A DNA stretch of 64,000 nt from Magnetovibrio sp. (lineage in GTDB: Bacteria > Pseudomonadota > Alphaproteobacteria > Rhodospirillales > Magnetovibrionaceae), in the NCBI GenBank assembly GCA_026196495.1, contig JAPHSY010000020.1:62001-126000 (forward strand), given 5' to 3'. The position numbers and the translations under genes were made by a program. The stretch's first letter is position 1. Each line of letters begins with the position of its first letter. The notes beneath the pieces are model-generated. The model searched no databases and was not told the origin of the DNA. It saw only the letters and a list, made by a program, of their open reading frames with translations. Positions 1-64,000 of the stretch are shown here, one piece after another.

Positions 1-1035
1 ATTGCCAACATGGGCTTCGCCACTGCCGCCAATGTGCCCGTGATTTTGGCGGGTGATGTGGAAAAGGGCGGTGTGATCGCCCAGGTGGTGGGCACCCATG
101 CGGTGCTGATGCCGTCGGAACGTGAACTGATCAAAGGCTTCATCGTCAACAAGTTTCGGGGCGATGTGTCGCTGTTTGATCCCGCTGTTACCGACATGGA
201 GGCGCGCACCGGCTGGGTCGGTCTGGGCGTCGTGCCATGGTTCGCCGATGCCAGCAAACTCCCCAAAGAAGACAGCGCGTCCTTGGGCCGTTGGGCCGAA
301 ACGGGGCGGGGTGATGGATCTGGTGCGATGCGCATAGCTGTGCCGCGCTTTCCGCGCATTGCCAATTTTGATGATCTCGACCCGCTGATGAGTGAGGACG
401 ATGTCGACGTGATTGTGGTGGAATCCGGTCAGGCCATTCCAGGTGATGTGGATGTGATTGTGTTGCCAGGCTCCAAGTCGGTAATTTCAGACTTGAAACA
501 CCTTAAAGCGGAAGACTGGGACGTCGATATTGCTGCACACATCCATCGTGGCGGATTGGTTGTGGGGTTGTGTGGCGGCTATCAGATGTTGGGGCAGCGG
601 ATATCGGACCCGGATGGGGTTGAGGGCGAAGCCGGTGAAGAGCTGGGCCTGGGCTTTTTGGATGTTGAAACGGTCTTGACTGGTGATAAAACTTTGGAAC
701 AGGTGAAGGGTATTGAGCCTGCAACAGGTATAAAAATAGTAGGCTATGAAATGCACATTGGCCTCACGGAGGGCCCTGATCGCCACACTCCATGGTTCCA
801 TTTGAACGATGGACGCGAAGAAGGAGCCATTGCAAAAAACACTCAAGTTATGGGGACTTATCTGCATGGCGTATTTTCCGCCGATGCCTTCCGACACAAT
901 TTTCTCAGCCGTTTGCGCGAAGGCCGCACAGGTGGTGTGGCGTATGAACAAGGTGTGGAAGATGCTCTGGATGGCTTGGCAGAACACTTGGAAATGTGTT
1001 TCGATTTGGATGAGATCCTGGCTCTGTCAAACTAA
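1..1035 (+). CDS. cobQ: Adenosylcobyric acid synthase, C-terminal part (5' end outside window)
   Basis: This is the C-terminal part of cobyric acid synthase (CobQ/CbiP), which uses glutamine and ATP to amidate four side chains of adenosylcobyrinic acid a,c-diamide. The frame is open from base 1, so most of the N-terminal dethiobiotin-synthetase-like domain lies outside the window. The visible start (NMGFATAANVPV, then GDVEKGGVIAQVVG) matches the end of that domain. The class I glutaminase domain follows, with the nucleophile cysteine in GLCGGYQMLG (codon 571-573) and a late YLHGVF histidine motif. A second amidase of the same superfamily at 14043 is CobB, which supports calling this one CobQ. 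The next gene is convergent. Confidence 0.93.
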   Translation: MANMGFATAANVPVILAGDVEKGGVIAQVVGTHAVLMPSERELIKGFIVNKFRGDVSLFDPAVTDMEARTGWVGLGVVPWFADASKLPKEDSASLGRWAETGRGDGSGAMRIAVPRFPRIANFDDLDPLMSEDDVDVIVVESGQAIPGDVDVIVLPGSKSVISDLKHLKAEDWDVDIAAHIHRGGLVVGLCGGYQMLGQRISDPDGVEGEAGEELGLGFLDVETVLTGDKTLEQVKGIEPATGIKIVGYEMHIGLTEGPDRHTPWFHLNDGREEGAIAKNTQVMGTYLHGVFSADAFRHNFLSRLREGRTGGVAYEQGVEDALDGLAEHLEMCFDLDEILALSN

Positions 1036-1068
1036 GAAGCGAAGTCCGTCTGAAATGTGATAGTCGGT

Positions 1069-3033
1069 TTAGCCATGGTGCCCGCGAAACACCCCTGCCA
1101 GTAACGCATCCAGGCGCAAAATCAACTGATCCGTCATTTCGTCCTCAAACGCTTCGCGTGTTGTCGCACGCACGCGGGAGAATTTGAATTGCGGGCGTTG
1201 GGCCTCAACCACGTAATCGCGGAGCGATTGACGGATGATCTCGTGGCCTTGTTCGCGCGATACACCCCAGGTTTTGGTATTCCATACCAAGCGTTCGTCC
1301 ACGTCTTCGGTGGGGAAGTGCCAGAACTTGATGTCGCCAAACATTTCTGCGAAGTCTTCAGACGACAGAATTTCCAAGGTTTCCAACAGCGATACCCGAA
1401 GTACACACACACCTTCGAAGCCAATTAGATCGGATTTCAGCACACCGTGGCGTACCTGGGTGTCGGCGTCCAAATCGCCGATTTCTTTGCAAAATTTGCC
1501 CATGTCGACCATGCGGTTCATTTCCACGGTGCTAACGGCCTTCATATCGGGGCGATCTTGGGCTCCTTGGTGGGTGGTTTGGCGTGGTACCACTTTGATT
1601 AAGGGGCTCATGCTGTAGCTGCCGTCTTGGCATTTTTGCGCTAAATTTGCCAACGCTGCACCCGCGCCCGTGATGCGGGGGTGTTCCGGGTCGGCCGGGT
1701 TGCCGCCGACCACCAAAACCAACACATTGCGACTGGGGCCACGTGTGGGAATGGGTGATGGACGGATTTGACAGATATCGCGATCAAAGGTTTCGTGCTT
1801 GCCCACAAATGCACCGGAACTTTCGGCCTTGTGAAAAGCGTATTCAACAAAGCCGCGGTCCTTATCCATCAAATTGGGTCGTGCACGTTGGTAAATAATG
1901 CCAGCTATATAATGTGCAAAATTGGCGGCTTGATTGAGTTTTAAGCTTTGACCTGCCATTAAATAATAGGCAGCTATGCTTGCGGCAAAACTGTCGCCAC
2001 AACCGGTGTCTTCACGCACGTCATTGTCAACCGTAATGCCGTTTTCCTGGATCAGTGGGGAGTAGACAAACTCCACCTGACCACCGCGGGCTTTGCGGGC
2101 CAGTGCTGCACCCTTGGCGCCGTCGGTGATGATGACGTGGTTGGCGCCGTCTTCCAACACCCGGCGGCTGATTTCGCGGGCATACATGATGCGTAGTTCT
2201 GATGCATCCTTGTGTTTGTTGCGCAGCGGCTCGAACCCGAAAAATTGGGCGGCTTCGGCCAAGTTGAGGCTGACCACGTCGGCAATGGACAAGAAGTGGC
2301 GGTATTCGGTGTAAAGCCGTTTGAGTTGATTGCCACCCACCAGCCAGAACACCTTCAGGCCCTTGTTTTTGAGTTTGCGTTCCCAAATCAGATCGAATTT
2401 CTGTGAGTTGGCAGGCTCTTGGCCGACAAAGATGAAATCATCGCCATCGCCCAGGAAATCAACCTCGGTCTGCCACAGATCGATGGCGTCCTTGTTAAAA
2501 TTTGGCCCGCGTTCCGTCAGAATCAGCTTTTCAAAGTTGGCGTCTTGAAAAATCAGCGATGTGCGTGATGTGCCTTCAACCGTTTGGCCTTGAAACGAAT
2601 CTGCCGCGTCGGCCCAGGTGAGGTAGTCGATTTTAGGGCGTGGTTTGGCATCCCCGCCTTCACTGACATCCCCCAACACATCCAGGATGATTTCCAAATC
2701 TTTTGACAGGTTGCACAGCCCACCCCCCAGCGTGCGGGTGAACGGCCCGGCGTCGGCATCACTGACGATTAGGCGTTCATTGCGGGTGGCGTCTAGGGTG
2801 ATTTCATAGCCGTCATCATTGGTTGTGCGACTGATGCCATCAACCGCGACCTTAACCGCATCGGGGGCACGTGAACGCAGCTCTTCGAGGGTATTCCGCA
2901 GGGGATCAGATAGGGAACTGGCGAATAAATCAATGGTTTGCGATCGCACCAAAGAAATAAGAACCTGTTCAGGTGTGCGATTGATTTCTGCGATGGCGGC
3001 TTTGCGTGCATCCATCTGAGTACCTTCGGCCAT
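1069..3033 (-). CDS. PfkB-family carbohydrate kinase-like protein with an unidentified C-terminal domain
   Basis: This protein has 654 residues, about twice the length of a simple PfkB sugar kinase. Residues about 60-400 look like a PfkB/ribokinase fold. The signature-2 region reads DTGCGDSFAASIAAYYL, where the usual GAGD is GCGD, and the catalytic Asp is kept. The upstream region HVIITDGAKGAALARKA matches the typical substrate/ATP segment. From about residue 410 to the end I do not recognise a domain; it contains VLVLVVGGNPADPEHPRITGAG and is otherwise charged. The start codon at 3033 has a GGGGGA ribosome site just upstream. The gene sits between cobQ and cobD, but nothing in the sequence ties it to corrinoid chemistry. 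Substrate unknown. Confidence 0.7.
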   Translation of the reverse strand: MAEGTQMDARKAAIAEINRTPEQVLISLVRSQTIDLFASSLSDPLRNTLEELRSRAPDAVKVAVDGISRTTNDDGYEITLDATRNERLIVSDADAGPFTRTLGGGLCNLSKDLEIILDVLGDVSEGGDAKPRPKIDYLTWADAADSFQGQTVEGTSRTSLIFQDANFEKLILTERGPNFNKDAIDLWQTEVDFLGDGDDFIFVGQEPANSQKFDLIWERKLKNKGLKVFWLVGGNQLKRLYTEYRHFLSIADVVSLNLAEAAQFFGFEPLRNKHKDASELRIMYAREISRRVLEDGANHVIITDGAKGAALARKARGGQVEFVYSPLIQENGITVDNDVREDTGCGDSFAASIAAYYLMAGQSLKLNQAANFAHYIAGIIYQRARPNLMDKDRGFVEYAFHKAESSGAFVGKHETFDRDICQIRPSPIPTRGPSRNVLVLVVGGNPADPEHPRITGAGAALANLAQKCQDGSYSMSPLIKVVPRQTTHQGAQDRPDMKAVSTVEMNRMVDMGKFCKEIGDLDADTQVRHGVLKSDLIGFEGVCVLRVSLLETLEILSSEDFAEMFGDIKFWHFPTEDVDERLVWNTKTWGVSREQGHEIIRQSLRDYVVEAQRPQFKFSRVRATTREAFEDEMTDQLILRLDALLAGVFRGHHG

Positions 3034-3168
3034 ATAGTCCCCCTCATGCCGCGCCCCTGCCCACAGGAGCCGATATTTCCTTCAAATTTAGTCCTTTGAA
3101 GGCCAGCTTAGTCGTATATGAGTAAATTGTCATGTACTGAGATGAGGGTAATGTTTTTTATGGTTTGT

Positions 3169-3378
3169 TCAGAAGTGCTTGATCAAGTTTTGCTCAGCTT
3201 GTTCCGTAATTTGATCGAAACTACCGTCTTGCTTCATGGCTTCTAGGGTTTTTCCGACCCTTTCGCCTAAGGCTTGGTGGTCTTTGTGAAAATCGTAAAT
3301 GCGGTGGAGCTCCCCTTGAGTTTCGCCGCTGTTGGACATAACGACAGAGCCACAGAGAAGGGTCAATGAGATACTCAA
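3169..3378 (-). pseudogene. Remnant of a periplasmic solute-binding protein (family 3 type C-terminus)
   Basis: A 69-codon open stretch directly downstream of cobD, in cobD's own frame after its stop. Its end (RVGKTLEAMKQDGSFDQITEQ) resembles the C-terminal helix of amino-acid-type extracellular solute-binding proteins. Its beginning (SISLTLLCGSVVMSNSG) looks like part of a signal peptide. Nothing resembling the two-lobed binding domain lies between them. There is no convincing start codon (TTG at 3378) or ribosome site. I read it as the leftover of an internally deleted gene; a genuine small secreted protein is the alternative. Confidence 0.4.
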
Positions 3379-3396
3379 TCTCGGTTTGGGCTTTCC

Positions 3397-4404
3397 TTAT
3401 CCAATCTGGAACCGAAACACAGCGACGACAGCAACAATCAACGCATTGATCAAGCACGCAACCACATAGAGATATAGCGCCCGGTCAATATCATTTGAAA
3501 TGGCACGGGGATTGCCGTCCCCCATCCAGGGGGCGTCGACGGTGTGTTGGGGGTACTTGCGCGGACCGGCTAAAGCGAGTCCCAGGGCTCCCGCCATAGC
3601 GGCTTCGGGCCATCCGGCATTGGGGGAATTGTGCTTGCCGGCATCGCGCCACATGGTGCGAAAAGCGCGGGCGGGGTTGCCTTTGGGTGTCAACAAAGCA
3701 GCTATGGAAATGATCAAACCGCCCAAGCGTGCGGGCACCAAGTTTAAGACATCATCCAGGCGTGCTGCGGTGAAACCAAAGGCTGAATATTTGGCGTTTT
3801 TGTATCCAATCATGGAATCCAGCGTATTCACGGCTTTGTAGGCCAACAAGCCCGGAAATCCGAACAAAACATACCAAAACACGGGCGCCACCACCCCGTC
3901 AGAGAAGTTTTCCGCCAAGCTTTCGATGGCGGCACGACTAACCCCGTGCTCATCCAATTGGGCCGGGTCACGGGCAACGATTTGTGACACGGCGGTGCGC
4001 CCGCTTTCCACGCCGTTGTCTTTTAGTGCCATCAATACTCGGCGCACAGCGGAATACAATTCGCGTTGGGCCAATAGACTGATGATCAAAAACAACTCTA
4101 CCGCCCAACCAAAATCATGATTGAGCGTCAACCATTGCACCCCAATGCCGATTGCGATGGCGCCGCCCAGGATAAGAATGACAGTGAACGCACCGCGCAA
4201 GGCCCGGTCCCGAGGGGTGCGGGTTTCACGGTTGAGTTTCTTGTCAAACCAACCAATGACATTGCCGATGATGACCACAGGGTGAGGCAATATTTTGTAA
4301 ACAAAGCCCATTCCACCCACGGCTGCGTCCAGCACCAAGCCCAGAACCAAAAGGATCAAGGGATCGAAAACGGTGTCGGATGAAAGGGTGCCGAAACTAA
4401 ACAT
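3397..4404 (-). CDS. cobD: Adenosylcobinamide-phosphate synthase (CobD/CbiB)
   Basis: Integral membrane protein that joins the aminopropanol arm to adenosylcobyric acid, giving adenosylcobinamide (phosphate). About 335 residues, normal for the family. Family hallmarks include the early DPLILLVLGLVLDAAVGG segment, HPVVIIGNVIGWFD, the ESLAENFSDGVVAPVFWYVLFG stretch and NTLDSMIGYKN. Several hydrophobic segments are visible, including a last one near the C-terminus (YVVACLINALIVAVVAVF). I chose the ATG at 4404 (MFSFGTLSS); an in-frame GTG at 4422 is possible but adds only a basic hexapeptide. The gene is divergent from cbiX and close to the rest of the B12 genes. Confidence 0.92.
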   Translation of the reverse strand: MFSFGTLSSDTVFDPLILLVLGLVLDAAVGGMGFVYKILPHPVVIIGNVIGWFDKKLNRETRTPRDRALRGAFTVILILGGAIAIGIGVQWLTLNHDFGWAVELFLIISLLAQRELYSAVRRVLMALKDNGVESGRTAVSQIVARDPAQLDEHGVSRAAIESLAENFSDGVVAPVFWYVLFGFPGLLAYKAVNTLDSMIGYKNAKYSAFGFTAARLDDVLNLVPARLGGLIISIAALLTPKGNPARAFRTMWRDAGKHNSPNAGWPEAAMAGALGLALAGPRKYPQHTVDAPWMGDGNPRAISNDIDRALYLYVVACLINALIVAVVAVFRFQIG

Positions 4405-4446
4405 GGGCCGCAGTCTAACCACGCTTCATTAACATAAGAATTAAAT

Positions 4447-4475
4447 TTGTAGTGCACCTGCGAAAAGACTATAAC
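4447..4475 (+). promoter_or_regulatory. Candidate sigma70-type promoter for the cbiX operon
   Basis: TTGTAG at 4447-4452 and TATAAC at 4470-4475, separated by 17 bases, lie about 90 bases before cbiX in the divergent cobD/cbiX gap. I looked for the conserved cobalamin riboswitch boxes in this gap and did not find a convincing set. Confidence 0.4.
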
Positions 4476-4564
4476 AATGTCCATCAAACGGACCCAAGAG
4501 GGCGGAGGCCATGACCACCCCACCGTTTCAGCTCGAAGGCAATGACCAAGCATAAGGAAAGACC

Positions 4565-5557
4565 ATGCCAGACATCTCATCACAAGACCTCCCCTCCATT
4601 ATGATTTGCGGCCACGGTTCACGTGACAAAGGCGCAGTTGATGAATTCAACCAACTGGCTGTACGCATCAAAGAACGCTTGCCCGAACACAATGTGGAAA
4701 GTGGCTTTTTGGAATTCGCCACGCCGATTATTCGCACCGGATTGGATAAGCTGCGCGATGGCGGAGCCAAGAAAATCGTGTGTTTGCCCGGGATGCTGTT
4801 TGCTGCAGGCCACGTGAAAAATGACCTGCCATCCGAAATCAATAACTATGCTGCCGAAAACGAAGACCTGGATTTGGTTTTTGCAGCGGATCTCGGCATC
4901 GATGCGGGCCTGTTGGAAGCTGCCAAGCAGCGCGTTGAAGAAGCCTTGGATGCCGCCGAAGGTGACGTTTCGCGTAAAGACACGCTTTTGTTGGTGGTCG
5001 GTCGCGGCACCAACGATTCGGATGCAAACTCCAATGTTGCCAAAGTTACCCGCATGATGTGGGAAGGTTTGGGCGTGGGGTGGGCCGAAACAGCCTATTC
5101 CGGGGTGGCCTATCCATTGGTGGATCAAGCCATGGAACGCGTCACCAAGATGGGCTTTAAGCGCATTGTGGTGTTCCCGTACTTCCTATTTTCGGGGATT
5201 TTGGTGACCCGAATTTACAATTGGGCAGATGATGCGGCGGTTGCGAACCCGGATGTGGAGATCATCAAGGCATCCTACTTAAATGATCACCCCAAGGTCA
5301 TTGATGCCTTTATTGCGCGTATGGAAGGTGCCCTTGAGGGTACAGGTGATATGAATTGTCAGTTGTGCAAATACCGCGAACAAATCATCGGTCATGAACA
5401 CGACCATGGCGCCCCGCAAGTGGGCCACCATCACCATGTTCAAGGTGTGGGTGTGGAAGACAACCCCGAAGACCACGGCGTTCATCATGGTCATGGGCAT
5501 CATCACCATCATGGTCACCACCATCACCCCCATTCGCACGGAGAGACGGAGGGCTAA
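4565..5557 (+). CDS. cbiX: Sirohydrochlorin cobaltochelatase CbiX (long form with His-rich tail)
   Basis: Inserts cobalt into sirohydrochlorin, the entry step of the early-cobalt B12 route. 330 residues with two tandem chelatase domains: the first opens with MICGHGSRDKGA (His about residue 17), the second with LLLVVGRGTNDSDANSN near residue 140. After about residue 260 comes MNCQLC, the MxCxxC motif known in long CbiX proteins such as the Bacillus megaterium enzyme, where it belongs to an iron-sulfur centre. The last 60 residues are extremely His-rich (runs such as HHGHGHHHHHGHHHHPHSHG), a likely metal store or delivery tail. It is first in a tight plus-strand run; cobH starts 3 bases after its stop. 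Confidence 0.93.
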   Translation: MPDISSQDLPSIMICGHGSRDKGAVDEFNQLAVRIKERLPEHNVESGFLEFATPIIRTGLDKLRDGGAKKIVCLPGMLFAAGHVKNDLPSEINNYAAENEDLDLVFAADLGIDAGLLEAAKQRVEEALDAAEGDVSRKDTLLLVVGRGTNDSDANSNVAKVTRMMWEGLGVGWAETAYSGVAYPLVDQAMERVTKMGFKRIVVFPYFLFSGILVTRIYNWADDAAVANPDVEIIKASYLNDHPKVIDAFIARMEGALEGTGDMNCQLCKYREQIIGHEHDHGAPQVGHHHHVQGVGVEDNPEDHGVHHGHGHHHHHGHHHHPHSHGETEG

Positions 5558-5560
5558 GCC

Positions 5561-6232
5561 ATGTCGTCTGCTACGCAACTGTATTCCCCATTTGAATACA
5601 TTCGAAAACCAGATGATATTTCGGCTGAAAGCTTTCGCCGCATCCGCGCTGAGGCCCAGTTGGGTCACCTGCCAGGTCTTATGGAAGCGGTGGCGGAGCG
5701 TGTTATCCATGCCACGGCTGTACTCGAAGCCTCTGATCATCTGCGGTTTAGCGAAAATGCCCCGGAATTGACCCGTGCGGCGCTGGTTAAGGGTGCGCCG
5801 ATCTTGGCGGATGCCCACATGGTGCGTCGTGGTATCACCCGTAAGTTTTTACCTGCTGATAACGAAGTGATTTGTTGCCTGGATGATGACGGCGTGGCCG
5901 AAGAAGCCAAAGCCCGCGGTGAAACCCGCTCAGCCATTGCGGTGGAGCATTGGGAAAACCGCTTGGACGGTGCCGTGTGTGTGTTTGGCAACGCCCCGAC
6001 AGCTTTGTTTCGTTTGTTGGAGATGCTTTTGGATGGCGCCCCAAAGCCCGCAGCAATTCTGGGTTTTCCCGTGGGCTTTGTTGGTGCCGCGGAAAGCAAA
6101 CAAGCCCTTTTTGAACATGTTATTTCCGGGCCTTTGGGCGGTATTCCCGTGATCACCATGGCGGGCCGCATGGGCGGCAGTGCGGTGGCTGCGGGATGTG
6201 TAAACGCAATATCTTTGGACGGTAATCCATGA
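5561..6232 (+). CDS. cobH: Precorrin-8X methylmutase
   Basis: Moves the C11 methyl group to C12 to give hydrogenobyrinic or cobyrinic acid (CobH, also CbiC). 223 residues, typical length. The diagnostic segment GAPILADAHMVRRGITRKFLP is near residue 80-100 and contains the active-site histidine. A second family motif, AILGFPVGFVGAAESKQAL, lies near residue 165, and the conserved GRMGGSAVAAGCVNAI closes the protein. The ATG follows the cbiX stop by 3 bases, and the end overlaps cobL by 4 bases, so translation is probably coupled. Confidence 0.95.
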   Translation: MSSATQLYSPFEYIRKPDDISAESFRRIRAEAQLGHLPGLMEAVAERVIHATAVLEASDHLRFSENAPELTRAALVKGAPILADAHMVRRGITRKFLPADNEVICCLDDDGVAEEAKARGETRSAIAVEHWENRLDGAVCVFGNAPTALFRLLEMLLDGAPKPAAILGFPVGFVGAAESKQALFEHVISGPLGGIPVITMAGRMGGSAVAAGCVNAISLDGNP

Positions 6233-7452
6233 GCAAATCTTCCACACAACCCAGCGTGCATGTCGTAGGTATTGGCGAAGATGGCTTGGTGGGGCTCACG
6301 CCTATAGCAAAGGCCCTGATCGATAGTGCTGAAGTTTTGGTCGGTGGTGAACGTCACCTAGACAAGGCCCCAGATATCAAAGCCTTGCGCATTGATTGGT
6401 CGGCGGGCTTTGGTGCGACTTTGGACATCATCAAAAGCCATTTCGGTAAGCGCATTGTGGTGTTGGCTTCGGGTGACCCGTTTCATTTTGGTGTTGGTGC
6501 GACCTTGGTTCGCCGTTTTGGGGCAGATCATGTGTTCGTTTTGCCCAGCCCCAGTTCCATCAGCCTTACCTGTGCGCGCATGGGCTGGTCGATCCCGGAT
6601 GTGACCGTCGTCACCATTCATGGTCGGGCGTTGGAACACCTCAATTTGCATGTGACTGATAAAGTCCGCTTGGTGGTGTTGGCGCGTGACGGGAAAAGTC
6701 CGCAAGAGGTGGCCGCTTTGCTCACCCAACGTGGGTTTGGAGGATCGAAAATCACGGTTTGGGAACATCTGGGCGGTGATAAAGAGCGCAAAATTGAAGC
6801 CTTAGCCCAGGATTGGACCGAAGAATGCGCACAGCTATGTATCTTAGCCATCGAATGTGTGGCGGGATCGGATGCCCGGGCTTATTCGCGTCTTGCAGGC
6901 TTGCCCGATGATGCCTTTGAAAACGATGGTCAGTTGACCAAACGTGAAGTCCGCGCGGTGACACTGTCGAGCTTGGCTCCCAAACCGGGCGAAGTGCTGT
7001 GGGATGTGGGTGCGGGGGCTGGTTCTATTGCGATTGAATGGATGCGCTCAAGCCGAAGCTGTACGGCCGTTGCCATTGAACGCGATCCTGATCGTGCAGC
7101 ACGAATTGCCCGTAATGCGGCCAATTTGGGCGTGCCGAAGCTGAAAATAGAACATGCAGAGGCCCTTGAAGCCCTGGAAACACTAGAAGGCACGCCTGAT
7201 GCCGTATTTGTTGGCGGTGGTGTGGGTATCCCTGGCCTTTTGGATGCCGCATGGGCCCGTTTAAAACCCGGCGGGTGTTTGGTGGTCAATGCCGTCACCG
7301 TCGAAGGTGGTGCGGCGCTGAGTGCTTTTAAAACCGAACATGGCGGGGATTTGCTGCGTCTGACAGTGGAACATGCCGAACAAAAAGGCCAAAGTGCGAC
7401 GTTTATGACGGCAATGCGTACCGTAACCCAATATATCGGGGCGAAATCATGA
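6229..7452 (+). CDS. cobL: Precorrin-6Y C5,15-methyltransferase / decarboxylase (CbiE-CbiT fusion)
   Basis: A bifunctional enzyme that methylates C5 and C15 of the corrin precursor and removes the C12 acetate carboxyl. Residues about 1-205 are the CbiE-like tetrapyrrole methylase (VVGIGEDGLVGLTP at the start, VLASGDPFHFGVGATL in the middle). From about residue 230 the CbiT-like SAM-dependent half follows, with LTKREVRAVTLSSLAPKPGE and the SAM loop DVGAGAGSIAIEWMR near residue 258. 407 residues, the normal length of the fused form. ATG overlaps cobH, and the stop overlaps the next ATG (ATGA at 7449). Confidence 0.94.
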   Translation: MSKSSTQPSVHVVGIGEDGLVGLTPIAKALIDSAEVLVGGERHLDKAPDIKALRIDWSAGFGATLDIIKSHFGKRIVVLASGDPFHFGVGATLVRRFGADHVFVLPSPSSISLTCARMGWSIPDVTVVTIHGRALEHLNLHVTDKVRLVVLARDGKSPQEVAALLTQRGFGGSKITVWEHLGGDKERKIEALAQDWTEECAQLCILAIECVAGSDARAYSRLAGLPDDAFENDGQLTKREVRAVTLSSLAPKPGEVLWDVGAGAGSIAIEWMRSSRSCTAVAIERDPDRAARIARNAANLGVPKLKIEHAEALEALETLEGTPDAVFVGGGVGIPGLLDAAWARLKPGGCLVVNAVTVEGGAALSAFKTEHGGDLLRLTVEHAEQKGQSATFMTAMRTVTQYIGAKS

Positions 7453-9983
7453 GTGATCCAGAGATCCCTGCAGGCAAGCTTATCGGTGTTAGTGTTGGTC
7501 CTGGTGCGCTGGATTTGATGACCGTTCGTGCAGCTGAGGTGGTGAAATCGGCCCCCGTGATCGCCTATATGCACGCCACCGATAAAGACCCGTTGGCGCT
7601 GGAAATTGTGCGCCCACTGTTACCAAACACAGTTGAATACATATCCGTCCCTGTGCCCATGGGAGCAGATCGGACTGAGCGGCGGAAATGTTACAAAAAA
7701 GCCATTCCCGAGTTCTTAGCTCATTTGGAGCGGGGCCAGGATATTGCCTTTATATGTGAAGGCGATGCATTATTTTATGGCTCTTTTCAGTATGTTATGG
7801 ATGAACTCATATCAGACTATGTTGTTGAAATCATTCCCGGCGTAACGTCTATACAGGCCTGTAGCTCTTCTGCTGGCATGGGTCTGACCCGCGATAATGA
7901 CACCTTGCAAGTGCTGCCTGCGACCTTGCCGGAACACGTCTTAAATGCCAAAGCGCGTGACAAAAGCTCGGCCCTAACGATTATGAAAATTGGCCGCCAT
8001 CTGGACAAAGTGAAGCGTGTTTTGGCTCATGCAGGGCGATTGGACGATGCACGCTGGGTAGAACGCGCGAGCCAGGATGGAGAAAAAGTGAGCCCTCTGG
8101 CTTTGGCACCGAATGAGGCTTCTTATTTTTCTTTGGTGTTGTGCCCTGCTGCTGTGCCCCAAGCACCTCAAAACCTGCCAGAAGGCGCTGTGGTGGTGTG
8201 CTTGAACGAAGCCGGGCTTGCCGTGGCGCGCCAGATCAAGGCGGCTTTGCCTGATGCTGTGCTCTGGGTGCGTAAAGGGCGCGTTCAAGGCTCTGATTTT
8301 AATGCATATTTTGAAGATACGGGCGTGAGCCTGCGAGGCCTGTATTTGAGCCAAAGACCGATTGTTGCGGTGATGTCGGCGGGAATTGTGGCTCGCATAT
8401 TGGCCCCTCTACTAGAAGACAAGCGTGCAGAACCGCCTGTGGTGGCCGTTTCACCGGATGGCGGCTTCGCTGTGCCGCTATTGGGCGGTCACAACGGTGC
8501 AAACCGTCTGGCAGAGGCCATTTCTGCTGAAACGCAGGGCTTTGCGGCCATCACCACGGCTGGGGATGCTGCTTTGGGCGTAGCGCTGGACGATCCGCCG
8601 CCGGGATGGAGCATTGCCAACCCCGAACGCGCCAAAGACATTGCAACAAAGCTGCTGAACGGTGAAGACGTCGGTTTGCAGGTCGATAGCGGCGATGCCA
8701 GCTGGCTGGAGCCCGCCGGGTTCACCCCTGGGGCGGAAATTGGCGTCTATGTCACACACAAACGTGTTCAGTCGGACACGGCGCTGATTCTTCATCCCCC
8801 GACCTTGGCTGTTGGTGTGGGGTGTGAACGTCATTGTATGTCAGAAGAATTGTCTGACCTTGTGGTCAATTCTTTGGATAAGGCAGGGTTGGCTCCTGAA
8901 TCCGTGGCATGCATAGCGTCAATTAAGGTTAAATCAGATGAAAAAACAATATTGGACTTATCGCTATCTATGGGGGTAGAGCCACGTTTTTTCAGTGCAT
9001 TAGAGTTAGAAGAGTATTTCGGTGATCTTAAAAACCCATCGGAAGTTGTATTTCAAGAAGTGGGCTGCCATGGCGTTGCTGAAGGTGCAGCTCTGGCAGC
9101 CAGTAAAGGGAAACTGACCTTGGAGAAGGCAAAATCAAAACGGGCAACTTGTGCAGTTGCGGTGTCCGATCATGACATTGATCCTAAATCAATAGGTCGA
9201 GGCCCCGGACGTCTGTATGTGGTCGGAATTGGCCCCGGAACGGATGCTTGGCGAACACCTCAGGTTACAAAATTAATAAGCGAAGTCAGTGATGTAGTTG
9301 GTTACGGTTTTTACCTTGACCTTATCCCAGACCTTATTGAGGGTAAGATTCGACATACATCGATCTTGTCAGAAGAAGAGGCGCGGGTGCGTCAGGCCTT
9401 GGAGCTGGCGGCCGAAGGCAAAGATGTTGCGTTGATCAGTTCTGGTGATATCGGTATTTATGCCATGGCATCACTGGTGTTTGAGTTGCTGGACCGTGAA
9501 GATCGTGACGATTGGAACCGTCTCTACATTCAGGTGGAGCCGGGCATTAGCGCCTTCCAAGCGGCTGCTGCACGTATTGGTGCCCCTGTCGGCCATGATT
9601 TCTGCCTGATCTCGCTCTCGGACCTGCTAACGCCCTGGGAAGTCATCCAGCGTCGCCTCAAAGCGGCTGCAGAAGGCGGTTTTGTGGTGTCCTTCTACAA
9701 TCCGGTATCTAAGCGCCGCCGCACACAATTGGCAGAAGCACGCGATATTTTGCTGCAACATCGCGATCCCGATACGCCCGTGGTCTTGGCGCGCCAATTG
9801 GGCCGTCCGGATGAAAAAATCGATGTGATTACCCTGGCAGAACTGACCCCTGACCATGCCGATATGCTTACCTTGGTGATGGTTGGCGGCGAAGACACCC
9901 GTGTGATTGAACGCGGTGAAAACCGTTGGGTCTATACGCCGCGCGGTTATGGCGGCAAAATGGACGCAACCAAAGGAGCGTGA
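7449..9983 (+). CDS. Triple fusion CobI - CbiG - CobJ (C20-methyltransferase, lactone hydrolase, C17-methyltransferase)
   Basis: 844 residues carrying three consecutive B12 activities in one frame. Residues about 8-240: precorrin-2 C20-methyltransferase (GKLIGVSVGPGALDLMTVRA; FICEGDALFYGSFQYV). Residues about 245-580: CbiG, which opens the ring-A delta-lactone in the early-cobalt route, with the N-terminal RPIVAVMSAGIVARILAPLL, SPDGGFAVPLLGGHNGAN and the C-terminal CobE-like LAVGVGCERHCMSEELSDL. Residues about 585-844: precorrin-3B C17-methyltransferase (GRLYVVGIGPGTDAWRTPQV; FVVSFYNPVSKRR). CbiG-CobJ fusions are known; I do not recall the CobI-CbiG-CobJ order as usual. Coupled to cobL by an ATGA overlap. 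Two stretches (about 7620-7860 and 8870-9340) look more AT-rich than the rest. Confidence 0.92.
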   Translation: MSDPEIPAGKLIGVSVGPGALDLMTVRAAEVVKSAPVIAYMHATDKDPLALEIVRPLLPNTVEYISVPVPMGADRTERRKCYKKAIPEFLAHLERGQDIAFICEGDALFYGSFQYVMDELISDYVVEIIPGVTSIQACSSSAGMGLTRDNDTLQVLPATLPEHVLNAKARDKSSALTIMKIGRHLDKVKRVLAHAGRLDDARWVERASQDGEKVSPLALAPNEASYFSLVLCPAAVPQAPQNLPEGAVVVCLNEAGLAVARQIKAALPDAVLWVRKGRVQGSDFNAYFEDTGVSLRGLYLSQRPIVAVMSAGIVARILAPLLEDKRAEPPVVAVSPDGGFAVPLLGGHNGANRLAEAISAETQGFAAITTAGDAALGVALDDPPPGWSIANPERAKDIATKLLNGEDVGLQVDSGDASWLEPAGFTPGAEIGVYVTHKRVQSDTALILHPPTLAVGVGCERHCMSEELSDLVVNSLDKAGLAPESVACIASIKVKSDEKTILDLSLSMGVEPRFFSALELEEYFGDLKNPSEVVFQEVGCHGVAEGAALAASKGKLTLEKAKSKRATCAVAVSDHDIDPKSIGRGPGRLYVVGIGPGTDAWRTPQVTKLISEVSDVVGYGFYLDLIPDLIEGKIRHTSILSEEEARVRQALELAAEGKDVALISSGDIGIYAMASLVFELLDREDRDDWNRLYIQVEPGISAFQAAAARIGAPVGHDFCLISLSDLLTPWEVIQRRLKAAAEGGFVVSFYNPVSKRRRTQLAEARDILLQHRDPDTPVVLARQLGRPDEKIDVITLAELTPDHADMLTLVMVGGEDTRVIERGENRWVYTPRGYGGKMDATKGA

Positions 9984-9985
9984 TC

Positions 9986-10678
9986 ATGAAGTCTTTCAAA
10001 GCCATCATTACCCTAGCAGCACTGAGCATCGCCGTACCCGCCTGGGCTCAAACAACAGGCGAAGTCGTCCGCGACATTTTATTTTCTGAAGCCGAAAAAC
10101 GCATTATTGGGGAGCATTTTGGCGTTAAAGTTCAAGACATTGCCGAAGATCACTCTCGACCGGAGTGGGCCGTGAAAACGGACCAGGATGATGATCGCAA
10201 TTCCAATGATAAGGATGACGATCAAGATCGCGATGATGATGAACCGAAGGCCAAGAAGGACAAGGGCTCTAAGGGCAAAGGTAAGAAAGACAAGGCTGAC
10301 AAAGGCAAGGGGAAAGGAAAATCCAAAGGTCTGCCCCCAGGATTGGCAAAGCGTGACAGCTTGCCCCCAGGATTGCAAAAGCAATTGGACAAAAACGGCC
10401 GCCTCCCCAAAGGCCTTGCCAAACGGGATTTACCGGCAGATTTGAGCGCCAAATTACCAGCGCGCGACCAATCCCAAGAAGTCACGGTCGTTGAAGACGA
10501 CGTGGTTCTGGTCGACAAGGCCACAGGCGTGATCTTGGACGTCATCAAAGATGTGGTCAGCGGCAAAGTGGATGGGGCGGGCAGCACAGATGGCAATCTT
10601 GCAAACCCAGGCCCGCAATCACCCAATGAAGACGGTGCTGTAACCAAGATTCTCAAAGGCATTTTTGGAAGCAATTAA
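9986..10678 (+). CDS. Secreted charged protein with LPPGL repeats (RcnB/CigR-like), inside the B12 operon
   Basis: I chose the ATG at 9986: AGGAG lies 7 bases upstream, 3 bases after the fusion gene stops, and a clear signal peptide follows ([21 protein letters not shown]). The mature protein has an aspartate-rich stretch ([20 protein letters not shown]), then a lysine/glycine stretch, then three [14 protein letters not shown]-type repeats ([20 protein letters not shown]). Such LPPG-AK motifs occur in periplasmic RcnB/CigR-like proteins, some tied to nickel/cobalt homeostasis. The C-terminal part ([22 protein letters not shown]) resembles the end of those proteins. A cobalt-related or envelope role fits the place in the operon but is inference. 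cobM starts 4 bases after its stop. Confidence 0.6.
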
Positions 10679-10682
10679 GCAT

Positions 10683-11447
10683 ATGACGGTACATTTTATC
10701 GGCGCTGGACCTGGTGCAGCAGATCTCATCACGGTTCGGGCGCTTAACTTAATCAAAAGCTGCCCGGTGGTATTGTATGCGGGCTCTCTGGTTCCGGCTG
10801 AGATTGTAGCCGAAGCCAGTGATGGTGCTCACGTTGTTGATACTGCACCGCTTCACCTTGATGAAATTATTGAAGAAATTAAGTCAGCCCATGAAAAGGG
10901 CCAAGATGTGGCGCGGGTTCATTCCGGTGATCCCAGCATTTACGGTGCCATTGCCGAGCAAATGCGCCGTTTGGATGAGTTGGGTATTGATTATGATGTG
11001 ACGCCCGGTGTTCCGGCGTTTGCCGCCGCCGCTGCTTTGCTGAAACGTGAATTGACGTTGCCGGATATCAGCCAATCCATCGTTCTGACCCGTACATCTA
11101 TGCGTTCCAGCTCTATGCCGGATGGGGAAACCTTGGAAAATTTCGCAAAAACCGGGGCGACTTTGGCGGTTCATCTGTCGGTCAACAACATTGCCAATGT
11201 GGTCAAGCAATTGAGCCCCCATTACGGCGAAGATTGCCCGGTTGCCGTAGTGTATCGCGCCAGCTGGCCGGATCAGGCATATGTTATGGGGACGTTGTCC
11301 AACATTCGCACCAAAGTGAAAGAGGCGGGCTTCACCCGCACGGCTTTGATCTTGGTGGGTCACGTTTTGGGGACAGAAAATTTCACAGATAGCAAGTTAT
11401 ACGATGCCGCCCACACCCATGTTTTACGTGATGCAAAGGCATCTTAA
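10683..11447 (+). CDS. cobM: Precorrin-4 C11-methyltransferase
   Basis: SAM-dependent methylase of the uroporphyrinogen-III C-methyltransferase superfamily that adds the C11 methyl group (CobM, also CbiF). 254 residues from the ATG at 10683, which begins the conserved [20 protein letters not shown]. Other hallmarks are [35 protein letters not shown] and [16 protein letters not shown] longer in-frame start at 10665 would overlap the preceding gene and adds nothing conserved. The stop overlaps the convergent cobK stop by 4 bases. Confidence 0.94.
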
Positions 11448-12199
11448 TCCCGCTTTTTTAAGGCCTTAACCCAATTGACCGCCTCATCGATGCTGAACAC
11501 GTGGTCGCCATCTGGGGCGGGCGGGCGGCGAATCAGAATGATGCGTGCCCCGACCTTGGCGGCGGCGTCAATTTTGGCCCGTGTGGCTTCGCCACCGCTG
11601 GCTTTGCTTACCAAAGTATCAATACGGTGTGCGCGCATCAGGGCTTCTTCAGCAGCTAAGCTAAAGGGCGGGCGACCCGTAACGATGGTGCAGTTTTCGA
11701 GTTTCAACGGCTCGGGGGGCACTTCAATCAGCCGTACCAACAATTTGACGCCACTGATTTGGTCAAATGCCGAAAGTGTTTTGCGGCCAATGGTCAGAAA
11801 GGCACTGCTGGATGTTCGTGCAACAATCCGTGCTGCCGCTTCTGCATCGGGTACGAACATGACATCTGTCTCAGACGGGACAATCCACTGTGGCCGGTCC
11901 AGGCGCAGACGGGGGAGTTTCAGTTTGGTACATGCTTCGACTGCATGGGCCGTGATTTGCGCCGCAAAAGGGTGTGTGGCATCAATCACGGCATCGATCT
12001 GGGCTGTTTCCAGATGCTCAATCAACCCTGTGACGCCCCCAAAACCACCAACACGAATGTTTTTTTTGATCTTATTTTTTTTATGTGTAATTCCGGCTTC
12101 TGATAAAACTACCTTTAGATCAGGCATCTGTTTTTGAATGGCTTTATACAGTTTAATGGAATCACCTGTTCCACCCAAAATTAAAATGTTTAAACTCAT
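11444..12199 (-). CDS. cobK: Precorrin-6A reductase (CobK/CbiJ)
   Basis: NAD(P)H-dependent reductase of the corrin macrocycle. 251 residues, normal for the family. The N-terminus [21 protein letters not shown] is the nucleotide-binding start, and [20 protein letters not shown] is the family signature. The later part contains [12 protein letters not shown] and [16 protein letters not shown], also typical, and [18 protein letters not shown]. Its ATG overlaps the stop of cbiD by 4 bases, so the two form a minus-strand pair. It converges on cobM. Codons near its start are AT-rich. Confidence 0.93.
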
Positions 12200-13311
12200 G
12201 AGCTTATTCCGACACGATTTCCTTGGCGATCATAGACCCAAATAACAACATTTACGCCGCCGGCCAGGGTGGCCATGGCCACTTCGCGGGCTTGACGGGC
12301 CATATGGTCGGCCAAACTGTGTCTGAGGTCCCCTGCCAGCTCCAGAACATGCATGGCTGTAACCGCAGAGCGTGCTTCGGTGATCGTTTCAGGTGAACCG
12401 CCACAGTGTTTTAAGGCATCGGCCAAGCGTTCGAAGTCAACACGTGAGCGTGAAGAGTGTAAATCCATCGCGCCTTGGGCCAATTTGGTGATTTTGGCGA
12501 AACCACCGGCGATGGTGAGATTCTGGATCGGGTGATCGCGGAGATATTTCAACAAACCCCCGGCAAAATCCCCCATATCGATGAGCGCTTGATCTGGCAA
12601 GTCCAGTGTTGCGTTGGCTGCGGCCTCTGAAGTCCGCCCGGTGGCGGCAAGGATATGATCATAGCCCTGCGCACAGGCCACATCGACACCGCGATGGATG
12701 GAGTGAATCCAGCTGGAACAGGAAAAGGGAACCACTATTCCTGTAGTGCCCAATATTGATATCCCACCCAAAATACCAAGGCGGGAGTTCATGGTGTTCA
12801 CCGCGACGGTTTCGCCTTTGGGAACAGAAATGGTGATGTTGAGGTCCGGCAAGTCCGCGTTGTCACCTTTTAACTGTTGAGCAACAGCCAAAATGGCGTT
12901 TTCGATTTGTTGGCGCGGACCAGGATTGATCGCAGGTTGCCCAACAGGTAGAGGAAGACCGGGAAGCGTGACGGTGCCAACACCAGGTCCGGCTTGGAAG
13001 GTGATGCCAGTGCCCGTAGGATTGGGTTTCACATCGGCAATGATTTCCAAACCATGGGTCACATCCGGGTCGTCGCCGGCATCCTTAACAATACCTGCCC
13101 GTGCGCCGGATGGGGTCAATTCATGTGAAGCAATTGTAAAACAAGGCGTTTGTCCGCGGGGCAACGTGATGGTGACGGTGTCTTCAAAGCAGCCCGTGAT
13201 GAGCGCCCGGTAAGCTGCAGCCACCGCGGCTGTGGCACATGCGCCTGTGGTCCAGCCCTTTTTCAGGGATTGGTTTTGTGGTTTACGTGGGCTGGCTTTA
13301 GGGTCGTTCAT
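12196..13311 (-). CDS. cbiD: Cobalt-precorrin-5B C1-methyltransferase CbiD
   Basis: Methylates C1 in the early-cobalt B12 route. I chose the ATG at 13311 because the conserved family start follows it (MNDPKAS..., then KKGWTTGACATAAVAAAYRAL); a longer frame to 13455 adds unconserved residues that overlap the divergent SCO1 leader. Family motifs include AGDDPDVTHGLEI, GVGTVTLPGLPLPVGQPAINPGPR, GISILGTTGIVVPFS and GGFAKITKLAQGAMDLHSSRS. 371 residues, typical. With CbiX and CbiG it marks the anaerobic-type pathway. First gene of the cbiD-cobK pair. Confidence 0.94.
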   Translation of the reverse strand: MNDPKASPRKPQNQSLKKGWTTGACATAAVAAAYRALITGCFEDTVTITLPRGQTPCFTIASHELTPSGARAGIVKDAGDDPDVTHGLEIIADVKPNPTGTGITFQAGPGVGTVTLPGLPLPVGQPAINPGPRQQIENAILAVAQQLKGDNADLPDLNITISVPKGETVAVNTMNSRLGILGGISILGTTGIVVPFSCSSWIHSIHRGVDVACAQGYDHILAATGRTSEAAANATLDLPDQALIDMGDFAGGLLKYLRDHPIQNLTIAGGFAKITKLAQGAMDLHSSRSRVDFERLADALKHCGGSPETITEARSAVTAMHVLELAGDLRHSLADHMARQAREVAMATLAGGVNVVIWVYDRQGNRVGISS

Positions 13312-13421
13312 AGCGCCAATGTAAGGACGCTGGGCTTGTTCGGCAACGCCCTTGCAGATGTCACCCTTGAGCCTTATTGTCCAAGGCAAAAGAACTGCTG
13401 AAATCAAAGTGGGAAACTCAC

Positions 13422-14018
13422 ATGCAACGTATCTTTCTGATCGCCCTCGCCGCATTCATTTTTGTTGTTGTCGCCACCATCGGCCGGGTTTATATGGTTG
13501 ATAACAATGGCGGCATGGCTACCAATGCGGGATCCGTAAAGCTTGGTGGGCCGTTCAGTTTGGTTGATCACACTGGCAAAGCGGTAACGGATGAAGACTA
13601 TCGTGGCAAATACATGATGATTTACTTCGGTTACACCTATTGCCCTGACGTTTGTCCGACGTCTCTGAGCCTTATGGCGGATGCCTTGGAATTGTTGACG
13701 CCGGATCAGTTGGACAAAGTGGTTCCGATTTTTATCACGGTTGATCCCGAACGTGACACACCAGAAGCCTTGTCAACGTATGTGACGCATTTCCACGACA
13801 AAATGGTGGGTTTGTCTGGGACCATTGAACAAACCAAGCAGGTGGCCCGGGCATATCGTGCATTTTATCAAAAAGTTGGTGAAGACGGGAGTGATGAATA
13901 TTTAATGGATCATAGCTCCACCACCTACGTAATCGGACCGGATGGCAAGTACGCAACACATTTTGGTCATGCGACACCGGGCGATGCTATGGCCAAGCGT
14001 TTGGCCGAAATTCTCTAA
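13422..14018 (+). CDS. SCO1/SenC-family copper-binding thioredoxin-like protein
   Basis: Membrane-anchored SCO protein, which in other bacteria delivers copper to cytochrome c oxidase or acts in redox defence. From the ATG at 13422 one N-terminal membrane segment is seen (IFLIALAAFIFVVVATIGRVYMV), followed by the thioredoxin-like domain. Copper ligands are present: CPDVC (Cys about 74 and 78) and the distant His in MDHSSTTYVIGPDGKY (about 164). About 198 residues, the usual length. An upstream in-frame TTG at 13377 is less likely. It lies between divergent cbiD and downstream cobB, an odd place, with no oxidase genes nearby. Confidence 0.88.
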   Translation: MQRIFLIALAAFIFVVVATIGRVYMVDNNGGMATNAGSVKLGGPFSLVDHTGKAVTDEDYRGKYMMIYFGYTYCPDVCPTSLSLMADALELLTPDQLDKVVPIFITVDPERDTPEALSTYVTHFHDKMVGLSGTIEQTKQVARAYRAFYQKVGEDGSDEYLMDHSSTTYVIGPDGKYATHFGHATPGDAMAKRLAEIL

Positions 14019-14042
14019 GACCTCAGGAGTTGAGCTCTTAAA

Positions 14043-15383
14043 ATGACGGAGACCGCCCCCAATAAAGGCCCAGTTAAAGGGGTGATTATTGCTGCGCCGT
14101 CATCCGGCAGCGGCAAAACCGTTGTGACTTTGGGCATTTTGGCGCATTTGAAGGCACAGGGTGTTTCTGTGGCTTCTATGAAGTCGGGTCCTGACTATAT
14201 TGATCCAGCATTCCATGCCCGTGCGACAGAGCGCCCTTGTTTCAATGCCGACAATTGGGCGTTGCGTGCAGAAAGCCTTGAAGCGGCTGTGGCAACGGCA
14301 GGACAAGATGCCGATCTTGTCGTGTGTGAAGGGGTCATGGGGCTTTTCGATGGGGCCACCATAAACGAAGGATCCACCGCCAATATCGCACAACTCACGG
14401 GTTGGCCGGTGATTTTGGTGGTTGATAGCCGATCACAGGGCGCTTCGGCTGCTGCTTTGGTCAAAGGCTTTGATAGTTTTCGCAAAAACGTCAATATTGC
14501 CGGGGTGATATTTAACCGTGTTGGCAGTGAACGCCATCAGCGTGTGATTCGCGAAGCCATGAAGGAAGGCGCACCTCACATTCCCATTTTGGGTATGATT
14601 CCGATGGAAACGGGTTTGGAGCTGCCGTCGCGCCACCTAGGCTTAGTGCAGGCAGTTGAACACAGTGGGATCGCGAACCTTATGCGGCGTGCAGGCATGG
14701 TTATTGGAAAGCATGTCGATACGCAAGCACTTCAGAATTTAGCCAAACCTTGGAACGTATCTGGTGAAGTGCGCCCATTGCGCCCATTGGGGCAACGCAT
14801 AGCCGTGGCCAAAGATGAAGCCTTTGCCTTCGCCTATCCCATGGTGTTGCAGGGTTGGCAAAACCAGGGCGCCGAGCTGAGCTTTTTTTCTCCGTTGGAT
14901 GATGAAGCACCGCGTGCGGATGCGGATGCAGTGTTTTTGCCGGGTGGCTATCCCGAACTGCACGCGTATCGTTTGTCCAGTGCGGAAATCTTTATGTCTG
15001 GTTTGCGCGATGCGGCCAAGCGCGGTGCCATCGTTTATGGGGAATGCGGCGGCTATATGGTGTTGGGACGCGGGATGCAAGATGCCGATGGAACCACGCA
15101 TGCGATGGCGGGTTTATTGCAATTGGGCACATCGTTTGAAAAACGAAAGCTGCACTTGGGTTATCGCCGGGTGGTGAGTATTGCCGAAACCCCTCTGGGT
15201 CCCGTTCACAGCCGTTATCGGGGGCATGAATTTCACTATGCAACGGTCACCAGCGAAGGCCCTGGGGCAAATTTATTTGAAGCTCAAGATGCAGATAATG
15301 CCAAGTTGGGACGTATGGGGCTGGTCAACAATAATGTATTTGGGTCTTTTATTCATCTTATAGACCGTGAAACAAAATTCTGA
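14043..15383 (+). CDS. cobB: Cobyrinic acid a,c-diamide synthase
   Basis: ATP- and glutamine-dependent amidase that converts (cobalt-)cobyrinic acid to its a,c-diamide (CobB, also CbiA). 446 residues. The N-terminal ATP-binding domain has APSSGSGKTVVTLGIL near residue 20, KSGPDYIDPAFHA and CEGVMGLFDGATINEGSTANIA. The C-terminal glutaminase domain has VFLPGGYPELHA and the nucleophile Cys in YGECGGYMVLGRG near residue 335. The late HEFHYATV segment supplies the His. The sequence CAGGAG lies upstream of the ATG. It is the last B12 gene in the window. Confidence 0.94.
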   Translation: MTETAPNKGPVKGVIIAAPSSGSGKTVVTLGILAHLKAQGVSVASMKSGPDYIDPAFHARATERPCFNADNWALRAESLEAAVATAGQDADLVVCEGVMGLFDGATINEGSTANIAQLTGWPVILVVDSRSQGASAAALVKGFDSFRKNVNIAGVIFNRVGSERHQRVIREAMKEGAPHIPILGMIPMETGLELPSRHLGLVQAVEHSGIANLMRRAGMVIGKHVDTQALQNLAKPWNVSGEVRPLRPLGQRIAVAKDEAFAFAYPMVLQGWQNQGAELSFFSPLDDEAPRADADAVFLPGGYPELHAYRLSSAEIFMSGLRDAAKRGAIVYGECGGYMVLGRGMQDADGTTHAMAGLLQLGTSFEKRKLHLGYRRVVSIAETPLGPVHSRYRGHEFHYATVTSEGPGANLFEAQDADNAKLGRMGLVNNNVFGSFIHLIDRETKF

Positions 15384-15451
15384 TTTTGTTTTTATATTAG
15401 CATTTTGTCACAAAAATATGCTGCAGTGCAAAATAATGCGTGTGTTCGGTT

Positions 15452-15481
15452 CCTAAATTGTTTAGGGTTTTAACCTAAACA
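15452..15481. promoter_or_regulatory. Three alternating CCTAAA/TTTAGG half-sites before phaZ
   Basis: CCTAAA (15452-15457), N3, TTTAGG (15461-15466), N7, CCTAAA (15474-15479), directly upstream of the ribosome site AAGGA at 15481. The middle element can pair with either neighbour, and the outer arm extends to TGTTTAGG/CCTAAACA. It could be a multi-site operator or a pair of mutually exclusive RNA hairpins controlling phaZ translation. Confidence 0.45.
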
Positions 15482-15491
15482 AGGAAAAGAC

Positions 15492-16769
15492 GTGACCATG
15501 CTCTATCACTTTCATGAAATGCAGCACTTGGCTCTGAGCCCCTATCGCGCGTGGCTGAACGCATCTCGAGCAGTGATGAAGCCGCTTCAGCACACCCCGT
15601 ATGGCCGGTCTATGACTGCCAGCTTGGAGGTTGCTGAACGTTTGACGCGCCGTTATGGCAAGCCTGAATTTGGCATTCGGCATGTTAAAGTTAATGGCAA
15701 GCCCGTGCGCATTCGTGAAGAAGTGGCTGACGAAACGCAATTTTGCAATCTGCTGCACTTTAAAAAAGAAGGTGTCTCAGGGCAGCCTAAGGTATTATTG
15801 GTCGCACCTTTATCGGGTCACTATGCAACCTTGTTGCGCGGCACAGTAGAAGCGATGTTGCCAGATCACGATCTTTACATCACCGATTGGACTGATGCCC
15901 GCGATGTGCCTGCACGGGCAGGCACATTTCATTTGGATGATTATATTGAGTTGATGACTTGGTACTTCCAACTGCTGGGCGCTGACAGCCACGTTATGGC
16001 TGTATGTCAGCCTTCTGTTCCGGTATTGGCGGCGGTTGCGTTGCAATCTGAAGATATTGCTGCTGGAAAACCCGGTGTGGTTCCGGCAACCATGACGTTG
16101 ATGGGTGGCCCGGTTGATACCCGTCAAAGCCCAACGTCGGTAAACCAGTTTGCCAAAGACCATGACCTCAACTGGTTTAAGTCCCATTCTATCCATCGTG
16201 TCCCAGCGGTTTATCCTGGTGTTGGCCGCCGTGTATATCCCGGATTCCTGCAATTGCAAGGCTTCTTAGGGATGAATATTGACCGCCACATGAACGCACA
16301 TGTGGATCATTATTGGCACTTGGTCAAAGGTGATGGCGATGGTGCCGGACAGCATCGTAAATTCTACGATGAATACATGTCGGTGATGGATCTGCCAGCT
16401 GAATACTTCTTAGAAACCATCGAGGCGGTGTTCCTCACGCACGCACTGCCCAAGGGTGAGTTGCAATACCGGGGACGTACCGTTAATCCTGCTGCGATCA
16501 AAGATGTTGCGCTGATGACGGTAGAAGGTGAGTTGGACGATATTTCTGGTGTTGGCCAAACCTCTGCCGCCCATACCATTTGTCCAGATATTCCTGAAAA
16601 TAAGCGTGGCACCATCGTTCAAAAAGGTGTTGGCCATTATGGGATTTTCAATGGACGCAAATGGCGTGGTATTATTCAGCCGAAAATTGCTGAATTCATG
16701 AAAACCCATGGCGGTTCAACCAGTGCCACTGAAAATAAGTCCAAAAAAGCTAAAAAATCAAAGCCTTAA
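15492..16769 (+). CDS. phaZ: Intracellular polyhydroxybutyrate depolymerase
   Basis: Breaks down stored PHB granules. 425 residues, the expected length for intracellular PhaZ. The N-terminus [18 protein letters not shown] and the [32 protein letters not shown] stretch are typical. The [15 protein letters not shown] segment near residue 172 carries the cysteine that serves as nucleophile in Ralstonia-type PhaZ. The C-terminal [13 protein letters not shown] supplies the His region. GTG at 15492 has AAGGA 6 bases upstream; ATG at 15498 is the alternative start. The end is Ser/Lys-rich ([12 protein letters not shown]). The next gene may overlap its 3' end. Confidence 0.9.
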
Positions 16770-17235
16770 GTCTGGTGATGAAAGGCCGTTTTGGCATGCC
16801 AAACGGCTTCAAGATCTCAGCCCTACAGAGTGGGAATCGCTCTGTGATGGCTGTGGACGCTGCTGTCTGGAAAAATTGGAAGAATATGACAGCGGTGAGA
16901 TCAGCTACACCGATGTTGCATGTACTTTATTAGATACCGAGACATGCCGCTGTAGCAATTATGCTGAACGCCATCGGTTTGTTCCCGATTGTGTGCCGCT
17001 CAACCCCGAAAATATTTCTGAATTGCGGTGGATGCCGCCCACCTGTGCCTATCGTATTTTGGCCGAAGGCGGTGAGCTGCCGGATTGGCATCCATTGATC
17101 AGTGGTGATCCCAATTCTATTTTTGAAGCTGGGGTAGCGGTCAAAGGTCGCTGTGTGCCCGCTGGTGAATCTGAGGATTTAGAAGACCATATTGTTACCT
17201 GGCCTGCCATGTGGCCAACATCTGGAAAGACGTAA
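16708..17235 (+). CDS. UPF0260 (YcgN/YkgJ-type) cysteine-rich protein
   Basis: Member of the UPF0260 family, whose clustered cysteines suggest zinc or iron binding; the function is not established. Conserved core: [32 protein letters not shown], then [19 protein letters not shown] and PTCAYR. The core begins near base 16790. The first ATG in frame (16708) lies inside the 3' end of phaZ, so the true start is uncertain; no better start with a ribosome site is visible. The end is 17 bases before the next gene. Confidence 0.85.
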
Positions 17236-17251
17236 GGAGAGCCGCAGCCCC

Positions 17252-17959
17252 ATGAGTGAACGCAAAACCAGTACGTCGCGAACCATTGATATCGATGGGC
17301 AAAGTGTGTCTGTGGAAATTAGACGCCATCCCCAAGCACGGCGTATGATTTTGCGTTTGGATGAAGCGGGCACCGGGGCGGTGGTAACGATTCCCAAATA
17401 TGTGGCGTTCAAAGACGGGGTTGAGATGGCCCAGCGCAAGGCGTCGTGGATCAAGCATCAACTGGCAAAAAAACCGGAAGTGATTGAATTTGCAGATGGA
17501 GCCGAAGTGCCGTTATTGGGTGAACCGTACACCATTGTTCATCATCCCCAAGGCCAGGGGGTGGCGGTGAAAGATGGAGAAATTCGCATTGCGGGGCGCC
17601 CTGAACATTTGCGTCGTCGAATGACTGATTGGTTCAAATCTCAGGCACGCAAAGAGATCAGTGTACGCGTTCATGCCAAGGCGGGTGAAATTGAACGCCG
17701 TGTTGAGCGGATCTCTATTCGTGATACTCGGTCACGTTGGGGATCATGTGGGATCGGCGGAACATTGAATTTTAGCTGGCGTTTGATTCTGGCACCGGAA
17801 CACGTGCTGGATTATGTGGTCGCCCATGAAGTCGCACATCTGGTCCATCACAATCACAGTGATTGGTTTTGGGCTTTGACTGATCGGCTGTGCGATCGAA
17901 TGACGGAATCACGTGATTGGCTCAACGCCTTTGGGCATGATTTACATCGTTACGGTTAA
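17252..17959 (+). CDS. YgjP-like zinc metallopeptidase (DUF45 / SprT-related)
   Basis: Predicted cytosolic metal-dependent hydrolase. From the ATG at 17252 it has 235 residues. The catalytic zinc motif HEVAHLVHHNHSDWFW lies near residue 190, giving HExxH plus the downstream histidines typical of YgjP. The preceding ISIRDTRSRWGSCGIGGTLNFSWRLILAP is the most conserved part of the family. The ORF opens upstream at 17192, but GGAG at about 17236 and the position after the UPF0260 stop favour 17252. YjbQ follows after 12 bases, probably in the same transcript. Confidence 0.9.
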   Translation: MSERKTSTSRTIDIDGQSVSVEIRRHPQARRMILRLDEAGTGAVVTIPKYVAFKDGVEMAQRKASWIKHQLAKKPEVIEFADGAEVPLLGEPYTIVHHPQGQGVAVKDGEIRIAGRPEHLRRRMTDWFKSQARKEISVRVHAKAGEIERRVERISIRDTRSRWGSCGIGGTLNFSWRLILAPEHVLDYVVAHEVAHLVHHNHSDWFWALTDRLCDRMTESRDWLNAFGHDLHRYG

Positions 17960-17971
17960 GGGGAGACATTC

Positions 17972-18391
17972 GTGAGACAAGCCATCACCAATCTTGATGT
18001 TCGCACCACAGGCCAAGGCCTGTTTGAGATCACCGATGATTTAAACAGCTGGATACTAAATAGCGGTATTGAGAGTGGCTTATTGACGGTCTATTGCCGC
18101 CACACTTCTGCCAGTCTCACCATCCAAGAAAATGCCGACCCGGATGTGCAATATGACTTGCAGATGTTTTTTAAGCAGTTGGTGCGTGAAGACCCATCGC
18201 TTTACACCCATATCAGTGAAGGTGCGGATGACATGCCCGCGCATATTCGTTCAGCACTGACGGATGTTTCATTATCTATACCGGTGCAAAATGGTGCACC
18301 GGTTTTGGGAACATGGCAGGGCGTCTATCTGTTTGAACACCGCAGCCATGGACATCGCCGTCAAGTTATTCTTCAGCTGATGGGTGACTAG
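17972..18391 (+). CDS. YjbQ family protein (UPF0047)
   Basis: Small beta-rich protein of the YjbQ/UPF0047 family; some members can act as a weak thiamin-phosphate synthase, but the real role is unsettled. 139 residues, typical. Conserved features: YCRHTSASLTIQENADPDVQYDL, the YTHISEGADDMPAHIRSALT segment and the C-terminal GTWQGVYLFEHRSHGHRRQV. The GTG start at 17972 follows AAGGGGAG. It is the last gene of a short plus-strand run. Confidence 0.92.
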   Translation: MRQAITNLDVRTTGQGLFEITDDLNSWILNSGIESGLLTVYCRHTSASLTIQENADPDVQYDLQMFFKQLVREDPSLYTHISEGADDMPAHIRSALTDVSLSIPVQNGAPVLGTWQGVYLFEHRSHGHRRQVILQLMGD

Positions 18392-18466
18392 TATGCCGAG
18401 ATCCCACCTTGTTTTCTAAGTTTATGCGACCTTGTGGAAACATGAATGTGGGGAAGTGCTTTGGTG

Positions 18467-18946
18467 CTAAATTTTGCGACCTTTTTCGCGCAGTGTATTT
18501 TCGACTTCTAGCCAAGCATCACGCAGCCGGGCATCGCTTTCATCACTGAAGTGGACGTGGAAGTACGACATCAAAGCGTCAGCCACCCGAAAAATGATCT
18601 TGTCGGTTTTTTCATCCGTATCATTTTGATGAAACAGCAATCCATCGGTTAGGGCGGTCACAATGTCTTCGGTGGTGTTGTTGTCAGAGCCGACTTCATA
18701 AACCCGAGCCAAAAGGCTGAACCGCCGCGTTGCGCGGGCCAAAATGGCATATAGCTCATTCAGGTTCAGGGCTTTTTTTTGTGCTTCGATTTCTTGGGTC
18801 AGGGCATCACGGTCGGCTTCGCCACCAGGTTCTTCCAACTTGGATTTGAGCTTTGCCTCCAATTCTGCGAATTGTTGCTCGACATCCAACAATTCGCGCG
18901 CCGCCCAATCCAGTTCTTCTTTCACTTCATGGAGAAGGTGGGTCAT
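18467..18946 (-). CDS. Hypothetical protein, coiled-coil N-terminus
   Basis: About 159 residues; I do not recognise the family. Residues about 1-65 are charged and heptad-like (EVKEELDWAARELLDVEQQFAELEAK...), so a coiled coil is likely. The rest is predicted helical with a HFSDESDARLRDAWLEVENTL end. No signal peptide or membrane segment. ATG at 18946 was chosen; a GTG two codons upstream is possible. It is divergent from the HAD hydrolase at 19074. Codon use is like its neighbours, which supports a real gene. Confidence 0.6.
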   Translation of the reverse strand: MTHLLHEVKEELDWAARELLDVEQQFAELEAKLKSKLEEPGGEADRDALTQEIEAQKKALNLNELYAILARATRRFSLLARVYEVGSDNNTTEDIVTALTDGLLFHQNDTDEKTDKIIFRVADALMSYFHVHFSDESDARLRDAWLEVENTLREKGRKI

Positions 18947-19073
18947 GTGCACCAGTCCTTATATGTGTGTGAAACAAAGGTTGCCATAAACACTTGCCAA
19001 GACCGCGGAGAGACCCCACATTCTCTGAGCCTCCCCGGGTGAACATCATACTGTAACGGCTAAAGAGTTGAAA

Positions 19074-19790
19074 ATGAAAGCCTTGATTTTTGATGTCGAC
19101 GGGACTCTCGCAGATACCGAAGACGCACACCGGGAAGCCTTTAACGATGCATTTGCCAAAGCCGGATTGGATTGGCATTGGGATCGGGACCTCTACAAAC
19201 ACCTGTTAAGTGTTACGGGTGGCAAACAACGCATACGCTTTTTCTTGGAAGAACAGCAATCTGAATTGCTGCAAGAACCTGACCTGGATGAGCGCATTTT
19301 GGCACTTCACAAAAGCAAGACGGACTTCTTTGTTGCTCGACTGCAAAACGGCCAAGTTCCGTTGCGCCCGGGGATTGAAGACTTAATCCAAGAATGTCGT
19401 TCCAAGGATATGACCATTGCCATCGCAACCACCACGACGCCGGTAAATGTGGAAACGTTGCTGCGTGTCAATTTGGGCGAAGACAGCTTGGGCTGGTTCG
19501 CCTGTATCGGTGATGGCGGCAAGGTTCCAGTGCTCAAACCTGAACCCGATGTTTATACCTGGGTGGTGGATCAATTGGGCCTCACCCCCGAAGAAACCTT
19601 GTCTTTAGAAGATAGCCGAAATGGCTTGGTGGCGAGCCAGCGAGCCGGTGTGCCGTGCTTGGTGGTGACCAACGATTACACCGATGGTCAAGATTTCACA
19701 GGGTGTTTGGCTGAATGGCAAAGCTATGATGGTGTGCAATTGGATGATCTGCTTGAACTTCATGCGCAAACACGCATCAAAACGGCATAA
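19074..19790 (+). CDS. HAD-superfamily phosphatase, CbbY-like
   Basis: Phosphatase of the HAD superfamily, closest in pattern to CbbY (xylulose-1,5-bisphosphate phosphatase of Calvin-cycle bacteria). Motif I is FDVDGTLADTEDAHREAFNDAF near residue 8. Motif II is AIATTTTPVNV, and motif III/IV is KPEPDVYTWVVDQLG...LEDSRNG. About 238 residues, a normal length. ATG at 19074 (MKALIFDVDG) is preferred to the TTG at 19068. There are no Calvin-cycle genes in this window, so the substrate assignment is open. Confidence 0.8.
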   Translation: MKALIFDVDGTLADTEDAHREAFNDAFAKAGLDWHWDRDLYKHLLSVTGGKQRIRFFLEEQQSELLQEPDLDERILALHKSKTDFFVARLQNGQVPLRPGIEDLIQECRSKDMTIAIATTTTPVNVETLLRVNLGEDSLGWFACIGDGGKVPVLKPEPDVYTWVVDQLGLTPEETLSLEDSRNGLVASQRAGVPCLVVTNDYTDGQDFTGCLAEWQSYDGVQLDDLLELHAQTRIKTA

Positions 19791-19847
19791 TTACACCATA
19801 TTGTCACGATACCTTAGTATAAATACCAAATAATGTAGTTATTGTGC

Positions 19848-19936
19848 TATAGAATGCATGCAATCTATAACGTTTGGTACTATATTAATAAAGACCCCTC
19901 GATCCGTAGGTTCATTGGGACGCCGAACTTGGATCG
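19848..19936. promoter_or_regulatory. Imperfect palindrome and leader hairpin before the 59-residue gene
   Basis: 19848-19869 is a near-palindrome with TATAGA and TCTATA arms around TGCATGCA. At 19900-19936, CGATCC pairs with GGATCG and GTTC with GAAC, forming a two-part hairpin that ends 12 bases before the ribosome site TAAGGAG. The region is AT-rich and lies outside any gene. Confidence 0.35.
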
Positions 19937-19961
19937 GACAAAAAGAATAAGGAGTACCGCT

Positions 19962-20141
19962 ATGCTCGATGCTCAATATGTGTTCGTTACCGAGGATGCC
20001 CGTGTCATGGCCAAGTTTCTAGATGGCCACATGGAGGATGTCACCGAAACCTTAGACCTATTGCCCAACCCTCGAAAAAAATTCAGTAAACTTGAACTGG
20101 ATGAAAAACGCCGCGCCTTGCTGCTGAAGTTTGCAGCCTAA
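19962..20141 (+). CDS. Small hypothetical protein (59 residues)
   Basis: The ATG at 19962 has an excellent ribosome site (AAGGAG, 8 bases upstream), so I prefer it to the longer frame from 19842. The protein starts MLDAQYVFVTEDARVMAKFL and ends KRRALLLKFAA. It is soluble, has no cysteine, and looks helical in its second half. I do not recognise the family. The product follows the structured leader at 19900-19936. Confidence 0.6.
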   Translation: MLDAQYVFVTEDARVMAKFLDGHMEDVTETLDLLPNPRKKFSKLELDEKRRALLLKFAA

Positions 20142-20246
20142 GGCCCGTTCATGTTCTGAATGTACAGGACAACTGACTGACTGATTTGGTATCGTGGTCA
20201 GTGGGATGTTGTGCAGTGTTTAGGGCATGAAGTGTAAGGGGCATCT

Positions 20247-20630
20247 ATGAGTGATGCGGTTGAAATTTACATCTGTCTAGAGGGGCAAGCCCTCAAAGAA
20301 GGCAAGATGGAGATGAGCAACTCCATCTATGACAAGCACGCTGCTGAAGATGATGCTTTGGCGCGGGTGAAGCGCAATCCAAAAATTGCCAAAGTGGCTT
20401 ACTATCGGATCAATGAATCCGGTGACTTTCGGATATTCTATTCCTATACAAACAAAGACTTAGCCTCATCCAAAGCGGAAGAGCAAAAGCCCAAGCCCAA
20501 ACGCAAAAAGCCCCGCAAAAAGGGCTTTTTTGAAAAATGGCTGGGCATTGGCGGCCCAAAAACGAAGGTGAAAAAAACTAAACCCCAAAAAGCTCAAGCA
20601 AAGAAAAAAGCAACAAAGAAGAAGATTTAA
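20247..20630 (+). CDS. Hypothetical protein with Lys-rich C-terminus
   Basis: 127 residues. The first 75 residues form a small folded-looking domain (AVEIYICLEGQALKEGKMEMSNSIYDKHAAEDDALARVKRNPKIAKVAYYRI...). The last 50 are strongly basic (KPKPKRKKPRKKGFFEKWLGIGGPKTKVKKTK...), which could bind nucleic acid or ribosomes. AAGGGG lies just upstream of the ATG. The stop overlaps the convergent gene at 20627 by 4 bases. Family not recognised. Confidence 0.6.
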   Translation: MSDAVEIYICLEGQALKEGKMEMSNSIYDKHAAEDDALARVKRNPKIAKVAYYRINESGDFRIFYSYTNKDLASSKAEEQKPKPKRKKPRKKGFFEKWLGIGGPKTKVKKTKPQKAQAKKKATKKKI

Positions 20631-20941
20631 ACGCGGTTTGAGCTTTGCATGACAGCCATGACGGCGCATAAGCCCAGTGATTGGCTCTGCATATCCGGCC
20701 GTTGTTTGAGAAATTGTTCTACCAACTTTTTTATCTCGGCTGCATTGAGACTTTGGTCTGGAGTTTGGTTAAACACCGGTTTCTCGCCGTTGCTGGTGCA
20801 CACAGTATTTACTCCATTTAATGCATGGCTGACACCTGTGAGATAAATATCCAAAATGGCGCGTTCGTCTTGGTTCAGTTGATCGCGATGTAAGAATTGA
20901 TCCATGGGGGTTTCCAGGGATTGACGCTTCTTGAAAAACAT
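20627..20941 (-). CDS. Small protein with Rap1a/Tai-like pattern
   Basis: 104 residues. The central YLTGVSHALNGVNTVC and the C-terminal EIKKLVEQFLKQRPDMQSQSLGLCAVMAVMQS are reminiscent of Rap1a/Tai immunity-like proteins, which show a G-x-x-x-A segment and a helix before ALxxAF. Those are normally secreted and have two conserved cysteines; here no signal peptide is seen (MFFKKRQSLETP). AGGAA lies 7 bases before the ATG. The family assignment is tentative. Confidence 0.5.
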   Translation of the reverse strand: MFFKKRQSLETPMDQFLHRDQLNQDERAILDIYLTGVSHALNGVNTVCTSNGEKPVFNQTPDQSLNAAEIKKLVEQFLKQRPDMQSQSLGLCAVMAVMQSSNRV

Positions 20942-21106
20942 AGCAAATTCCTATGAATACAAAGGTATGCGGGGTCTCTTGAAAAAGAAAAGTATCGCTA
21001 TGACATATGATTGTAGGTTATCTCTTTAGCGTATTGAGATTCAAGTATCTCGGGGGTAGTGTGGGGTTGCATTTGGGCGCCACCCAGTGCGGAATTGGAG
21101 AGAAAT

Positions 21107-21922
21107 TTGCGCATCAAGTTTTGGGGTGTTCGGGGCAGCGTATCTTGTGCTTATCCTGATTATCTTGAGTATGGCGGGAATACGTCATGCATTGAATTGG
21201 AAATACTGGGCAAGACCGTCATTTTGGATGCCGGAACCGGCTTGCCGTGGTTGGGCAATGACTTGCTCAAACGCGATGTGCGTGATGTCCATTTGTTAAT
21301 GAGCCATTTTCATTCTGATCACACCAACGGTTTTAACTATTTCAAACATATTTACATTCCCGGACACAGCATCAGCATTCGGGCCGCGTTGAATTATGGT
21401 GATTTAACAATTGAAGATTTGATTCGCCAACAGCTATCTGAAAACTTGCACCCCGTGCAGTACGAACACCTACCGTCTAAGTTGGACTGTTTAGGTTTCA
21501 ATGCAGGCGATGAGTTCGAATTGTTTGATGGCGTCCAGGTGAAGACCTACATGCTAACCCATCCTGCGGGCTGCACATGCTATCGCATCGAAGCCGAAGG
21601 TAAAGTTTTGGTCTATGCCACCGATACAGAACATACCGATGGGGAAACCGATGAAGGTTTGGTTGAGATGATGAAGGGTGCGGACCTAGTGGTTTATGAT
21701 TGCACCTACACCGAAGAAGAATTACCAACCAAACTGGGCTGGGGGCATTCGACCTGGAATGAAGGGGTGCGTTTGTGTCAATTGGCAGGGGCGAAACGGA
21801 TGGCGATGTATCACTACTCACCGGATTACAATGATGACGTGGTGGCTGATCTCGAAGCTCAAGCCCGAGCGGCATGGCCCGGTGCCTTTGGTGCCAAAGA
21901 GGGCATGATTGTTGAGCTATAA
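21107..21922 (+). CDS. Metallo-beta-lactamase-fold hydrolase
   Basis: Predicted binuclear-metal hydrolase of the MBL fold. The core LRIKFWGVRGSVSCAYPDYLEYGGNTSCIEL is the start seen in phosphodiesterase-like MBL proteins. The metal motif is SHFHSDHTNGF. Later ligands are probably in TDTEHTDGETDEG and the final MYHYSPDYNDD. I chose the TTG at 21107, which has GGAG 6 bases upstream and begins at the conserved part; a GTG at 21059 would add a poorly conserved leader. 271 residues. Substrate unknown; the family includes cyclic-nucleotide phosphodiesterases. Confidence 0.82.
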   Translation: MRIKFWGVRGSVSCAYPDYLEYGGNTSCIELEILGKTVILDAGTGLPWLGNDLLKRDVRDVHLLMSHFHSDHTNGFNYFKHIYIPGHSISIRAALNYGDLTIEDLIRQQLSENLHPVQYEHLPSKLDCLGFNAGDEFELFDGVQVKTYMLTHPAGCTCYRIEAEGKVLVYATDTEHTDGETDEGLVEMMKGADLVVYDCTYTEEELPTKLGWGHSTWNEGVRLCQLAGAKRMAMYHYSPDYNDDVVADLEAQARAAWPGAFGAKEGMIVEL

Positions 21923-21967
21923 AGGATAGGTTCCTTGGTATTCAGGGGCACAAAGTAGCCCACGCAA

Positions 21968-22264
21968 TCAGTGGTCTTGCAATATTTTGTTTCGCGCCTC
22001 AACCATCTCTTCAACAGTATTCAATCCCCATGCTCTAGAACATTTTTGTGCATGTTTTAGGGTATGTTGAAGGGCTTTCTGATGGGCATCTAATTTTTCA
22101 TAAAATGCTATGTGCTTGGCTTTGATCTCTGCAACAGTAGCATCAATGTGTGTAAAGCGCTTTTTCAGCACATCAACACCCAAAATAATATGAGATGTTT
22201 GCTGAGTATATACGCGAAACTTCTTTGCGGTATGAAAGGGCTGGAAATTGAGTATCTGTGCCAT
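21968..22264 (-). CDS. Hypothetical protein
   Basis: 98 residues, mostly helical and rich in Lys, His and Ala (EIKAKHIAFYEKLDAHQKALQHTLKHAQKCSRAWGLNTVEEMVEARNKILQ). This pattern resembles phasin-like or small helical proteins, but I cannot name the family. No signal peptide. A weak AGGG lies upstream of the ATG. Confidence 0.5.
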   Translation of the reverse strand: MAQILNFQPFHTAKKFRVYTQQTSHIILGVDVLKKRFTHIDATVAEIKAKHIAFYEKLDAHQKALQHTLKHAQKCSRAWGLNTVEEMVEARNKILQDH

Positions 22265-22690
22265 GATGTTTCACCCTGACCAATGTTACTTGGTGTCCTG
22301 ACATCATCCCCACATGGTGAACATCCTATCAGGGAGTAGGCGCCGGATCAAAGCGTGCTGTCAAAGGGACATTCCACAATGTCGCCTATCCCATTGATTA
22401 GGTTTTAGAATTACAACATGTAAGCAAATGAAACTTCCATGAAGGCTTCTTGTTCCCCTACCTAACATATAATTATGCGCCCATGTTTGATGCCTGTGCA
22501 ATGTGAAATAAGACTTGACGGATATGGTTCCCTTTCCAGCCCACCTTATGATACGGATCAACCGATAGCATTGTCGGACATAATGCTTATGTTAAACTTT
22601 CGCTGGCGCTAACGCCGTGTATATATTGAATGTGAATAAGCCTTTTTGCTTTTGGAATTTTGCAAAAGTGTAATGGAACGGATTTTATTG
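22265..22690. other. Intergenic stretch without a recognised gene
   Basis: Both strands have only short open stretches without ribosome sites or coding-like composition. I see no RNA gene, clear promoter pair or repeat here. Confidence 0.5.
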
Positions 22691-23245
22691 ATGACCAACA
22701 CACCAGAAAAAAAAGAAAAAGAAGACGGGACAATCGAGTGGTACCTTGACGGCAACTTACACCGTGAAGATGGTCCCGCTGTTCAAATGCTGGATGGAAC
22801 CCGGGTCTGGTTTATCCATGGAAAAAAACATCGTGTAGATGGTCCGGCCGTTGAACATTGGGATGGCACCAAAGAATGGTGGCAAAATGGCCAATTGCAC
22901 CGTGAAGATGGCCCCTCCATCATAGAATCGAACGGCACACAGGAATGGCATCAAAACGGTGTTGCACACCGTGAAGACGGCCCGGCGGTGATCCGACCGG
23001 ATGGCGTTCAGCAATGGTGGGTGAACGGCGTCAGGCATCGTGCCGATGGTCCTGCCGTTATCGAAGAGCATGCAATGCAGCAATGGTGGGTGGATGGACT
23101 GCTCCATCGCGAAGACGGTCCTGCCATTGAATATGATGATGGCTCTCAGGAATGGTACATCGGGGGGATGCCAGTTGAAGAAAGTGTTGCTCTGGATGCC
23201 GAGAAACGTGCCGATTTTCTGAAAAAGTTGGCCAATCCTGTCTAA
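22691..23245 (+). CDS. HRxDGP tandem-repeat protein (MORN-like)
   Basis: 184 residues built mainly of six 23-residue units from about residue 24 to 161. The unit is H-R-x-D-G-P-A-V, five variable residues, D-G-T, then EWWxNG. A partial unit (EDGTIEWYLDG) precedes them, and a short tail (EESVALDAEKRADFLKKL) follows. This pattern occurs in MORN-variant or YwqK-like beta-hairpin repeat proteins of bacteria, phages and giant viruses; no enzymatic motif is present. The start is ambiguous between ATG 22673 and 22691, as neither has a strong ribosome site. A strong terminator follows the stop. Function unknown. Confidence 0.8.
   Translation: MTNTPEKKEKEDGTIEWYLDGNLHREDGPAVQMLDGTRVWFIHGKKHRVDGPAVEHWDGTKEWWQNGQLHREDGPSIIESNGTQEWHQNGVAHREDGPAVIRPDGVQQWWVNGVRHRADGPAVIEEHAMQQWWVDGLLHREDGPAIEYDDGSQEWYIGGMPVEESVALDAEKRADFLKKLANPV
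22760..23173 (+). repeat. Six in-frame 69-bp coding repeats
   Basis: Six consecutive units of 69 bases encode the HRxDGP repeats of the gene at 22691. The nucleotide sequences have diverged at silent positions more than at the HR, DGP and WW codons, so the repeat pattern appears kept by selection on the protein. Confidence 0.75.
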
Positions 23246-23260
23246 GCCATCAGGCAGGCA

Positions 23261-23293
23261 AAAAAAGGGAGGCGTCCAGCGCCTCCTCTTTTT
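23261..23293. terminator. Bidirectional rho-independent terminator
   Basis: A perfect 7-bp stem GGAGGCG/CGCCTCC (23268-23274 and 23280-23286) with a 5-base loop is flanked by an A-run on the left and a T-run on the right. It can serve the repeat-protein gene on the plus strand and the 52-residue gene on the minus strand. Confidence 0.8.
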
Positions 23294-23332
23294 GCAGTCC
23301 TTATCGGGCTTTGAGCGCCCGTCCGGAAAAGC

Positions 23333-23491
23333 TTATGGCTTTTTCGGGGTTTCGTAAGGAACTTCCTTCTGCCACTCGATCCATTCGGTCTTGTAGCCAA
23401 CGAAACCTTTTTCGTTTACCGGTTGTTGTTTCGTTGTGTAGTACTTGGTCTTCCCATCAGGAACTGGATCTTTAGCGTTAACGTTACCCAT
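23333..23491 (-). CDS. Small hypothetical protein (52 residues)
   Basis: A short gene on the minus strand from ATG 23491 to TAA 23333. The ribosome site AGGTG is about 9 bases before the ATG, and a shared terminator lies about 40 bases downstream. The product starts MGNVNAKDPVPDGKTKYY and continues with GFVGYKTEWIEWQKEVPYET, a soluble, aromatic- and Pro/Lys-rich protein without cysteine or signal peptide. Good ribosome site, terminator and coding-like composition support it. Family not recognised. Confidence 0.6.
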   Translation of the reverse strand: MGNVNAKDPVPDGKTKYYTTKQQPVNEKGFVGYKTEWIEWQKEVPYETPKKP

Positions 23492-23994
23492 AAGTCTACT
23501 CACCTGTTGTCTAGTTATAAACCAAGGCAGTTCCCTGCAAATCTGCGAAAAATCACGCCCCGGTGTAAGGTTTTCTCATATTTCAAAAACGTAATATATA
23601 GGATGCCGTTGTCTGAGGGAAGCAACTTTTTACGTACCGTTCAAACATAGTGGTGCAGGCAATACCTCATTCTCTGTTGAGGAGGCACTGTGGCAGCGCA
23701 AATGAGTTGTATATATAAAGCATGGTGATGGCGATGTGTTTTGGGCAGAGAGCGGGATTGGAATCCCTGGGGACTATATGACGGAAATAGGTTGGAAACG
23801 ATAACCAGCATCGCCAGGAAGTCAGAAATAGACATTGTTTTGATGTGAATCTGGGTGCGAAATTGATGGAATAAAAAATAGTCCACAAATTTTAGATTTA
23901 TTGTACATAATTCAATAGCCTGTTGAAAAATATGGTTTTAGATAAGGTTGCTGTTGAGGTGCTCATCGCCCAAACGTGCACTTGTCGCAGATTT
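23492..23994. other. Intergenic stretch upstream of the apr promoter
   Basis: The longest open frame (minus strand, about 23641-23886) has no ribosome site and an unlikely composition. I see no RNA gene or repeat here. The apr regulatory region starts at 23995. Confidence 0.5.
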
Positions 23995-24036
23995 GATCGT
24001 TCTAATTGTCAAAAATCGATCATTCCAATTGTCAAA
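23995..24036 (+). promoter_or_regulatory. Direct repeat overlapping the apr -35 box
   Basis: Two 19-base copies of GATCrTTCyAATTGTCAAA at 23995-24013 and 24018-24036 are 23 bases apart and differ at only two positions. The second copy contains the -35 element (TTGTCA) of the apr promoter, so a bound protein could block or recruit RNA polymerase. Confidence 0.55.
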
Positions 24037-24056
24037 GGAAGATTTCCTTATATAAT
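24029..24056 (+). promoter_or_regulatory. Strong sigma70-type promoter of the apr operon
   Basis: TTGTCA (24029-24034), a 16-base spacer and a perfect TATAAT (24051-24056). Transcription would start about 60 bases before aprM. Confidence 0.65.
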
Positions 24057-24127
24057 GCGCTTCTAATAAAAGAAGCTTAACACTAGAAGTTTGACTAAAA
24101 TTTACGACTGCGACACGGGAGGAATTG

Positions 24128-24970
24128 ATGTTCGCCAGTAATCCATTCGCTGATCTTGCGACGATTATCCCGCTCGACGTTATCCAAGGCTATGTCATTT
24201 TGATGGCAATCCTGGTCGTCGGCGGTACCATTTTCGATATGATCCACAAGAAAAGCGCCAAATACTTTTTCGCCAAAGCCAAAGCTGCTGAAGCTGCGCG
24301 CACACGTCAGCTGGGTGCTGGTGACAAAATCGGCATCGCCGTAAAAGTCGCTGCCATTGACGTGGCAACGGCTGGTGAATTCTGTAACCCGATGCGCCGC
24401 CTCTCACACATGCTGATGATGTGGGGCTTCATCCTGTTCATCGTGAGCACTGTAGCTTTGATCTTTGCCTACACTGGTGAAGCTCCGGCCAGCGTATCCA
24501 CCTTGTGGCACGTAGGTGCACTGATGGTTATGTTAGGTGGCTACTGGTTCTGGTTCTTTATCCGCGTTGATCGCACGGCTGAAGGCGTTCCTTGGAACCG
24601 TCTCGTGAAGGCTGACCTGTTCATCCTGTCGCTGTTGGGCACCACGACCTTCGGTCTGCTCTGGTCCATCGCACAATCTTCTGGTGCTGGTGTTTGGACG
24701 ACTGTCTTCTTGGCATTGTTCATCATTTCCGCAACGGTTTTGTTTGCTGGTGTTCTGTGGTCGAAATTTGCTCACATGTTCTTCAAGCCAGCTGCTGCTT
24801 TCAACAAGCGCGTGATCAAAGCCGACGGTTCTATGGAGAACCTGCCGGTAATTGGTGACCTGTCGAGTGCTGAAATCCACAAACGCTTCCCCGACATCCC
24901 TGAGTACATGGGCAAAAACCCGTCTTACATGGGGCTCGGTATCAAGCGTGAGCAGCCTAAGCACTACTAA
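24128..24970 (+). CDS. aprM: AprM-like membrane anchor of APS reductase
   Basis: Membrane protein encoded directly before aprBA. About 280 residues with five hydrophobic segments (for example VIQGYVILMAILVVGGTIFDMI, LMMWGFILFIVSTVALIFAY, LWHVGALMVMLGGYWFWFF, LFILSLLGTTTFGLLWSI, VFLALFIISATVLFAGVLW). Known aprM genes of sulfur-oxidising proteobacteria encode the anchor thought to pass electrons between AprBA and the quinone pool. The loop with HMLMMW and WHVG carries histidines that might bind haem. ATG 24128 follows GGGAGG by 5 bases; the ORF can be opened 3 bases earlier at TTG. aprB starts 43 bases downstream. Confidence 0.8.
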   Translation: MFASNPFADLATIIPLDVIQGYVILMAILVVGGTIFDMIHKKSAKYFFAKAKAAEAARTRQLGAGDKIGIAVKVAAIDVATAGEFCNPMRRLSHMLMMWGFILFIVSTVALIFAYTGEAPASVSTLWHVGALMVMLGGYWFWFFIRVDRTAEGVPWNRLVKADLFILSLLGTTTFGLLWSIAQSSGAGVWTTVFLALFIISATVLFAGVLWSKFAHMFFKPAAAFNKRVIKADGSMENLPVIGDLSSAEIHKRFPDIPEYMGKNPSYMGLGIKREQPKHY

Positions 24971-25013
24971 TTTGATCCTGAAAGATTCTTTCTAACAGGG
25001 AAGGAAACGAAAT

Positions 25014-25496
25014 ATGCCTACTTTTGTCTATATGACACGATGCGACGGCTGCGGACACTGCGTTGATATCTGCCCGTCTGACATCATGCACATCGATACG
25101 ACCTATCGTCGTGCTTACAACATCGAGCCGAACATGTGCTGGGAATGCTATTCCTGTGTAAAAGCTTGCCCACAGAACGCGATTGACGTTCGCGGCTATG
25201 CTGACTTTGCACCGCTCGGTCACAGCGTTCGCGCTGTCCGTGATGAGGAAAAAGGCGTCATTGCTTGGCGCATTAAGTTCCGCAACGGCGAAAAAGATCT
25301 GAACCTTTTGGCTCCGATCACCACGAAACCTTGGGGACAGCACATTCCTCAATTGAAGAATGCTCCGGAACCGACTCAAGAACAACGGGACAGCCAGCTT
25401 CTGTATAATGAACCGAAATACATCCGCATGGATGACGGTGACATTCATACTCTGGAATCCAATGGTCTCGAGATGAAGGTAGGGGTGCAGTACTAA
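25014..25496 (+). CDS. aprB: Adenylylsulfate (APS) reductase, beta subunit
   Basis: Iron-sulfur subunit of dissimilatory APS reductase, carrying electrons between the FAD of AprA and the membrane. 160 residues, normal length. The two [4Fe-4S] sites are CDGCGHCVDICP near residue 11 and CWECYSCVKACP near residue 43. YNIEPNMCWECYSCVKACPQ lies in the conserved second cluster region, and the C-terminal tail (ILY...MKVGVQY) is the part that wraps AprA in known structures. The ribosome site GGAAGGAAAC lies before the ATG. Its stop overlaps the aprA ATG (TAATG). Confidence 0.95.
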   Translation: MPTFVYMTRCDGCGHCVDICPSDIMHIDTTYRRAYNIEPNMCWECYSCVKACPQNAIDVRGYADFAPLGHSVRAVRDEEKGVIAWRIKFRNGEKDLNLLAPITTKPWGQHIPQLKNAPEPTQEQRDSQLLYNEPKYIRMDDGDIHTLESNGLEMKVGVQY

Positions 25497-27382
25497 TGGC
25501 TTATAAAACTATCGTCGAAGACAATATCGACATTCTCGTCGCCGGTGCTGGCCTTGGTGGTACTGGTGCCGCATTCGAATCCCGCTACTGGGGTAAGAAC
25601 AAGAAGATCGTTGTTGCTGAAAAAGCAAACATCGACCGTTCTGGTGCTGTTGCTCAAGGTCTGTACGCTATTAACTGCTACATGGGTACGCGCTTTGGTG
25701 AGAACAACCCGGAAGATCACGTGCGTTATGCTCGTATCGATTTGATGGGCATGGTTCGTGAAGATTTGCTGTTTGACATGGCTCGCCACGTTGACTCTGC
25801 AGTTCACCAATTCGAAGAGTGGGGCATGCCGATCATGCGCGACTTGGAGAAGGGTTCCTTCCTACGTGAAGGTCGCTGGCAGATCATGATCCATGGTGAA
25901 TCTTACAAGCCGCTCGTTGCTGAAGCAGCAAAGAAATCGGCTGACAAGGTTTACAACCGCGTATGCATTACGCACCTGCTGATGGATGAAGCCAAAGAAA
26001 ACCGCGTTGCCGGTGCTGTTGGTTTCAACGTTCGCACGGGTAACTACCACGTATTCAAATCCAAAACTGTGGTTTGTGGCGCTGGTGGTGCATCCAACCT
26101 GTTCAAGCCGCGTTCCGTTGGTGAAGGCGCTGGTCGTGTTTGGTACGCTCCGTGGTCCTCTGGTTCTGCTTATGCGTTGATGATCAACGCTGGCGCAAAA
26201 ATGACCCAGATGGAAAACCGTATCGTTCTGGCTCGCTTTAAGGACGGTTACGGCCCTGTTGGCGCATACTTCTTGCACCTCAAGGCATATACCCAAAACG
26301 CATATGGTGAAGAATACGAATCCAAGTGGTTCCCCGCCCTGCAAAAAATGGTCGGTAAAGAATACTTGGATCCGGAACTGTCCCACGCAACCCACCGTCC
26401 GATCCCGACTTGCTTGCGTAACCACGCAATCATCAACGAGGTCAACGCTGGCCGTGGTCCGATCCATATGATCACCATGCACTCCTTCCAAGATCCACAT
26501 CTGGAAGAAATTGGTTGGCACAACTTCTTGGGTATGACCGTTGGTCAGGCTGTTCTTTGGGCTGCTACGGACGTTAATCCGAAGTACGAAAACCCTGAAC
26601 TGACCACGTCCGAACCGTACGTTATGGGTTCCCACGCTACCGGTTGCGGTGCATGGTGCTCCGGTCCGGAAGATGTCTCTCCGCCTGAATATCAATGGGG
26701 TTACAACCGCATGATGACCGTCGAAGGTCTGTTCGGTGCTGGTGATGCTGTTGGTGGTACGCCGCACGCGTTCTCTTCCGGTTCCTTTACCGAAGGTCGT
26801 ATTGCTGCGAAAAACGCTTGTAAGTACATTGATGACGGTAAAGCCGAAGGTATCCGCGTTTCAAACGCCACCATCGAACGTCTGAAGGAAGAAATCTTCA
26901 AGCCGATGGAACACTACAAGATCCATCGTAACGACATCGTGGCTGGTGAAGTTAACCCGAATTACCACAACCCGCGTCAGTCTCTCGACCGTCTGCAAAA
27001 ACTGATGGACGAATACTGCGGTGGTGTAACGGTTAACTACATGACCAACGACAAACTACTGAGCATTGGTCTCAAGAAACTCAAGATCATGGAAGAAGAT
27101 CTCGAGAAGATTGCGGCTAAGGACCTTCACGAACTGCTGCGTGCTTGGGAAGTTAAGCACCGTCATCGTACGTCCGAGTGTGTTATGCAACACACCTTGT
27201 TCCGTAAGGAAACACGTTGGCCGGGTTACTACTACCGTGGTGACGCCATGCAGCTGAACGATGATGAGTGGCACGTTTTGACCGTGTCCCGTCGCGATCC
27301 GCAGACTGGCGAATACACCATGGAGAAAGCTCCATTGTATCACTTGGTTGACACAGACGAAAAAGCTGCTGCAGCTGAGTAA
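25496..27382 (+). CDS. aprA: Adenylylsulfate (APS) reductase, alpha subunit
   Basis: Catalytic flavoprotein that interconverts APS and sulfite plus AMP; in sulfur oxidisers it works in the oxidative direction (sulfite to APS). 628 residues, typical. The FAD-binding N-terminus is VAGAGLGGTGAAFESRYW, followed by NIDRSGAVAQGLYAINCYMGT, a highly conserved active-site region. RGPIHMITMHSFQDPHLEEIGWHNFLGMTVGQAVLWAA and GSHATGCGAWCSGPEDVSP are also family hallmarks. Translation is probably coupled to aprB. Codon use is unusually even, as in highly expressed genes. The terminators at 27394-27474 end the operon. No sat or Qmo genes are nearby. Confidence 0.96.
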   Translation: MAYKTIVEDNIDILVAGAGLGGTGAAFESRYWGKNKKIVVAEKANIDRSGAVAQGLYAINCYMGTRFGENNPEDHVRYARIDLMGMVREDLLFDMARHVDSAVHQFEEWGMPIMRDLEKGSFLREGRWQIMIHGESYKPLVAEAAKKSADKVYNRVCITHLLMDEAKENRVAGAVGFNVRTGNYHVFKSKTVVCGAGGASNLFKPRSVGEGAGRVWYAPWSSGSAYALMINAGAKMTQMENRIVLARFKDGYGPVGAYFLHLKAYTQNAYGEEYESKWFPALQKMVGKEYLDPELSHATHRPIPTCLRNHAIINEVNAGRGPIHMITMHSFQDPHLEEIGWHNFLGMTVGQAVLWAATDVNPKYENPELTTSEPYVMGSHATGCGAWCSGPEDVSPPEYQWGYNRMMTVEGLFGAGDAVGGTPHAFSSGSFTEGRIAAKNACKYIDDGKAEGIRVSNATIERLKEEIFKPMEHYKIHRNDIVAGEVNPNYHNPRQSLDRLQKLMDEYCGGVTVNYMTNDKLLSIGLKKLKIMEEDLEKIAAKDLHELLRAWEVKHRHRTSECVMQHTLFRKETRWPGYYYRGDAMQLNDDEWHVLTVSRRDPQTGEYTMEKAPLYHLVDTDEKAAAAE

Positions 27383-27393
27383 TCTTCATGATA

Positions 27394-27426
27394 CCCAGCA
27401 GAGGCTTACTTCAAGCTTCTGCTGGG
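27394..27426 (+). terminator. Stem-loop at the 3' end of the apr operon
   Basis: A 14-bp stem with one G-T pair (27394-27407 and 27413-27426) lies 12 bases after the aprA stop. It lacks a long T-run and may protect the 3' end; the real terminator follows. Confidence 0.55.
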
Positions 27427-27439
27427 GACTTGAAACAGG

Positions 27440-27474
27440 AAAAAAGATCAGCATTTATGTGTTGATCTTTTTTT
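27440..27474 (+). terminator. Rho-independent terminator of the apr operon
   Basis: AAAAAGATCA pairs with TGATCTTTTT around a 12-base loop, and the right arm runs into a T-run. Confidence 0.8.
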
Positions 27475-27518
27475 ATGCCCCTGCGAAATTCCACTTTCCA
27501 AAGTGACTGAGGACGAAA

Positions 27519-27872
27519 ATGAATATAATTGAACATACGGATGATGAAATTCTGGAAGTTGCCGAGCCCATGTGGACGGAACTCATCAGAGCGTCCAACG
27601 ATGGTGAATACGGAAAATTCATCCGCAATTTTCACTACAGTCTGATGCAAGGCTTGAATGAAGTCGAAGTTGGAAAGCAATTTGCGAAAAGCGAACTGAC
27701 CCGCAGCCTCTCTGAAGTTTATGACTTTCTTGGTCTGATTCGACGTGGTGAACACGTCTCGGTCTTGTATCGAGTTCGCAGCACCAAAAAAGAAGGTGAA
27801 TGGCTCGGCCGTTTGGTTCTGGGTTATGATGATAATGATATCATCAAGATCTATGGCGCCTCCGTCTTTTAA
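27519..27872 (+). CDS. Hypothetical protein (possible NTF2-like fold)
   Basis: 117 residues. Helical start (EILEVAEPMWTELIRASNDGEYGKFIRNFHYSL) and a beta-strand-like end (GEHVSVLYRVRSTKKEGEWLGRLVLGYDDNDIIKIYGASVF). This layout recalls small NTF2/SnoaL-like domains, but I see no diagnostic motif. GAGGA lies upstream of the ATG. It follows the apr terminators and precedes a SlyD-like gene by 41 bases, so it is probably cotranscribed with that gene rather than with apr. Confidence 0.65.
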   Translation: MNIIEHTDDEILEVAEPMWTELIRASNDGEYGKFIRNFHYSLMQGLNEVEVGKQFAKSELTRSLSEVYDFLGLIRRGEHVSVLYRVRSTKKEGEWLGRLVLGYDDNDIIKIYGASVF

Positions 27873-27913
27873 GACCCCGCCCTCGTCTTCCAAGACCACG
27901 AATGTGATTTGAA

Positions 27914-28429
27914 ATGACCGAAACCATCAAAGATGACAAGTTCGTCGAGCTTTCCTACAAGGTGATCGACAAAAAGACTGGCGAAAAACTGATCGCGGTT
28001 GAATACCCGATTGGCTATGTGCATGGACAAGATTGCGCCCTGGACACAAGCGTCACGTCGGAATTGAAAGGCAAGAAAGCGGGCGACGTTATCGAGGTTC
28101 CTATTGATTGCAATACGCTCTATGGACCGCGCGATGAAACCTTGGTCTTTACTGATAAGATTGAGAACGTTCCCGAAGAATTCCGCGAAGTCGGCACCAC
28201 CATCACCATGGAGAATGAAAAGGGCGAGCCCCGTAATTTCATCGTGACCCGTATGGATGACGAGACCCTTACGGTTGATGGCAACAATCCACTCTGTGGC
28301 CGTTTTGTTATCTTCAAACTGGAAGTTCTAACCGTTCGTGATGCCACAGATGAAGAAATTGAATATGGTGGCGCGATCGAAGCTGAGCCGGATATTGATA
28401 CGTCTCTCACGCGACCAATTGATGGATGA
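27914..28429 (+). CDS. SlyD-like FKBP-type peptidyl-prolyl isomerase
   Basis: 171 residues with a SlyD-type FKBP domain. Hallmarks: VELSYKVIDKKTGEKL at the start, the FKBP/insert-in-flap segment, and VDGNNPLCGRFVIFKLEVLTVRDATDEEIEYG at the C-terminus, which matches the DGNHPLAGxxLxFxVEV motif of SlyD. The His-rich metal tail of E. coli SlyD is missing. The protein could help folding or metal-cofactor assembly for the nearby apr products, but that is inference. A terminator hairpin follows at 28531. Confidence 0.85.
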   Translation: MTETIKDDKFVELSYKVIDKKTGEKLIAVEYPIGYVHGQDCALDTSVTSELKGKKAGDVIEVPIDCNTLYGPRDETLVFTDKIENVPEEFREVGTTITMENEKGEPRNFIVTRMDDETLTVDGNNPLCGRFVIFKLEVLTVRDATDEEIEYGGAIEAEPDIDTSLTRPIDG

Positions 28430-28530
28430 TAGCTGTAAAGTTAGTCCAGCATAGATAATCCAAATATTTATGGCGTTGATATTTTGATACAGGTTGCTTT
28501 GATCGGTTCGTCTTACTGAAAAGCCATTTT

Positions 28531-28563
28531 AATCCCCGTGGACCTTATTCACGGGGATTTATC
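28531..28563 (+). terminator. Terminator after the SlyD-like gene
   Basis: Perfect 10-bp stem AATCCCCGTG/CACGGGGATT with a 9-base loop (28531-28559), followed by a short T-rich stretch. Confidence 0.65.
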
Positions 28564-28617
28564 TTTGCCTCAATATATCAGGTGCTGGGGGTGCCAGATG
28601 GTGGTGACTGGGGATTG

Positions 28618-29547
28618 CTACTGCGTCTGCAATATGTGGACATGCACTCCAACGCTTGCAGCAAGGGACTGCAAGTCATAGCCACCTTCCAGCAGAGATA
28701 CCACCCGGCCTTGGCAGCAACGGTTTGCAACGCTGACCAATTCTGCGGTGATCCAGGCGAAATCTGCAGTCAACAGCCGCAAATGCGCTTGTGGATCGCT
28801 GGAATGGGCGTCAAATCCGGCAGATATGATCAACAGCTCCGGGCGGAATGCTTCAAGTTTGGGCAAAATCCGATCAGACCATGCCGCGCGAAATTCTTCT
28901 GATCCGGCCCCTGGGGCAAGCGTAGCGTTAACGACGTTGCCATCAATGCCAGTTTCTGTTTCCAAGCCGGTGTCCGGCCAACATGGGTATTGGTGGGATG
29001 AGGCGTAAAAATAATGAGGATCGTTTTCACAAAATGCTTGAGTGCCGTTGCCATGGTGAACATCAAAATCGACGATAGCAATCCGTGTTAAGCCATGGAC
29101 ATGGCGCCCCTGTGCTGCTGCTATGGCTGCATTGTTGAACAAGCAAAATCCCATGGCTTGATTTGGTTCAGCATGATGCCCAGGTGGGCGAATTGCACAA
29201 AATGCATTGCGCGCGGCACCGTTCATGACATCGTCAACGGCCTCACAGGCAGCGCCTGCGCCATACAGCGCCGCATCTACACTGCCAGAAGAGACAACCG
29301 TATCCGCATCCAAATACGTGATTCCGCTTTTGGGTACAGAGTTGAAGATATGATCGACGTGCTGTGGTGTGTGAACGCGTTCGAGCTGCTTACGATCGGC
29401 TTTATGGGCAATTGCACGGACCAAATCTGAAAACCGTTCATTTTCCAAAATGGTTTCAATGGTGCGATGGCGCAAGGGGTGTTCGGGGTGCTCGTCACCC
29501 GTTTCATGATTGGAACAGGCCGGTGGTTGATAAAGAATGGTCGTCAT
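28618..29547 (-). CDS. Histone-deacetylase family protein (AcuC/HDAC-like)
   Basis: Predicted zinc-dependent deacetylase of the class II/AcuC-like family. I chose the ATG at 29547 (MTTILYQPPACSNHETGDEHPEHP); the frame continues upstream without conserved residues. The catalytic His pair is in RPPGHHAEPNQAMGFCLFNNAAIAA. Zinc ligands are in DFDVHHGNGTQ and SAGFDAHSSDP, with the C-terminal LLEGGYDLQ. About 309 residues. It is divergent from the Pat-like acetyltransferase at 29770. The substrate could be acetyl-lysine or an acetylated small molecule. Confidence 0.9.
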   Translation of the reverse strand: MTTILYQPPACSNHETGDEHPEHPLRHRTIETILENERFSDLVRAIAHKADRKQLERVHTPQHVDHIFNSVPKSGITYLDADTVVSSGSVDAALYGAGAACEAVDDVMNGAARNAFCAIRPPGHHAEPNQAMGFCLFNNAAIAAAQGRHVHGLTRIAIVDFDVHHGNGTQAFCENDPHYFYASSHQYPCWPDTGLETETGIDGNVVNATLAPGAGSEEFRAAWSDRILPKLEAFRPELLIISAGFDAHSSDPQAHLRLLTADFAWITAELVSVANRCCQGRVVSLLEGGYDLQSLAASVGVHVHILQTQ

Positions 29548-29769
29548 TGGGGGGAGATCCTTGTTTGGCGCATTATCAACATGTGCGATTAGCCATGATG
29601 TGGAGGAATTGCTGCATCGCAATATAGGCAGGTAAAACACTAATTATCTTATTATAAACGATCAATATAATCTGTTACAATTTTAATGCTGCGATGCACA
29701 AAAACTGCAATTGCAATATGGCCTCCCCAATTTGCTGCTCGCCACGGCACAAAAAAACAAGGCGTTACC

Positions 29770-32472
29770 ATGAGTACTCGAAATCTTGATTACTTGTTTA
29801 AACCGACCTCCGTTGCTGTTATCGGTGCGTCGACGCGGCCAAAATCAATAGGCGCACTGGTTATGGACAACTTGCTGCAGGGTGGGTTTGCAGGTCCCAT
29901 CATGCCGGTAAATCCAAAATATAAATCGATTTGTGGGGTATTGGCTTACGCCAATGTTGAACAGTTGCCGATGGTGCCGGATATGGCGGTGGTGTGCACG
30001 CCGCCCAAAACAATTCCAAAAATCATTGAACAACTGTGTGTACGTGGCGTGCGTGCGGTCGTTGTTTTAACGGCAGGCTTGAACAGCACTGAAGGTGAAG
30101 ATGGACGAAGTATTGCCGAGATTATGCTTTCCACGGCCAAAAGTTATGGCATGCGTATTCTCGGGCATAACAGCTTGGGGCTGTTGGTGCCGGGGATTGG
30201 ACTGAATGCAAGCTTTGCGCATATCTCGGCACTTCCGGGGAAAATCGCATTTGTGTCTCAATCAGGTGCGTTGTGCACAGCGGTTTTGGATTGGGCCAAA
30301 CCGCGTGGTATCGGTTTTTCGCACTTTATTTCCATGGGAAATATGACCGAATTGGACTTCGGGGATGTCCTTGATTACCTGGGCAGTGACCCGGAAACGA
30401 CGGCAATCTTGTTATATATCGAATCCATATATAAAAATCGGACCTTTATGTCTGCTGCGCGCGCCGCCGCGCGCAACAAACCCGTGTTGGCAATTAAATC
30501 GGGTCGCGCTGAAGAAGGTGCCCGTGCGGCAATGTCGCATACCGGGGCATTAACCAGTAATGACAACGTTTATGATGCTGCATTTGCCCGTGCCGGTATG
30601 CTTCGTGTTTACGAGTTCGAAGAATTGTTTGCCGCTGTTGAAACATTGGGCCGCAGTCGTCGTCCCAAAGGGGAACGTCTAGCGGTGTTGACCAATGGTG
30701 GTGGCCTGGGTGTGATGGCGGTGGACGATCTGATTGAGCAGGGTGGTACTCTGGCGGAGCTCAGTGATGAAACAATAAAAGCTCTAAATAGTGTGTTGCC
30801 GCAGACATGGTCGCAATCCAACCCGATTGACATTGTTGGGGATGCGTCGGGGGAACGTTATGAAGCGACATTGCGTGTGCTGCTGGATGCCAAAGAAGTG
30901 GATTCTGTTTTGGTGATGCATTGTCCGGTGGCGGTCGTGCACCCCACTGAAATTGCACAAACCATTATCGAAGTGGCAGAAGAAAAACCACGCTCCGCGA
31001 TCACAACGTGTTTCGTGGGCGATGAGCATGCTGCCCCCGCACGGGCGATGATGGCGAAAGCCAATATCCCTTGCTTCGATACGCCGCTGAAGTCTGTGCA
31101 AGCATTTATGCACTCGGTAAATTATCGACGTAACCAGGAAATTTTGATGGAACTGCCTCCATCAATGCCAACGGACTTTAAGCCTGCGACCTCGACTGCG
31201 AAGTTAATCATCGAAGGCGTATTGGCAAGTGGTCGTGAAACCATGAGCGAACCCGAGGCCAAAGCAGTCTTATCTGCTTATGGCATTCCCACCGTAGAAA
31301 CACATATTGCGAAATCCCCTATGGATGCGGCAAAAATGGCCGACACCATGGATTACCCTGTGGTGTTGAAAATCCTATCGCCAGATATTTCCCATAAGTC
31401 CGATATCGGCGGTGTCGCCTTGGGACTTAAGTCTAGACAAGATGTCGAACAAGCGGCTCATGCCATATTGGAACGCGTGAAAGAGGCATACCCAAAGGCC
31501 GATGTTACCGGTTTTTCAGTGCAGAAAATGGCACGTCGACCAGGGGCCCAAGAACTGATCATTGGCGTGACTTGCGATCCTATTTTTGGCCCTGTGATTT
31601 TGTTTGGACAAGGCGGCACAGCGGTGGAAGTGATCAGTGACCGCGCAGTGGCTCTACCACCATTGAACATGGCTTTGGCTCGGGACCTAATCTCACGTAC
31701 CAAGGTTTCAAAACTTTTGGAGGGTTATCGAGATCATGCCGCGGCTGACATTGATCAAGTTTGTTTGGCGCTCAATCAGGTGGCACAGTTGATCATTGAT
31801 ATTCCCGAAATCCAAGAACTGGATATCAACCCCCTCTTTGCTGACGAGCAGGGTGTTCTGGTGTTGGATGCACGCATTAAGATAGCCCCAGCGACATCAA
31901 ATGGAAGTGAGCGTCTCGCAATTCGCCCTTATCCTCAGGATTTGGAAAGCACGTTCACCCTGAATCAAGGGGGTACGTTTGCGGGGCGCAAAGTTTTTAT
32001 TCGCCCGATCCGTCCAGAAGACGAACCCAATCACCATGTTTTTCTTTCTAAACTTACACCCGAAGACATTCGGTTTCGCTTTTTTGGCTTGGTGCAGCAA
32101 CTGCCACACAGCCAGATGGCGCGCTTGACGCAAATTGACTATGACCGTGAAATGGCCTTTATCGCGACAGCCGACAATGATGTGCACGAGCAAGAAACCC
32201 TTGGGGTGGTGCGTGTGTTTACGGACCCAGACAATGAAAAAACAGAATTTTCAATTGTTGTGCGTTCTGATCTTAAGGGCACGGGCCTGGGCCGTGAACT
32301 TTTGCATAAGATGATTAAATATTGCCGGTATCGGGGCACGCAAACCATGGTCGGGCAAGTGCTCAGCGAAAATCACCGGATGCTGAATTTTGTCAAAACA
32401 CTCGGTTTTAAAGTGACCGGACATGTCGAAGCCAACATCGTCGAAGTGGAACTTCAGTTGAAGGAAGCGTAA
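29770..32472 (+). CDS. Pat-like protein acetyltransferase (acyl-CoA synthetase-like plus GNAT domain)
   Basis: About 900 residues. N-terminal half: CoA-binding (FKPTSVAVIGASTRPKSIGALV) and succinyl-CoA-synthetase-like domains (VSQSGALCTAVLDWA; AAMSHTGALTSNDNVYDAAFARAGM). Middle: ATP-grasp domain about 490-715 (DYPVVLKILSPDISHKSDIGGVALGL; QELDINPLFAD). C-terminal: GNAT about 735-900 (GRKVFIRPIRPEDEPNHHVFLSKLTPEDIRFRFFG; SDLKGTGLGRELLHKMI). This matches Pat/PatZ of enterobacteria, which acetylate acetyl-CoA synthetase. In known Pat the synthetase half has lost catalysis; here the His-containing MSHTGAL motif is still present, so catalysis cannot be ruled out. Confidence 0.9.
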   Translation: MSTRNLDYLFKPTSVAVIGASTRPKSIGALVMDNLLQGGFAGPIMPVNPKYKSICGVLAYANVEQLPMVPDMAVVCTPPKTIPKIIEQLCVRGVRAVVVLTAGLNSTEGEDGRSIAEIMLSTAKSYGMRILGHNSLGLLVPGIGLNASFAHISALPGKIAFVSQSGALCTAVLDWAKPRGIGFSHFISMGNMTELDFGDVLDYLGSDPETTAILLYIESIYKNRTFMSAARAAARNKPVLAIKSGRAEEGARAAMSHTGALTSNDNVYDAAFARAGMLRVYEFEELFAAVETLGRSRRPKGERLAVLTNGGGLGVMAVDDLIEQGGTLAELSDETIKALNSVLPQTWSQSNPIDIVGDASGERYEATLRVLLDAKEVDSVLVMHCPVAVVHPTEIAQTIIEVAEEKPRSAITTCFVGDEHAAPARAMMAKANIPCFDTPLKSVQAFMHSVNYRRNQEILMELPPSMPTDFKPATSTAKLIIEGVLASGRETMSEPEAKAVLSAYGIPTVETHIAKSPMDAAKMADTMDYPVVLKILSPDISHKSDIGGVALGLKSRQDVEQAAHAILERVKEAYPKADVTGFSVQKMARRPGAQELIIGVTCDPIFGPVILFGQGGTAVEVISDRAVALPPLNMALARDLISRTKVSKLLEGYRDHAAADIDQVCLALNQVAQLIIDIPEIQELDINPLFADEQGVLVLDARIKIAPATSNGSERLAIRPYPQDLESTFTLNQGGTFAGRKVFIRPIRPEDEPNHHVFLSKLTPEDIRFRFFGLVQQLPHSQMARLTQIDYDREMAFIATADNDVHEQETLGVVRVFTDPDNEKTEFSIVVRSDLKGTGLGRELLHKMIKYCRYRGTQTMVGQVLSENHRMLNFVKTLGFKVTGHVEANIVEVELQLKEA

Positions 32473-32473
32473 A

Positions 32474-32550
<77 letters not shown>

Positions 32551-32719
32551 TTTGCGCTCGCACATTAGCCGTTGGGGGGGCGCTTCGCAAGGGCTGCTTG
32601 TTTGGGTAATGGGGGCTTGCTCCAGACGGATATTCGGTTAATGATATGAGGGCGTTAGACGATGACTCAGGCCCTAATTCATTGGGCTTAGTCTGTTTTG
32701 TGAAGTGAGGCGGCGAATT

Positions 32720-33970
32720 ATGCTTAAAGGCTTGTTGGATAAGTTTCGCAAAGGCTCGACGCTTGAATATGATGAGGCCAAGGAATTGGCCTCCAGCAAT
32801 GACGTTAAGGTGCGTCAAGAAGTTGCCGAACACCCCAATGCGCAGCCCGAAATCCTTTATTTCCTTGCGACCGATAAAGTTTCTACAGTGCGCGCTGCCA
32901 TCGCCCAAAATAACGCCACGCCACGCCAAGCGGACTTGTTACTGACCGAAGACGAAGATGACGATGTGCGTTCGGAGCTGGCCTCAAAAATCTCAAACTT
33001 GGCACCGGGATTGAGCGCCAATGAAGTTGATAATTTGCGGCGTATGACTTACGAGGCTTTGGAAATCTTGGCCCGTGACCAAGCCACCAAAGTGCGGCGT
33101 ATTGTTGCCGATACCCTTAAAGATATGGCCGATGCCCCGCCGGAGGTTATTCGCCACTTGGCCGAAGACAGTGAATTGATGGTGTGCGCACCGGTTTTGG
33201 AAAACTCACCGGTTCTGACCGAACGTGATTTAATGCAGATTATCAAACTCAATCCCGCTGATGGGGCTATCAGTGCCATTTCAAAACGCAAATCCTTGAC
33301 CGATGAAGTTATGGAAGAGATTTTTGCTGCGGGTGATACCCCCGCAGTGGCAGAGTTGTTGGGCAATGGTTCGGTTTCCATCAAAGAAGATTTGTTGGAA
33401 CGCATTTGCGACAAATCGCGCACGGTTAAGTCGTTGCAAGACCCACTGGTCCACCGTCCCACTTTGCCCAAGGGCGTGGCCCTACGCTTGGCTGATTTTG
33501 TGGCTGATCATTTGATTAAAGCGCTCTTGAATCGCAAAGATCTTGATCCCGAAACGGCCAAGGCAGTGCGTGAAGAGGTGTCTTGGCGCTTGGATTTGGC
33601 GGCCGAAGATGAGGCTGGCAAGCAAACAGAAACACCATATGCCAAAGCCAAACGCATGTATAAGGAAGGCAATCTTGAACCAGCTATGGTCGAGAGTGCC
33701 TTGAAGGCGGGGCAAAAAGAATACGCCATTGCGGCCTTGGCGGTGTTGGCGGATAAATCCCCAAGCGCAGTGGAAAAAATTGCGGTTTCCGAGAATGCCA
33801 AGGCCTTGGTGTCGCTTGCGTGGAAAGCAGGAATGGAGCCGATGGACATCACCATCGTGCAAAAACGCTTAGGTGGATTAAAGCCGGTGAGCTTGCTCAA
33901 GCCTAAGGGCAACAAATTTCCCTTGAGCGAAGATGAAATGGATTGGTTGCTGGAATTCTTCGGCGACTGA
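32720..33970 (+). CDS. DUF2336-domain HEAT-repeat protein
   Basis: About 416 residues, a member of the DUF2336 family found mostly in Alphaproteobacteria. ATG at 32720 chosen, with GAGG upstream. Helical, HEAT-like units run through residues 1-330 (VKVRQEVAEHPNAQPEILYFLATDKVSTVRAAIAQN; ATKVRRIVADTLKDM), with the conserved LLTEDEDDDVRSELASKISNL. The C-terminal quarter (YAKAKRMYKEGNLEPAMVESAL...AVEKIAVSENAKALVSLAWKAGM) is typical of the family's last helices. No signal peptide. The molecular role is unknown; scaffold or protein-interaction functions are likely. Confidence 0.85.
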   Translation: MLKGLLDKFRKGSTLEYDEAKELASSNDVKVRQEVAEHPNAQPEILYFLATDKVSTVRAAIAQNNATPRQADLLLTEDEDDDVRSELASKISNLAPGLSANEVDNLRRMTYEALEILARDQATKVRRIVADTLKDMADAPPEVIRHLAEDSELMVCAPVLENSPVLTERDLMQIIKLNPADGAISAISKRKSLTDEVMEEIFAAGDTPAVAELLGNGSVSIKEDLLERICDKSRTVKSLQDPLVHRPTLPKGVALRLADFVADHLIKALLNRKDLDPETAKAVREEVSWRLDLAAEDEAGKQTETPYAKAKRMYKEGNLEPAMVESALKAGQKEYAIAALAVLADKSPSAVEKIAVSENAKALVSLAWKAGMEPMDITIVQKRLGGLKPVSLLKPKGNKFPLSEDEMDWLLEFFGD

Positions 33971-34012
33971 TTGTCTTAGGGGCTGTTTACAAGTTCTTTG
34001 ATGGCCTGAGAG

Positions 34013-34039
34013 TTGAGCTTTCCCCTGCTGAATTATAAT
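34013..34039 (+). promoter_or_regulatory. Candidate promoter of the DsrC/TusE-like gene
   Basis: TTGAGC (34013-34018) and TATAAT (34034-34039) with a 15-base spacer, shorter than optimal. The transcript would have a leader of about 140 bases, including the hairpin at 34113-34130. Confidence 0.35.
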
Positions 34040-34112
34040 ACAACTGTATGGTGAGACGAAATTCTGGAAATCCTTAAAAAGACGCACTATATTAGTCCCG
34101 ACTGATATACGT

Positions 34113-34130
34113 GGCCATGCAAACATGGCC
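34113..34130 (+). promoter_or_regulatory. Leader hairpin before the DsrC/TusE-like gene
   Basis: Perfect 7-bp stem GGCCATG/CATGGCC with a 4-base loop, about 50 bases before the start codon. It is not followed by a T-run, so it is not a simple terminator. Confidence 0.3.
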
Positions 34131-34180
34131 TGTAACCGCAGAAAATGTGGTGTAGACAATGAAAAGACAGTGAGGATTTT

Positions 34181-34510
34181 ATGGCTTACAAAGATTTGGA
34201 ACTGACGGAAAAAGGTTTCTTGGTCAATATTGAAGACTGGAACGAAGAAGTTGCTGCTGAAATTGCCGCAACAGAAGATATTCCGGAAATGACCGACAAA
34301 CATTGGGATTTGGTAAAGTTTTTGCGTGATGAATACATCAACAACAATGCCAACCAGCCCAACGAACGCAAAATGGTGAAAGCCATGGGCGAAATTTGGG
34401 GTGCTAAGCCGTCCACCAAGGATCTGTATGCTTTGTTCCCGATGCAGCCGTCCAAACAAGCCACCAAAATTGCAGGCCTGCCAGAAACCAAACGCAAGGG
34501 TGGCTACTAA
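34181..34510 (+). CDS. DsrC/TusE-family protein lacking both conserved cysteines
   Basis: 109 residues of the DsrC/TusE family, small sulfur-carrier proteins. Typical features are MAYKDLELTEKGFLVNIEDWNEEVA, EMTDKHWDLVKFLRDEY, and the C-terminal KPSTKDLYALFPMQPSKQATKIAGLPETKR. In canonical DsrC the CKIAGL cysteine and the penultimate cysteine (GCV end) form the trisulfide. Here the first is replaced (QATKIAG) and the end is KGGY, so no cysteine is present at all. It therefore cannot carry persulfide by the known mechanism and may be regulatory or structural, as proposed for cysteine-less family members. A terminator follows at 34532. Confidence 0.88.
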   Translation: MAYKDLELTEKGFLVNIEDWNEEVAAEIAATEDIPEMTDKHWDLVKFLRDEYINNNANQPNERKMVKAMGEIWGAKPSTKDLYALFPMQPSKQATKIAGLPETKRKGGY

Positions 34511-34531
34511 GCTCTATAAGCCTTGAATGTT

Positions 34532-34567
34532 AAAAATCCCTCGTCCAAGTGGCGGGGGATTTTTTTT
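34532..34567 (+). terminator. Terminator after the DsrC/TusE-like gene
   Basis: A 12-bp stem with one T-G pair (AAAAATCCC... with GGGATTTTT) is followed by a T-run. Confidence 0.75.
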
Positions 34568-34577
34568 ATGTATCAGT

Positions 34578-34886
34578 TTATTTGGCTTTTTCTAAAGTGT
34601 CCCAAAAGGGGGTTCCTGAAAGTTCGGGGTACTCATCCACCAGTTCGGTATGTATATCGGTGAAGTAAAAATCGTAAACGGTTTGGCGTTCATGCGCTAA
34701 GGGTGTGGCGCAATAGCACACTTCATTCCATTGTACAGAGCCATCGTCTTGAATTTTTGCGCGCTGCATAGAGGCAACGATTTCGCGTCCATCCGGCTCT
34801 TGCTTGGCGATGGTTCCGTCCGACAAAGCCACATAAAACCGTGATAGGTTTTCAGGTATGGGTTGGGCTATGACGGTGTACTTCAT
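34578..34886 (-). CDS. Hypothetical protein
   Basis: 102 residues. I do not recognise the family. It begins MKYTVIAQPIPENLSRFYVALSDGTIAKQEPDGREIVASM, has one Cys-x-Cys pair (EVCYCATPL) and ends with a Phe/Tyr-rich helix (ERQTVYDFYFTDIHTELVDEYPELSG). It lies 8 bases downstream of the TAXI-type gene on the same strand, so cotranscription is likely. Confidence 0.55.
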   Translation of the reverse strand: MKYTVIAQPIPENLSRFYVALSDGTIAKQEPDGREIVASMQRAKIQDDGSVQWNEVCYCATPLAHERQTVYDFYFTDIHTELVDEYPELSGTPFWDTLEKAK

Positions 34887-34894
34887 GGCTCTGA

Positions 34895-36163
34895 TTATTC
34901 ATTCTCTAGATCTCGCATCACTTGGTCGATGTGCAGGCGTAAATTATACACCTCATCGCTATACGAAAGGGGAACATTCAGCTCTCTGACCTCATTTCGC
35001 ATGTTTGTCAGTTGCTCCATTAGTTGTGCTTGCGTGATGACACTTTCTGCAGCGAGAACTTCATGCTCAATGCGGATTAAATCTTTGTACCAACGATAAA
35101 TGCGTGACCGAATGCGCCACCGATAGGCTGGGGGGAAAATTTTCACCAGCGGGATCATCAGGGTGATGAGTGGGATCAACATCACTTTTAAGCGATCAAC
35201 CAGGACTGCAGCCCAAAATGGTAAATAGCGTTCCAAAAATGACGGCCCATTTTCAAAGTAACGCTGAGCATCTGCACTTAAGGGGTAGTCAAGATACTTC
35301 GGTGATGGGAACTGATCAGGTTCTTCAAAGATTCCACCCGCACGGTGGACAGTACCCGCTGTTCTGACCAGCAAGGTTTGTAATGCTGGGTGTAAATCTT
35401 CGCGTGCAGCGAGTGTTGCCGCTGGGGCCAACAGCTTGACTTGATGGTTGGGAATGTTTGCACTCAGATCAATAACGCCTTCATGCAGTGTGACGTTAGA
35501 TAGGTAGCGATGTTGGCGGGTGTAGGCTTCTGCACGTTGAAAGTTAAAAAGCTTGAGGTTGGGTTGGCGGATTAAATCCTGAACCAGGGGGGATGCGGCA
35601 GATACAACAAAAAATGCTGCGTCCACTTGGCCAGCTTTGAGCACACGTGCACTTTCGGTAGAGGTCAGTTGATGTATGTTGGGACCGTTTTCTTTGACGC
35701 CATTGAGTTTGAGCAACTGGCGTGTTATCGCCCAAGTGCCGCTGCCTTTTGCCCCGACGGCAATATTCAAGTCTTTGAGATCACTTATTTTTTGAATGTC
35801 GTGTTTATCGCGTACAAATACCCACAGGGGCTCAAAATAAAGTGAGCCAAGCGACACCACATCAGGGCTGGTGTCAGGGTTGCCGGTACCACCTTGAATG
35901 AAAGCCACATCAGCTTTACCTGAATTCAACAGATCAATATTTTCTATAGACCCGGCAGTTTCCAAAACTGTCAGAGATATACCTTGTTCAGCCAAGATAT
36001 CGCGATAGCGTTTGGCGAACGCGTTGTAGGCACCGCTAGAGCTGCCGGTTGCAATGGTGATGCGTGACGGTGGTGCCGGTTCGACAAATTGGTACGCGAA
36101 GACAAACCCTGCGATCAAGATGATCACCGAAATCACAGCAATACCTAAATTGTCTTTGTTCAT
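34895..36163 (-). CDS. TAXI-family TRAP-type solute-binding protein with extra C-terminal membrane segment
   Basis: About 422 residues from the ATG at 36163. An N-terminal membrane segment (LGIAVISVIILIAGFVFAYQF) anchors the TAXI binding domain (ITIATGSSSGAYNAFAKRYRDIL; ETAGSIENIDLLNSGKADVAFIQGG; LYFEPLWVFVRD; AVGAKGSGTWAITRQLL). After residue about 320 there is a second hydrophobic stretch (FWAAVLVDRLKVMLIPLITLMIPLVKIF) and a basic, helical tail (RSRIYRWYKDLIRIEHEVLAAE). Normal TAXI proteins are about 320-340 residues and lack this tail. No TRAP permease (DctQ/DctM-like) is near, so it may act as a membrane sensor or as an orphan binding protein. Confidence 0.8.
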   Translation of the reverse strand: MNKDNLGIAVISVIILIAGFVFAYQFVEPAPPSRITIATGSSSGAYNAFAKRYRDILAEQGISLTVLETAGSIENIDLLNSGKADVAFIQGGTGNPDTSPDVVSLGSLYFEPLWVFVRDKHDIQKISDLKDLNIAVGAKGSGTWAITRQLLKLNGVKENGPNIHQLTSTESARVLKAGQVDAAFFVVSAASPLVQDLIRQPNLKLFNFQRAEAYTRQHRYLSNVTLHEGVIDLSANIPNHQVKLLAPAATLAAREDLHPALQTLLVRTAGTVHRAGGIFEEPDQFPSPKYLDYPLSADAQRYFENGPSFLERYLPFWAAVLVDRLKVMLIPLITLMIPLVKIFPPAYRWRIRSRIYRWYKDLIRIEHEVLAAESVITQAQLMEQLTNMRNEVRELNVPLSYSDEVYNLRLHIDQVMRDLENE

Positions 36164-36241
36164 ATCATATCCTTGATGGGGCAATTGGTACCAACACAGT
36201 AACGCATCTATGCAAAAACGCTACAAATGTAGAGGCGTGAA

Positions 36242-37198
36242 TTAAGCAGCGTCCTCTTTGGTCTGAGACGTCAATTGAACGAAAATATCTTCCAGCTCTG
36301 GTTCTTGAGTTGTGAGTTCGGCAAATTTGAGCCCGGCATCTTGAATGGCGGAGATGATGTCGGATGACTTCATCTGACTGGGTTGGTATGTGAACTCTAG
36401 CTCTCGCTCATTCTTAAGCTCAACTTGGAATTGGCAGAGGCTCTCCGGAACTGCGGTGAGATCTTCGGTAAGCATGACGATGACGCGCTTGCTGTCCAAC
36501 TTGCCCATTAGGTTCTTTGTTTCGTCACAAGCAATTAATTTGCCGTGGTTGATGATGGCGATACGGTCGCACAGTTCTTCGGCTTCTTCCAGATAGTGGG
36601 TGGTGAGCAACACGGTGACGCCTTCGGCATTCAACTTGCGCACATAGGTCCAAAGCTGGCGCCGCAATTCTACGTCGACACCTGCCGTGGGTTCGTCCAA
36701 TACCAAAACCGGTGGGGTGTGGACCAAGGCTTTGGCCACCAAAAGACGGCGACGCATGCCGCCCGATAAGGTCCGTGCATAGGCATCGGATTTGTCCATC
36801 AAACCTACGGCTTCTAGAATTTCATCTGTGCGACGTTCTGATTTGGGTACACCGTAAAGACCGGCCTGAACTTCCAGGGCTTCGCGTGGGGAAAAGTACG
36901 GATCGATGTTGAGCTCTTGTGGGACAACGCCGATGGCGCGCTTTGCTGCGCGGGTGTGATCGGTGATGTCGTGGCCCCAGATTCGCACATTTCCCGATGA
37001 TTTGAGCACCAGTCCGGCCATGATATTGATCAGGGTTGATTTGCCTGCACCATTGGGTCCCAACAGACCAAAAAACGACCCGCGTGGCACGTCGAGATTT
37101 AAGCCGGATAGCGCATGCATTTCGGGGCGGCGGCCTTGGGCTTTGTAAACTTTGGATAAATCCCGAATTTCCACTGCATTTTCAGGTAGATCGGTCAC
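36242..37198 (-). CDS. ABC transporter ATP-binding protein (ABC-2 / DrrA-like)
   Basis: About 318 residues. The start is probably GTG at 37198 (VTDLPENAVEIRDLSKVYKAQG), with AAGGAG about 11 bases upstream; the longer frame to 37315 adds unconserved residues. Walker A is GLLGPNGAGKSTLIN, signature LSGGMRRRLLVAKAL, and Walker B VLVLDEPTAGVD followed by the LLTTHYLEEAEELCDRI switch region. The C-terminal extension (RVIVMLTEDLTAVPES...) is usual for ABC-2 exporter subunits. The partner permease is not next to it in this window, so the substrate is unknown. Confidence 0.88.
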   Translation of the reverse strand: MTDLPENAVEIRDLSKVYKAQGRRPEMHALSGLNLDVPRGSFFGLLGPNGAGKSTLINIMAGLVLKSSGNVRIWGHDITDHTRAAKRAIGVVPQELNIDPYFSPREALEVQAGLYGVPKSERRTDEILEAVGLMDKSDAYARTLSGGMRRRLLVAKALVHTPPVLVLDEPTAGVDVELRRQLWTYVRKLNAEGVTVLLTTHYLEEAEELCDRIAIINHGKLIACDETKNLMGKLDSKRVIVMLTEDLTAVPESLCQFQVELKNERELEFTYQPSQMKSSDIISAIQDAGLKFAELTTQEPELEDIFVQLTSQTKEDAA

Positions 37199-37359
37199 GC
37201 GTATACGGCTCCTTGAAATGCCCCAGGTGGTCCGGCTTATGTGGACATGGTATGGGCTTGGGGGATTTTTATAATGATCCAGAATGTAAGCTCTTTCAGC
37301 AAGGGCGCAAGCCACTTATATATGGATCTAGAGATTCGATTATTAAGAGGGAAATTCTT

Positions 37360-37539
37360 ATGACTGACGCGGCTCCAACCATTGTTACGACCTCCACCGT
37401 TGCCTGCGATGGCGACAACCCAGTTGGCGGTCATCCGCGTGTGTTTGTGAAAATCGATCCCGCAACCCATAAAGCGGAATGCCCGTACTGCTCCAAACAG
37501 TTTGAACTCGACCCCAACGCCAAAGTCGAAGCGCATTGA
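37360..37539 (+). CDS. Small CHCC zinc-finger protein (NDUFS6-like)
   Basis: 59 residues from the ATG at 37360, with AAGAGGGA upstream. The zinc site is spread over CDGDNPVGGHPRVFV and ECPYCSKQFEL, i.e. one Cys, one His and a CxxC pair, as in the CHCC zinc-finger family related to mitochondrial complex I subunit NDUFS6. The role in bacteria is not defined. polA starts 7 bases after its stop. Confidence 0.85.
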   Translation: MTDAAPTIVTTSTVACDGDNPVGGHPRVFVKIDPATHKAECPYCSKQFELDPNAKVEAH

Positions 37540-37546
37540 TCGGCGC

Positions 37547-40303
37547 ATGAAACACGTCTTTCTGATTGATGGTTCGGGCTTTATTTTTCGTGCCTATCAC
37601 GCTCTTCCGCCCATGTCTCGTGCGGACGGTACGCCTGTAGGTGCGGTATATGGTTTTACCGCCATGCTGATGAAGTTGGTGGAAGATAGTGATGCCGACC
37701 ATATCGCGGTGATTTTTGATCGTGCGCGAAAGACGTTTCGTTCCGACATATACCCCGAATACAAAGCTCATCGTCCACCTCCGCCGGATGATTTGATCCC
37801 CCAGTTTGAGATTGTTCGCGAAGCCACCCGCGCGCTCGGGCTCAAGGCCGTCGATATGGAAGGTTTTGAGGCTGATGACCTCATTGCCACCTATGCTAAG
37901 CAAGCGCGTGAAAAAGGGGCAAAAGTTACCATTGTATCTTCGGATAAAGATTTGATGCAGTTGGTGGGTGATGGTGTGGAAATGTATGACGCCATGAAGA
38001 AGCGCACCATCGGACCGGATGAGGTGGTGGAAAAATTTGGTGTCGGCCCTGACCGTGTAATCGATGTTCAAGCCCTGGCTGGCGACAGTGCGGATAACGT
38101 GCCGGGTGTTGAAGGTATCGGTGTAAAAACTGCGGCCCAGCTCATCAATGAATATGGTGATCTGGAAGCGGTGCTGGAAAATGCTGAAAACATCAAGCAG
38201 CCCAAACGTCGTGAGCGTTTGATAACTCAGGCCGACAATGCACGCATTTCTAAGGAGCTGGTGACACTAGATCAAGACGTGCCTGTGGATGTTGCATTGG
38301 ATGATTTCGATGTGGCAGAACCGGACGTAAGTAGTTTGCTTGCGTTTTTGCGCGAACAAAATTTCAAGTCGCTGGTGTCGAAAGTCGAAGCCCGTGGCGT
38401 TTCCATTGGCGACAACGGCAATGGTGCGGCTGAAAAAATCAATGAGGTTCCCGCAGTTCAAAAAGATTACGCCTTGGTGCAATCTGAAGATGACCTCAAA
38501 ACCTGGATCGCCCAAGCCACTGATGCAGGCTTTGTTGCCGTGGATACCGAAACCACATCGTTGGATGCGACGCAGGCCCAACTGGTGGGAGTGTCGTTGT
38601 GTGTTGAACCGGGCAAGGCCTGTTACATTCCGTTGGCACACAAAGGGGCAGAGGCCCAAGGTGATTTGTTGGGTGGTGGTGGGGCCGAAGCTGCACCCGA
38701 ACAAATCCACATGGACCGTGCGTTGGCATTGTTGAAGCCGATGCTGGAAGATCCCGGCATTCTCAAGGTCGGACAAAACTTGAAATATGATTCTGTGATC
38801 TTGGCCGAAGTCGGCATTGATCTATCCCCGGTCGATGACACCATGGTGATTTCCTATGTGTTGGAAGGCGGGCTTCACAAACACAATATGGATGAATTGG
38901 CGCGCCTGCATTTGGGGCTTGAGACCATCAAGTTCAAAGATGTTGCGGGTACGGGTAAATCACAAGTGACATTTGACTATGTCGAATTGGACAAAGCCCG
39001 TGATTATGCCGCTGAAGATGCCGACATCACATGCCGTCTATATAAAATGCTCAAACCCCGTGTGGCGGTGGAGCACATGTCCACAGTCTATGAGACTTTG
39101 GAGCGCCCGCTCATTCCTGTGTTGGCACAAATGGAACGTTACGGCATCAAGGTCGATGCCACAGAACTCAAACGTCTGTCGGATGACTTTGAAAAACGTT
39201 TGGGTGATTTGGAAATTGAAATTCATGAGATTGCGGGCGAGCCCTTCAACATTGCTTCGCCCAAACAATTGGGTGAAATCCTATTTGATAAAATGGGGAT
39301 CGAAGGTGGCAAGAAGAGCAAGAACGGTGCCTATACCACGGGTGCCGATGTGTTGGAAGGTTTGGCCGCAGATGGTCATGAATTACCGGCTCGTGTTCTG
39401 GATTGGCGCCAGCTTGCCAAGTTGAAAAGCACGTACACTGATGCCTTGATCAAACAGATCAATCCAAAGACCGGGCGGGTGCACACGTCCTTTTCCATGG
39501 CGGCCACATCGACCGGACGGTTGGCATCATCTGACCCGAACCTACAAAATATTCCGATCCGTACCGAAGAGGGCCGCAAAATCCGCAAGGCTTTCGTGGC
39601 AGAGCAGGGGCACAAGCTTCTCAGTGCCGACTATTCGCAAATTGAACTGCGCCTGTTGGCGCACGTTGCCGATATTGGTGCCTTGAAAGACGCCTTCCAT
39701 GCGGATCAAGACATCCATGCCATGACCGCGTCAGAAGTTTTTGGGGTGCCTGTCGAAGGAATGGATCCTATGGTTCGACGCAATGCCAAAGCCATCAACT
39801 TTGGCATCATCTATGGGATATCTGCATTTGGTTTGGCACGTCAGTTGGACATCCCACGTGGGGAAGCCAGTGATTACATCAAAGCCTATTTTGAAAAGTT
39901 CCCCGGCATTCGCGCCTATATGGATGAGACCAAACAGTTTGCCCAAGAACACGGTTATGTCACCACATTGTTTGGGCGCAAATGTCATGTAAGTGGTATC
40001 GGTGACAAAAATGGCATGCGTCGTGGCTTTGCTGAACGTGCCGCCATCAATGCACCAATTCAGGGCGGAGCCGCCGATATCATCAAACGCGCGATGGTGC
40101 GTGTGCCTGATGCCCTCAAAGATGCGGGCTTGGATGCCAAGATGCTACTTCAGGTCCACGATGAATTGATTTTTGAAGTGCCGGATGCACAAGTTGACGC
40201 CACCCAGGCCTTGGTCAAGAAAGTGATGGAAGGTGCGGCAAGCTTAGATGTGCCGTTGGTTGTTGATGCTGGCATTGGCGATAACTGGGATGAAGCCCAC
40301 TGA
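37547..40303 (+). CDS. polA: DNA polymerase I
   Basis: Repair and Okazaki-fragment processing polymerase. 918 residues from the ATG at 37547 (MKHVFLIDGSGFIFRAYHALPP). Domain order: 5'-3' exonuclease (DRARKTFRSDIYPEYKAHRPPPPDDL; SSDKDLMQL), 3'-5' exonuclease about 330-500 with VAVDTETTSLDATQ (the DxE motif is kept, so proofreading may be active), and polymerase about 540-918 with RLASSDPNLQNIPIRTEEGRKIR, SADYSQIELRLLAH, RRNAKAINFGIIYG and the final QVHDELIFEVP. The ORF extends back to 37502, but the canonical start is at 37547. Confidence 0.96.
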   Translation: MKHVFLIDGSGFIFRAYHALPPMSRADGTPVGAVYGFTAMLMKLVEDSDADHIAVIFDRARKTFRSDIYPEYKAHRPPPPDDLIPQFEIVREATRALGLKAVDMEGFEADDLIATYAKQAREKGAKVTIVSSDKDLMQLVGDGVEMYDAMKKRTIGPDEVVEKFGVGPDRVIDVQALAGDSADNVPGVEGIGVKTAAQLINEYGDLEAVLENAENIKQPKRRERLITQADNARISKELVTLDQDVPVDVALDDFDVAEPDVSSLLAFLREQNFKSLVSKVEARGVSIGDNGNGAAEKINEVPAVQKDYALVQSEDDLKTWIAQATDAGFVAVDTETTSLDATQAQLVGVSLCVEPGKACYIPLAHKGAEAQGDLLGGGGAEAAPEQIHMDRALALLKPMLEDPGILKVGQNLKYDSVILAEVGIDLSPVDDTMVISYVLEGGLHKHNMDELARLHLGLETIKFKDVAGTGKSQVTFDYVELDKARDYAAEDADITCRLYKMLKPRVAVEHMSTVYETLERPLIPVLAQMERYGIKVDATELKRLSDDFEKRLGDLEIEIHEIAGEPFNIASPKQLGEILFDKMGIEGGKKSKNGAYTTGADVLEGLAADGHELPARVLDWRQLAKLKSTYTDALIKQINPKTGRVHTSFSMAATSTGRLASSDPNLQNIPIRTEEGRKIRKAFVAEQGHKLLSADYSQIELRLLAHVADIGALKDAFHADQDIHAMTASEVFGVPVEGMDPMVRRNAKAINFGIIYGISAFGLARQLDIPRGEASDYIKAYFEKFPGIRAYMDETKQFAQEHGYVTTLFGRKCHVSGIGDKNGMRRGFAERAAINAPIQGGAADIIKRAMVRVPDALKDAGLDAKMLLQVHDELIFEVPDAQVDATQALVKKVMEGAASLDVPLVVDAGIGDNWDEAH

Positions 40304-40438
40304 TATCTTGTTCAAAAAGGTCTAATACTTTTGAGCCATTTATAAATGGGGGCACCTCGGTTAAGCTTAAAATACAACGGTTTATGTGAGGTTTAAGTGC
40401 TGGGGCGCTAGACAAACAAAAGTGGAGCGCGTGAAATC

Positions 40439-40951
40439 ATGCCTCTAGACGTCCGCAAATTGATATTCAGCAGACAAGAGCTGCGCTTGGCATTTCAAAA
40501 GTATGCCAAGGATAACAACATGAACGTGCCTGCGTCCCATGTTGAAGATATCGAAATTATTGATGATAAATTTAACTCAGCCGTATCGGATACCACATCA
40601 GCGGGAATTTCGGTGACGCTGCGATATACTTCGAGCGACCCTCACAATCCTATTCGTGTTCGGATAAATCAACAACAAGCCCAAGAAGCATTGGTGGTTT
40701 TGTGCCGCAGCTTGAAAATTCCAATCCCCAAGCGGGGCCAAAAGTTTTTACAAATGCATAAAAATTCTTTGGCGATGACCATCGGTATGAGCCAAGACGA
40801 TATTCGCGATTCCAGTGTCAGTCAGAGTGACCAGGGTGAAATGCCCCTGCAAACTGATGCCGTTGAGGAAGAACAATCCAAAGAAAGCCCGCCCCCCAAA
40901 TCTCCTGAAGATAACCGTAAACTGGTTCGCCCCGACCATGCGGCGCCTTAA
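40439..40951 (+). CDS. Hypothetical protein
   Basis: 170 residues. The start (MPLDVRKLIFSRQELRLAFQKYAKDN) is helical, the middle (GISVTLRYTSSDPHNPIRVRINQQQAQEALVVLCRSLKIPIPKRGQKFLQM) looks folded, and the end is low-complexity acidic/Pro-rich (VEEEQSKESPPPKSPEDNRKLVRPDHAAP). Family not recognised, though similar small proteins with a DNA-binding-like core are common in Rhodospirillales. GGAG lies upstream. No membrane segment. Confidence 0.6.
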   Translation: MPLDVRKLIFSRQELRLAFQKYAKDNNMNVPASHVEDIEIIDDKFNSAVSDTTSAGISVTLRYTSSDPHNPIRVRINQQQAQEALVVLCRSLKIPIPKRGQKFLQMHKNSLAMTIGMSQDDIRDSSVSQSDQGEMPLQTDAVEEEQSKESPPPKSPEDNRKLVRPDHAAP

Positions 40952-40963
40952 ACTATGGGTCCA

Positions 40964-41593
40964 TCATGCGTAGTAAACACGCAGGTTGTGGTACACCCGA
41001 ACACCTAACAAAACGGCTAAGATGGCGATGTGAATCAATGGTTCACGCAGATCGGCTTTGACCATCCATATGTAGTGTAGGCACCCTAGAACGCCAGCCC
41101 AGTATACCAACTTGTGCAAGCGTTTCCACGCTTGAACCCCCATCCGTTTAATCGCGCCATTCCATGATGTTGCGGCTAAGGCTGAGATGATCAAGAAGGC
41201 AACAAAGCCCGCAGTGATGAATTTGCGTTTGAGGATATCGCGCCAAATATCGCCCCAGTCAAAGAACTGATCGATGGCCACATAGTTGGTGATGTGAAGC
41301 GCGACATAGGCAAAAGCCCAAAGCCCCAACATGCGCCGCATACGCACTGGCCAAGTCAGCCCAAACATCAGCTTTAGGGGTGTTACGGCGAGTGTCACCA
41401 ACAAGATGCGCAACGCCCAATCGCCCAAAAAACGATTGATGGCTTCAATGGGGTTTGCCCCCAGGCCACCCGTAAGCGCCGATCCAATCAACCAAGCAAG
41501 CGGTGCAGCCATCAGGCCAAACATCAGCCACCACTTAGCCCGGTAGGGCATGGAAAATGATAAACGATTCATGGTATCAACGTTTGTGCTCAT
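40964..41593 (-). CDS. msrQ: MsrQ, haem-binding membrane subunit of methionine sulfoxide reductase
   Basis: Polytopic membrane protein that delivers quinol electrons to MsrP. 209 residues, usual length. Six hydrophobic segments are visible (for example WLMFGLMAAPLAWLIGSAL; RMLGLWAFAYVALHITNYVAI; FLIISALAATS). The haem-ligand histidines are in FAYVALHIT and HKLVYWAGVLGCLHYIW. Its start overlaps the msrP stop (ATGA at 41590-41593), confirming the pair. Confidence 0.92.
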   Translation of the reverse strand: MSTNVDTMNRLSFSMPYRAKWWLMFGLMAAPLAWLIGSALTGGLGANPIEAINRFLGDWALRILLVTLAVTPLKLMFGLTWPVRMRRMLGLWAFAYVALHITNYVAIDQFFDWGDIWRDILKRKFITAGFVAFLIISALAATSWNGAIKRMGVQAWKRLHKLVYWAGVLGCLHYIWMVKADLREPLIHIAILAVLLGVRVYHNLRVYYA

Positions 41594-42555
41594 CAGAAAT
41601 ATTTTGCCAAGTCCATGCCACTATAAAGATGCGCGACGTCTTCACCATAGCCGTTGAACATCAAAGTGGGTTGTTTGAAAAATGAACCAATGCGGCGTTC
41701 TTTGGCTTGGGACCAACGTGGGTGTGAAACTTCAGGGTTTACGTTGGCATAAAAGCCGTACTCGCGTGGGGCGGAAACGTTCCAAGAGGTTGGCGGTTCT
41801 TTTTCGGTGAACGTGATTTTGACAATTGATTTAATCCCTTTGAACCCGTATTTCCACGGTATGATCAAACGGATTGGTGCCCCGTTTTGGGGTGGCATAA
41901 CCTCACCATATACACCCGTTGCCAAAAGTGTCAGGGGGTTCATGGCTTCATCCATACGCAGGCCTTCGACATACGGCCATTGCAATACGTTACGGTTTTG
42001 TCCCGGCATTTGCTTGGGGTCATGTAGGGTTTCGAATGCAATATACTTGGCCCGCGATGTGGGTTCTAAACGCTTAATGATATCGGCCAGGGTGACACCG
42101 ACCCACGGCACCACCATTGACCAGGTTTCGACGCAACGGTGGCGGTAAATACGATGTTCCATTTGATGGGGGCGCAGCAAATCCTCCACATCATAGATGC
42201 CGGGATTATTCACCTCACCGGCAATTTCAACTGTCCAAGGCTTGGTTTTGAAATCTAAGGCATTGTCGTAAGGGTCGCCCTTATTGGTGCCGAATTCATA
42301 AAAATTATTGTATTGGGTGACGTCGTCATAGGGGGTCAGCTCTTCGTCGGTGGTGTATTGGCTTTGCACCACGTTGGGGAGTTTTTCACCACGTACCCAA
42401 GCGGCGAAGGCGTCTCGACCTAAGAGGGAGCCCGCAATGCCACCTGTAATCACGGCTGCCGTACCCTTCATAAAGCGTCGGCGCTCTTTGTAGATGTTCT
42501 CAGGTGTGGCGTCCGATTCGCTCAACTGCCAGGACTTGGGGATCTTGATCAGCAT
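41593..42555 (-). CDS. msrP: MsrP, molybdopterin methionine sulfoxide reductase catalytic subunit
   Basis: Periplasmic enzyme that repairs oxidised methionine in envelope proteins. 320 residues. A Tat-type signal is present (KERRRFMKGTAAVITGGIAG), consistent with export after cofactor loading. The molybdenum-ligand Cys is in YRHRCVETWSMVVPWVGV. Other hallmarks: IYDVEDLLRPHQMEHRIYRHR, FETLHDPKQMPGQ and IIPWKYGFKGIKSIVKITF. It is followed by msrQ in the same operon. Divergent from the GST gene. Confidence 0.94.
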   Translation of the reverse strand: MLIKIPKSWQLSESDATPENIYKERRRFMKGTAAVITGGIAGSLLGRDAFAAWVRGEKLPNVVQSQYTTDEELTPYDDVTQYNNFYEFGTNKGDPYDNALDFKTKPWTVEIAGEVNNPGIYDVEDLLRPHQMEHRIYRHRCVETWSMVVPWVGVTLADIIKRLEPTSRAKYIAFETLHDPKQMPGQNRNVLQWPYVEGLRMDEAMNPLTLLATGVYGEVMPPQNGAPIRLIIPWKYGFKGIKSIVKITFTEKEPPTSWNVSAPREYGFYANVNPEVSHPRWSQAKERRIGSFFKQPTLMFNGYGEDVAHLYSGMDLAKYF

Positions 42556-42703
42556 AGGGGGGGCTCCCAGAAAAGTTTCGAATGGTTATAACTTAATGCT
42601 TTAATGCGGCGGTTTCATGGTGTTATTCGTTAGAGTCACAAGAAGGTTACAGAGATTGTTTAGGGTATATTTCCATTAACGATTGGTGGTGTATAAGGAT
42701 TTT

Positions 42704-43372
42704 ATGCGCACGCTTTACCACAATTGGCTGTCACCCCATGCGCGCAAGGTACGTGTCGTTTTGGGGGAAAAAAAGCTGGACTTCGAACTGGAAGTTGAAA
42801 AAACCTGGGAACGCCGGGAAGCTTTTTTACGCCTCAATCCAGCGGGTGAAGTACCGGTTTTGGTGGAAACCAGTGGTGCGACTTTTTCCGGTGGACAGGT
42901 GATCTGTGAATACCTGAATGAAACCGTGACAGAACCGCCATTGATGGGCTTTAACCCGATTGAACGCGCCGAAGTGCGCCGTTTGTGCCACTGGTTTGAC
43001 GATAAATTTGAGCGTGAAGTGGTTCAAAATCTGGTTGGCGAAAAGGTGATGAAGCGGTTTTTGGGGCTTGGTTCCCCTGACAGTACGGCCATTCGTGCGG
43101 GTAAGACCAACATCAACCACCACTTAGCCTATATCAGCTATTTGGTGGAACGTCGTACTTGGTTGGCTGGTGACGCGTTCAGTTTGGCCGATGTCACGGC
43201 TGGGGCGCATTTATCGTGTGTGGACTATTTGGGTGATGTGCCTTGGACAAATCATCCACTGGCCAAAGATTGGTATGCCCGGATTAAATCGCGGCCAAGC
43301 TTTCGCACACTGCTGCACGACCACATACCCGGCGTGCCGCCCCCCAAACATTACAGTGATCTCGATTTTTAG
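42704..43372 (+). CDS. Glutathione S-transferase family protein
   Basis: 222 residues from the ATG at 42704, with AAGGA upstream. Thioredoxin-like N-terminal domain: MRTLYHNWLSPHARKVRVVLGEKKLDFELEVE, with NPAGEVPVLVETSGATFSGGQVICEYL containing the cis-Pro. All-helical C-terminal domain from about residue 85 (RRLCHWFDDKFEREVVQNLVGEKVMKRFLG; WLAGDAFSLADVTAGAHLSCVDYLG). It is probably a detoxification or stress GST; class not assigned. Its stop overlaps the convergent gene at 43369. Confidence 0.88.
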   Translation: MRTLYHNWLSPHARKVRVVLGEKKLDFELEVEKTWERREAFLRLNPAGEVPVLVETSGATFSGGQVICEYLNETVTEPPLMGFNPIERAEVRRLCHWFDDKFEREVVQNLVGEKVMKRFLGLGSPDSTAIRAGKTNINHHLAYISYLVERRTWLAGDAFSLADVTAGAHLSCVDYLGDVPWTNHPLAKDWYARIKSRPSFRTLLHDHIPGVPPPKHYSDLDF

Positions 43373-43908
43373 AGCTGCGTAGCAAAGCGTTCCAGCAAGT
43401 GCGCCAGTTCAACAATATCCTCACCCACTTTGGCCTTGGTGCTCCAATTGGGGTGGATGGCTTTGAGTTTGCGTTCTTGACGGATGCGCACCAGCCCGGT
43501 CATGGGATCGACAAAACCGAACATTTTTTGTGTTTTGGGATCATCTAACACTTTGATGAAGAAACCATTTTTGTTTTCAAAGGCATGACCCGCTTCTGGA
43601 ATGGCCTGGGATGCATCTGCATCGCCATAATCATATTCCACGGTGGCGAAGCAATCGAACAGTAAGTCTTCGGGGTCTACGTAAATCAGCTCTAGATTGA
43701 CGGAGGGACGTGGGTCTAAAGGGATGAGGTAATGATGGATGTATTCCTTGCAGATTCTGTCCAGCTTAACACACACCGAGCGTTTACCGTTTTCAGTGCG
43801 GATAACCACCGCACCTGAGCCAATTTCATGAGCCATACGGTATGATGGACCATCAGAGGCTTCAGTGTTGTTGAGAGGAAATTCAGGTGTTTCCAGATGG
43901 CTGGTCAT
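43369..43908 (-). CDS. Hypothetical protein
   Basis: About 179 residues from the ATG at 43908 (MTSHLETPEFPLNN); the frame extends five codons upstream to a TTG. It has a beta-rich middle (GSGAVVIRTENGKRSVCVKLDRI) and acidic loops (VEYDYGDADASQAIPEAGHAFENKNGFFIKVL). The end is helical (VGEDIVELAHLLERFATQL). I do not recognise it. No signal peptide. Confidence 0.6.
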   Translation of the reverse strand: MTSHLETPEFPLNNTEASDGPSYRMAHEIGSGAVVIRTENGKRSVCVKLDRICKEYIHHYLIPLDPRPSVNLELIYVDPEDLLFDCFATVEYDYGDADASQAIPEAGHAFENKNGFFIKVLDDPKTQKMFGFVDPMTGLVRIRQERKLKAIHPNWSTKAKVGEDIVELAHLLERFATQL

Positions 43909-43989
43909 TATGGCGGGGTCCAATTTTAGTTGCGCTGTTGCTAATATAAGATGGTTATGCCGTTGTTTCCAGAGGCACGGCGGATTTGT

Positions 43990-44760
43990 TTAATTCACAC
44001 CAGAATTGAGGTTGTGGATATTGACCCTAGCTACGCGGGCAGCATCACTGTCTGGTTCCAGTTCGATAACCTTCAACCAGTTATTCCGAGCCGGGTTTTT
44101 GCGCCCCATTAAACGATAGACATTTCCGCGTTCAAGCAAACCTTCCACATTGGTGGGTTGAATATCCAAAGCCCGATCCAGGTCCATCAATGCTAGGTCC
44201 AATTTGTCCAAGAATCGATACGCAGAGCCGCGCATCACTAGAACCTCTGGGTGTCCGGGATAGGCCCTCAAAACGGCAGTTAAATCGATTATGGCTTCGG
44301 CATATGCGCCTTGTATACCCATGGCTTGGGCGCGGGTGAAATGTGCGCCCATCAATTCGGGGTTGAGTTTCAGTGCATAATCTGCGGTGGCTGTAGCCCG
44401 TTCCAGCTTGTTAGCTGCGATCCAGGCACGGGCACTTTGCAGTAGCAACTTGGATTTGAAAACGGCATCGGCGCTGACTTCATCGGCCAGCTTTTCCAAT
44501 CCCTGGGCGGCTTCGTCCATGTGGCCGATGGCGATCAGAGCTGCCAAAGCACAATGGCGTGCCGGATGGCCACCCCCCAGGCCCTCCCAGGTTGTGGCAT
44601 CATCAAACGCTGCTTCGGGGTTGGTTTCGGTTAGGGCCATGCAGCCATGATAGTGTTGTTGCGCTTCGGCGATTGTTTCCGCCTTGGCCCCACTCATCTG
44701 TGCAATGGCCATACAGAATGCGATGGTAAGCCCAATGGGGACTTGTACGAAGCTTCTCAT
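43990..44760 (-). CDS. Secreted TPR-repeat protein
   Basis: 256 residues. A signal peptide is clear from the ATG at 44760 (VQVPIGLTIAFCMAIAQMSGAKA). The mature part is made of helical pairs; the TPR units LKLNPELMGAHFTRAQAMGIQGAYAEAI, DLTAVLRAYPGHPEVLVMRGSAYRFLD and DRALDIQPTNVEGLLERGNVYRLMG are recognisable. It probably serves as a periplasmic protein-interaction module. It is divergent from the epimerase-like gene at 44810. Confidence 0.82.
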   Translation of the reverse strand: MRSFVQVPIGLTIAFCMAIAQMSGAKAETIAEAQQHYHGCMALTETNPEAAFDDATTWEGLGGGHPARHCALAALIAIGHMDEAAQGLEKLADEVSADAVFKSKLLLQSARAWIAANKLERATATADYALKLNPELMGAHFTRAQAMGIQGAYAEAIIDLTAVLRAYPGHPEVLVMRGSAYRFLDKLDLALMDLDRALDIQPTNVEGLLERGNVYRLMGRKNPARNNWLKVIELEPDSDAARVARVNIHNLNSGVN

Positions 44761-44809
44761 GTTGTCTAAAGTCGTATCAGCGCTCACAAAATGCAAGGCC
44801 AACTTTTAT

Positions 44810-45694
44810 ATGACTATGAAAACTCCACATTTGTTTTGTTTTGGCCTTGGCTATTCGGCCAGCTGGCTTGCGCGCGATTTGATTCGTCAAGGTTGGCAGG
44901 TGAGTGGTACGCACCGCAATGGTGATGGGGCGGATATGGATGGGGCAAAGCTGTATACATTTGATCGTGAACATCCGCTCGAAGACTTCAAAGCAGCCTT
45001 TGAAGGCGTTACCCATGTCTTGCTGTCTGTTCCTCCCGATGGTGCCGGAGACCCGGTATTGGATTTACATGGTGATGATCTGGCCGGTCTGGTCGATCAA
45101 CTTGATTGGGTTGGCTATCTGTCCACCGTGGGGGTTTATGGAGATACGGGCGGCAAGCCAGTAACGGAAACGTCGCGTTTGTTGCCAAGTCAGGAACGCT
45201 CACGTTTTCGCGGTCTGGCGGAAACGCGCTGGCAAAATTTGGCGGCGCGGGCGCAAATGGCGTTGCATGTGTTTCGTTTAGCTGGAATTTATGGACCTGG
45301 ACGCAGCCCTTTGGATAAAGTGCGTGCAGGTCGGGCGCAACGCATTCACCATCCCGGTCATTTGTTTTCACGCATCCATGTGATGGACATTGCGAATGTC
45401 TTGATGGCATCTATGGCGAAGCCCAATCCCGGTGGTGTTTATAATGTTTGTGATGATGATCCCGCCGAACCCAGTGCGGTGATCAAATTTGCTTGTGAGT
45501 TGTTGGGGGCCGAAGTGCCTGATGAAATTCCTTATGAGCAAGCGCTTTCGCAAATGTCACCTATGGCCCAAACCTTTTGGGCTGATAACCGCCTGGTGAT
45601 CAATGACCGCATCAAGGATGAGCTGGGCGTGAAACTGGATTACCCCGATTATAAATCGGGGCTCCAGGCAGTCTTGGCGGTAGAAGGGATGTAA
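44810..45694 (+). CDS. NAD(P)-dependent epimerase/dehydratase-like protein (YeeZ type)
   Basis: About 294 residues of the extended SDR fold. The nucleotide-binding start reads HLFCFGLGYSASWLARDLI rather than GxxGxxG, a variant seen in YeeZ/YbjS-like proteins. Further motifs are VTHVLLSVPPDG, YLSTVGVYGD, VFRLAGIYGPGRSPLDKVRAG and the late YNVCDDDPAEPSAVI. ATG at 44810 is chosen over 44816. Substrate not predicted. Confidence 0.85.
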   Translation: MTMKTPHLFCFGLGYSASWLARDLIRQGWQVSGTHRNGDGADMDGAKLYTFDREHPLEDFKAAFEGVTHVLLSVPPDGAGDPVLDLHGDDLAGLVDQLDWVGYLSTVGVYGDTGGKPVTETSRLLPSQERSRFRGLAETRWQNLAARAQMALHVFRLAGIYGPGRSPLDKVRAGRAQRIHHPGHLFSRIHVMDIANVLMASMAKPNPGGVYNVCDDDPAEPSAVIKFACELLGAEVPDEIPYEQALSQMSPMAQTFWADNRLVINDRIKDELGVKLDYPDYKSGLQAVLAVEGM

Positions 45695-45700
45695 TCTCGC

Positions 45701-46351
45701 TTATAGTGCAACCATCTCAAACTTGTCGGTGTTTGGGTTGTAGCGTGACAATTCCCCTTGGGCGATATCCAGATACCAACCGTGGATTTCCAGCTCACCG
45801 GCATCAACTTTTTCCTTCACAAAAGGGAACGTCATGAGGTTTTCCAAGGAAACCAATACTGATTGACGCTCGCAGCAGCGATCCAATTCGGCACCTTCAG
45901 CGCCTGGGTTCTTTTGCTTCGCCAGTTCGTAGCCCTTGTTGATAATGGATGTCCATTGCGGTACAAACTGACCACCAACGGGACTGCCTTCCTGGCCGGA
46001 AACCATGGCCTTCACACCTGCACAATGGGCGTGGCCACACACCACGATATTTTTGATCCCAAGGCCGTTAATGGCGAATTCGATGGCGGTTGATGTACCG
46101 TGGTAGCTGACGTCACCGCCCTCTTGATAGGGCGGCACCACGTTGGCAACGTTGCGAATGGAAAAAATATCGCCGGGATCGGCTTGCAGCATGATAGCCG
46201 GATCAACGCGGGAATCGGCACAGGCAATGACCAAGGCTTTTGGGCTTTGGCCTTCCGTCACCAAGCGCTGATAGAGTTCTTTGTTTTCTTCAAAGAAACG
46301 TTCATGGAACGTCTTGAAACCGGAAACAAGTTTATCGATAGCAGCGTTCAC
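45701..46351 (-). CDS. Beta-class carbonic anhydrase
   Basis: Converts CO2 and bicarbonate. 216 residues from GTG 46351, with GAGGGAG about 8 bases upstream; the frame extends to a TTG at 46372. Zinc ligands and the catalytic pair are in VIACADSRVDPAIML (Cys, and the Asp-Arg dyad) and VVCGHAHCAGVKAM (His and Cys). The end HGWYLDIAQGELSRYNPNTDKFEMV is typical. Useful for an autotroph; no carboxysome genes nearby. Confidence 0.95.
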   Translation of the reverse strand: MNAAIDKLVSGFKTFHERFFEENKELYQRLVTEGQSPKALVIACADSRVDPAIMLQADPGDIFSIRNVANVVPPYQEGGDVSYHGTSTAIEFAINGLGIKNIVVCGHAHCAGVKAMVSGQEGSPVGGQFVPQWTSIINKGYELAKQKNPGAEGAELDRCCERQSVLVSLENLMTFPFVKEKVDAGELEIHGWYLDIAQGELSRYNPNTDKFEMVAL

Positions 46352-46376
46352 GGTGCATACTCCCTCTGACAAGACA

Positions 46377-47165
46377 TCACTCTTCGATGTCGATAAGTAA
46401 ATTCCCCAATGTACGCGTCAGGCGTTTTAGATCGCCGTCTGTCGACAAACGATGATCGCCGTTCTTTATGAACTGGATTTCCACATCGTCTGAGGCCAAG
46501 GCATCTTGGATTTTCAGGGCCGTTTTCCACGGCACATCGGCATCCTGCATGCCTTGGATTAAGCGTACTGGCATTTGAATATTCAGTGGTTCGCGCAAAA
46601 GCAAATGATTTTTGCCGTCCTCAATCAGAAGCTTGGAAATTATATATGGATCATTAGGGTCATAGTCATTGGGAACCGCCACCTGGCCTTTGTCCATCAG
46701 TGTTTCACGTTGTTCAGCGGTTAGTTCTTCCCACATCAAATCTTCCGTAAAATCAGGGGCCGCAGCCAAACCTAAAAAGGCTTTTAGACGTTTGGGACGA
46801 TCACGCGCCGTCAGTAAACCAACCCAGCCGCCCATGGAACTGCCGACCAAGACCTGCGGGCCTTTGGTTAAAGTGTCCAGGACATACAGGGTATCTTGAG
46901 CCCAATCACTAATGCAGGTTTTTTCGAACGTACCGGATGATTGGCCGTGGCCGGTGTAGTCGAATCGCAAAAAGCTTCGACCTTCAGTTTTGCACCACGC
47001 TTCCAGGGCGAGTGCTTTCGAACCTTCCATATCGGAACGTAGGCCCCCGCAGAAAATAACCCCGGTGGGTTTGGTGGAATCGCGCGCTGGTGTTGCGTGA
47101 AAAGCGATTTTCGCTCCATCACCGCGTGTGCTAAATTGTGGTGAATTGATTGAAGGGGCTTGCAT
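46377..47165 (-). CDS. Alpha/beta hydrolase
   Basis: 262 residues from the ATG at 47165. The nucleophile elbow is VLVGSSMGGWVGLLTA. The oxyanion/early motif is GVIFCGGLRSDMEGSKALALEAWCKTEGRSFLRFDYTGHGQSSG, and the late His is in NGDHRLS, with an Asp near QDADVPWK. It resembles ABHD10-type thioesterase/depalmitoylase-like hydrolases. It lies 25 bases from the carbonic anhydrase gene on the same strand. Confidence 0.87.
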   Translation of the reverse strand: MQAPSINSPQFSTRGDGAKIAFHATPARDSTKPTGVIFCGGLRSDMEGSKALALEAWCKTEGRSFLRFDYTGHGQSSGTFEKTCISDWAQDTLYVLDTLTKGPQVLVGSSMGGWVGLLTARDRPKRLKAFLGLAAAPDFTEDLMWEELTAEQRETLMDKGQVAVPNDYDPNDPYIISKLLIEDGKNHLLLREPLNIQMPVRLIQGMQDADVPWKTALKIQDALASDDVEIQFIKNGDHRLSTDGDLKRLTRTLGNLLIDIEE

Positions 47166-47237
47166 TTCCCTGGACACCTCACTTATGACCTGCAACCATT
47201 GTTCTTTGCATTTGCAGGAACAATGTATAAAGGGGCG

Positions 47238-48512
47238 ATGAACATTTCTGCAAACCATAACATCCTTTGTCCAAAGGCCAAACGTTCACCGGACACGAAA
47301 ACCACAGGCGGCGGAACTGCGTCGAAAGACGCCGCACCTGTGACGGTGCTGCAAGTGCTGCCCGCTTTGGGCGGCAGCGGTGGGGTTGAACGTGGCACAG
47401 TTGAGGTCGCAGGCTCAATCCATGATGCGGGATGGCGCTCGTTGGTCGCCAGCAATGGTGGGGAGCGCGTCTACCAATTGCAACGTGCCAACGCTGAACA
47501 TTTTGAATTGCCACTGCATTCCAAGAATCCATTCACCATCTACGCCAACATCGCCAAGTTGGAAAAACTGATCAAGGACGAGGGTGTGGATATCGTTCAT
47601 GCCCGTTCCCGTGCCCCGGCGTGGAGTGCCTATTACGCTTGTATACGCACCGGTACGCCCTTTATCACCACATTTCATGGGACTTATAGCGTCGGTAACG
47701 CCTTGAAAAGGGCCTACAATTCTGTGATGACCAAGGGTGAACGCATTATCGCCATTTCGCGCTTTATTGCGGGGCATTTGAAACAAACCTACGGTGCACC
47801 GGGTGATAAAATCCGCGTGATTCACCGCGGTGTCGATTTGGACAGCTTCAATCCCGGCTTGGTCAGTGTTGAACGGGTGGTGAAGCTGGCCAACCATTGG
47901 CGCTTGGAAGATGGCTATCCGGTGGTGATGTTGCCGGGGCGTTTGACCCGTTGGAAAGGCCAAACAGTCTTTATCGAAGCCATTGCGGCATTGAAACGCA
48001 AAGATATTCGCTGTGTCCTGGTGGGTTCCGATCAAGGGCGTACAGCGTATCGCAAAGAATTGGAACGCTTGATTGAAGCCAATGATTTATCGGGTGTGGT
48101 GCGCATCGTTGATCATTGTAACGATATGCCAGCGGCATACATGTTGGCTGATGTGGTGGTGTCGGCGTCAACGGATCCGGAAGCCTTTGGGCGTGTGGTG
48201 GTTGAGGCCCAAGCCCTGGGGCGCCCTGTTGTTGCCCCGGATCACGGTGGGGCATGCGAGACCATTGTTGATCGTGATACCGGCTGGTTGTTTGCTGCCG
48301 GTGATAAAGAGGCACTGGCTTTGGCATTGCGCGAAGCGTTGGAATTGGACGAAGCGGGCCGCCAGGCCTATTCAGACCGCGCGATCGCCAGTGTAAGCGA
48401 GAATTTCTCCAAAACCACCATGTGTGACAAGACCTTGGATGTGTACCGCGAAGTGTTGGCTGATCACGCAATGGATAAGGACGGGTGTGTGAAAGAGGGT
48501 AAGGATTCGTGA
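47238..48512 (+). CDS. Glycosyltransferase family 4
   Basis: GT-B glycosyltransferase of the GT4 family, probably for LPS or capsule. About 424 residues from the ATG at 47238 (AAGGGG upstream). Typical parts: GGVERGTVEVAGSIHDAGWRS at the acceptor side, RVIHRGVDLDSFNPG, PGRLTRWKGQTVFIEAIAALKRKDIRCVLVG, and the EAFGRVVVEAQALGRPVVAPDHGG donor motif. The start of the next glycosyltransferase overlaps its stop by 4 bases, so the two are cotranscribed. Confidence 0.92.
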   Translation: MNISANHNILCPKAKRSPDTKTTGGGTASKDAAPVTVLQVLPALGGSGGVERGTVEVAGSIHDAGWRSLVASNGGERVYQLQRANAEHFELPLHSKNPFTIYANIAKLEKLIKDEGVDIVHARSRAPAWSAYYACIRTGTPFITTFHGTYSVGNALKRAYNSVMTKGERIIAISRFIAGHLKQTYGAPGDKIRVIHRGVDLDSFNPGLVSVERVVKLANHWRLEDGYPVVMLPGRLTRWKGQTVFIEAIAALKRKDIRCVLVGSDQGRTAYRKELERLIEANDLSGVVRIVDHCNDMPAAYMLADVVVSASTDPEAFGRVVVEAQALGRPVVAPDHGGACETIVDRDTGWLFAAGDKEALALALREALELDEAGRQAYSDRAIASVSENFSKTTMCDKTLDVYREVLADHAMDKDGCVKEGKDS

Positions 48513-49456
48513 ACGCGTCACAAGAACGTATTCTTGTCATTAAGCTGGGCGCCTTGGGGGATTTTGTTCAAGCGTTGGGCCCTGCAGCCGCTATCCGCAA
48601 ACATCATGCAGCTGCAAATATTACATTGTTGACCACCAAGCCTTATGTAGCCTTGGCGAAGGCTTCAGGATTGTTTGATGATGTCTGGGTAGATGAATTT
48701 CGTCCCAAACCTTGGCAAATCGGCAAGGTGCGCGCTTTAAGCCGCTTATTGAAGTCAGGGGATTTTACCCGGGTTTACGATCTGCAGACCTCGGATCGTT
48801 CCAGTTCTTATTTCCGCTTGTTTGGATGGGGAAAACGTCCCGAATGGTCAGGTATTGCGCGCAGGTGCTCGCATCCTCATGCCAACCCAGAGCGTGACAA
48901 TATGCACACCATTGAACGCCAAGCCGAACAACTGGCGATGGCCGGTATTGTTGATGTGCCCATGCCGGATTTGAGTTTTGCCACCAAGGATGTGTCACAA
49001 TTTGGGATTGAAAAGCCCTTTGCCCTACTGGTGCCGGGTGGGGCTCCCCATCGTCCGGCTAAGCGTTGGCCGGTGGAACGCTTTGTTGAATTGGCAAATC
49101 ATCTCTATGCCGAAGGCATCACACCTGTGTTGTTGGGTGCGCGTGCTGAACAAGCCATCATGTCGATGATTGAACGTGAAGCCCCGGGCACGGTGAACCT
49201 CTGTGCCAAGACGGATTTTGTCGAAATTGCGGTACTGGCGCGTACGGCTGCGCTGGCGGTGGGCAATGATACCGGGCCAATGCACATGATTTCATTGGCT
49301 GGCTGTCCCAGTGTGGTTTTGTATTCCCATGACAGCAATCCGGCCTTGTGTGCCCAACGTGGCCCCAGTGTTGAAATCTTGCGCAAACCCAGCCTGGAAG
49401 AACTTACACAAGCCGAGGTTTGGAACGCGGCACGACGGATTGCGCCCCTGTCTTAG
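48509..49456 (+). CDS. Glycosyltransferase family 9 (heptosyltransferase-like)
   Basis: 315 residues of the GT9 family, which transfers heptose or related sugars in the LPS core. GTG start at 48509, overlapping the preceding stop. Features: ERILVIKLGALGDFVQALGPAAAIRKHH at the N-terminus, LLVPGGAPHRPAKRWPVERFVELAN and AVGNDTGPMHMISLAGCPSVVLY, which is the family signature. The two glycosyltransferases together suggest lipopolysaccharide core assembly. Confidence 0.92.
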   Translation: MNASQERILVIKLGALGDFVQALGPAAAIRKHHAAANITLLTTKPYVALAKASGLFDDVWVDEFRPKPWQIGKVRALSRLLKSGDFTRVYDLQTSDRSSSYFRLFGWGKRPEWSGIARRCSHPHANPERDNMHTIERQAEQLAMAGIVDVPMPDLSFATKDVSQFGIEKPFALLVPGGAPHRPAKRWPVERFVELANHLYAEGITPVLLGARAEQAIMSMIEREAPGTVNLCAKTDFVEIAVLARTAALAVGNDTGPMHMISLAGCPSVVLYSHDSNPALCAQRGPSVEILRKPSLEELTQAEVWNAARRIAPLS

Positions 49457-49500
49457 AGCCCCCCTTTAACGCGTCTTGGCCATCCCCTGAAAGACGTGCC

Positions 49501-49529
49501 TTGACAGGACGCGGTTTCCCCTTACATTC
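49501..49529 (+). promoter_or_regulatory. Sigma70-type promoter before thrS
   Basis: TTGACA (49501-49506), a 17-base spacer and TACATT (49524-49529). A CCCC-N7-CCGGGG dyad overlaps its downstream part. Confidence 0.5.
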
Positions 49530-49576
49530 CGGGGTTTCGAAACGTTTTCTATACGCTCTTTTCAAGGCACACATCC

Positions 49577-51496
49577 ATGGTAAAGCTGACACTTCCCGAC
49601 GGAACATCCCGCGAATACGACGCCCCGGTCACGGGTGCCGACGTGGCCGCCGATATCGGTCCGGGACTGGCCAAAGCCGCTTTGGCGGTTAAAATCAACG
49701 GTGAAATGGCGGATTTAAGCCTGCCCATCACCGAAGATGTCGATTTTGCCATCGTCACCGCCAAGGATGAAGAGGCCCTGGAGCTATTGCGTCACGATGC
49801 CGCCCACGTGATGGCCGAAGCGGTGCAAGAGCTCTATCCCGAAGTCCAAGTGACCATCGGACCGGCCATCGAAAATGGCTTTTACTATGACTTCGCGCGT
49901 TCTGAGCCGTTCACGCCCGAAGATATGCAAGCCATTGAAAAGCGAATGCATGAAATTGTTGCGCGCGATGAGGAAATTGTGCGCGAAGTGTGGAATCGCC
50001 AAGATGCCATCAATTTCTTCAAAGAAAAGGGTGAGCACTACAAAGCGCAAATCATCGAAGCTATCCCCGGTGATGAAGATATTCGCATGTATCGCCAAGG
50101 CAATTTCATCGATCTGTGCCGTGGCCCCCACTTGCCGTCGACGGGCAAATTGGGCAAGGCGTTCAAATTGATGAAACTGGCCGGTGCGTATTGGCGTGGT
50201 GATTCCAACAACGAAATGTTGCAACGGATTTACGGCACGGCGTGGGCGGATAAGAAGCAGCTTAAAGCTTATCTTCACATGCTTGAAGAAGCCGAAAAGC
50301 GTGATCACCGCCGTTTGGGCCGTGAAATGTCGCTGTTTCATCTTCAAGATGTGGCCCAGGGTTCCGTGTTCTGGCATCCCAAAGGTTGGACCATGTACCG
50401 CGCCGTTCAGAACTACATGCGCCAACGCCTGGAAGCTGAAAACTACGTTGAGGTGAACACCCCGCAAATGGTCGATCGCACCTTGTGGGAAGATTCCGGG
50501 CACTGGGAAAAATTCCGCGAGAACATGTTCATTGCCGAATCGGAAGACCGCATGTTGGCGATTAAGCCAATGAACTGCCCGTGTCACGTTCAGATTTTCA
50601 AGCAAGGCACCACCAGTTATCGCGACCTGCCGTTGCGCATGGCGGAATTTGGTTCTTGCGCCCGAAATGAGCCGTCCGGCGCTTTGCACGGACTAATGCG
50701 TGTGCGTGCCTTTGTGCAAGATGATGCGCATATTTTTTGTACCGAAGACCAAATCAAATCGGAAACCAAAGAATTCATCCGCCTGCTGACGTCGATCTAC
50801 AAAGATTTCGGCTTTGAAGATTTCATTATCAAATTTTCTGATCGCCCGGAAAAACGCGCTGGTTCCAACGAAACTTGGGACAAAGCTGAAAATGCATTGC
50901 GTGAAGCATCCGAAGCCGCGGGTGTGGAAATGACGCTGAACCCCGGTGAAGGTGCCTTCTATGGTCCGAAACTGGAATTCGTTCTGCGTGATGCCATTGG
51001 CCGTGATTGGCAGTGTGGCACATTGCAGGTGGACTTCGTTCTGCCTGAACGTTTGGATGCATCCTTCGTGGGTGAAGATGGTGAAAAACACCGCCCGGTG
51101 ATGTTGCACCGCGCGATTCTGGGCTCTTTTGAACGGTTCTTAGGGATTTTAATCGAAAACTACGCGGGCCGTTTGCCCATGTGGTTGGCTCCGGTTCAAG
51201 CCGTGGTGACGACCATTACGTCGGATGCCGATGGCTATGCAGCCGAGGTCTTTGAGGCCCTAAAATCCGCAGGAATCCGCGCAGAATTGGATGTTCGAAA
51301 CGAAAAGATCAACTACAAAATCCGCGAGCACAGTCACAAGAAAGTGCCTGCGATTTTTGTTGTGGGTAAACGCGAAGCCGAAGAAGGCAAAGTTGCCGTG
51401 CGTCGTCTTGGCGGAAAAGATCAAGAAATCCTTGCGCTTGCAGAGGCAATTGATATCCTCTCGGCAGAAGCAAAAGGCCCGCTCGCCGGGAGCTAA
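49577..51496 (+). CDS. thrS: Threonyl-tRNA synthetase
   Basis: 639 residues, normal length. Order: TGS domain 1-60 ([15 protein letters not shown]), editing domain about 65-225 with [11 protein letters not shown] and the [20 protein letters not shown] motif, then the class II catalytic core ([93 protein letters not shown]) and the C-terminal anticodon-binding domain ([11 protein letters not shown]...). The zinc-binding Cys in MNCPCHVQ is present. infC follows, as in most bacteria. Confidence 0.97.
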
Positions 51497-51574
51497 GGCC
51501 GCTTAAATATAAAAAACCTTAAGCACTGTGTTTTGAAGCGCGTTCCGGATGCGCATTACTGTAGGAGAAGGGCC

Positions 51575-52111
51575 ATCGCCCGCCCACCATTTAATAAAAA
51601 ACCGACCATCGAAGGACCGCGCGTAAACGAGCGCATCACCGTAACAGAAGTTCGCCTTGTCGGACCCGACGGAGAGATGATCGGCGTTAAGCCCACCCAA
51701 GAAGCAATCGACATCGCAGCCGATCACGGCTTGGATTTGGTTGAGGTTTCCCCCAACGCAGAGCCCCCGGTGTGCAAAATCCTCGACTATGGCAAGTACA
51801 AGTACGAGGAACAGAAAAAGCGCAACGAGGCGAAGAAGAAGCAAAAGGTCGTTTCGATCAAAGAGATCAAAATGCGCCCTGGCATCGATACTCATGACTA
51901 TGAGACCAAGATGAAGGCCGCACGCAAGTTCTTGGATCACGGCGACAAGGTCAAAGTCACCATCCGCTTCCGCGGTCGTGAAATGGCTCACCAAGATTTG
52001 GGTCTTAAAGTCTTGGAACGCATGCGCGAAGAACTGGGTGAAACCATCAAGGTTGAACAAATGCCCAAATCCGAAGGCCGCATGATGACCATGGTGGTCT
52101 CGCCAAAATAA
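51575..52111 (+). CDS. infC: Translation initiation factor IF-3, with ATC start codon
   Basis: Ribosome-binding initiation factor that checks the start codon. The conserved start reads ATC GCC CGC CCA (fM-ARPPFNKKPTIEGPRVNERI), with AGGAG 7 bases upstream. No ATG, GTG or TTG start fits: an in-frame TTG at 51533 adds unconserved residues. ATC/ATT/ATA starts are a known feature of infC, because IF-3 itself discriminates against them and so limits its own synthesis. 178 residues: N-terminal EVRLVGPDGEMIGVKPTQEAIDIAADHGLDLVEVSPNAEPPVC and C-terminal VVSIKEIKMRPGIDTHDYETKMKAARKFL domains are complete. A strong terminator follows; rpmI-rplT are 5.5 kb away. Confidence 0.94.
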   Translation: MARPPFNKKPTIEGPRVNERITVTEVRLVGPDGEMIGVKPTQEAIDIAADHGLDLVEVSPNAEPPVCKILDYGKYKYEEQKKRNEAKKKQKVVSIKEIKMRPGIDTHDYETKMKAARKFLDHGDKVKVTIRFRGREMAHQDLGLKVLERMREELGETIKVEQMPKSEGRMMTMVVSPK

Positions 52112-52140
52112 GGCTGATACACCTGTTACAATAATTAAAA

Positions 52141-52176
52141 AACCCCCGCTCAAATCTGAGCGGGGGTTTTTGTTTT
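52141..52176 (+). terminator. Terminator after infC
   Basis: Perfect 12-bp stem AACCCCCGCTCA/TGAGCGGGGGTT (52141-52152 and 52157-52168) with a 4-base loop and T-run. Confidence 0.9.
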
Positions 52177-52356
52177 AAAAGTTCACTTTGGAGAAAATAA
52201 TCCTATCTCTAGGAAATACCCCGACTGATTTTGGTCAATTACGTGCATCTGGAAATTTGTATGGTGGATGCCCTGGACGGTTGCGCTTTGAGAGTGGAGA
52301 AAGCCTGGGGAACCGTCTTACATAAACAAAACATAATATTAGACCAGGGAAAAGCT

Positions 52357-53301
52357 ATGACTGCCACACAACCGCAAACAGACCACGTCAACAGCCCGTT
52401 TGATCTCGCCAACACCGAAATGTATGAAGCATGGTGTCAGAGCAAGTTAAAAGATTACCCAACCTCTTTGGCCGATTTGGTGGTGACCATCAAGGACCCC
52501 CGTAAATTGACCAATGAAGAGCGTGAAGAACTTCTCAAGCGCGTGCAAAAAGCCAATATGGCCGTTTATGTCGCCGACACTGGAACCGATCCGGACCGTG
52601 ATATCCCGCTAAAGCTGGCATCGCAAATGGGTATCTTTGGATTGGATCACAATTGGCTTGCCGATGATGATGGCCTGACGTCGTTGACGGTTGTTGATGA
52701 AGGTGCGCGCCGCAACTTCATTCCATATTCCAACCGCACCATCAAATGGCACACCGATGGTTATTACAACACCGCCGACAAACAGATCCAAAGCCTCAAC
52801 CTACACTGTGTTTGCCCTTCTGCAACGGGTGGTGAAAACCAGTTGATGGACCATGAAATTGCTTACATGGAACTGCGCAACAAAAACCCGGAATACATTC
52901 GCGCCCTGATGGCACCCGATGCCATGACCATTCCCGCCCGTATTGATGACGGTGGCACCACCGTGCGCGCTGAAGAAGCCGGTCCGGTTTTTTCCATTTG
53001 TCCCAAAACTGGCAACTTGCACATGCGCTACACCATTCGCGAACACAATGTGATTTGGAAAGATGACGCCATCACCCTAGAGGCCGTTCAATATCTTGAA
53101 GACCTGCTCAATGGTGACAGCCCTTATATCTTCCGTGGCCGTTTGGAACCGGGCATGGGTTTGGTCAGCACCAACGTTATTCACGATCGTGCGGGTTTTG
53201 AAGATGATGAGACCCACACACGTCTGCTGTACCGCGCACGTTATTATGACCGTATTGCAGGCACCGATGTTTTGGATGTGTATCCAGAACTCAGCCAGTA
53301 A
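52357..53301 (+). CDS. TauD/TfdA-family Fe(II)/2-oxoglutarate-type dioxygenase
   Basis: 314 residues from the ATG at 52357 (MTATQPQTDHVNSPFDL). The metal-binding HxD is in IKWHTDGYYNTADKQ, and the distal His is in LVSTNVIHDRAGFEDDETHTRLLYRARYYDR. The 2-oxoglutarate-binding Arg is likely in LLYRARYYDR. The family acts on sulfonates, halogenated acids and other small molecules, but the substrate cannot be read from sequence. It stands alone, with terminators on both sides. Confidence 0.88.
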   Translation: MTATQPQTDHVNSPFDLANTEMYEAWCQSKLKDYPTSLADLVVTIKDPRKLTNEEREELLKRVQKANMAVYVADTGTDPDRDIPLKLASQMGIFGLDHNWLADDDGLTSLTVVDEGARRNFIPYSNRTIKWHTDGYYNTADKQIQSLNLHCVCPSATGGENQLMDHEIAYMELRNKNPEYIRALMAPDAMTIPARIDDGGTTVRAEEAGPVFSICPKTGNLHMRYTIREHNVIWKDDAITLEAVQYLEDLLNGDSPYIFRGRLEPGMGLVSTNVIHDRAGFEDDETHTRLLYRARYYDRIAGTDVLDVYPELSQ

Positions 53302-53305
53302 AATT

Positions 53306-53349
53306 ATGGCCCGGATAGGCCCTCCCTCATCCGGGCCATCCTCTTTTTT
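53306..53349 (+). terminator. Terminator after the TauD-like gene
   Basis: Perfect 11-bp stem ATGGCCCGGAT/ATCCGGGCCAT with a 12-base loop and T-run. Confidence 0.88.
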
Positions 53350-53422
53350 AAGAGGGTGTTCAAAAGTATGAATTGCTGACTTGAAGGATGCGCATCAGAG
53401 CCCAGGGTGCTAAGTTCGATTT

Positions 53423-53968
53423 ATGACTGAGAATATCACCAAGGCTCAATACGACGAACTGTCGCGACAGATTGTGCAGCTCTATGAATATATGGAGCGC
53501 ATCAAGTCTGAAATTGCCACAGTGAAGCATCCCAACGCCCCTGTTGATCACTTCAACAAGGCTGCAGATCAGCTTGATGCCATCGTTCAAGCAACAGAGG
53601 ACGCCACCAACACCATTATGGAGGCAACCGAATCCACCTCAGACATTATCGAGAAGCTGAAGGGCAAAATCCTTGTGGATGAGGTATCCGCAGATTTTGA
53701 CCAAGTGATTGAGAATTCCAACAAAGTCTTTGAAGCCTGTACGTTCCAAGACATCACGGGGCAGCGTATTGGCAAAATCGTCAAGACCATGAATTTGTTG
53801 GAAGGCACGCTCAGCTCACTGGTGGTGATTATCGGTAAAGATTCCATAGCCGCGTTGCCCGTCCATGAAGAAGATAAAATGGTCAGTGGTGGCGTGACCA
53901 TGGATGGCCCTGCACTTGACGGGGAAGAAAGTGTCAGCCAAGCTGATATTGATGCCCTCTTTGATTAG
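53423..53968 (+). CDS. cheZ: CheZ-family chemotaxis phosphatase
   Basis: CheZ dephosphorylates CheY-P. 181 residues, mostly a long helical hairpin (ITKAQYDELSRQIVQLYEYMERIKSEI; TEDATNTIMEATESTSDIIEKLK). The catalytic segment is ENSNKVFEACTFQDITGQRIGKIVKTM, where the Asp and Gln of the DxxxQ pattern match the E. coli CheZ catalytic pair. The C-terminal tail SVSQADIDALFD looks like a CheY-binding peptide, similar to the FliM N-terminal motif (LSQxEIDALL). No other che genes are nearby. CheZ is patchy in Alphaproteobacteria. Confidence 0.92.
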   Translation: MTENITKAQYDELSRQIVQLYEYMERIKSEIATVKHPNAPVDHFNKAADQLDAIVQATEDATNTIMEATESTSDIIEKLKGKILVDEVSADFDQVIENSNKVFEACTFQDITGQRIGKIVKTMNLLEGTLSSLVVIIGKDSIAALPVHEEDKMVSGGVTMDGPALDGEESVSQADIDALFD

Positions 53969-54306
53969 TTTTTGTTGGGTTTGAAACTGGGGCGGTAGGT
54001 TTGACCGCCACTAAGCTGGTTATAGCCCAGTAGCCTCATATTCAGGCGCATTTGGCTATAAACCAGTTCCCATGACGGCTTTGCCTGAAGATCAAGCTGC
54101 GCTTCAAAATAGTACAATTCATCCATCAACATCTTGCGATGCTGTTCATCGGTCTTGATCGTTTTTACGGTCTCCATCATTTCATCAAAGGCTTTGTGCA
54201 TTTCGCGGTTACGTCGTGGGGCAGAGACATTATAGCCGCTGAAACGTGGCGCACGTTTGCCCCACAGCAATCGCAAAGTGAGTTCGAATATTTTGCTGGG
54301 TTTCAT
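53965..54306 (-). CDS. Hypothetical protein
   Basis: 113 residues from the ATG at 54306 (MKPSKIFELTLRLLWGKRAPRFSGYN), with AAGGA upstream. Mostly helical, Met/Arg/Lys-rich (EMHKAFDEMMETVKTIKTDEQHRKMLMDELYYFEAQLDLQAKPSWELVYSQMRLNMRLLG). No signal peptide or cysteine. Its end overlaps the CheZ stop by 4 bases. I do not recognise the family. Confidence 0.6.
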   Translation of the reverse strand: MKPSKIFELTLRLLWGKRAPRFSGYNVSAPRRNREMHKAFDEMMETVKTIKTDEQHRKMLMDELYYFEAQLDLQAKPSWELVYSQMRLNMRLLGYNQLSGGQTYRPSFKPNKN

Positions 54307-54328
54307 GGCAGTTTCCTTGGAGCTTTCC

Positions 54329-55258
54329 TTAATTACGCTTAACGCGCAGACCGCCCATCCGCCCACGCAGATATGTCGCCAGCGCAGCGATATCGAGGTC
54401 GCGCCGAAATGATTTGCGCCAAACCAATGAAATGGTGCGTGGTGCCCCGTCGGTTTTGAGGGGGCGTAACACCAAGGCTTTGGTGTTGATCATGCCGGAC
54501 CCCAAAGCGATGTCTGGCAAAAAAGTAATGCCCAATCCATTGGCGACCATTTCCGCCAGAGTATAAAGGTTTGAGGCTTCAAACTGGTCGGGGTGATGGA
54601 ATGTGGGCAGGGCACATGCGGCCAAGGCATGATCACGCAGGCAATGACCGTCTTCCAACATCAGCAATTCATCAGTTGGCAGGTCCTCTGGCTTCAATTC
54701 GGCCTTATGCGACAATGGATGCTTTTTGGGCAAAGCCACCCAAAATGGATCTTTGCCCAATGCCATTGAGTTGAAGTTTTTGATGTCATATGGCCTGGCG
54801 ATGATGGCCGCTTCCAAATCACCACGATTGAGTTGGTCCAAGACGTCTGCGGTTTGTGCTTCTTTCAAATAAAGCTTCAAGTCTGGATAGGCTTTTCGCA
54901 GGCCCGCCAAAACGCGCGGCAATACAAACGGCCCGATAGTGGGGATGACACCTAAGCGCATGCGCCCACTCAATGGATTGCTGGCCGCAGTTGCTGTTTC
55001 GGCAATGTCGCGGGCACCTTCTAAGACCATGCGGGCTTTATCGGCGATCTCAAGGCCCAGCGGGGTGGGTTGTACTTTGCGTCGTGTGCGTTCCACCAGT
55101 TCGGCCTGGAGCAAGTTTTCCAGTTCCTGGAGGCCTGCGCTCAGTGTTGATTGTGTCACATGACAACGTTCGGCGGCATGGCCGAAGTGGCACAGATCCA
55201 CGACCGCAACCAAGTATTCAAGTTGGCGCATGCTGGGCAGGTACACGGCTATCTCCAT
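54329..55258 (-). CDS. oxyR: OxyR-type LysR regulator
   Basis: LysR transcription factor. DNA-binding HTH near the start (MRQLEYLVAVVDLCHFGHAAERCHVTQSTLSAGLQELE). The redox-sensing cysteines are in LEDGHCLRDHALAAC (about residues 206 and 215), separated by 8 residues as in E. coli OxyR (Cys199/Cys208). It is divergent from the rubrerythrin operon at 55368, with an OxyR-geometry site (55261-55297) between the two. ATG at 55258 used; 55231 is an alternative. Confidence 0.92.
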   Translation of the reverse strand: MEIAVYLPSMRQLEYLVAVVDLCHFGHAAERCHVTQSTLSAGLQELENLLQAELVERTRRKVQPTPLGLEIADKARMVLEGARDIAETATAASNPLSGRMRLGVIPTIGPFVLPRVLAGLRKAYPDLKLYLKEAQTADVLDQLNRGDLEAAIIARPYDIKNFNSMALGKDPFWVALPKKHPLSHKAELKPEDLPTDELLMLEDGHCLRDHALAACALPTFHHPDQFEASNLYTLAEMVANGLGITFLPDIALGSGMINTKALVLRPLKTDGAPRTISLVWRKSFRRDLDIAALATYLRGRMGGLRVKRN

Positions 55259-55260
55259 TA

Positions 55261-55297
55261 ATCGATTAAATCGATAACTGAATATATTTTAATCAAT
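55261..55297. promoter_or_regulatory. Predicted OxyR binding site
   Basis: The array ATCG-N7-CGAT-N7-TATA-N7-CAAT lies between oxyR and the rubrerythrin gene. The first half (55261-55275) is a perfect palindrome; the second (55283-55297) is looser. Spacing equals that of OxyR sites (four half-sites of ATAG-N7-CTAT type). Confidence 0.5.
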
Positions 55298-55367
55298 TGG
55301 AGCGATATGTCTAGCTTTGCTAAATTCTTTTTCAACGAAGACACAACATCGCACCGGAGATTTAAAA

Positions 55368-55865
55368 ATGAGCCCTAATGAAACCAAGTCCGTCACCATT
55401 GAAAACCTCGAAGCCGCCTTTGCTGGCGAGTCCATGGCCAACCGCAAGTATCTTTACTTCGCCCGCCGTTGTCGTGCACTTGGCCATGATGATGTAGCCA
55501 AGGTTTTCGAAGCCACCGCCGAACAAGAAACGGCCCATGCTTTTGGTCATTTGGAACTGTTGTACCCGTCCAAAGACCTTTCTGTTGAACGTATGCTGGA
55601 ATTGGCGGTCGAAGGTGAGACCTACGAATACACCGAAATGTATCCAAAATTCCGCCACCTGGCCCAACAAGAAGGCCATGACGCAGCGGTCAAAGAAATG
55701 GATGAGCAAATTGAAGAAAGCCGTGAACACGCTGAAATGTTCCAGGCTGTCTTGGAAAAAGCCGCCAAGCGTTTTGATGCGCTGAGCCGTGTCGAAGAAC
55801 GTCATGCGGGTCATTACCAAGATGCATTAGACAAAGTTCGCGCCAAGTCAAACGCGGCTGAATAA
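55368..55865 (+). CDS. Rubrerythrin (diiron domain only)
   Basis: Peroxide-scavenging diiron protein. 165 residues from the ATG at 55368, with CCGGAGA upstream. The four-helix diiron ligands are in LEAAFAGESMANRKYLYFA, TAEQETAHAFGHLELL, EGETYEYTEMYPKFRHLA and EESREHAEMF, each with the Glu/His of the ferritin-like fold. The C-terminal rubredoxin domain of classical rubrerythrin is absent, but a separate rubredoxin gene follows 48 bases later, so the two may work together. Third in a divergent OxyR-controlled module. Confidence 0.93.
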   Translation: MSPNETKSVTIENLEAAFAGESMANRKYLYFARRCRALGHDDVAKVFEATAEQETAHAFGHLELLYPSKDLSVERMLELAVEGETYEYTEMYPKFRHLAQQEGHDAAVKEMDEQIEESREHAEMFQAVLEKAAKRFDALSRVEERHAGHYQDALDKVRAKSNAAE

Positions 55866-55913
55866 TTGGTCTCTCACCAACACAAATACGCTTCATACAA
55901 AGGAACTAAAATT

Positions 55914-56090
55914 ATGGAAAACCAACAATATATCTGCGTTGTCTGCAACTTCATCTATGACCCGGCCGTCGGCATGCCCGAAGACGGTATCCCTGCTGGA
56001 ACAGCCTTTGCCGATATTCCCGATGATTGGGAGTGCCCCGATTGTGGCGTCAGCAAAGCTGATTTTGAAGTCTACGCCGAAGCGGCTTAA
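55914..56090 (+). CDS. Rubredoxin
   Basis: 58 residues. The four cysteines are in [12 protein letters not shown] (CxxC) and [14 protein letters not shown] (CxxC), binding one Fe. ATG 55914 follows AAAGGAACT. It probably passes electrons from the reductase encoded next to rubrerythrin. Short but of normal length for the family. Confidence 0.96.
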
Positions 56091-56146
56091 GCCCGCGACA
56101 AGTCTCAGATTACAGACCAAAAACGATTTGAGGGAAGGAAACGATC

Positions 56147-57313
56147 ATGACCAACGCATCCAACAAAACCGACATTTTAATCGTCGGGTCTGGCATGGCC
56201 GGGATGACATTAGTCCGAGAAGTGCGCAAGCTGGACAAAGATGTGACGGTCCACATGATCACCGCCGATGATGGTGCCCAGTATTCCAAGCCGATGATCT
56301 CCAATGCCTTTGCCCAAGGCAAAGGTGCGGATGATTTGGTGCAAAAGGATGCCGATACCTTCGCGGCGGAGTTTTCCGTCACAATGTGGACGCACACAGA
56401 TGTGTTTGCCATCAATCGCAGCTCTAAATCGGTTCTCATCAACACCCTCAATGGCCGTGATGTGATTGAGTATGGTCAGTTGGTCCTTGCTGTTGGCGCA
56501 TCCCCCCGGCCTTTTACTCCCGAAGGTTATGGGCCCATCCCCCTGCCCAGCGTCAACAGCTTGGACGATTACCGCCATTGGCGGGGAGAATTTGCCCCCG
56601 GTGAACGCATCTTAATTGTCGGTGCGGGTTTGATTGGGGTGGAATTTTCCAATGACCTTGTTAATGCCGGGTTTGGCGTTGATGTGGTTGATATCGCCTC
56701 ACAACCCTTGGGTCGTTTGTTGCCCAACGAATTGGGGCAATTGCTTCAAGAACGGTTAGAGCAAGCGGGTGTGAGCTTCCATTTGGGTCGCACAATTGAA
56801 CGAATGAGTGTGAATGAAGCGGTTTTGGACAATGGTTTAAAGGTTTCCTATGACCATGCGTTGAGTGCCATTGGTTTGGTTCCCAACACCAAATTGGCCC
56901 AAGAATGCGGGCTCAAAGTGGATCAAGGAATTTTGGTCGATCCGTTTCTCATGACATCGGACCCCCATATTTATGCCCTGGGTGATTGTGCCCAAACCCA
57001 AGCCGGGGTGTTGCCTTATGTCCAGCCGTTGATGATTGAGGCCCGGGCCTTGGCCAAAACTTTGGTTGATGATCCCACCCAGGTTGAATTGCCGGCCTTG
57101 CCTGTCGCGGTGAAAACGCCAGCATTGCCTACGGTGGTTTGCCCTCCCGCGCCTGGAGCCAAAGGAAAATGGGCTATTGAAGGTGTTGGTTTGGATCGCC
57201 GTGCGGTATTTGTTGCTGAAAACGGGCATAGTCTTGGCTTTGTCCTTACAGGGGCAGAAACCAAGCAACGTATGAGCTTAAGTCGCGAAATGCCTGCACT
57301 TTTGGCAGCTTAG
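56147..57313 (+). CDS. Rubredoxin-NAD(P)+ reductase (FAD-dependent)
   Basis: 388 residues, flavoprotein that reduces rubredoxin. FAD-binding motif DILIVGSGMAGMTLVREVRKL at the start, NAD(P)-binding motif ERILIVGAGLIGVEFSNDLVNAGF at about residue 155, and the third FAD motif DPHIYALGDCAQTQ. The C-terminal domain is of the rubredoxin-reductase/NorW type. Together with rubrerythrin and rubredoxin it forms a complete NADH-to-peroxide electron chain. Confidence 0.92.
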   Translation: MTNASNKTDILIVGSGMAGMTLVREVRKLDKDVTVHMITADDGAQYSKPMISNAFAQGKGADDLVQKDADTFAAEFSVTMWTHTDVFAINRSSKSVLINTLNGRDVIEYGQLVLAVGASPRPFTPEGYGPIPLPSVNSLDDYRHWRGEFAPGERILIVGAGLIGVEFSNDLVNAGFGVDVVDIASQPLGRLLPNELGQLLQERLEQAGVSFHLGRTIERMSVNEAVLDNGLKVSYDHALSAIGLVPNTKLAQECGLKVDQGILVDPFLMTSDPHIYALGDCAQTQAGVLPYVQPLMIEARALAKTLVDDPTQVELPALPVAVKTPALPTVVCPPAPGAKGKWAIEGVGLDRRAVFVAENGHSLGFVLTGAETKQRMSLSREMPALLAA

Positions 57314-57590
57314 ATTACACAATACATTTTCCCTGAACGGCTTTGCGCCTCTCTCCCCCTCCCTGTAGCGCACCGTTCAACTGCCCCTCTTTCCCGCTCC
57401 TTGGGGAAGGGGGGCTTAATCTTTGTCTGAGGGCCCCGGTTTTCTTAGGGTTTTGAGGGGAAAGAGATGTCATTTGGTCCTTGCAATGGGGGCAAAGCTT
57501 GGGTATAACCCGCTCTTCCGTGCGAAATGGTGCGGAAATGAAGACGGGTGACATGGCAGGGCATGCCTGGATCACCTATGAATGCTAACC
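57314..57590. other. Intergenic leader of the rpmI operon
   Basis: C- and G-rich segments around 57375-57415 can form strong secondary structure, but no gene is seen. The rpmI promoter lies in the right half (57481-57509), and the leader hairpin follows at 57591. Confidence 0.5.
57481..57509 (+). promoter_or_regulatory. Promoter of the rpmI-rplT operon
   Basis: TTGCAA (57481-57486), a 17-base spacer and TATAAC (57504-57509). Confidence 0.5.
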
Positions 57591-57617
57591 GAGTACACCC
57601 CCTTCGGCCGTGTGCTC
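57591..57617 (+). promoter_or_regulatory. Leader hairpin before rpmI
   Basis: GAGTACAC pairs with GTGTGCTC (one T-G pair) around an 11-base loop and ends shortly before the ribosome site AAGGA. Leaders of this operon are bound by ribosomal protein L20 in other bacteria; whether this hairpin does so is unknown. Confidence 0.4.
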
Positions 57618-57637
57618 ACAGACTAAGGAAAAGCAAA

Positions 57638-57838
57638 ATGCCCAAGCTGAAGACGAAATCCGGCGCGAAGAAGCGCTTCCGTCTCACCGGTACCGGCAAA
57701 GTCCGTTCCGGTGCCGCCTGCACCCAACACATGTTGCGCCGCCGCTCTCAAAAGATGAAGCGTAAGGCCCGTGGCACCATGATCTTGTGCCCACAGGATG
57801 CCCGCATTGTGTTGAGCTACTTGCCGTACGCGAAATAA
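57638..57838 (+). CDS. rpmI: 50S ribosomal protein L35
   Basis: 66 residues, typical L35 (PKLKTKSGAKKRFRLTGTGKV, then HMLRRRSQKMKRKARGT). ATG 57638 with AAGGAAA upstream; the frame extends backwards without conservation. rplT follows after 31 bases. Confidence 0.96.
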   Translation: MPKLKTKSGAKKRFRLTGTGKVRSGAACTQHMLRRRSQKMKRKARGTMILCPQDARIVLSYLPYAK

Positions 57839-57869
57839 GCGTCGCAGCGATTAAAGACGGAGAAAAAAT

Positions 57870-58229
57870 ATGTCTCGTGTAAAACGTGGTGTTACCAAAC
57901 ACGCCCGCCATCAAAAGGTCATGAAAGCTGCCAAAGGCTATCGTGGTCGTAACAAAAGCAACTTCACCACAGCGATTGAAAAGGTCGAAAAAGGCCTACA
58001 GTACGCTTATCGTGATCGTCGCACCAAAAAACGTGAATTCCGCAAATTGTGGATTCAACGTATCAACGCTGCGACGCGCTTGAACGGCATGAAGTATTCG
58101 ACCTTCATGAACGGCCTCACCAAAGCTGGTATCGAACTGGACCGTAAAGTTCTGGCCGACATCGCTGTTCGTGAGCCGGAAGCTTTTAAAAGCTTGGTAG
58201 ATCAGGCCCAGGCCGCTCTCGCCAAGTAA
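57870..58229 (+). CDS. rplT: 50S ribosomal protein L20
   Basis: 119 residues. Start [27 protein letters not shown], then [38 protein letters not shown], all conserved in L20. L20 also represses its own operon in other bacteria. A hairpin follows before pheS. Confidence 0.97.
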
Positions 58230-58264
58230 AACACCGGATCAAATTTGATCTGAGAGTTGTTCCG

Positions 58265-58300
58265 AGAGGGGCTGGCGCCTGCGCTAGCCCCTCTTGCTCG
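58265..58300 (+). promoter_or_regulatory. Strong hairpin between rplT and pheS (terminator or attenuator)
   Basis: A 14-bp stem with one G-T pair (58265-58278 with 58281-58294) and a very short loop is followed by a T-containing stretch (TGCTCGTTTTAG). The perfect palindrome GATCAAATTTGATC (58237-58250) lies just upstream. It is positioned to reduce read-through from rplT into pheS. Confidence 0.45.
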
Positions 58301-58328
58301 TTTTAGGCTTGTTTTAGGGGAATGTATC

Positions 58329-59405
58329 TTGTCCGATACGGAAACATTAAAAGCTGAACTTTTGGCCCAAGTTGAGGCTGCTGCTGATCTTCAGACGCTT
58401 GAGGATATCCGCGTTTCTGCGCTGGGTAAAAAAGGCGCCATCACCGCACAGATGAAAAACCTGGGTGGATTGGAGCCAGAAGAACGCAAAGCTGCGGGCC
58501 AAGCCTTGAATGCGCTGAAAGGCGAAGTCGCCAAAGCCATTGATGCAAAGAAGATTGGCTTGGAAGATGCCGCCTTGAACGCCAAGTTAGCGGATGAACG
58601 CATCGATGTAACGTTACCGACCCGCCCCGAAGACAATGGTTTTATCCATCCCATCAGCCAAACCATCGAAGAGGTTGTGGCGATTTTGGGTGAGATGGGC
58701 TTCGAAGTGGCTGAAGGCCCCGAAATTGAAGATGATTGGTACAACTTCACGGCCTTGAACATTCCAGATGATCACCCCGCACGCCAAGAACACGATACGT
58801 TCTATCTGCCGGGCGAGGGCGAAAAGGGCCGCAAAGTTCTGCGTACCCACACGTCACCTGTGCAAATTCGCACATTGTTGGACAGCAAGCCGCCTGTGCG
58901 CATCATCGCACCGGGGCGTACGTACCGCTGTGATTATGACGCCACGCACAGTCCGATGTTTCATCAGGTTGAAGGTCTCGTGGTTGATAAAACCACCCAC
59001 ATGGGCCACCTCAAGGGCTGCCTGATTGATTTCTGCCGTGCTTACTTTGGCGTGGATGATCTACCTGTGCGTTTTCGCCCCAGCTATTTCCCGTTCACTG
59101 AACCCAGCGCCGAAGTTGACATCGGTTGTTCACGTGCGGGCGGTGAATTTAAAATTGGCCACGGCGAAGATTGGCTGGAAATTCTGGGTTGTGGCATGGT
59201 CAATCCGAAGGTGTTGGAAAACTGCGGCATCGATTCCTCTGAGTATCAAGGCTTTGCCTTCGGTGTCGGTGTGGAACGCATCGCCATGTTGAAATACGGC
59301 ATCCCCGATCTACGCACGTTCTACGAATCTGATTTGCGCTGGTTGCGTCACTATGGATTTAGCGCCTTGGATGTCCCATCCATGGTGGGAGGGCTGAACT
59401 CATGA
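58329..59405 (+). CDS. pheS: Phenylalanyl-tRNA synthetase alpha subunit, TTG start
   Basis: 358 residues. TTG at 58329 ([19 protein letters not shown]) follows AGGGGA by about 7 bases; the only nearby ATG (58322) is out of frame. Helical N-terminus, then the class II catalytic core: [77 protein letters not shown] and the late [14 protein letters not shown]. Its stop overlaps the pheT start (ATGA). Confidence 0.95.
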
Positions 59406-61840
59406 AATTCACATTAAGCTGGCTCAAAGATCACCTCGACACCGATGCGACCTTGGAACAAGTATCTGAGCGCCTGACCATGTTAGGTTTGGAAGTTGAA
59501 GGCATCGAAGACCGTGCTGCGGGCTTGGAAGATTTTCTTGTAGGCGAAGTGCTGACGGCGGAAAAACACCCCGATGCGGACAAGTTGCAAGTTCTAACCG
59601 TGAGCAACGGTACAGACACCATGCAGGTGGTTTGCGGTGCGCCCAATGCACGCAAAGGCCTTAAAGGTGTGTTCGGTGGTGATGGCATGTATGTGCCTGG
59701 CATCGACTTCACCTTGAAACCGGCCAAAATTCGCGGTGTTGAATCCAACGGCATGATGTTGTCCGAACGCGAAATGGGCTTGTCTGATGAGCACACGGGC
59801 ATTGTTGAATTGGACAGTGATGCTGAAGTTGGCGCGCGTGCCGTCGACGTCATGGGCCTGAATGACCCCATCATCGAAATTGCCATCACGCCAAACCGGG
59901 GTGATTGCTTGGGCGTGCGTGGCATTGCCCGTGACTTGGCTGCATCTGGTCTGGGCACCTTGAAACCTGCGGGCATCAAAGCCATCGAAGGTGTGTTCGA
60001 CAGCCCCATCGATGTGAAGCTGGACTTCCCGGCTGGTGCAGAAGATGCGTGCTCACAGTTCGCGGGTCGCTTAATCCGCGGTGTGAAAAACGGGCCTTCG
60101 CCGAAATGGATGCAAGAACGTTTGTTGGCTATCGGTCTGCGTCCGATCTCGGCTTTGGTGGACATCACCAACTATTCGACCATGGATTTCGGTCGCCCAT
60201 TGCACGTGTTTGATGCCGATAAAGTTAAAGGCAACATCACCGCGCGTTTGGCGAAACAAGGCGAAAAACTGCTGGCGCTGGATGAAAAAGAATACGAACT
60301 CGACGACACCATGTGCGTTATCGCGGACGATGAAAAAGCTGAAGCCATTGCAGGTGTGATGGGTGGCCTGGAATCGGGCTGTACCGAAGACACGGTAAAC
60401 GTCTTCATCGAAAGTGCGATCTTTGATCCCGTACGTACGGCTGTGACCGGACGCAAGCTTAACCTGCAATCCGATGCGCGCTATCGCTTTGAACGCGGTA
60501 TCGACAATGACTTTGCTGTTGATGGTTGTGAAAATGCTACGCGCTTGATCATGGAATTATGTGGGGGCGAACCATCCAACACCATTGTTGCTGGCGATGG
60601 TCCAAAATGGCAGCGTTCTATCACCTTCCGCCCAAGTCGTGTCAAAGCATTGACGGGGGTCGAAGTGGCCGAAGATGAAATGGAACGCATTATTTCCGTA
60701 TTGGGCTTCGGTGTTGATAAGCTAGGTGCTGATACATGGGACGTTGCTGTTCCCGCGTGGCGTGGGGATATGGTTGATGAACCTTGTGTGGTGGAAGAAA
60801 TTATCCGTGTGAACGGCTATCACAACATTCCGCATGTTTCTATGGAACGTCTTGATCCGTTGCCGCATCCGTCCTTGAATCCGACCATGCGCAAACGCAG
60901 GGGTGTGCGTCGCACCCTTGCAGGTCGTGGATTGATTGAAGCGGTCACATATTCCTTCCTGCCCAGCGATCATGCAGAATTGTTTGCAGGGCCGAACGGT
61001 GTGCCCGATAGCATACGCTTGTCCAATCCAATCTCCACAGATTTGGATGTGATGCGTCCGAGCTTACTACCGAACCTGCTTGCCGCAGTGGGGCGAAACG
61101 ATGCCCATGGTCACCCTAACGGTAATTTGTTCGAAGTTGGCCCTCAGTTCGCGGGCGATGACCTCAAGGATCAATCCTTGGTGGCCGCAGGTGTGCGCGC
61201 CGGTCAAGCGGTTGATCGGAACTGGATGGGGACGGCACGCGCCGTTGATGCGTTTGATGCCAAAGCGGATGCTATTGCCGCCTTGGACGCTGCGGGGGCG
61301 CCGACAGCTAATCTTCAAGTATTCCCATCTGAAGACGCCAACACTCCTGGGGGGCCTGCTTGGTATCATCCTGGACGGTCCGGTACGTTGCGCCTGGGCC
61401 CTAAAACTATTTTGGCAAACTTTGGTGAAGTTCATCCAGGCACCCTGAAAAAGATGGGCGTCAAAGGCCCAGTTGTTGCCTTTGAAGTGTTCTTGGATAA
61501 CCTTCCCAAACAAAAAGAGAAGAAAAGCCAGGCCCGTCCTTTGGTTAAAATGTCAGCCTTCCAACCGGTTGAACGCGATTTTGCGTTCTTGGTGGATGCG
61601 GGCGTTGAGGCCGCGGCAATTATGCGCGCCGCAGCCAATGCCGACAAAAAACTGATCAGCGATGTGCGTTTGTTTGATGTTTACGAAGGCCAAGGTGTTG
61701 CCGACGGACAGAAATCAGTCGCAATCCAAGTTGTCTTGCAGCCCTATGAGCAAACATTGAAAGACGAAGATTTAGAAAAAGTTTCGCAAGGCGTTGTTGC
61801 CTCGGTGAACAAAGCCACGGGTGGTGAGCTTCGCGGCTAA
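59402..61840 (+). CDS. pheT: Phenylalanyl-tRNA synthetase beta subunit
   Basis: 812 residues. Order: N-terminal tRNA-binding-like (OB) domain about 40-150 ([21 protein letters not shown]), B3/B4 editing region, B5 and the catalytic-like core ([26 protein letters not shown]), and the C-terminal FDX-ACB anticodon-binding domain ([18 protein letters not shown]...[20 protein letters not shown]). Length is within normal range. A terminator follows at 61865. Confidence 0.97.
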
Positions 61841-61864
61841 AACATTCATGCAAAATACTTATTT

Positions 61865-61898
61865 AAGACCCTTGAGCATTGCTTAAGGGTCTTTTTTT
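61865..61898 (+). terminator. Terminator after pheT
   Basis: 13-bp stem with one G-T pair (61865-61877 and 61881-61893), 3-base loop, T-run. Confidence 0.85.
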
Positions 61899-62060
61899 AT
61901 GCAATCACAATAGACTAAGCCAAATTACGTATTCGGTTTGGATTGCATTAATGCTTGAAGTCTATATTTTCTAACCAATCTACATACATTGGGAAGTGTA
62001 GAGGTCACTCCCAAGAATTTATAAATAAATATTATCAAAGCGGCTTGCAAAAATGGGGCT

Positions 62061-62077
62061 TTTTGTACCGTACAAAA
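62061..62077. promoter_or_regulatory. Perfect palindrome upstream of the PAS gene
   Basis: TTTTGTACcGTACAAAA, 8-bp arms around one base, ends 22 bases before the PAS-gene start. The one-base centre favours a protein operator over an RNA hairpin. I do not know the cognate regulator. Confidence 0.45.
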
Positions 62078-62099
62078 TAGAATGAAGTGAGACGATACA

Positions 62100-62630
62100 A
62101 TGTCACAAAATGTAACTCTTACAGGGGTTGAGCGGACCTTTGCCGATGATGAAATCATCGTTAGCAAAACCGATACAACCGGGCGTCTTACGTACGCCAA
62201 TGAAATATTCTTGCGATTAGCTGGAATGACAGAAGCAGAAACCATCGGTCAGCCCCACGCGGTTATTCGCCATCCACATATGCCCCGGAGCGTGTTTAAA
62301 CTTCTGTGGGACACAATTTCTTCTGGCAACGAGCTGTTTGCGTATGTTGTCAATCGTGCAAAAAATGGAGATCACTACTGGGTCTTGGCCCATGTGACTC
62401 CTAGTTTTGATGGTTCTGGACAGGTTGTTGGGTACCATTCCAACCGTCGCACGGCAGACCGCCAAGTCCTCGAAACCGTTATCCAGCCGCTTTATAAGAA
62501 ATTACTGGATATTGAAGAAAGTCACTCCAACCGTAAGGAAGGGATGAACGCCGCGTTTAACACGCTGTTGCAAATTCTGGAAGAAAAGGGGGTCAGCTAT
62601 GATGAATTCATCTTCTCTCTCCAAAGCTAA
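62100..62630 (+). CDS. PAS-domain protein (Aer-type aerotaxis sensor, N-terminal half)
   Basis: 176 residues. A PAS domain covers about 15-125 ([55 protein letters not shown]...[12 protein letters not shown]). The pattern QPHxVIRHPxMP is that of Aer, the FAD-binding aerotaxis receptor. After the PAS the helical tail ([20 protein letters not shown]) is not membrane-like. The following gene at 62599 is a methyl-accepting protein and overlaps it by 32 bases, so the two together look like a split Aer. Confidence 0.88.
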
Positions 62631-63906
62631 AATCGCAGTAATCGTTGCTGGTTTTGTTGGCGTCATCGCTGAAGTTGGTGTGTTTATTGGCTTAAATCCA
62701 ATCATCGAAGAAATTCTGATTGGCCTTGGTGTTTTAGCTGCCGGCGCGGGTGTATTCTTTATTATTAAAGTTTCTAAGGAACTTCGTCGGACCATGGAAG
62801 TTTGCCAAGCCGCTGACAGGGGCGATTTTGAAACCCGCCTGATTCATATCACCGAAGGTGGTGAAATGGGACAGCTGCAGCATGCCGTCAACGGTATGAT
62901 TGACCGTTCGGATGCCTATGTACGCGAAAGTATGGCTTGCTTGAATTATGTGGCAGAAAATAAGTACTTCCGTACTATTTTGACCAAGGGCATGGTGGGG
63001 AGTTTCTTAAACGCTGCCAATACCGTGAACGCAGCAACGAATTCTATGAAAAGCAAAGTCGACAACTTTTCTGCTGTTGCCGATAATTTCGAAACCAACA
63101 TGAAGCAAGTTGTGAACACCGTGGCATCTGCGGCTACGGAACTGCAATCCACCGCTCAAGGCATGGAAAGCACGGCCTCGGATACGTCTACGCAAGCTAC
63201 GACTGTGGCTGCGGCGGCTGAAGAAGCATCGGCCAACGTGCAAACCGTTGCTTCGGCAGCAGAAGAGCTTTCCAGTTCTATTTCTGAGATTTCACGTCAA
63301 GTTGCGCAATCGACGCAAATTGCCGGAACTGCAGTGATTGAAGTGGACAGTGCCAATGATAAAGTCCAAGGTTTGCGCGATGCTGCCAACAAAATTGGCG
63401 AGGTTGTGGCTCTGATTACTGATATTGCTGACCAGACCAATTTGCTGGCTTTGAACGCGACTATTGAGGCTGCGCGTGCAGGTGAAGCGGGTAAAGGCTT
63501 TGCGGTTGTGGCTTCGGAGGTGAAGAACTTGGCCAATGCGACGGCGAAGGCAACCGAAGAAATCTCTGCACAAATTGGTGGTATTCAAGGTGCAACCCAA
63601 GATGCGGTTGGTGCTATTGATTCGATTGGCGGAATCATCAACCAGATGAACGAAATTGCGTCGACCATTGCGGCAGCTGTTGAAGAGCAAGGTGCAGCAA
63701 CGCAAGAAATTGCCCGCAATGTGGAACAAGCCGCATCCGGTACAACGGATGTGACTTCCAACATTATGTTGGTGACACAAGCAGCTTCTGAAACGGGTGA
63801 GAGTGCTCATGACGTGTTGGGTGCTGCTGGTGAGTTGTCTAAACAGTCCGAAGTTTTGGGCTCTGAAATGGACAACTTTGTTGTGGAGCTTCGCAAGGTT
63901 ATCTAA
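62599..63906 (+). CDS. Methyl-accepting chemotaxis protein
   Basis: 435 residues. Two hydrophobic segments near the N-terminus ([23 protein letters not shown] and [23 protein letters not shown]), almost without a periplasmic loop, fit a receptor that takes its signal from the partner PAS protein. A HAMP-like region follows ([23 protein letters not shown]). The highly conserved signalling tip is [53 protein letters not shown]. There is no C-terminal pentapeptide (NWETF) tether. Methylation sites probably flank the tip. A terminator follows. Confidence 0.93.
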
Positions 63907-63929
63907 GCGTACCTCACGCATAAACGATT

Positions 63930-63961
63930 AAAGCCGGGCTCAATGCGAGCTCGGCTTTTTT
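63930..63961 (+). terminator. Terminator after the MCP gene
   Basis: 12-bp stem with one G-T pair (63930-63941 and 63947-63958), 5-base loop, T-run. Confidence 0.85.
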
Positions 63962-64000
63962 ATTGATATGATGAAACCTAACGCCATTTTCTTTGTCTCA

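Follow-up and report, generated by a model that had tools for sequence, protein, structure and literature searches.

The gene at positions 34181-34510 of the stretch analyzed here (the window, 64,000 nucleotides of a Magnetovibrio sp. contig) encodes a member of the DsrC family devoid of cysteines, and raises the question of what such a protein may do. Many marine, symbiotic and phototrophic bacteria use the Dsr pathway as a main route of sulfur oxidation in the cytoplasm.

A DsrC-family protein free of cysteines

The features of the locus, all on the + strand, are as follows.

34064-34095, +: promoter-like element CTGGAAA-N17-TATATTAG, found by consensus scan and shared by the eight upstream regions aligned from the genus and family, the window's among them
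34088-34109, +: imperfect palindrome TATATTAGTCCCGACTGATATA, a candidate operator, in 7/8 aligned upstream regions
34172-34176, +: ribosome-binding site GAGGA, present without exception in the eight upstream regions aligned
34181-34510, +: cysteine-free DsrC-family reading frame, 109 aa, ATG to TAA, analyzed by profile, fold, tree and selection
34463-34465, +: codon of T95, which replaces the upstream redox cysteine (KQATKIAG)
34493-34507, +: codons of the RKGGY tail, residues 105-109, in which G108 replaces the penultimate cysteine
34532-34564, +: terminator-like hairpin followed by a T run, starting 22 bases past the stop codon

The protein (MAYKD...GLPETKRKGGY) has zero cysteines, and both profile cut-offs and fold place it in the DsrC/TusE superfamily. 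Residues 3-102 match the Pfam DsrC model PF04358 with 114.1 bits (E 5.2e-33, cut-off 24.9), and TIGR03342 is matched with 95.6 bits (cut-off 53.5). The AlphaFold model, obtained from a 57-row alignment, is helical (mean pLDDT 89.1; the last nine residues average 64), and all 7 PDB matches at E <=0.001 are DsrC-family chains, headed by A. vinosum DsrC (1yx3, TMq 0.80). Profiles, model and the T95 and G108 replacements agree with the first-pass annotation, which had described a DsrC/TusE fold with its flanking motifs and both cysteine positions changed.

The window protein resembles DsrC in fold, length, Pfam/TIGR family, the arm up to GLP and the sulfur-oxidizer genome context. It differs from DsrC proper in that the two arm redox cysteines are missing (T95, G108) and the tail is two residues longer, RKGGY standing for TGCV; RKGGY proteins moreover have N, Q and W at three body positions and form a separate clade. 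The stretch KQATKIAGLP is identical to that of E. coli TusE (L234), with T at the upstream cysteine position. TusE identity is nevertheless ruled out, as the terminal cysteine is absent (G108) and the TusE equivalog model gives 77.8 bits against a cut-off of 191; the distribution, which follows dsrA, also sets the protein apart from TusE. The name RspA, reportedly proposed by Venceslau in 2014 for cysteine-independent proteins of the DsrC superfamily suggested to be regulatory, would apply to the window protein under this definition, since it is of the DsrC superfamily and its redox cysteines are absent. Cysteine-less DsrC homologues were known already, according to a passage of PMC4287430.

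The two objections that the first-pass annotation had foreseen, a frameshift and an unrelated family, do not hold. The window protein and the 16 relatives aligned with it end in the same column, with RKGGY, and neither alternative frame beyond the tail gives a DsrC-type ending. The dN/dS values are 0.03-0.18 (15 pairs from six sequences of the genus, dS being saturated in several), and by this estimate the gene is under purifying selection. Common tail end, dN/dS and other frames together rule out a frameshifted or decaying DsrC copy. Membership of an unrelated family is ruled out by the Pfam match, the fold search and the tree described below, which all lead to the DsrC family.

Proteins ending in RKGGY were found in 17 of 150 genomes (the relatives set, the window's own genome included; 61 carry PF04358), and 15/17 lack any cysteine. 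One more genome, G035, has a looser GKGGY form. In this set, 60 regions of non-canonical PF04358 places were taken, the 9 left out including none in the profile range of RKGGY members. A profile-derived scan was also run on named GTDB genomes, some of which are shared with the relatives set. The best 80 of its 131 loci all encode the RKGGY ending (80/80), with no cysteine at all in 70/80, the penultimate cysteine absent in 80/80 and the upstream one in 78/80; hosts are Magnetovibrio, Magnetospirillum, other alphaproteobacteria, Halorhodospira, Thiohalomonas, Sedimenticola, SUP05/Thioglobus and Bathymodiolus symbionts. In one gammaproteobacterial order, RKGGY ends 16/16 complete proteins of one additional set (another protein is cut by the contig end) and 18/18 of a second; copies far from dsrA have it in 4/4. 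Two RKGGY proteins, L114 and L117, do have the upstream redox cysteine (QACKIAGLPETKRKGGY), possibly as an intermediate or by regain.

In a tree of 89 family members, calculated with the tail columns removed, RKGGY proteins form one clade (support 94/98), within which the alphaproteobacterial members are a subclade (96/99). The tree has few columns, TusE is one long branch in it, and its deeper branch order favors neither DsrC nor TusE as the nearer. No clade row has a different complete tail, and the G035 protein lies outside on a long branch. The window protein, with its RKGGY ending, falls in this cysteine-less clade, which answers the call of the first-pass annotation for a phylogenetic comparison. 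Set against 34 DsrC rows, 119 rows of the clade differ in the body at N55 (92%), Q59 and W73, and in the tail at R105, K106, G108 and Y109, the tail columns being circular here because rows were chosen by tail.

Other kinds of DsrC-family proteins were met in the same searches. A second cysteine-less kind, ending KTKGEH (KGEG in L195; L184, L185, L189, L195), is one clade (100/99), and accompanies the RKGGY protein in gammaproteobacteria and in one Magnetospirillum-type genome. A kind ending RPRxWSTG retains only the upstream cysteine (L048, L049:3743-4297, L054:6758-7147, L073:3793-4134, and others); in L049, L054 and L073 its gene and the RKGGY gene are 0.4-3.2 kb apart, on opposite strands.

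Association with dsrA, Cas6-like genes and phages

A search of the window's own genome with PF04358 found three genes, the window gene among them. As surmised in the first-pass annotation, a cysteine-bearing DsrC is encoded elsewhere in the genome: the second gene is a canonical two-cysteine DsrC beside dsrA and dsrB, on another contig than the window, in a dsr cluster reading dsrAB, dsrEFH, dsrC, dsrM, K, L, J, O, P (ORFs by eye). The third (L003:1501-1797, minus strand, 99 aa, two cysteines) ends ICKWGGLPKPTGCV, and the short two-cysteine kind that it exemplifies is one clade (100/99). No regulator gene is obvious by the dsr cluster, ORFs being read by eye, except a LysR-type gene ~23 kb from dsrA. 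APS reductase, with which the organism had been credited, is present as well: the alpha subunit gene spans 25496-27382 (TIGR02061, 1071 bits), ~7 kb upstream of the window gene, and the ORFs preceding aprA read, by eye, as aprM and aprB. The gene preceding the window gene is a DUF2336 gene. Just past aprA, a gene without Pfam or NCBIfam family is found at 27519-27872, and one resembling, below cut-off, an FKBP-type prolyl isomerase at 27914-28429.

All 17 RKGGY carriers among the 150 genomes belong to the 61 with dsrA (17/17; Fisher 5e-8), and in the order of Sedimenticola, 195 genomes, 172 carry the family and 172 carry dsrA (164 both, 8 and 8 only one of them, 15 neither; Fisher 1.7e-11), both tests being inflated by relatedness. 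Carriers in the latter set were called at profile E <=1e-30, 5 being counted from the genome table; dsrB is above cut-off in 5 of the 8 carriers without dsrA, the genomes to which the dsrB search was confined. The protein is absent from 44/61 dsrA-bearing relatives in the window's order, so the oxidative Dsr pathway can do without it, and it would tune rather than enable.

In the Sedimenticola order the genes are also linked. Among 167 listed places, at least 135 are in genomes with dsrA, at least 95 on the same contig and at least 85 within 8 kb of it. Among the matches listed, all copies within 8 kb are head-to-head with dsrA (85/85; median 3.6 kb), and a further 10 on the same contig are separated from it by 10.8 kb to 1.66 Mb. 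SUP05-type loci and A. vinosum do not have the RKGGY gene next to dsrA; in the latter it is ~310 kb away, the Cas6-like and helical-repeat genes remaining by dsrA. The DsrC of this A. vinosum genome agrees with the 1yx3 stretch compared.

These two genes are found, in the gammaproteobacterial order, between the RKGGY gene and dsrA, on the strand of the RKGGY gene. The Cas6-like protein matches PF09559 with 177 bits, and is below the Cmx6 equivalog cut-off (95.2 vs. 98.85); the helical-repeat protein has no Pfam or NCBIfam family, and no PDB match at E <=0.001. Cas6-like genes reside in 15/17 and 17/18 loci examined of the Sedimenticola order, and 20 of the best 80 named loci, all of these 20 gammaproteobacterial, have one in their 6-kb flanks. 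In a genome search they were found in 6/6 gammaproteobacterial RKGGY carriers vs. 0/12 alphaproteobacterial ones; in a SUP05-type Bathymodiolus symbiont (G152) the gene is ~8.6 kb from the RKGGY gene. PF09559 has no match in the window's own genome, and the relatives gave 0/60 in a search without a ringing positive control. A Cas6-like partner thus lacks support in alphaproteobacteria as a general explanation (0/60; 0/12 with the 6/6 control), and the gammaproteobacterial cassette order (helical-repeat, Cas6-like, RKGGY, head-to-head dsrA) is not seen around the window gene. No direct repeats of a CRISPR array were detected near the Cas6-like gene in three loci, at the settings used. An orphan Cas6-like gene and a helical-repeat gene are neighbors of dsrA in many sulfur-oxidizing gammaproteobacteria, A. 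vinosum among them (L170:5153-5809, L285:1433-2134, and others).

An RKGGY protein is also encoded by a 13.9-kb IMG/VR contig (L243:5998-6315), the one confirmed among 31 candidate stretches. Its gene sits amid phage-type genes (endonuclease, nucleotide-kinase-like), directly 5' of the one with nucleotide-kinase-like PHROG matches. With the phage protein as query, INPHARED phages gave 3 records, all <60% identity; plasmids gave 15, none of them reaching 60% identity to the window protein, and those with an annotation are TusE. A survey of phage DsrC proteins reports, in a passage of PMC8190135, 5 with neither cysteine motif, vs. 23, 112 and 1 with both or one.

The upstream region and a palindrome shared with dsrA

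The gene had been credited in the first-pass annotation with its own leader, candidate promoter and terminator. A leader, a promoter-like site and a terminator-like hairpin can indeed be seen, and the promoter-like element is repeated throughout the eight upstream regions aligned, the window's included, being weakest in L057. The consensus taken alone does not carry the claim, as promoter-like site and hairpin are each at chance level (1 found against a mean of 0.8 in shuffles). Another exact copy of the CTGGAAA-N17-TATATTAG element, with no palindrome, precedes a different open frame of the window (43941-43972, minus strand).

The palindrome lies over the -10 of the promoter in 7/8 aligned regions from the window's genus and family. 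A pattern derived from these sites matches upstream of dsrA in 6/6 genomes of the genus, with 3 mismatches each, and the dyad ATATTA-N8-T(A/C)ATAT is found upstream of dsrA in 13/13 genomes of the family (one with a mismatch). With a matrix built from the clade's own sites only, the dsrA sites of the genus score 17.9-20.0, and no unrelated position of the 64-kb window exceeds 9.2; in a wider background, which took in loci chosen for pattern matches, unrelated positions reach 19.8. Best dsrA-upstream scores in seven more family genomes are 8.4 (two), 15.1, 18.5, 19.9 (two) and 20.9. At <=3 mismatches the composite pattern has 3-14 matches per genome in six genomes of the genus, vs. 0-3 for the reversed control. 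In the window's genome the match is weak (6 vs. 3, the window's site being itself a 3-mismatch match), and the argument rests therefore on the genus. By eye, the palindrome is absent from 10/17 upstream regions in the window's order. On this comparison of sequences, the promoter of the RKGGY gene and the dsr promoter have the palindrome in common in the window's genus.

The leader contains a hairpin, GGCCATG-caaa-CATGGCC (window 34105-34129). Folding z-scores are below -2 in only 2/7 leaders (window -3.2, L054 -2.3; the others -1.6 to +1.3), and a general leader structure is thus not claimed. The search for known RNA families in or near the leader gave two Rfam matches, both far below the gathering score.

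Proposed function and alternatives

Co-occurrence, head-to-head linkage and the shared palindrome tie the RKGGY protein to the Dsr system, as judged from genome sequences. A regulating or competing role toward the cysteine-bearing DsrC, suggested in the first-pass annotation, would go further than this tie. Having no cysteines, it cannot take up sulfur as DsrC or TusE do, and the invariant tail is on the arm that in DsrC reaches partners, which argues for a binding role. In the reading that we favor, with a probability of about 0.45, it would serve the oxidative (reverse) Dsr system as an accessory devoted to it and dock, as we infer, on a partner of DsrC. It would occupy the surface by which DsrC binds this partner, most likely rDsrAB, otherwise DsrEFH or DsrMK. 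The redox-inert arm, two residues longer, would lie where the DsrC arm goes, and turnover might be raised or throttled, or the enzyme shielded when loaded DsrC is scarce. The arm up to GLP is also found in E. coli TusE, whose host has no dsrAB match, and hence does not by itself indicate DsrAB.

DsrD is a small non-catalytic modulator of DsrAB, according to passages of PMC10591310 and PMC11406059, the former calling it typical of reductive lineages. The RKGGY protein may be compared to it as another small non-catalytic protein of the dsr system. The proposed parallel is of function only: no relation in fold or sequence was found, and the RKGGY clade is found in sulfur-oxidizer lineages. If docking is true, oxidative Dsr would have a non-catalytic modulator of its own. 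A bolder version, which we regard as doubtful, would see in the clade an overlooked accessory subunit of alpha- and gammaproteobacterial oxidative Dsr, the DsrD counterpart of oxidizers and a mimic of the arm, whose tail, placed in the DsrC channel of rDsrAB, would set activity or direction; it would be co-expressed with dsr, tied in gammaproteobacteria to a domesticated Cas6-like protein, and carried by phages to steer host sulfur oxidation.

Some of the same evidence could be read in favor of a DNA-binding regulator of dsr genes, a RspA in the regulatory sense, which would use a helix-turn-helix-like portion of its fold to bind near the dsr promoter: in one gammaproteobacterial order the gene adjoins dsrA and is divergent from it, and A. 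vinosum DsrC is said to bind DNA (Grimm, 2010). Transcription regulation by DsrC is mentioned as a putative role in PMC7787665, in a passage that cites a 2014 review. Against such a role, the window protein is acid (pI 5.04) and the clade is no more basic in kind than DsrC (median net charge -4 in 119 rows vs. -6 in 34), conservation is highest in the arm tail rather than in a DNA-facing helix, and the fold search reaches DNA-binding folds (RosR, Fur and LmrR among them) only at E >1. A regulator seems to us unlikely. Still less probable is an RNA-directed device, formed with the Cas6-like and helical-repeat proteins and aimed at dsr or tRNA transcripts. The frequency of the Cas6-like gene (15/17 and 17/18 loci, 20 of the best 80 named, and 6/6 gammaproteobacterial genomes, including non-adjacent cases) would fit this; its lack in alphaproteobacterial carriers (0/12, where the control rings) and in relatives (0/60, where no control rings), and the ~310 kb that in A. 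vinosum separate the RKGGY gene from the pair by dsrA, do not.

The invariance of the GGY ending recalls ThiS-like proteins, which carry sulfur as thiocarboxylate; trimming of the terminal Tyr would expose a Gly-Gly end able to carry sulfur. The fold is that of DsrC and not ubiquitin-like, neither an activating enzyme nor a protease for the trimming was recognized in the neighbour families read or scanned, and the first G of the pair is found in DsrC too (TGC), all of which makes such a carrier very improbable. Equally remote is a cysteine-free scaffold of TusE type for tRNA thiolation, suggested by the KQATKIAGLP identity to the E. coli protein and contradicted by the profile score (77.8 vs. 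191 bits), by the tree, which does not join the two (TusE being one long branch), and by a distribution tracking dsrA. Loss of both cysteines might finally denote a functionless, decaying or frameshifted DsrC; given the invariant tail in two classes, the dN/dS of 0.03-0.18 and other frames giving no cysteine-bearing ending, this explanation, already refuted above, can be practically dismissed.

Apart from docking, the clade is now defined by its tail, by a Dsr-linked distribution and, in one genus, by a promoter element. Clade, tail, linkage to dsr and Cas6-like genes, promoter element and phage copy did not turn up in the open-access literature searched. The RKGGY gene of A. vinosum DSM 180 (chromosome ~1,749,514-1,749,849, minus strand) makes the question of function directly testable, as this laboratory organism has a genetic system. 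Four extra DsrC-family genes of A. vinosum are named in a passage of PMC3368242, and position suggests that Alvin_1508 is the RKGGY gene. A passage of PMC13137333 places three dsrC/tusE genes of a lucinid symbiont in the group of its most transcribed genes; by its number, one of these is 11 genes away from the DsrC that adjoins TusB, and the analogous gene order suggests that it could be the RKGGY gene.
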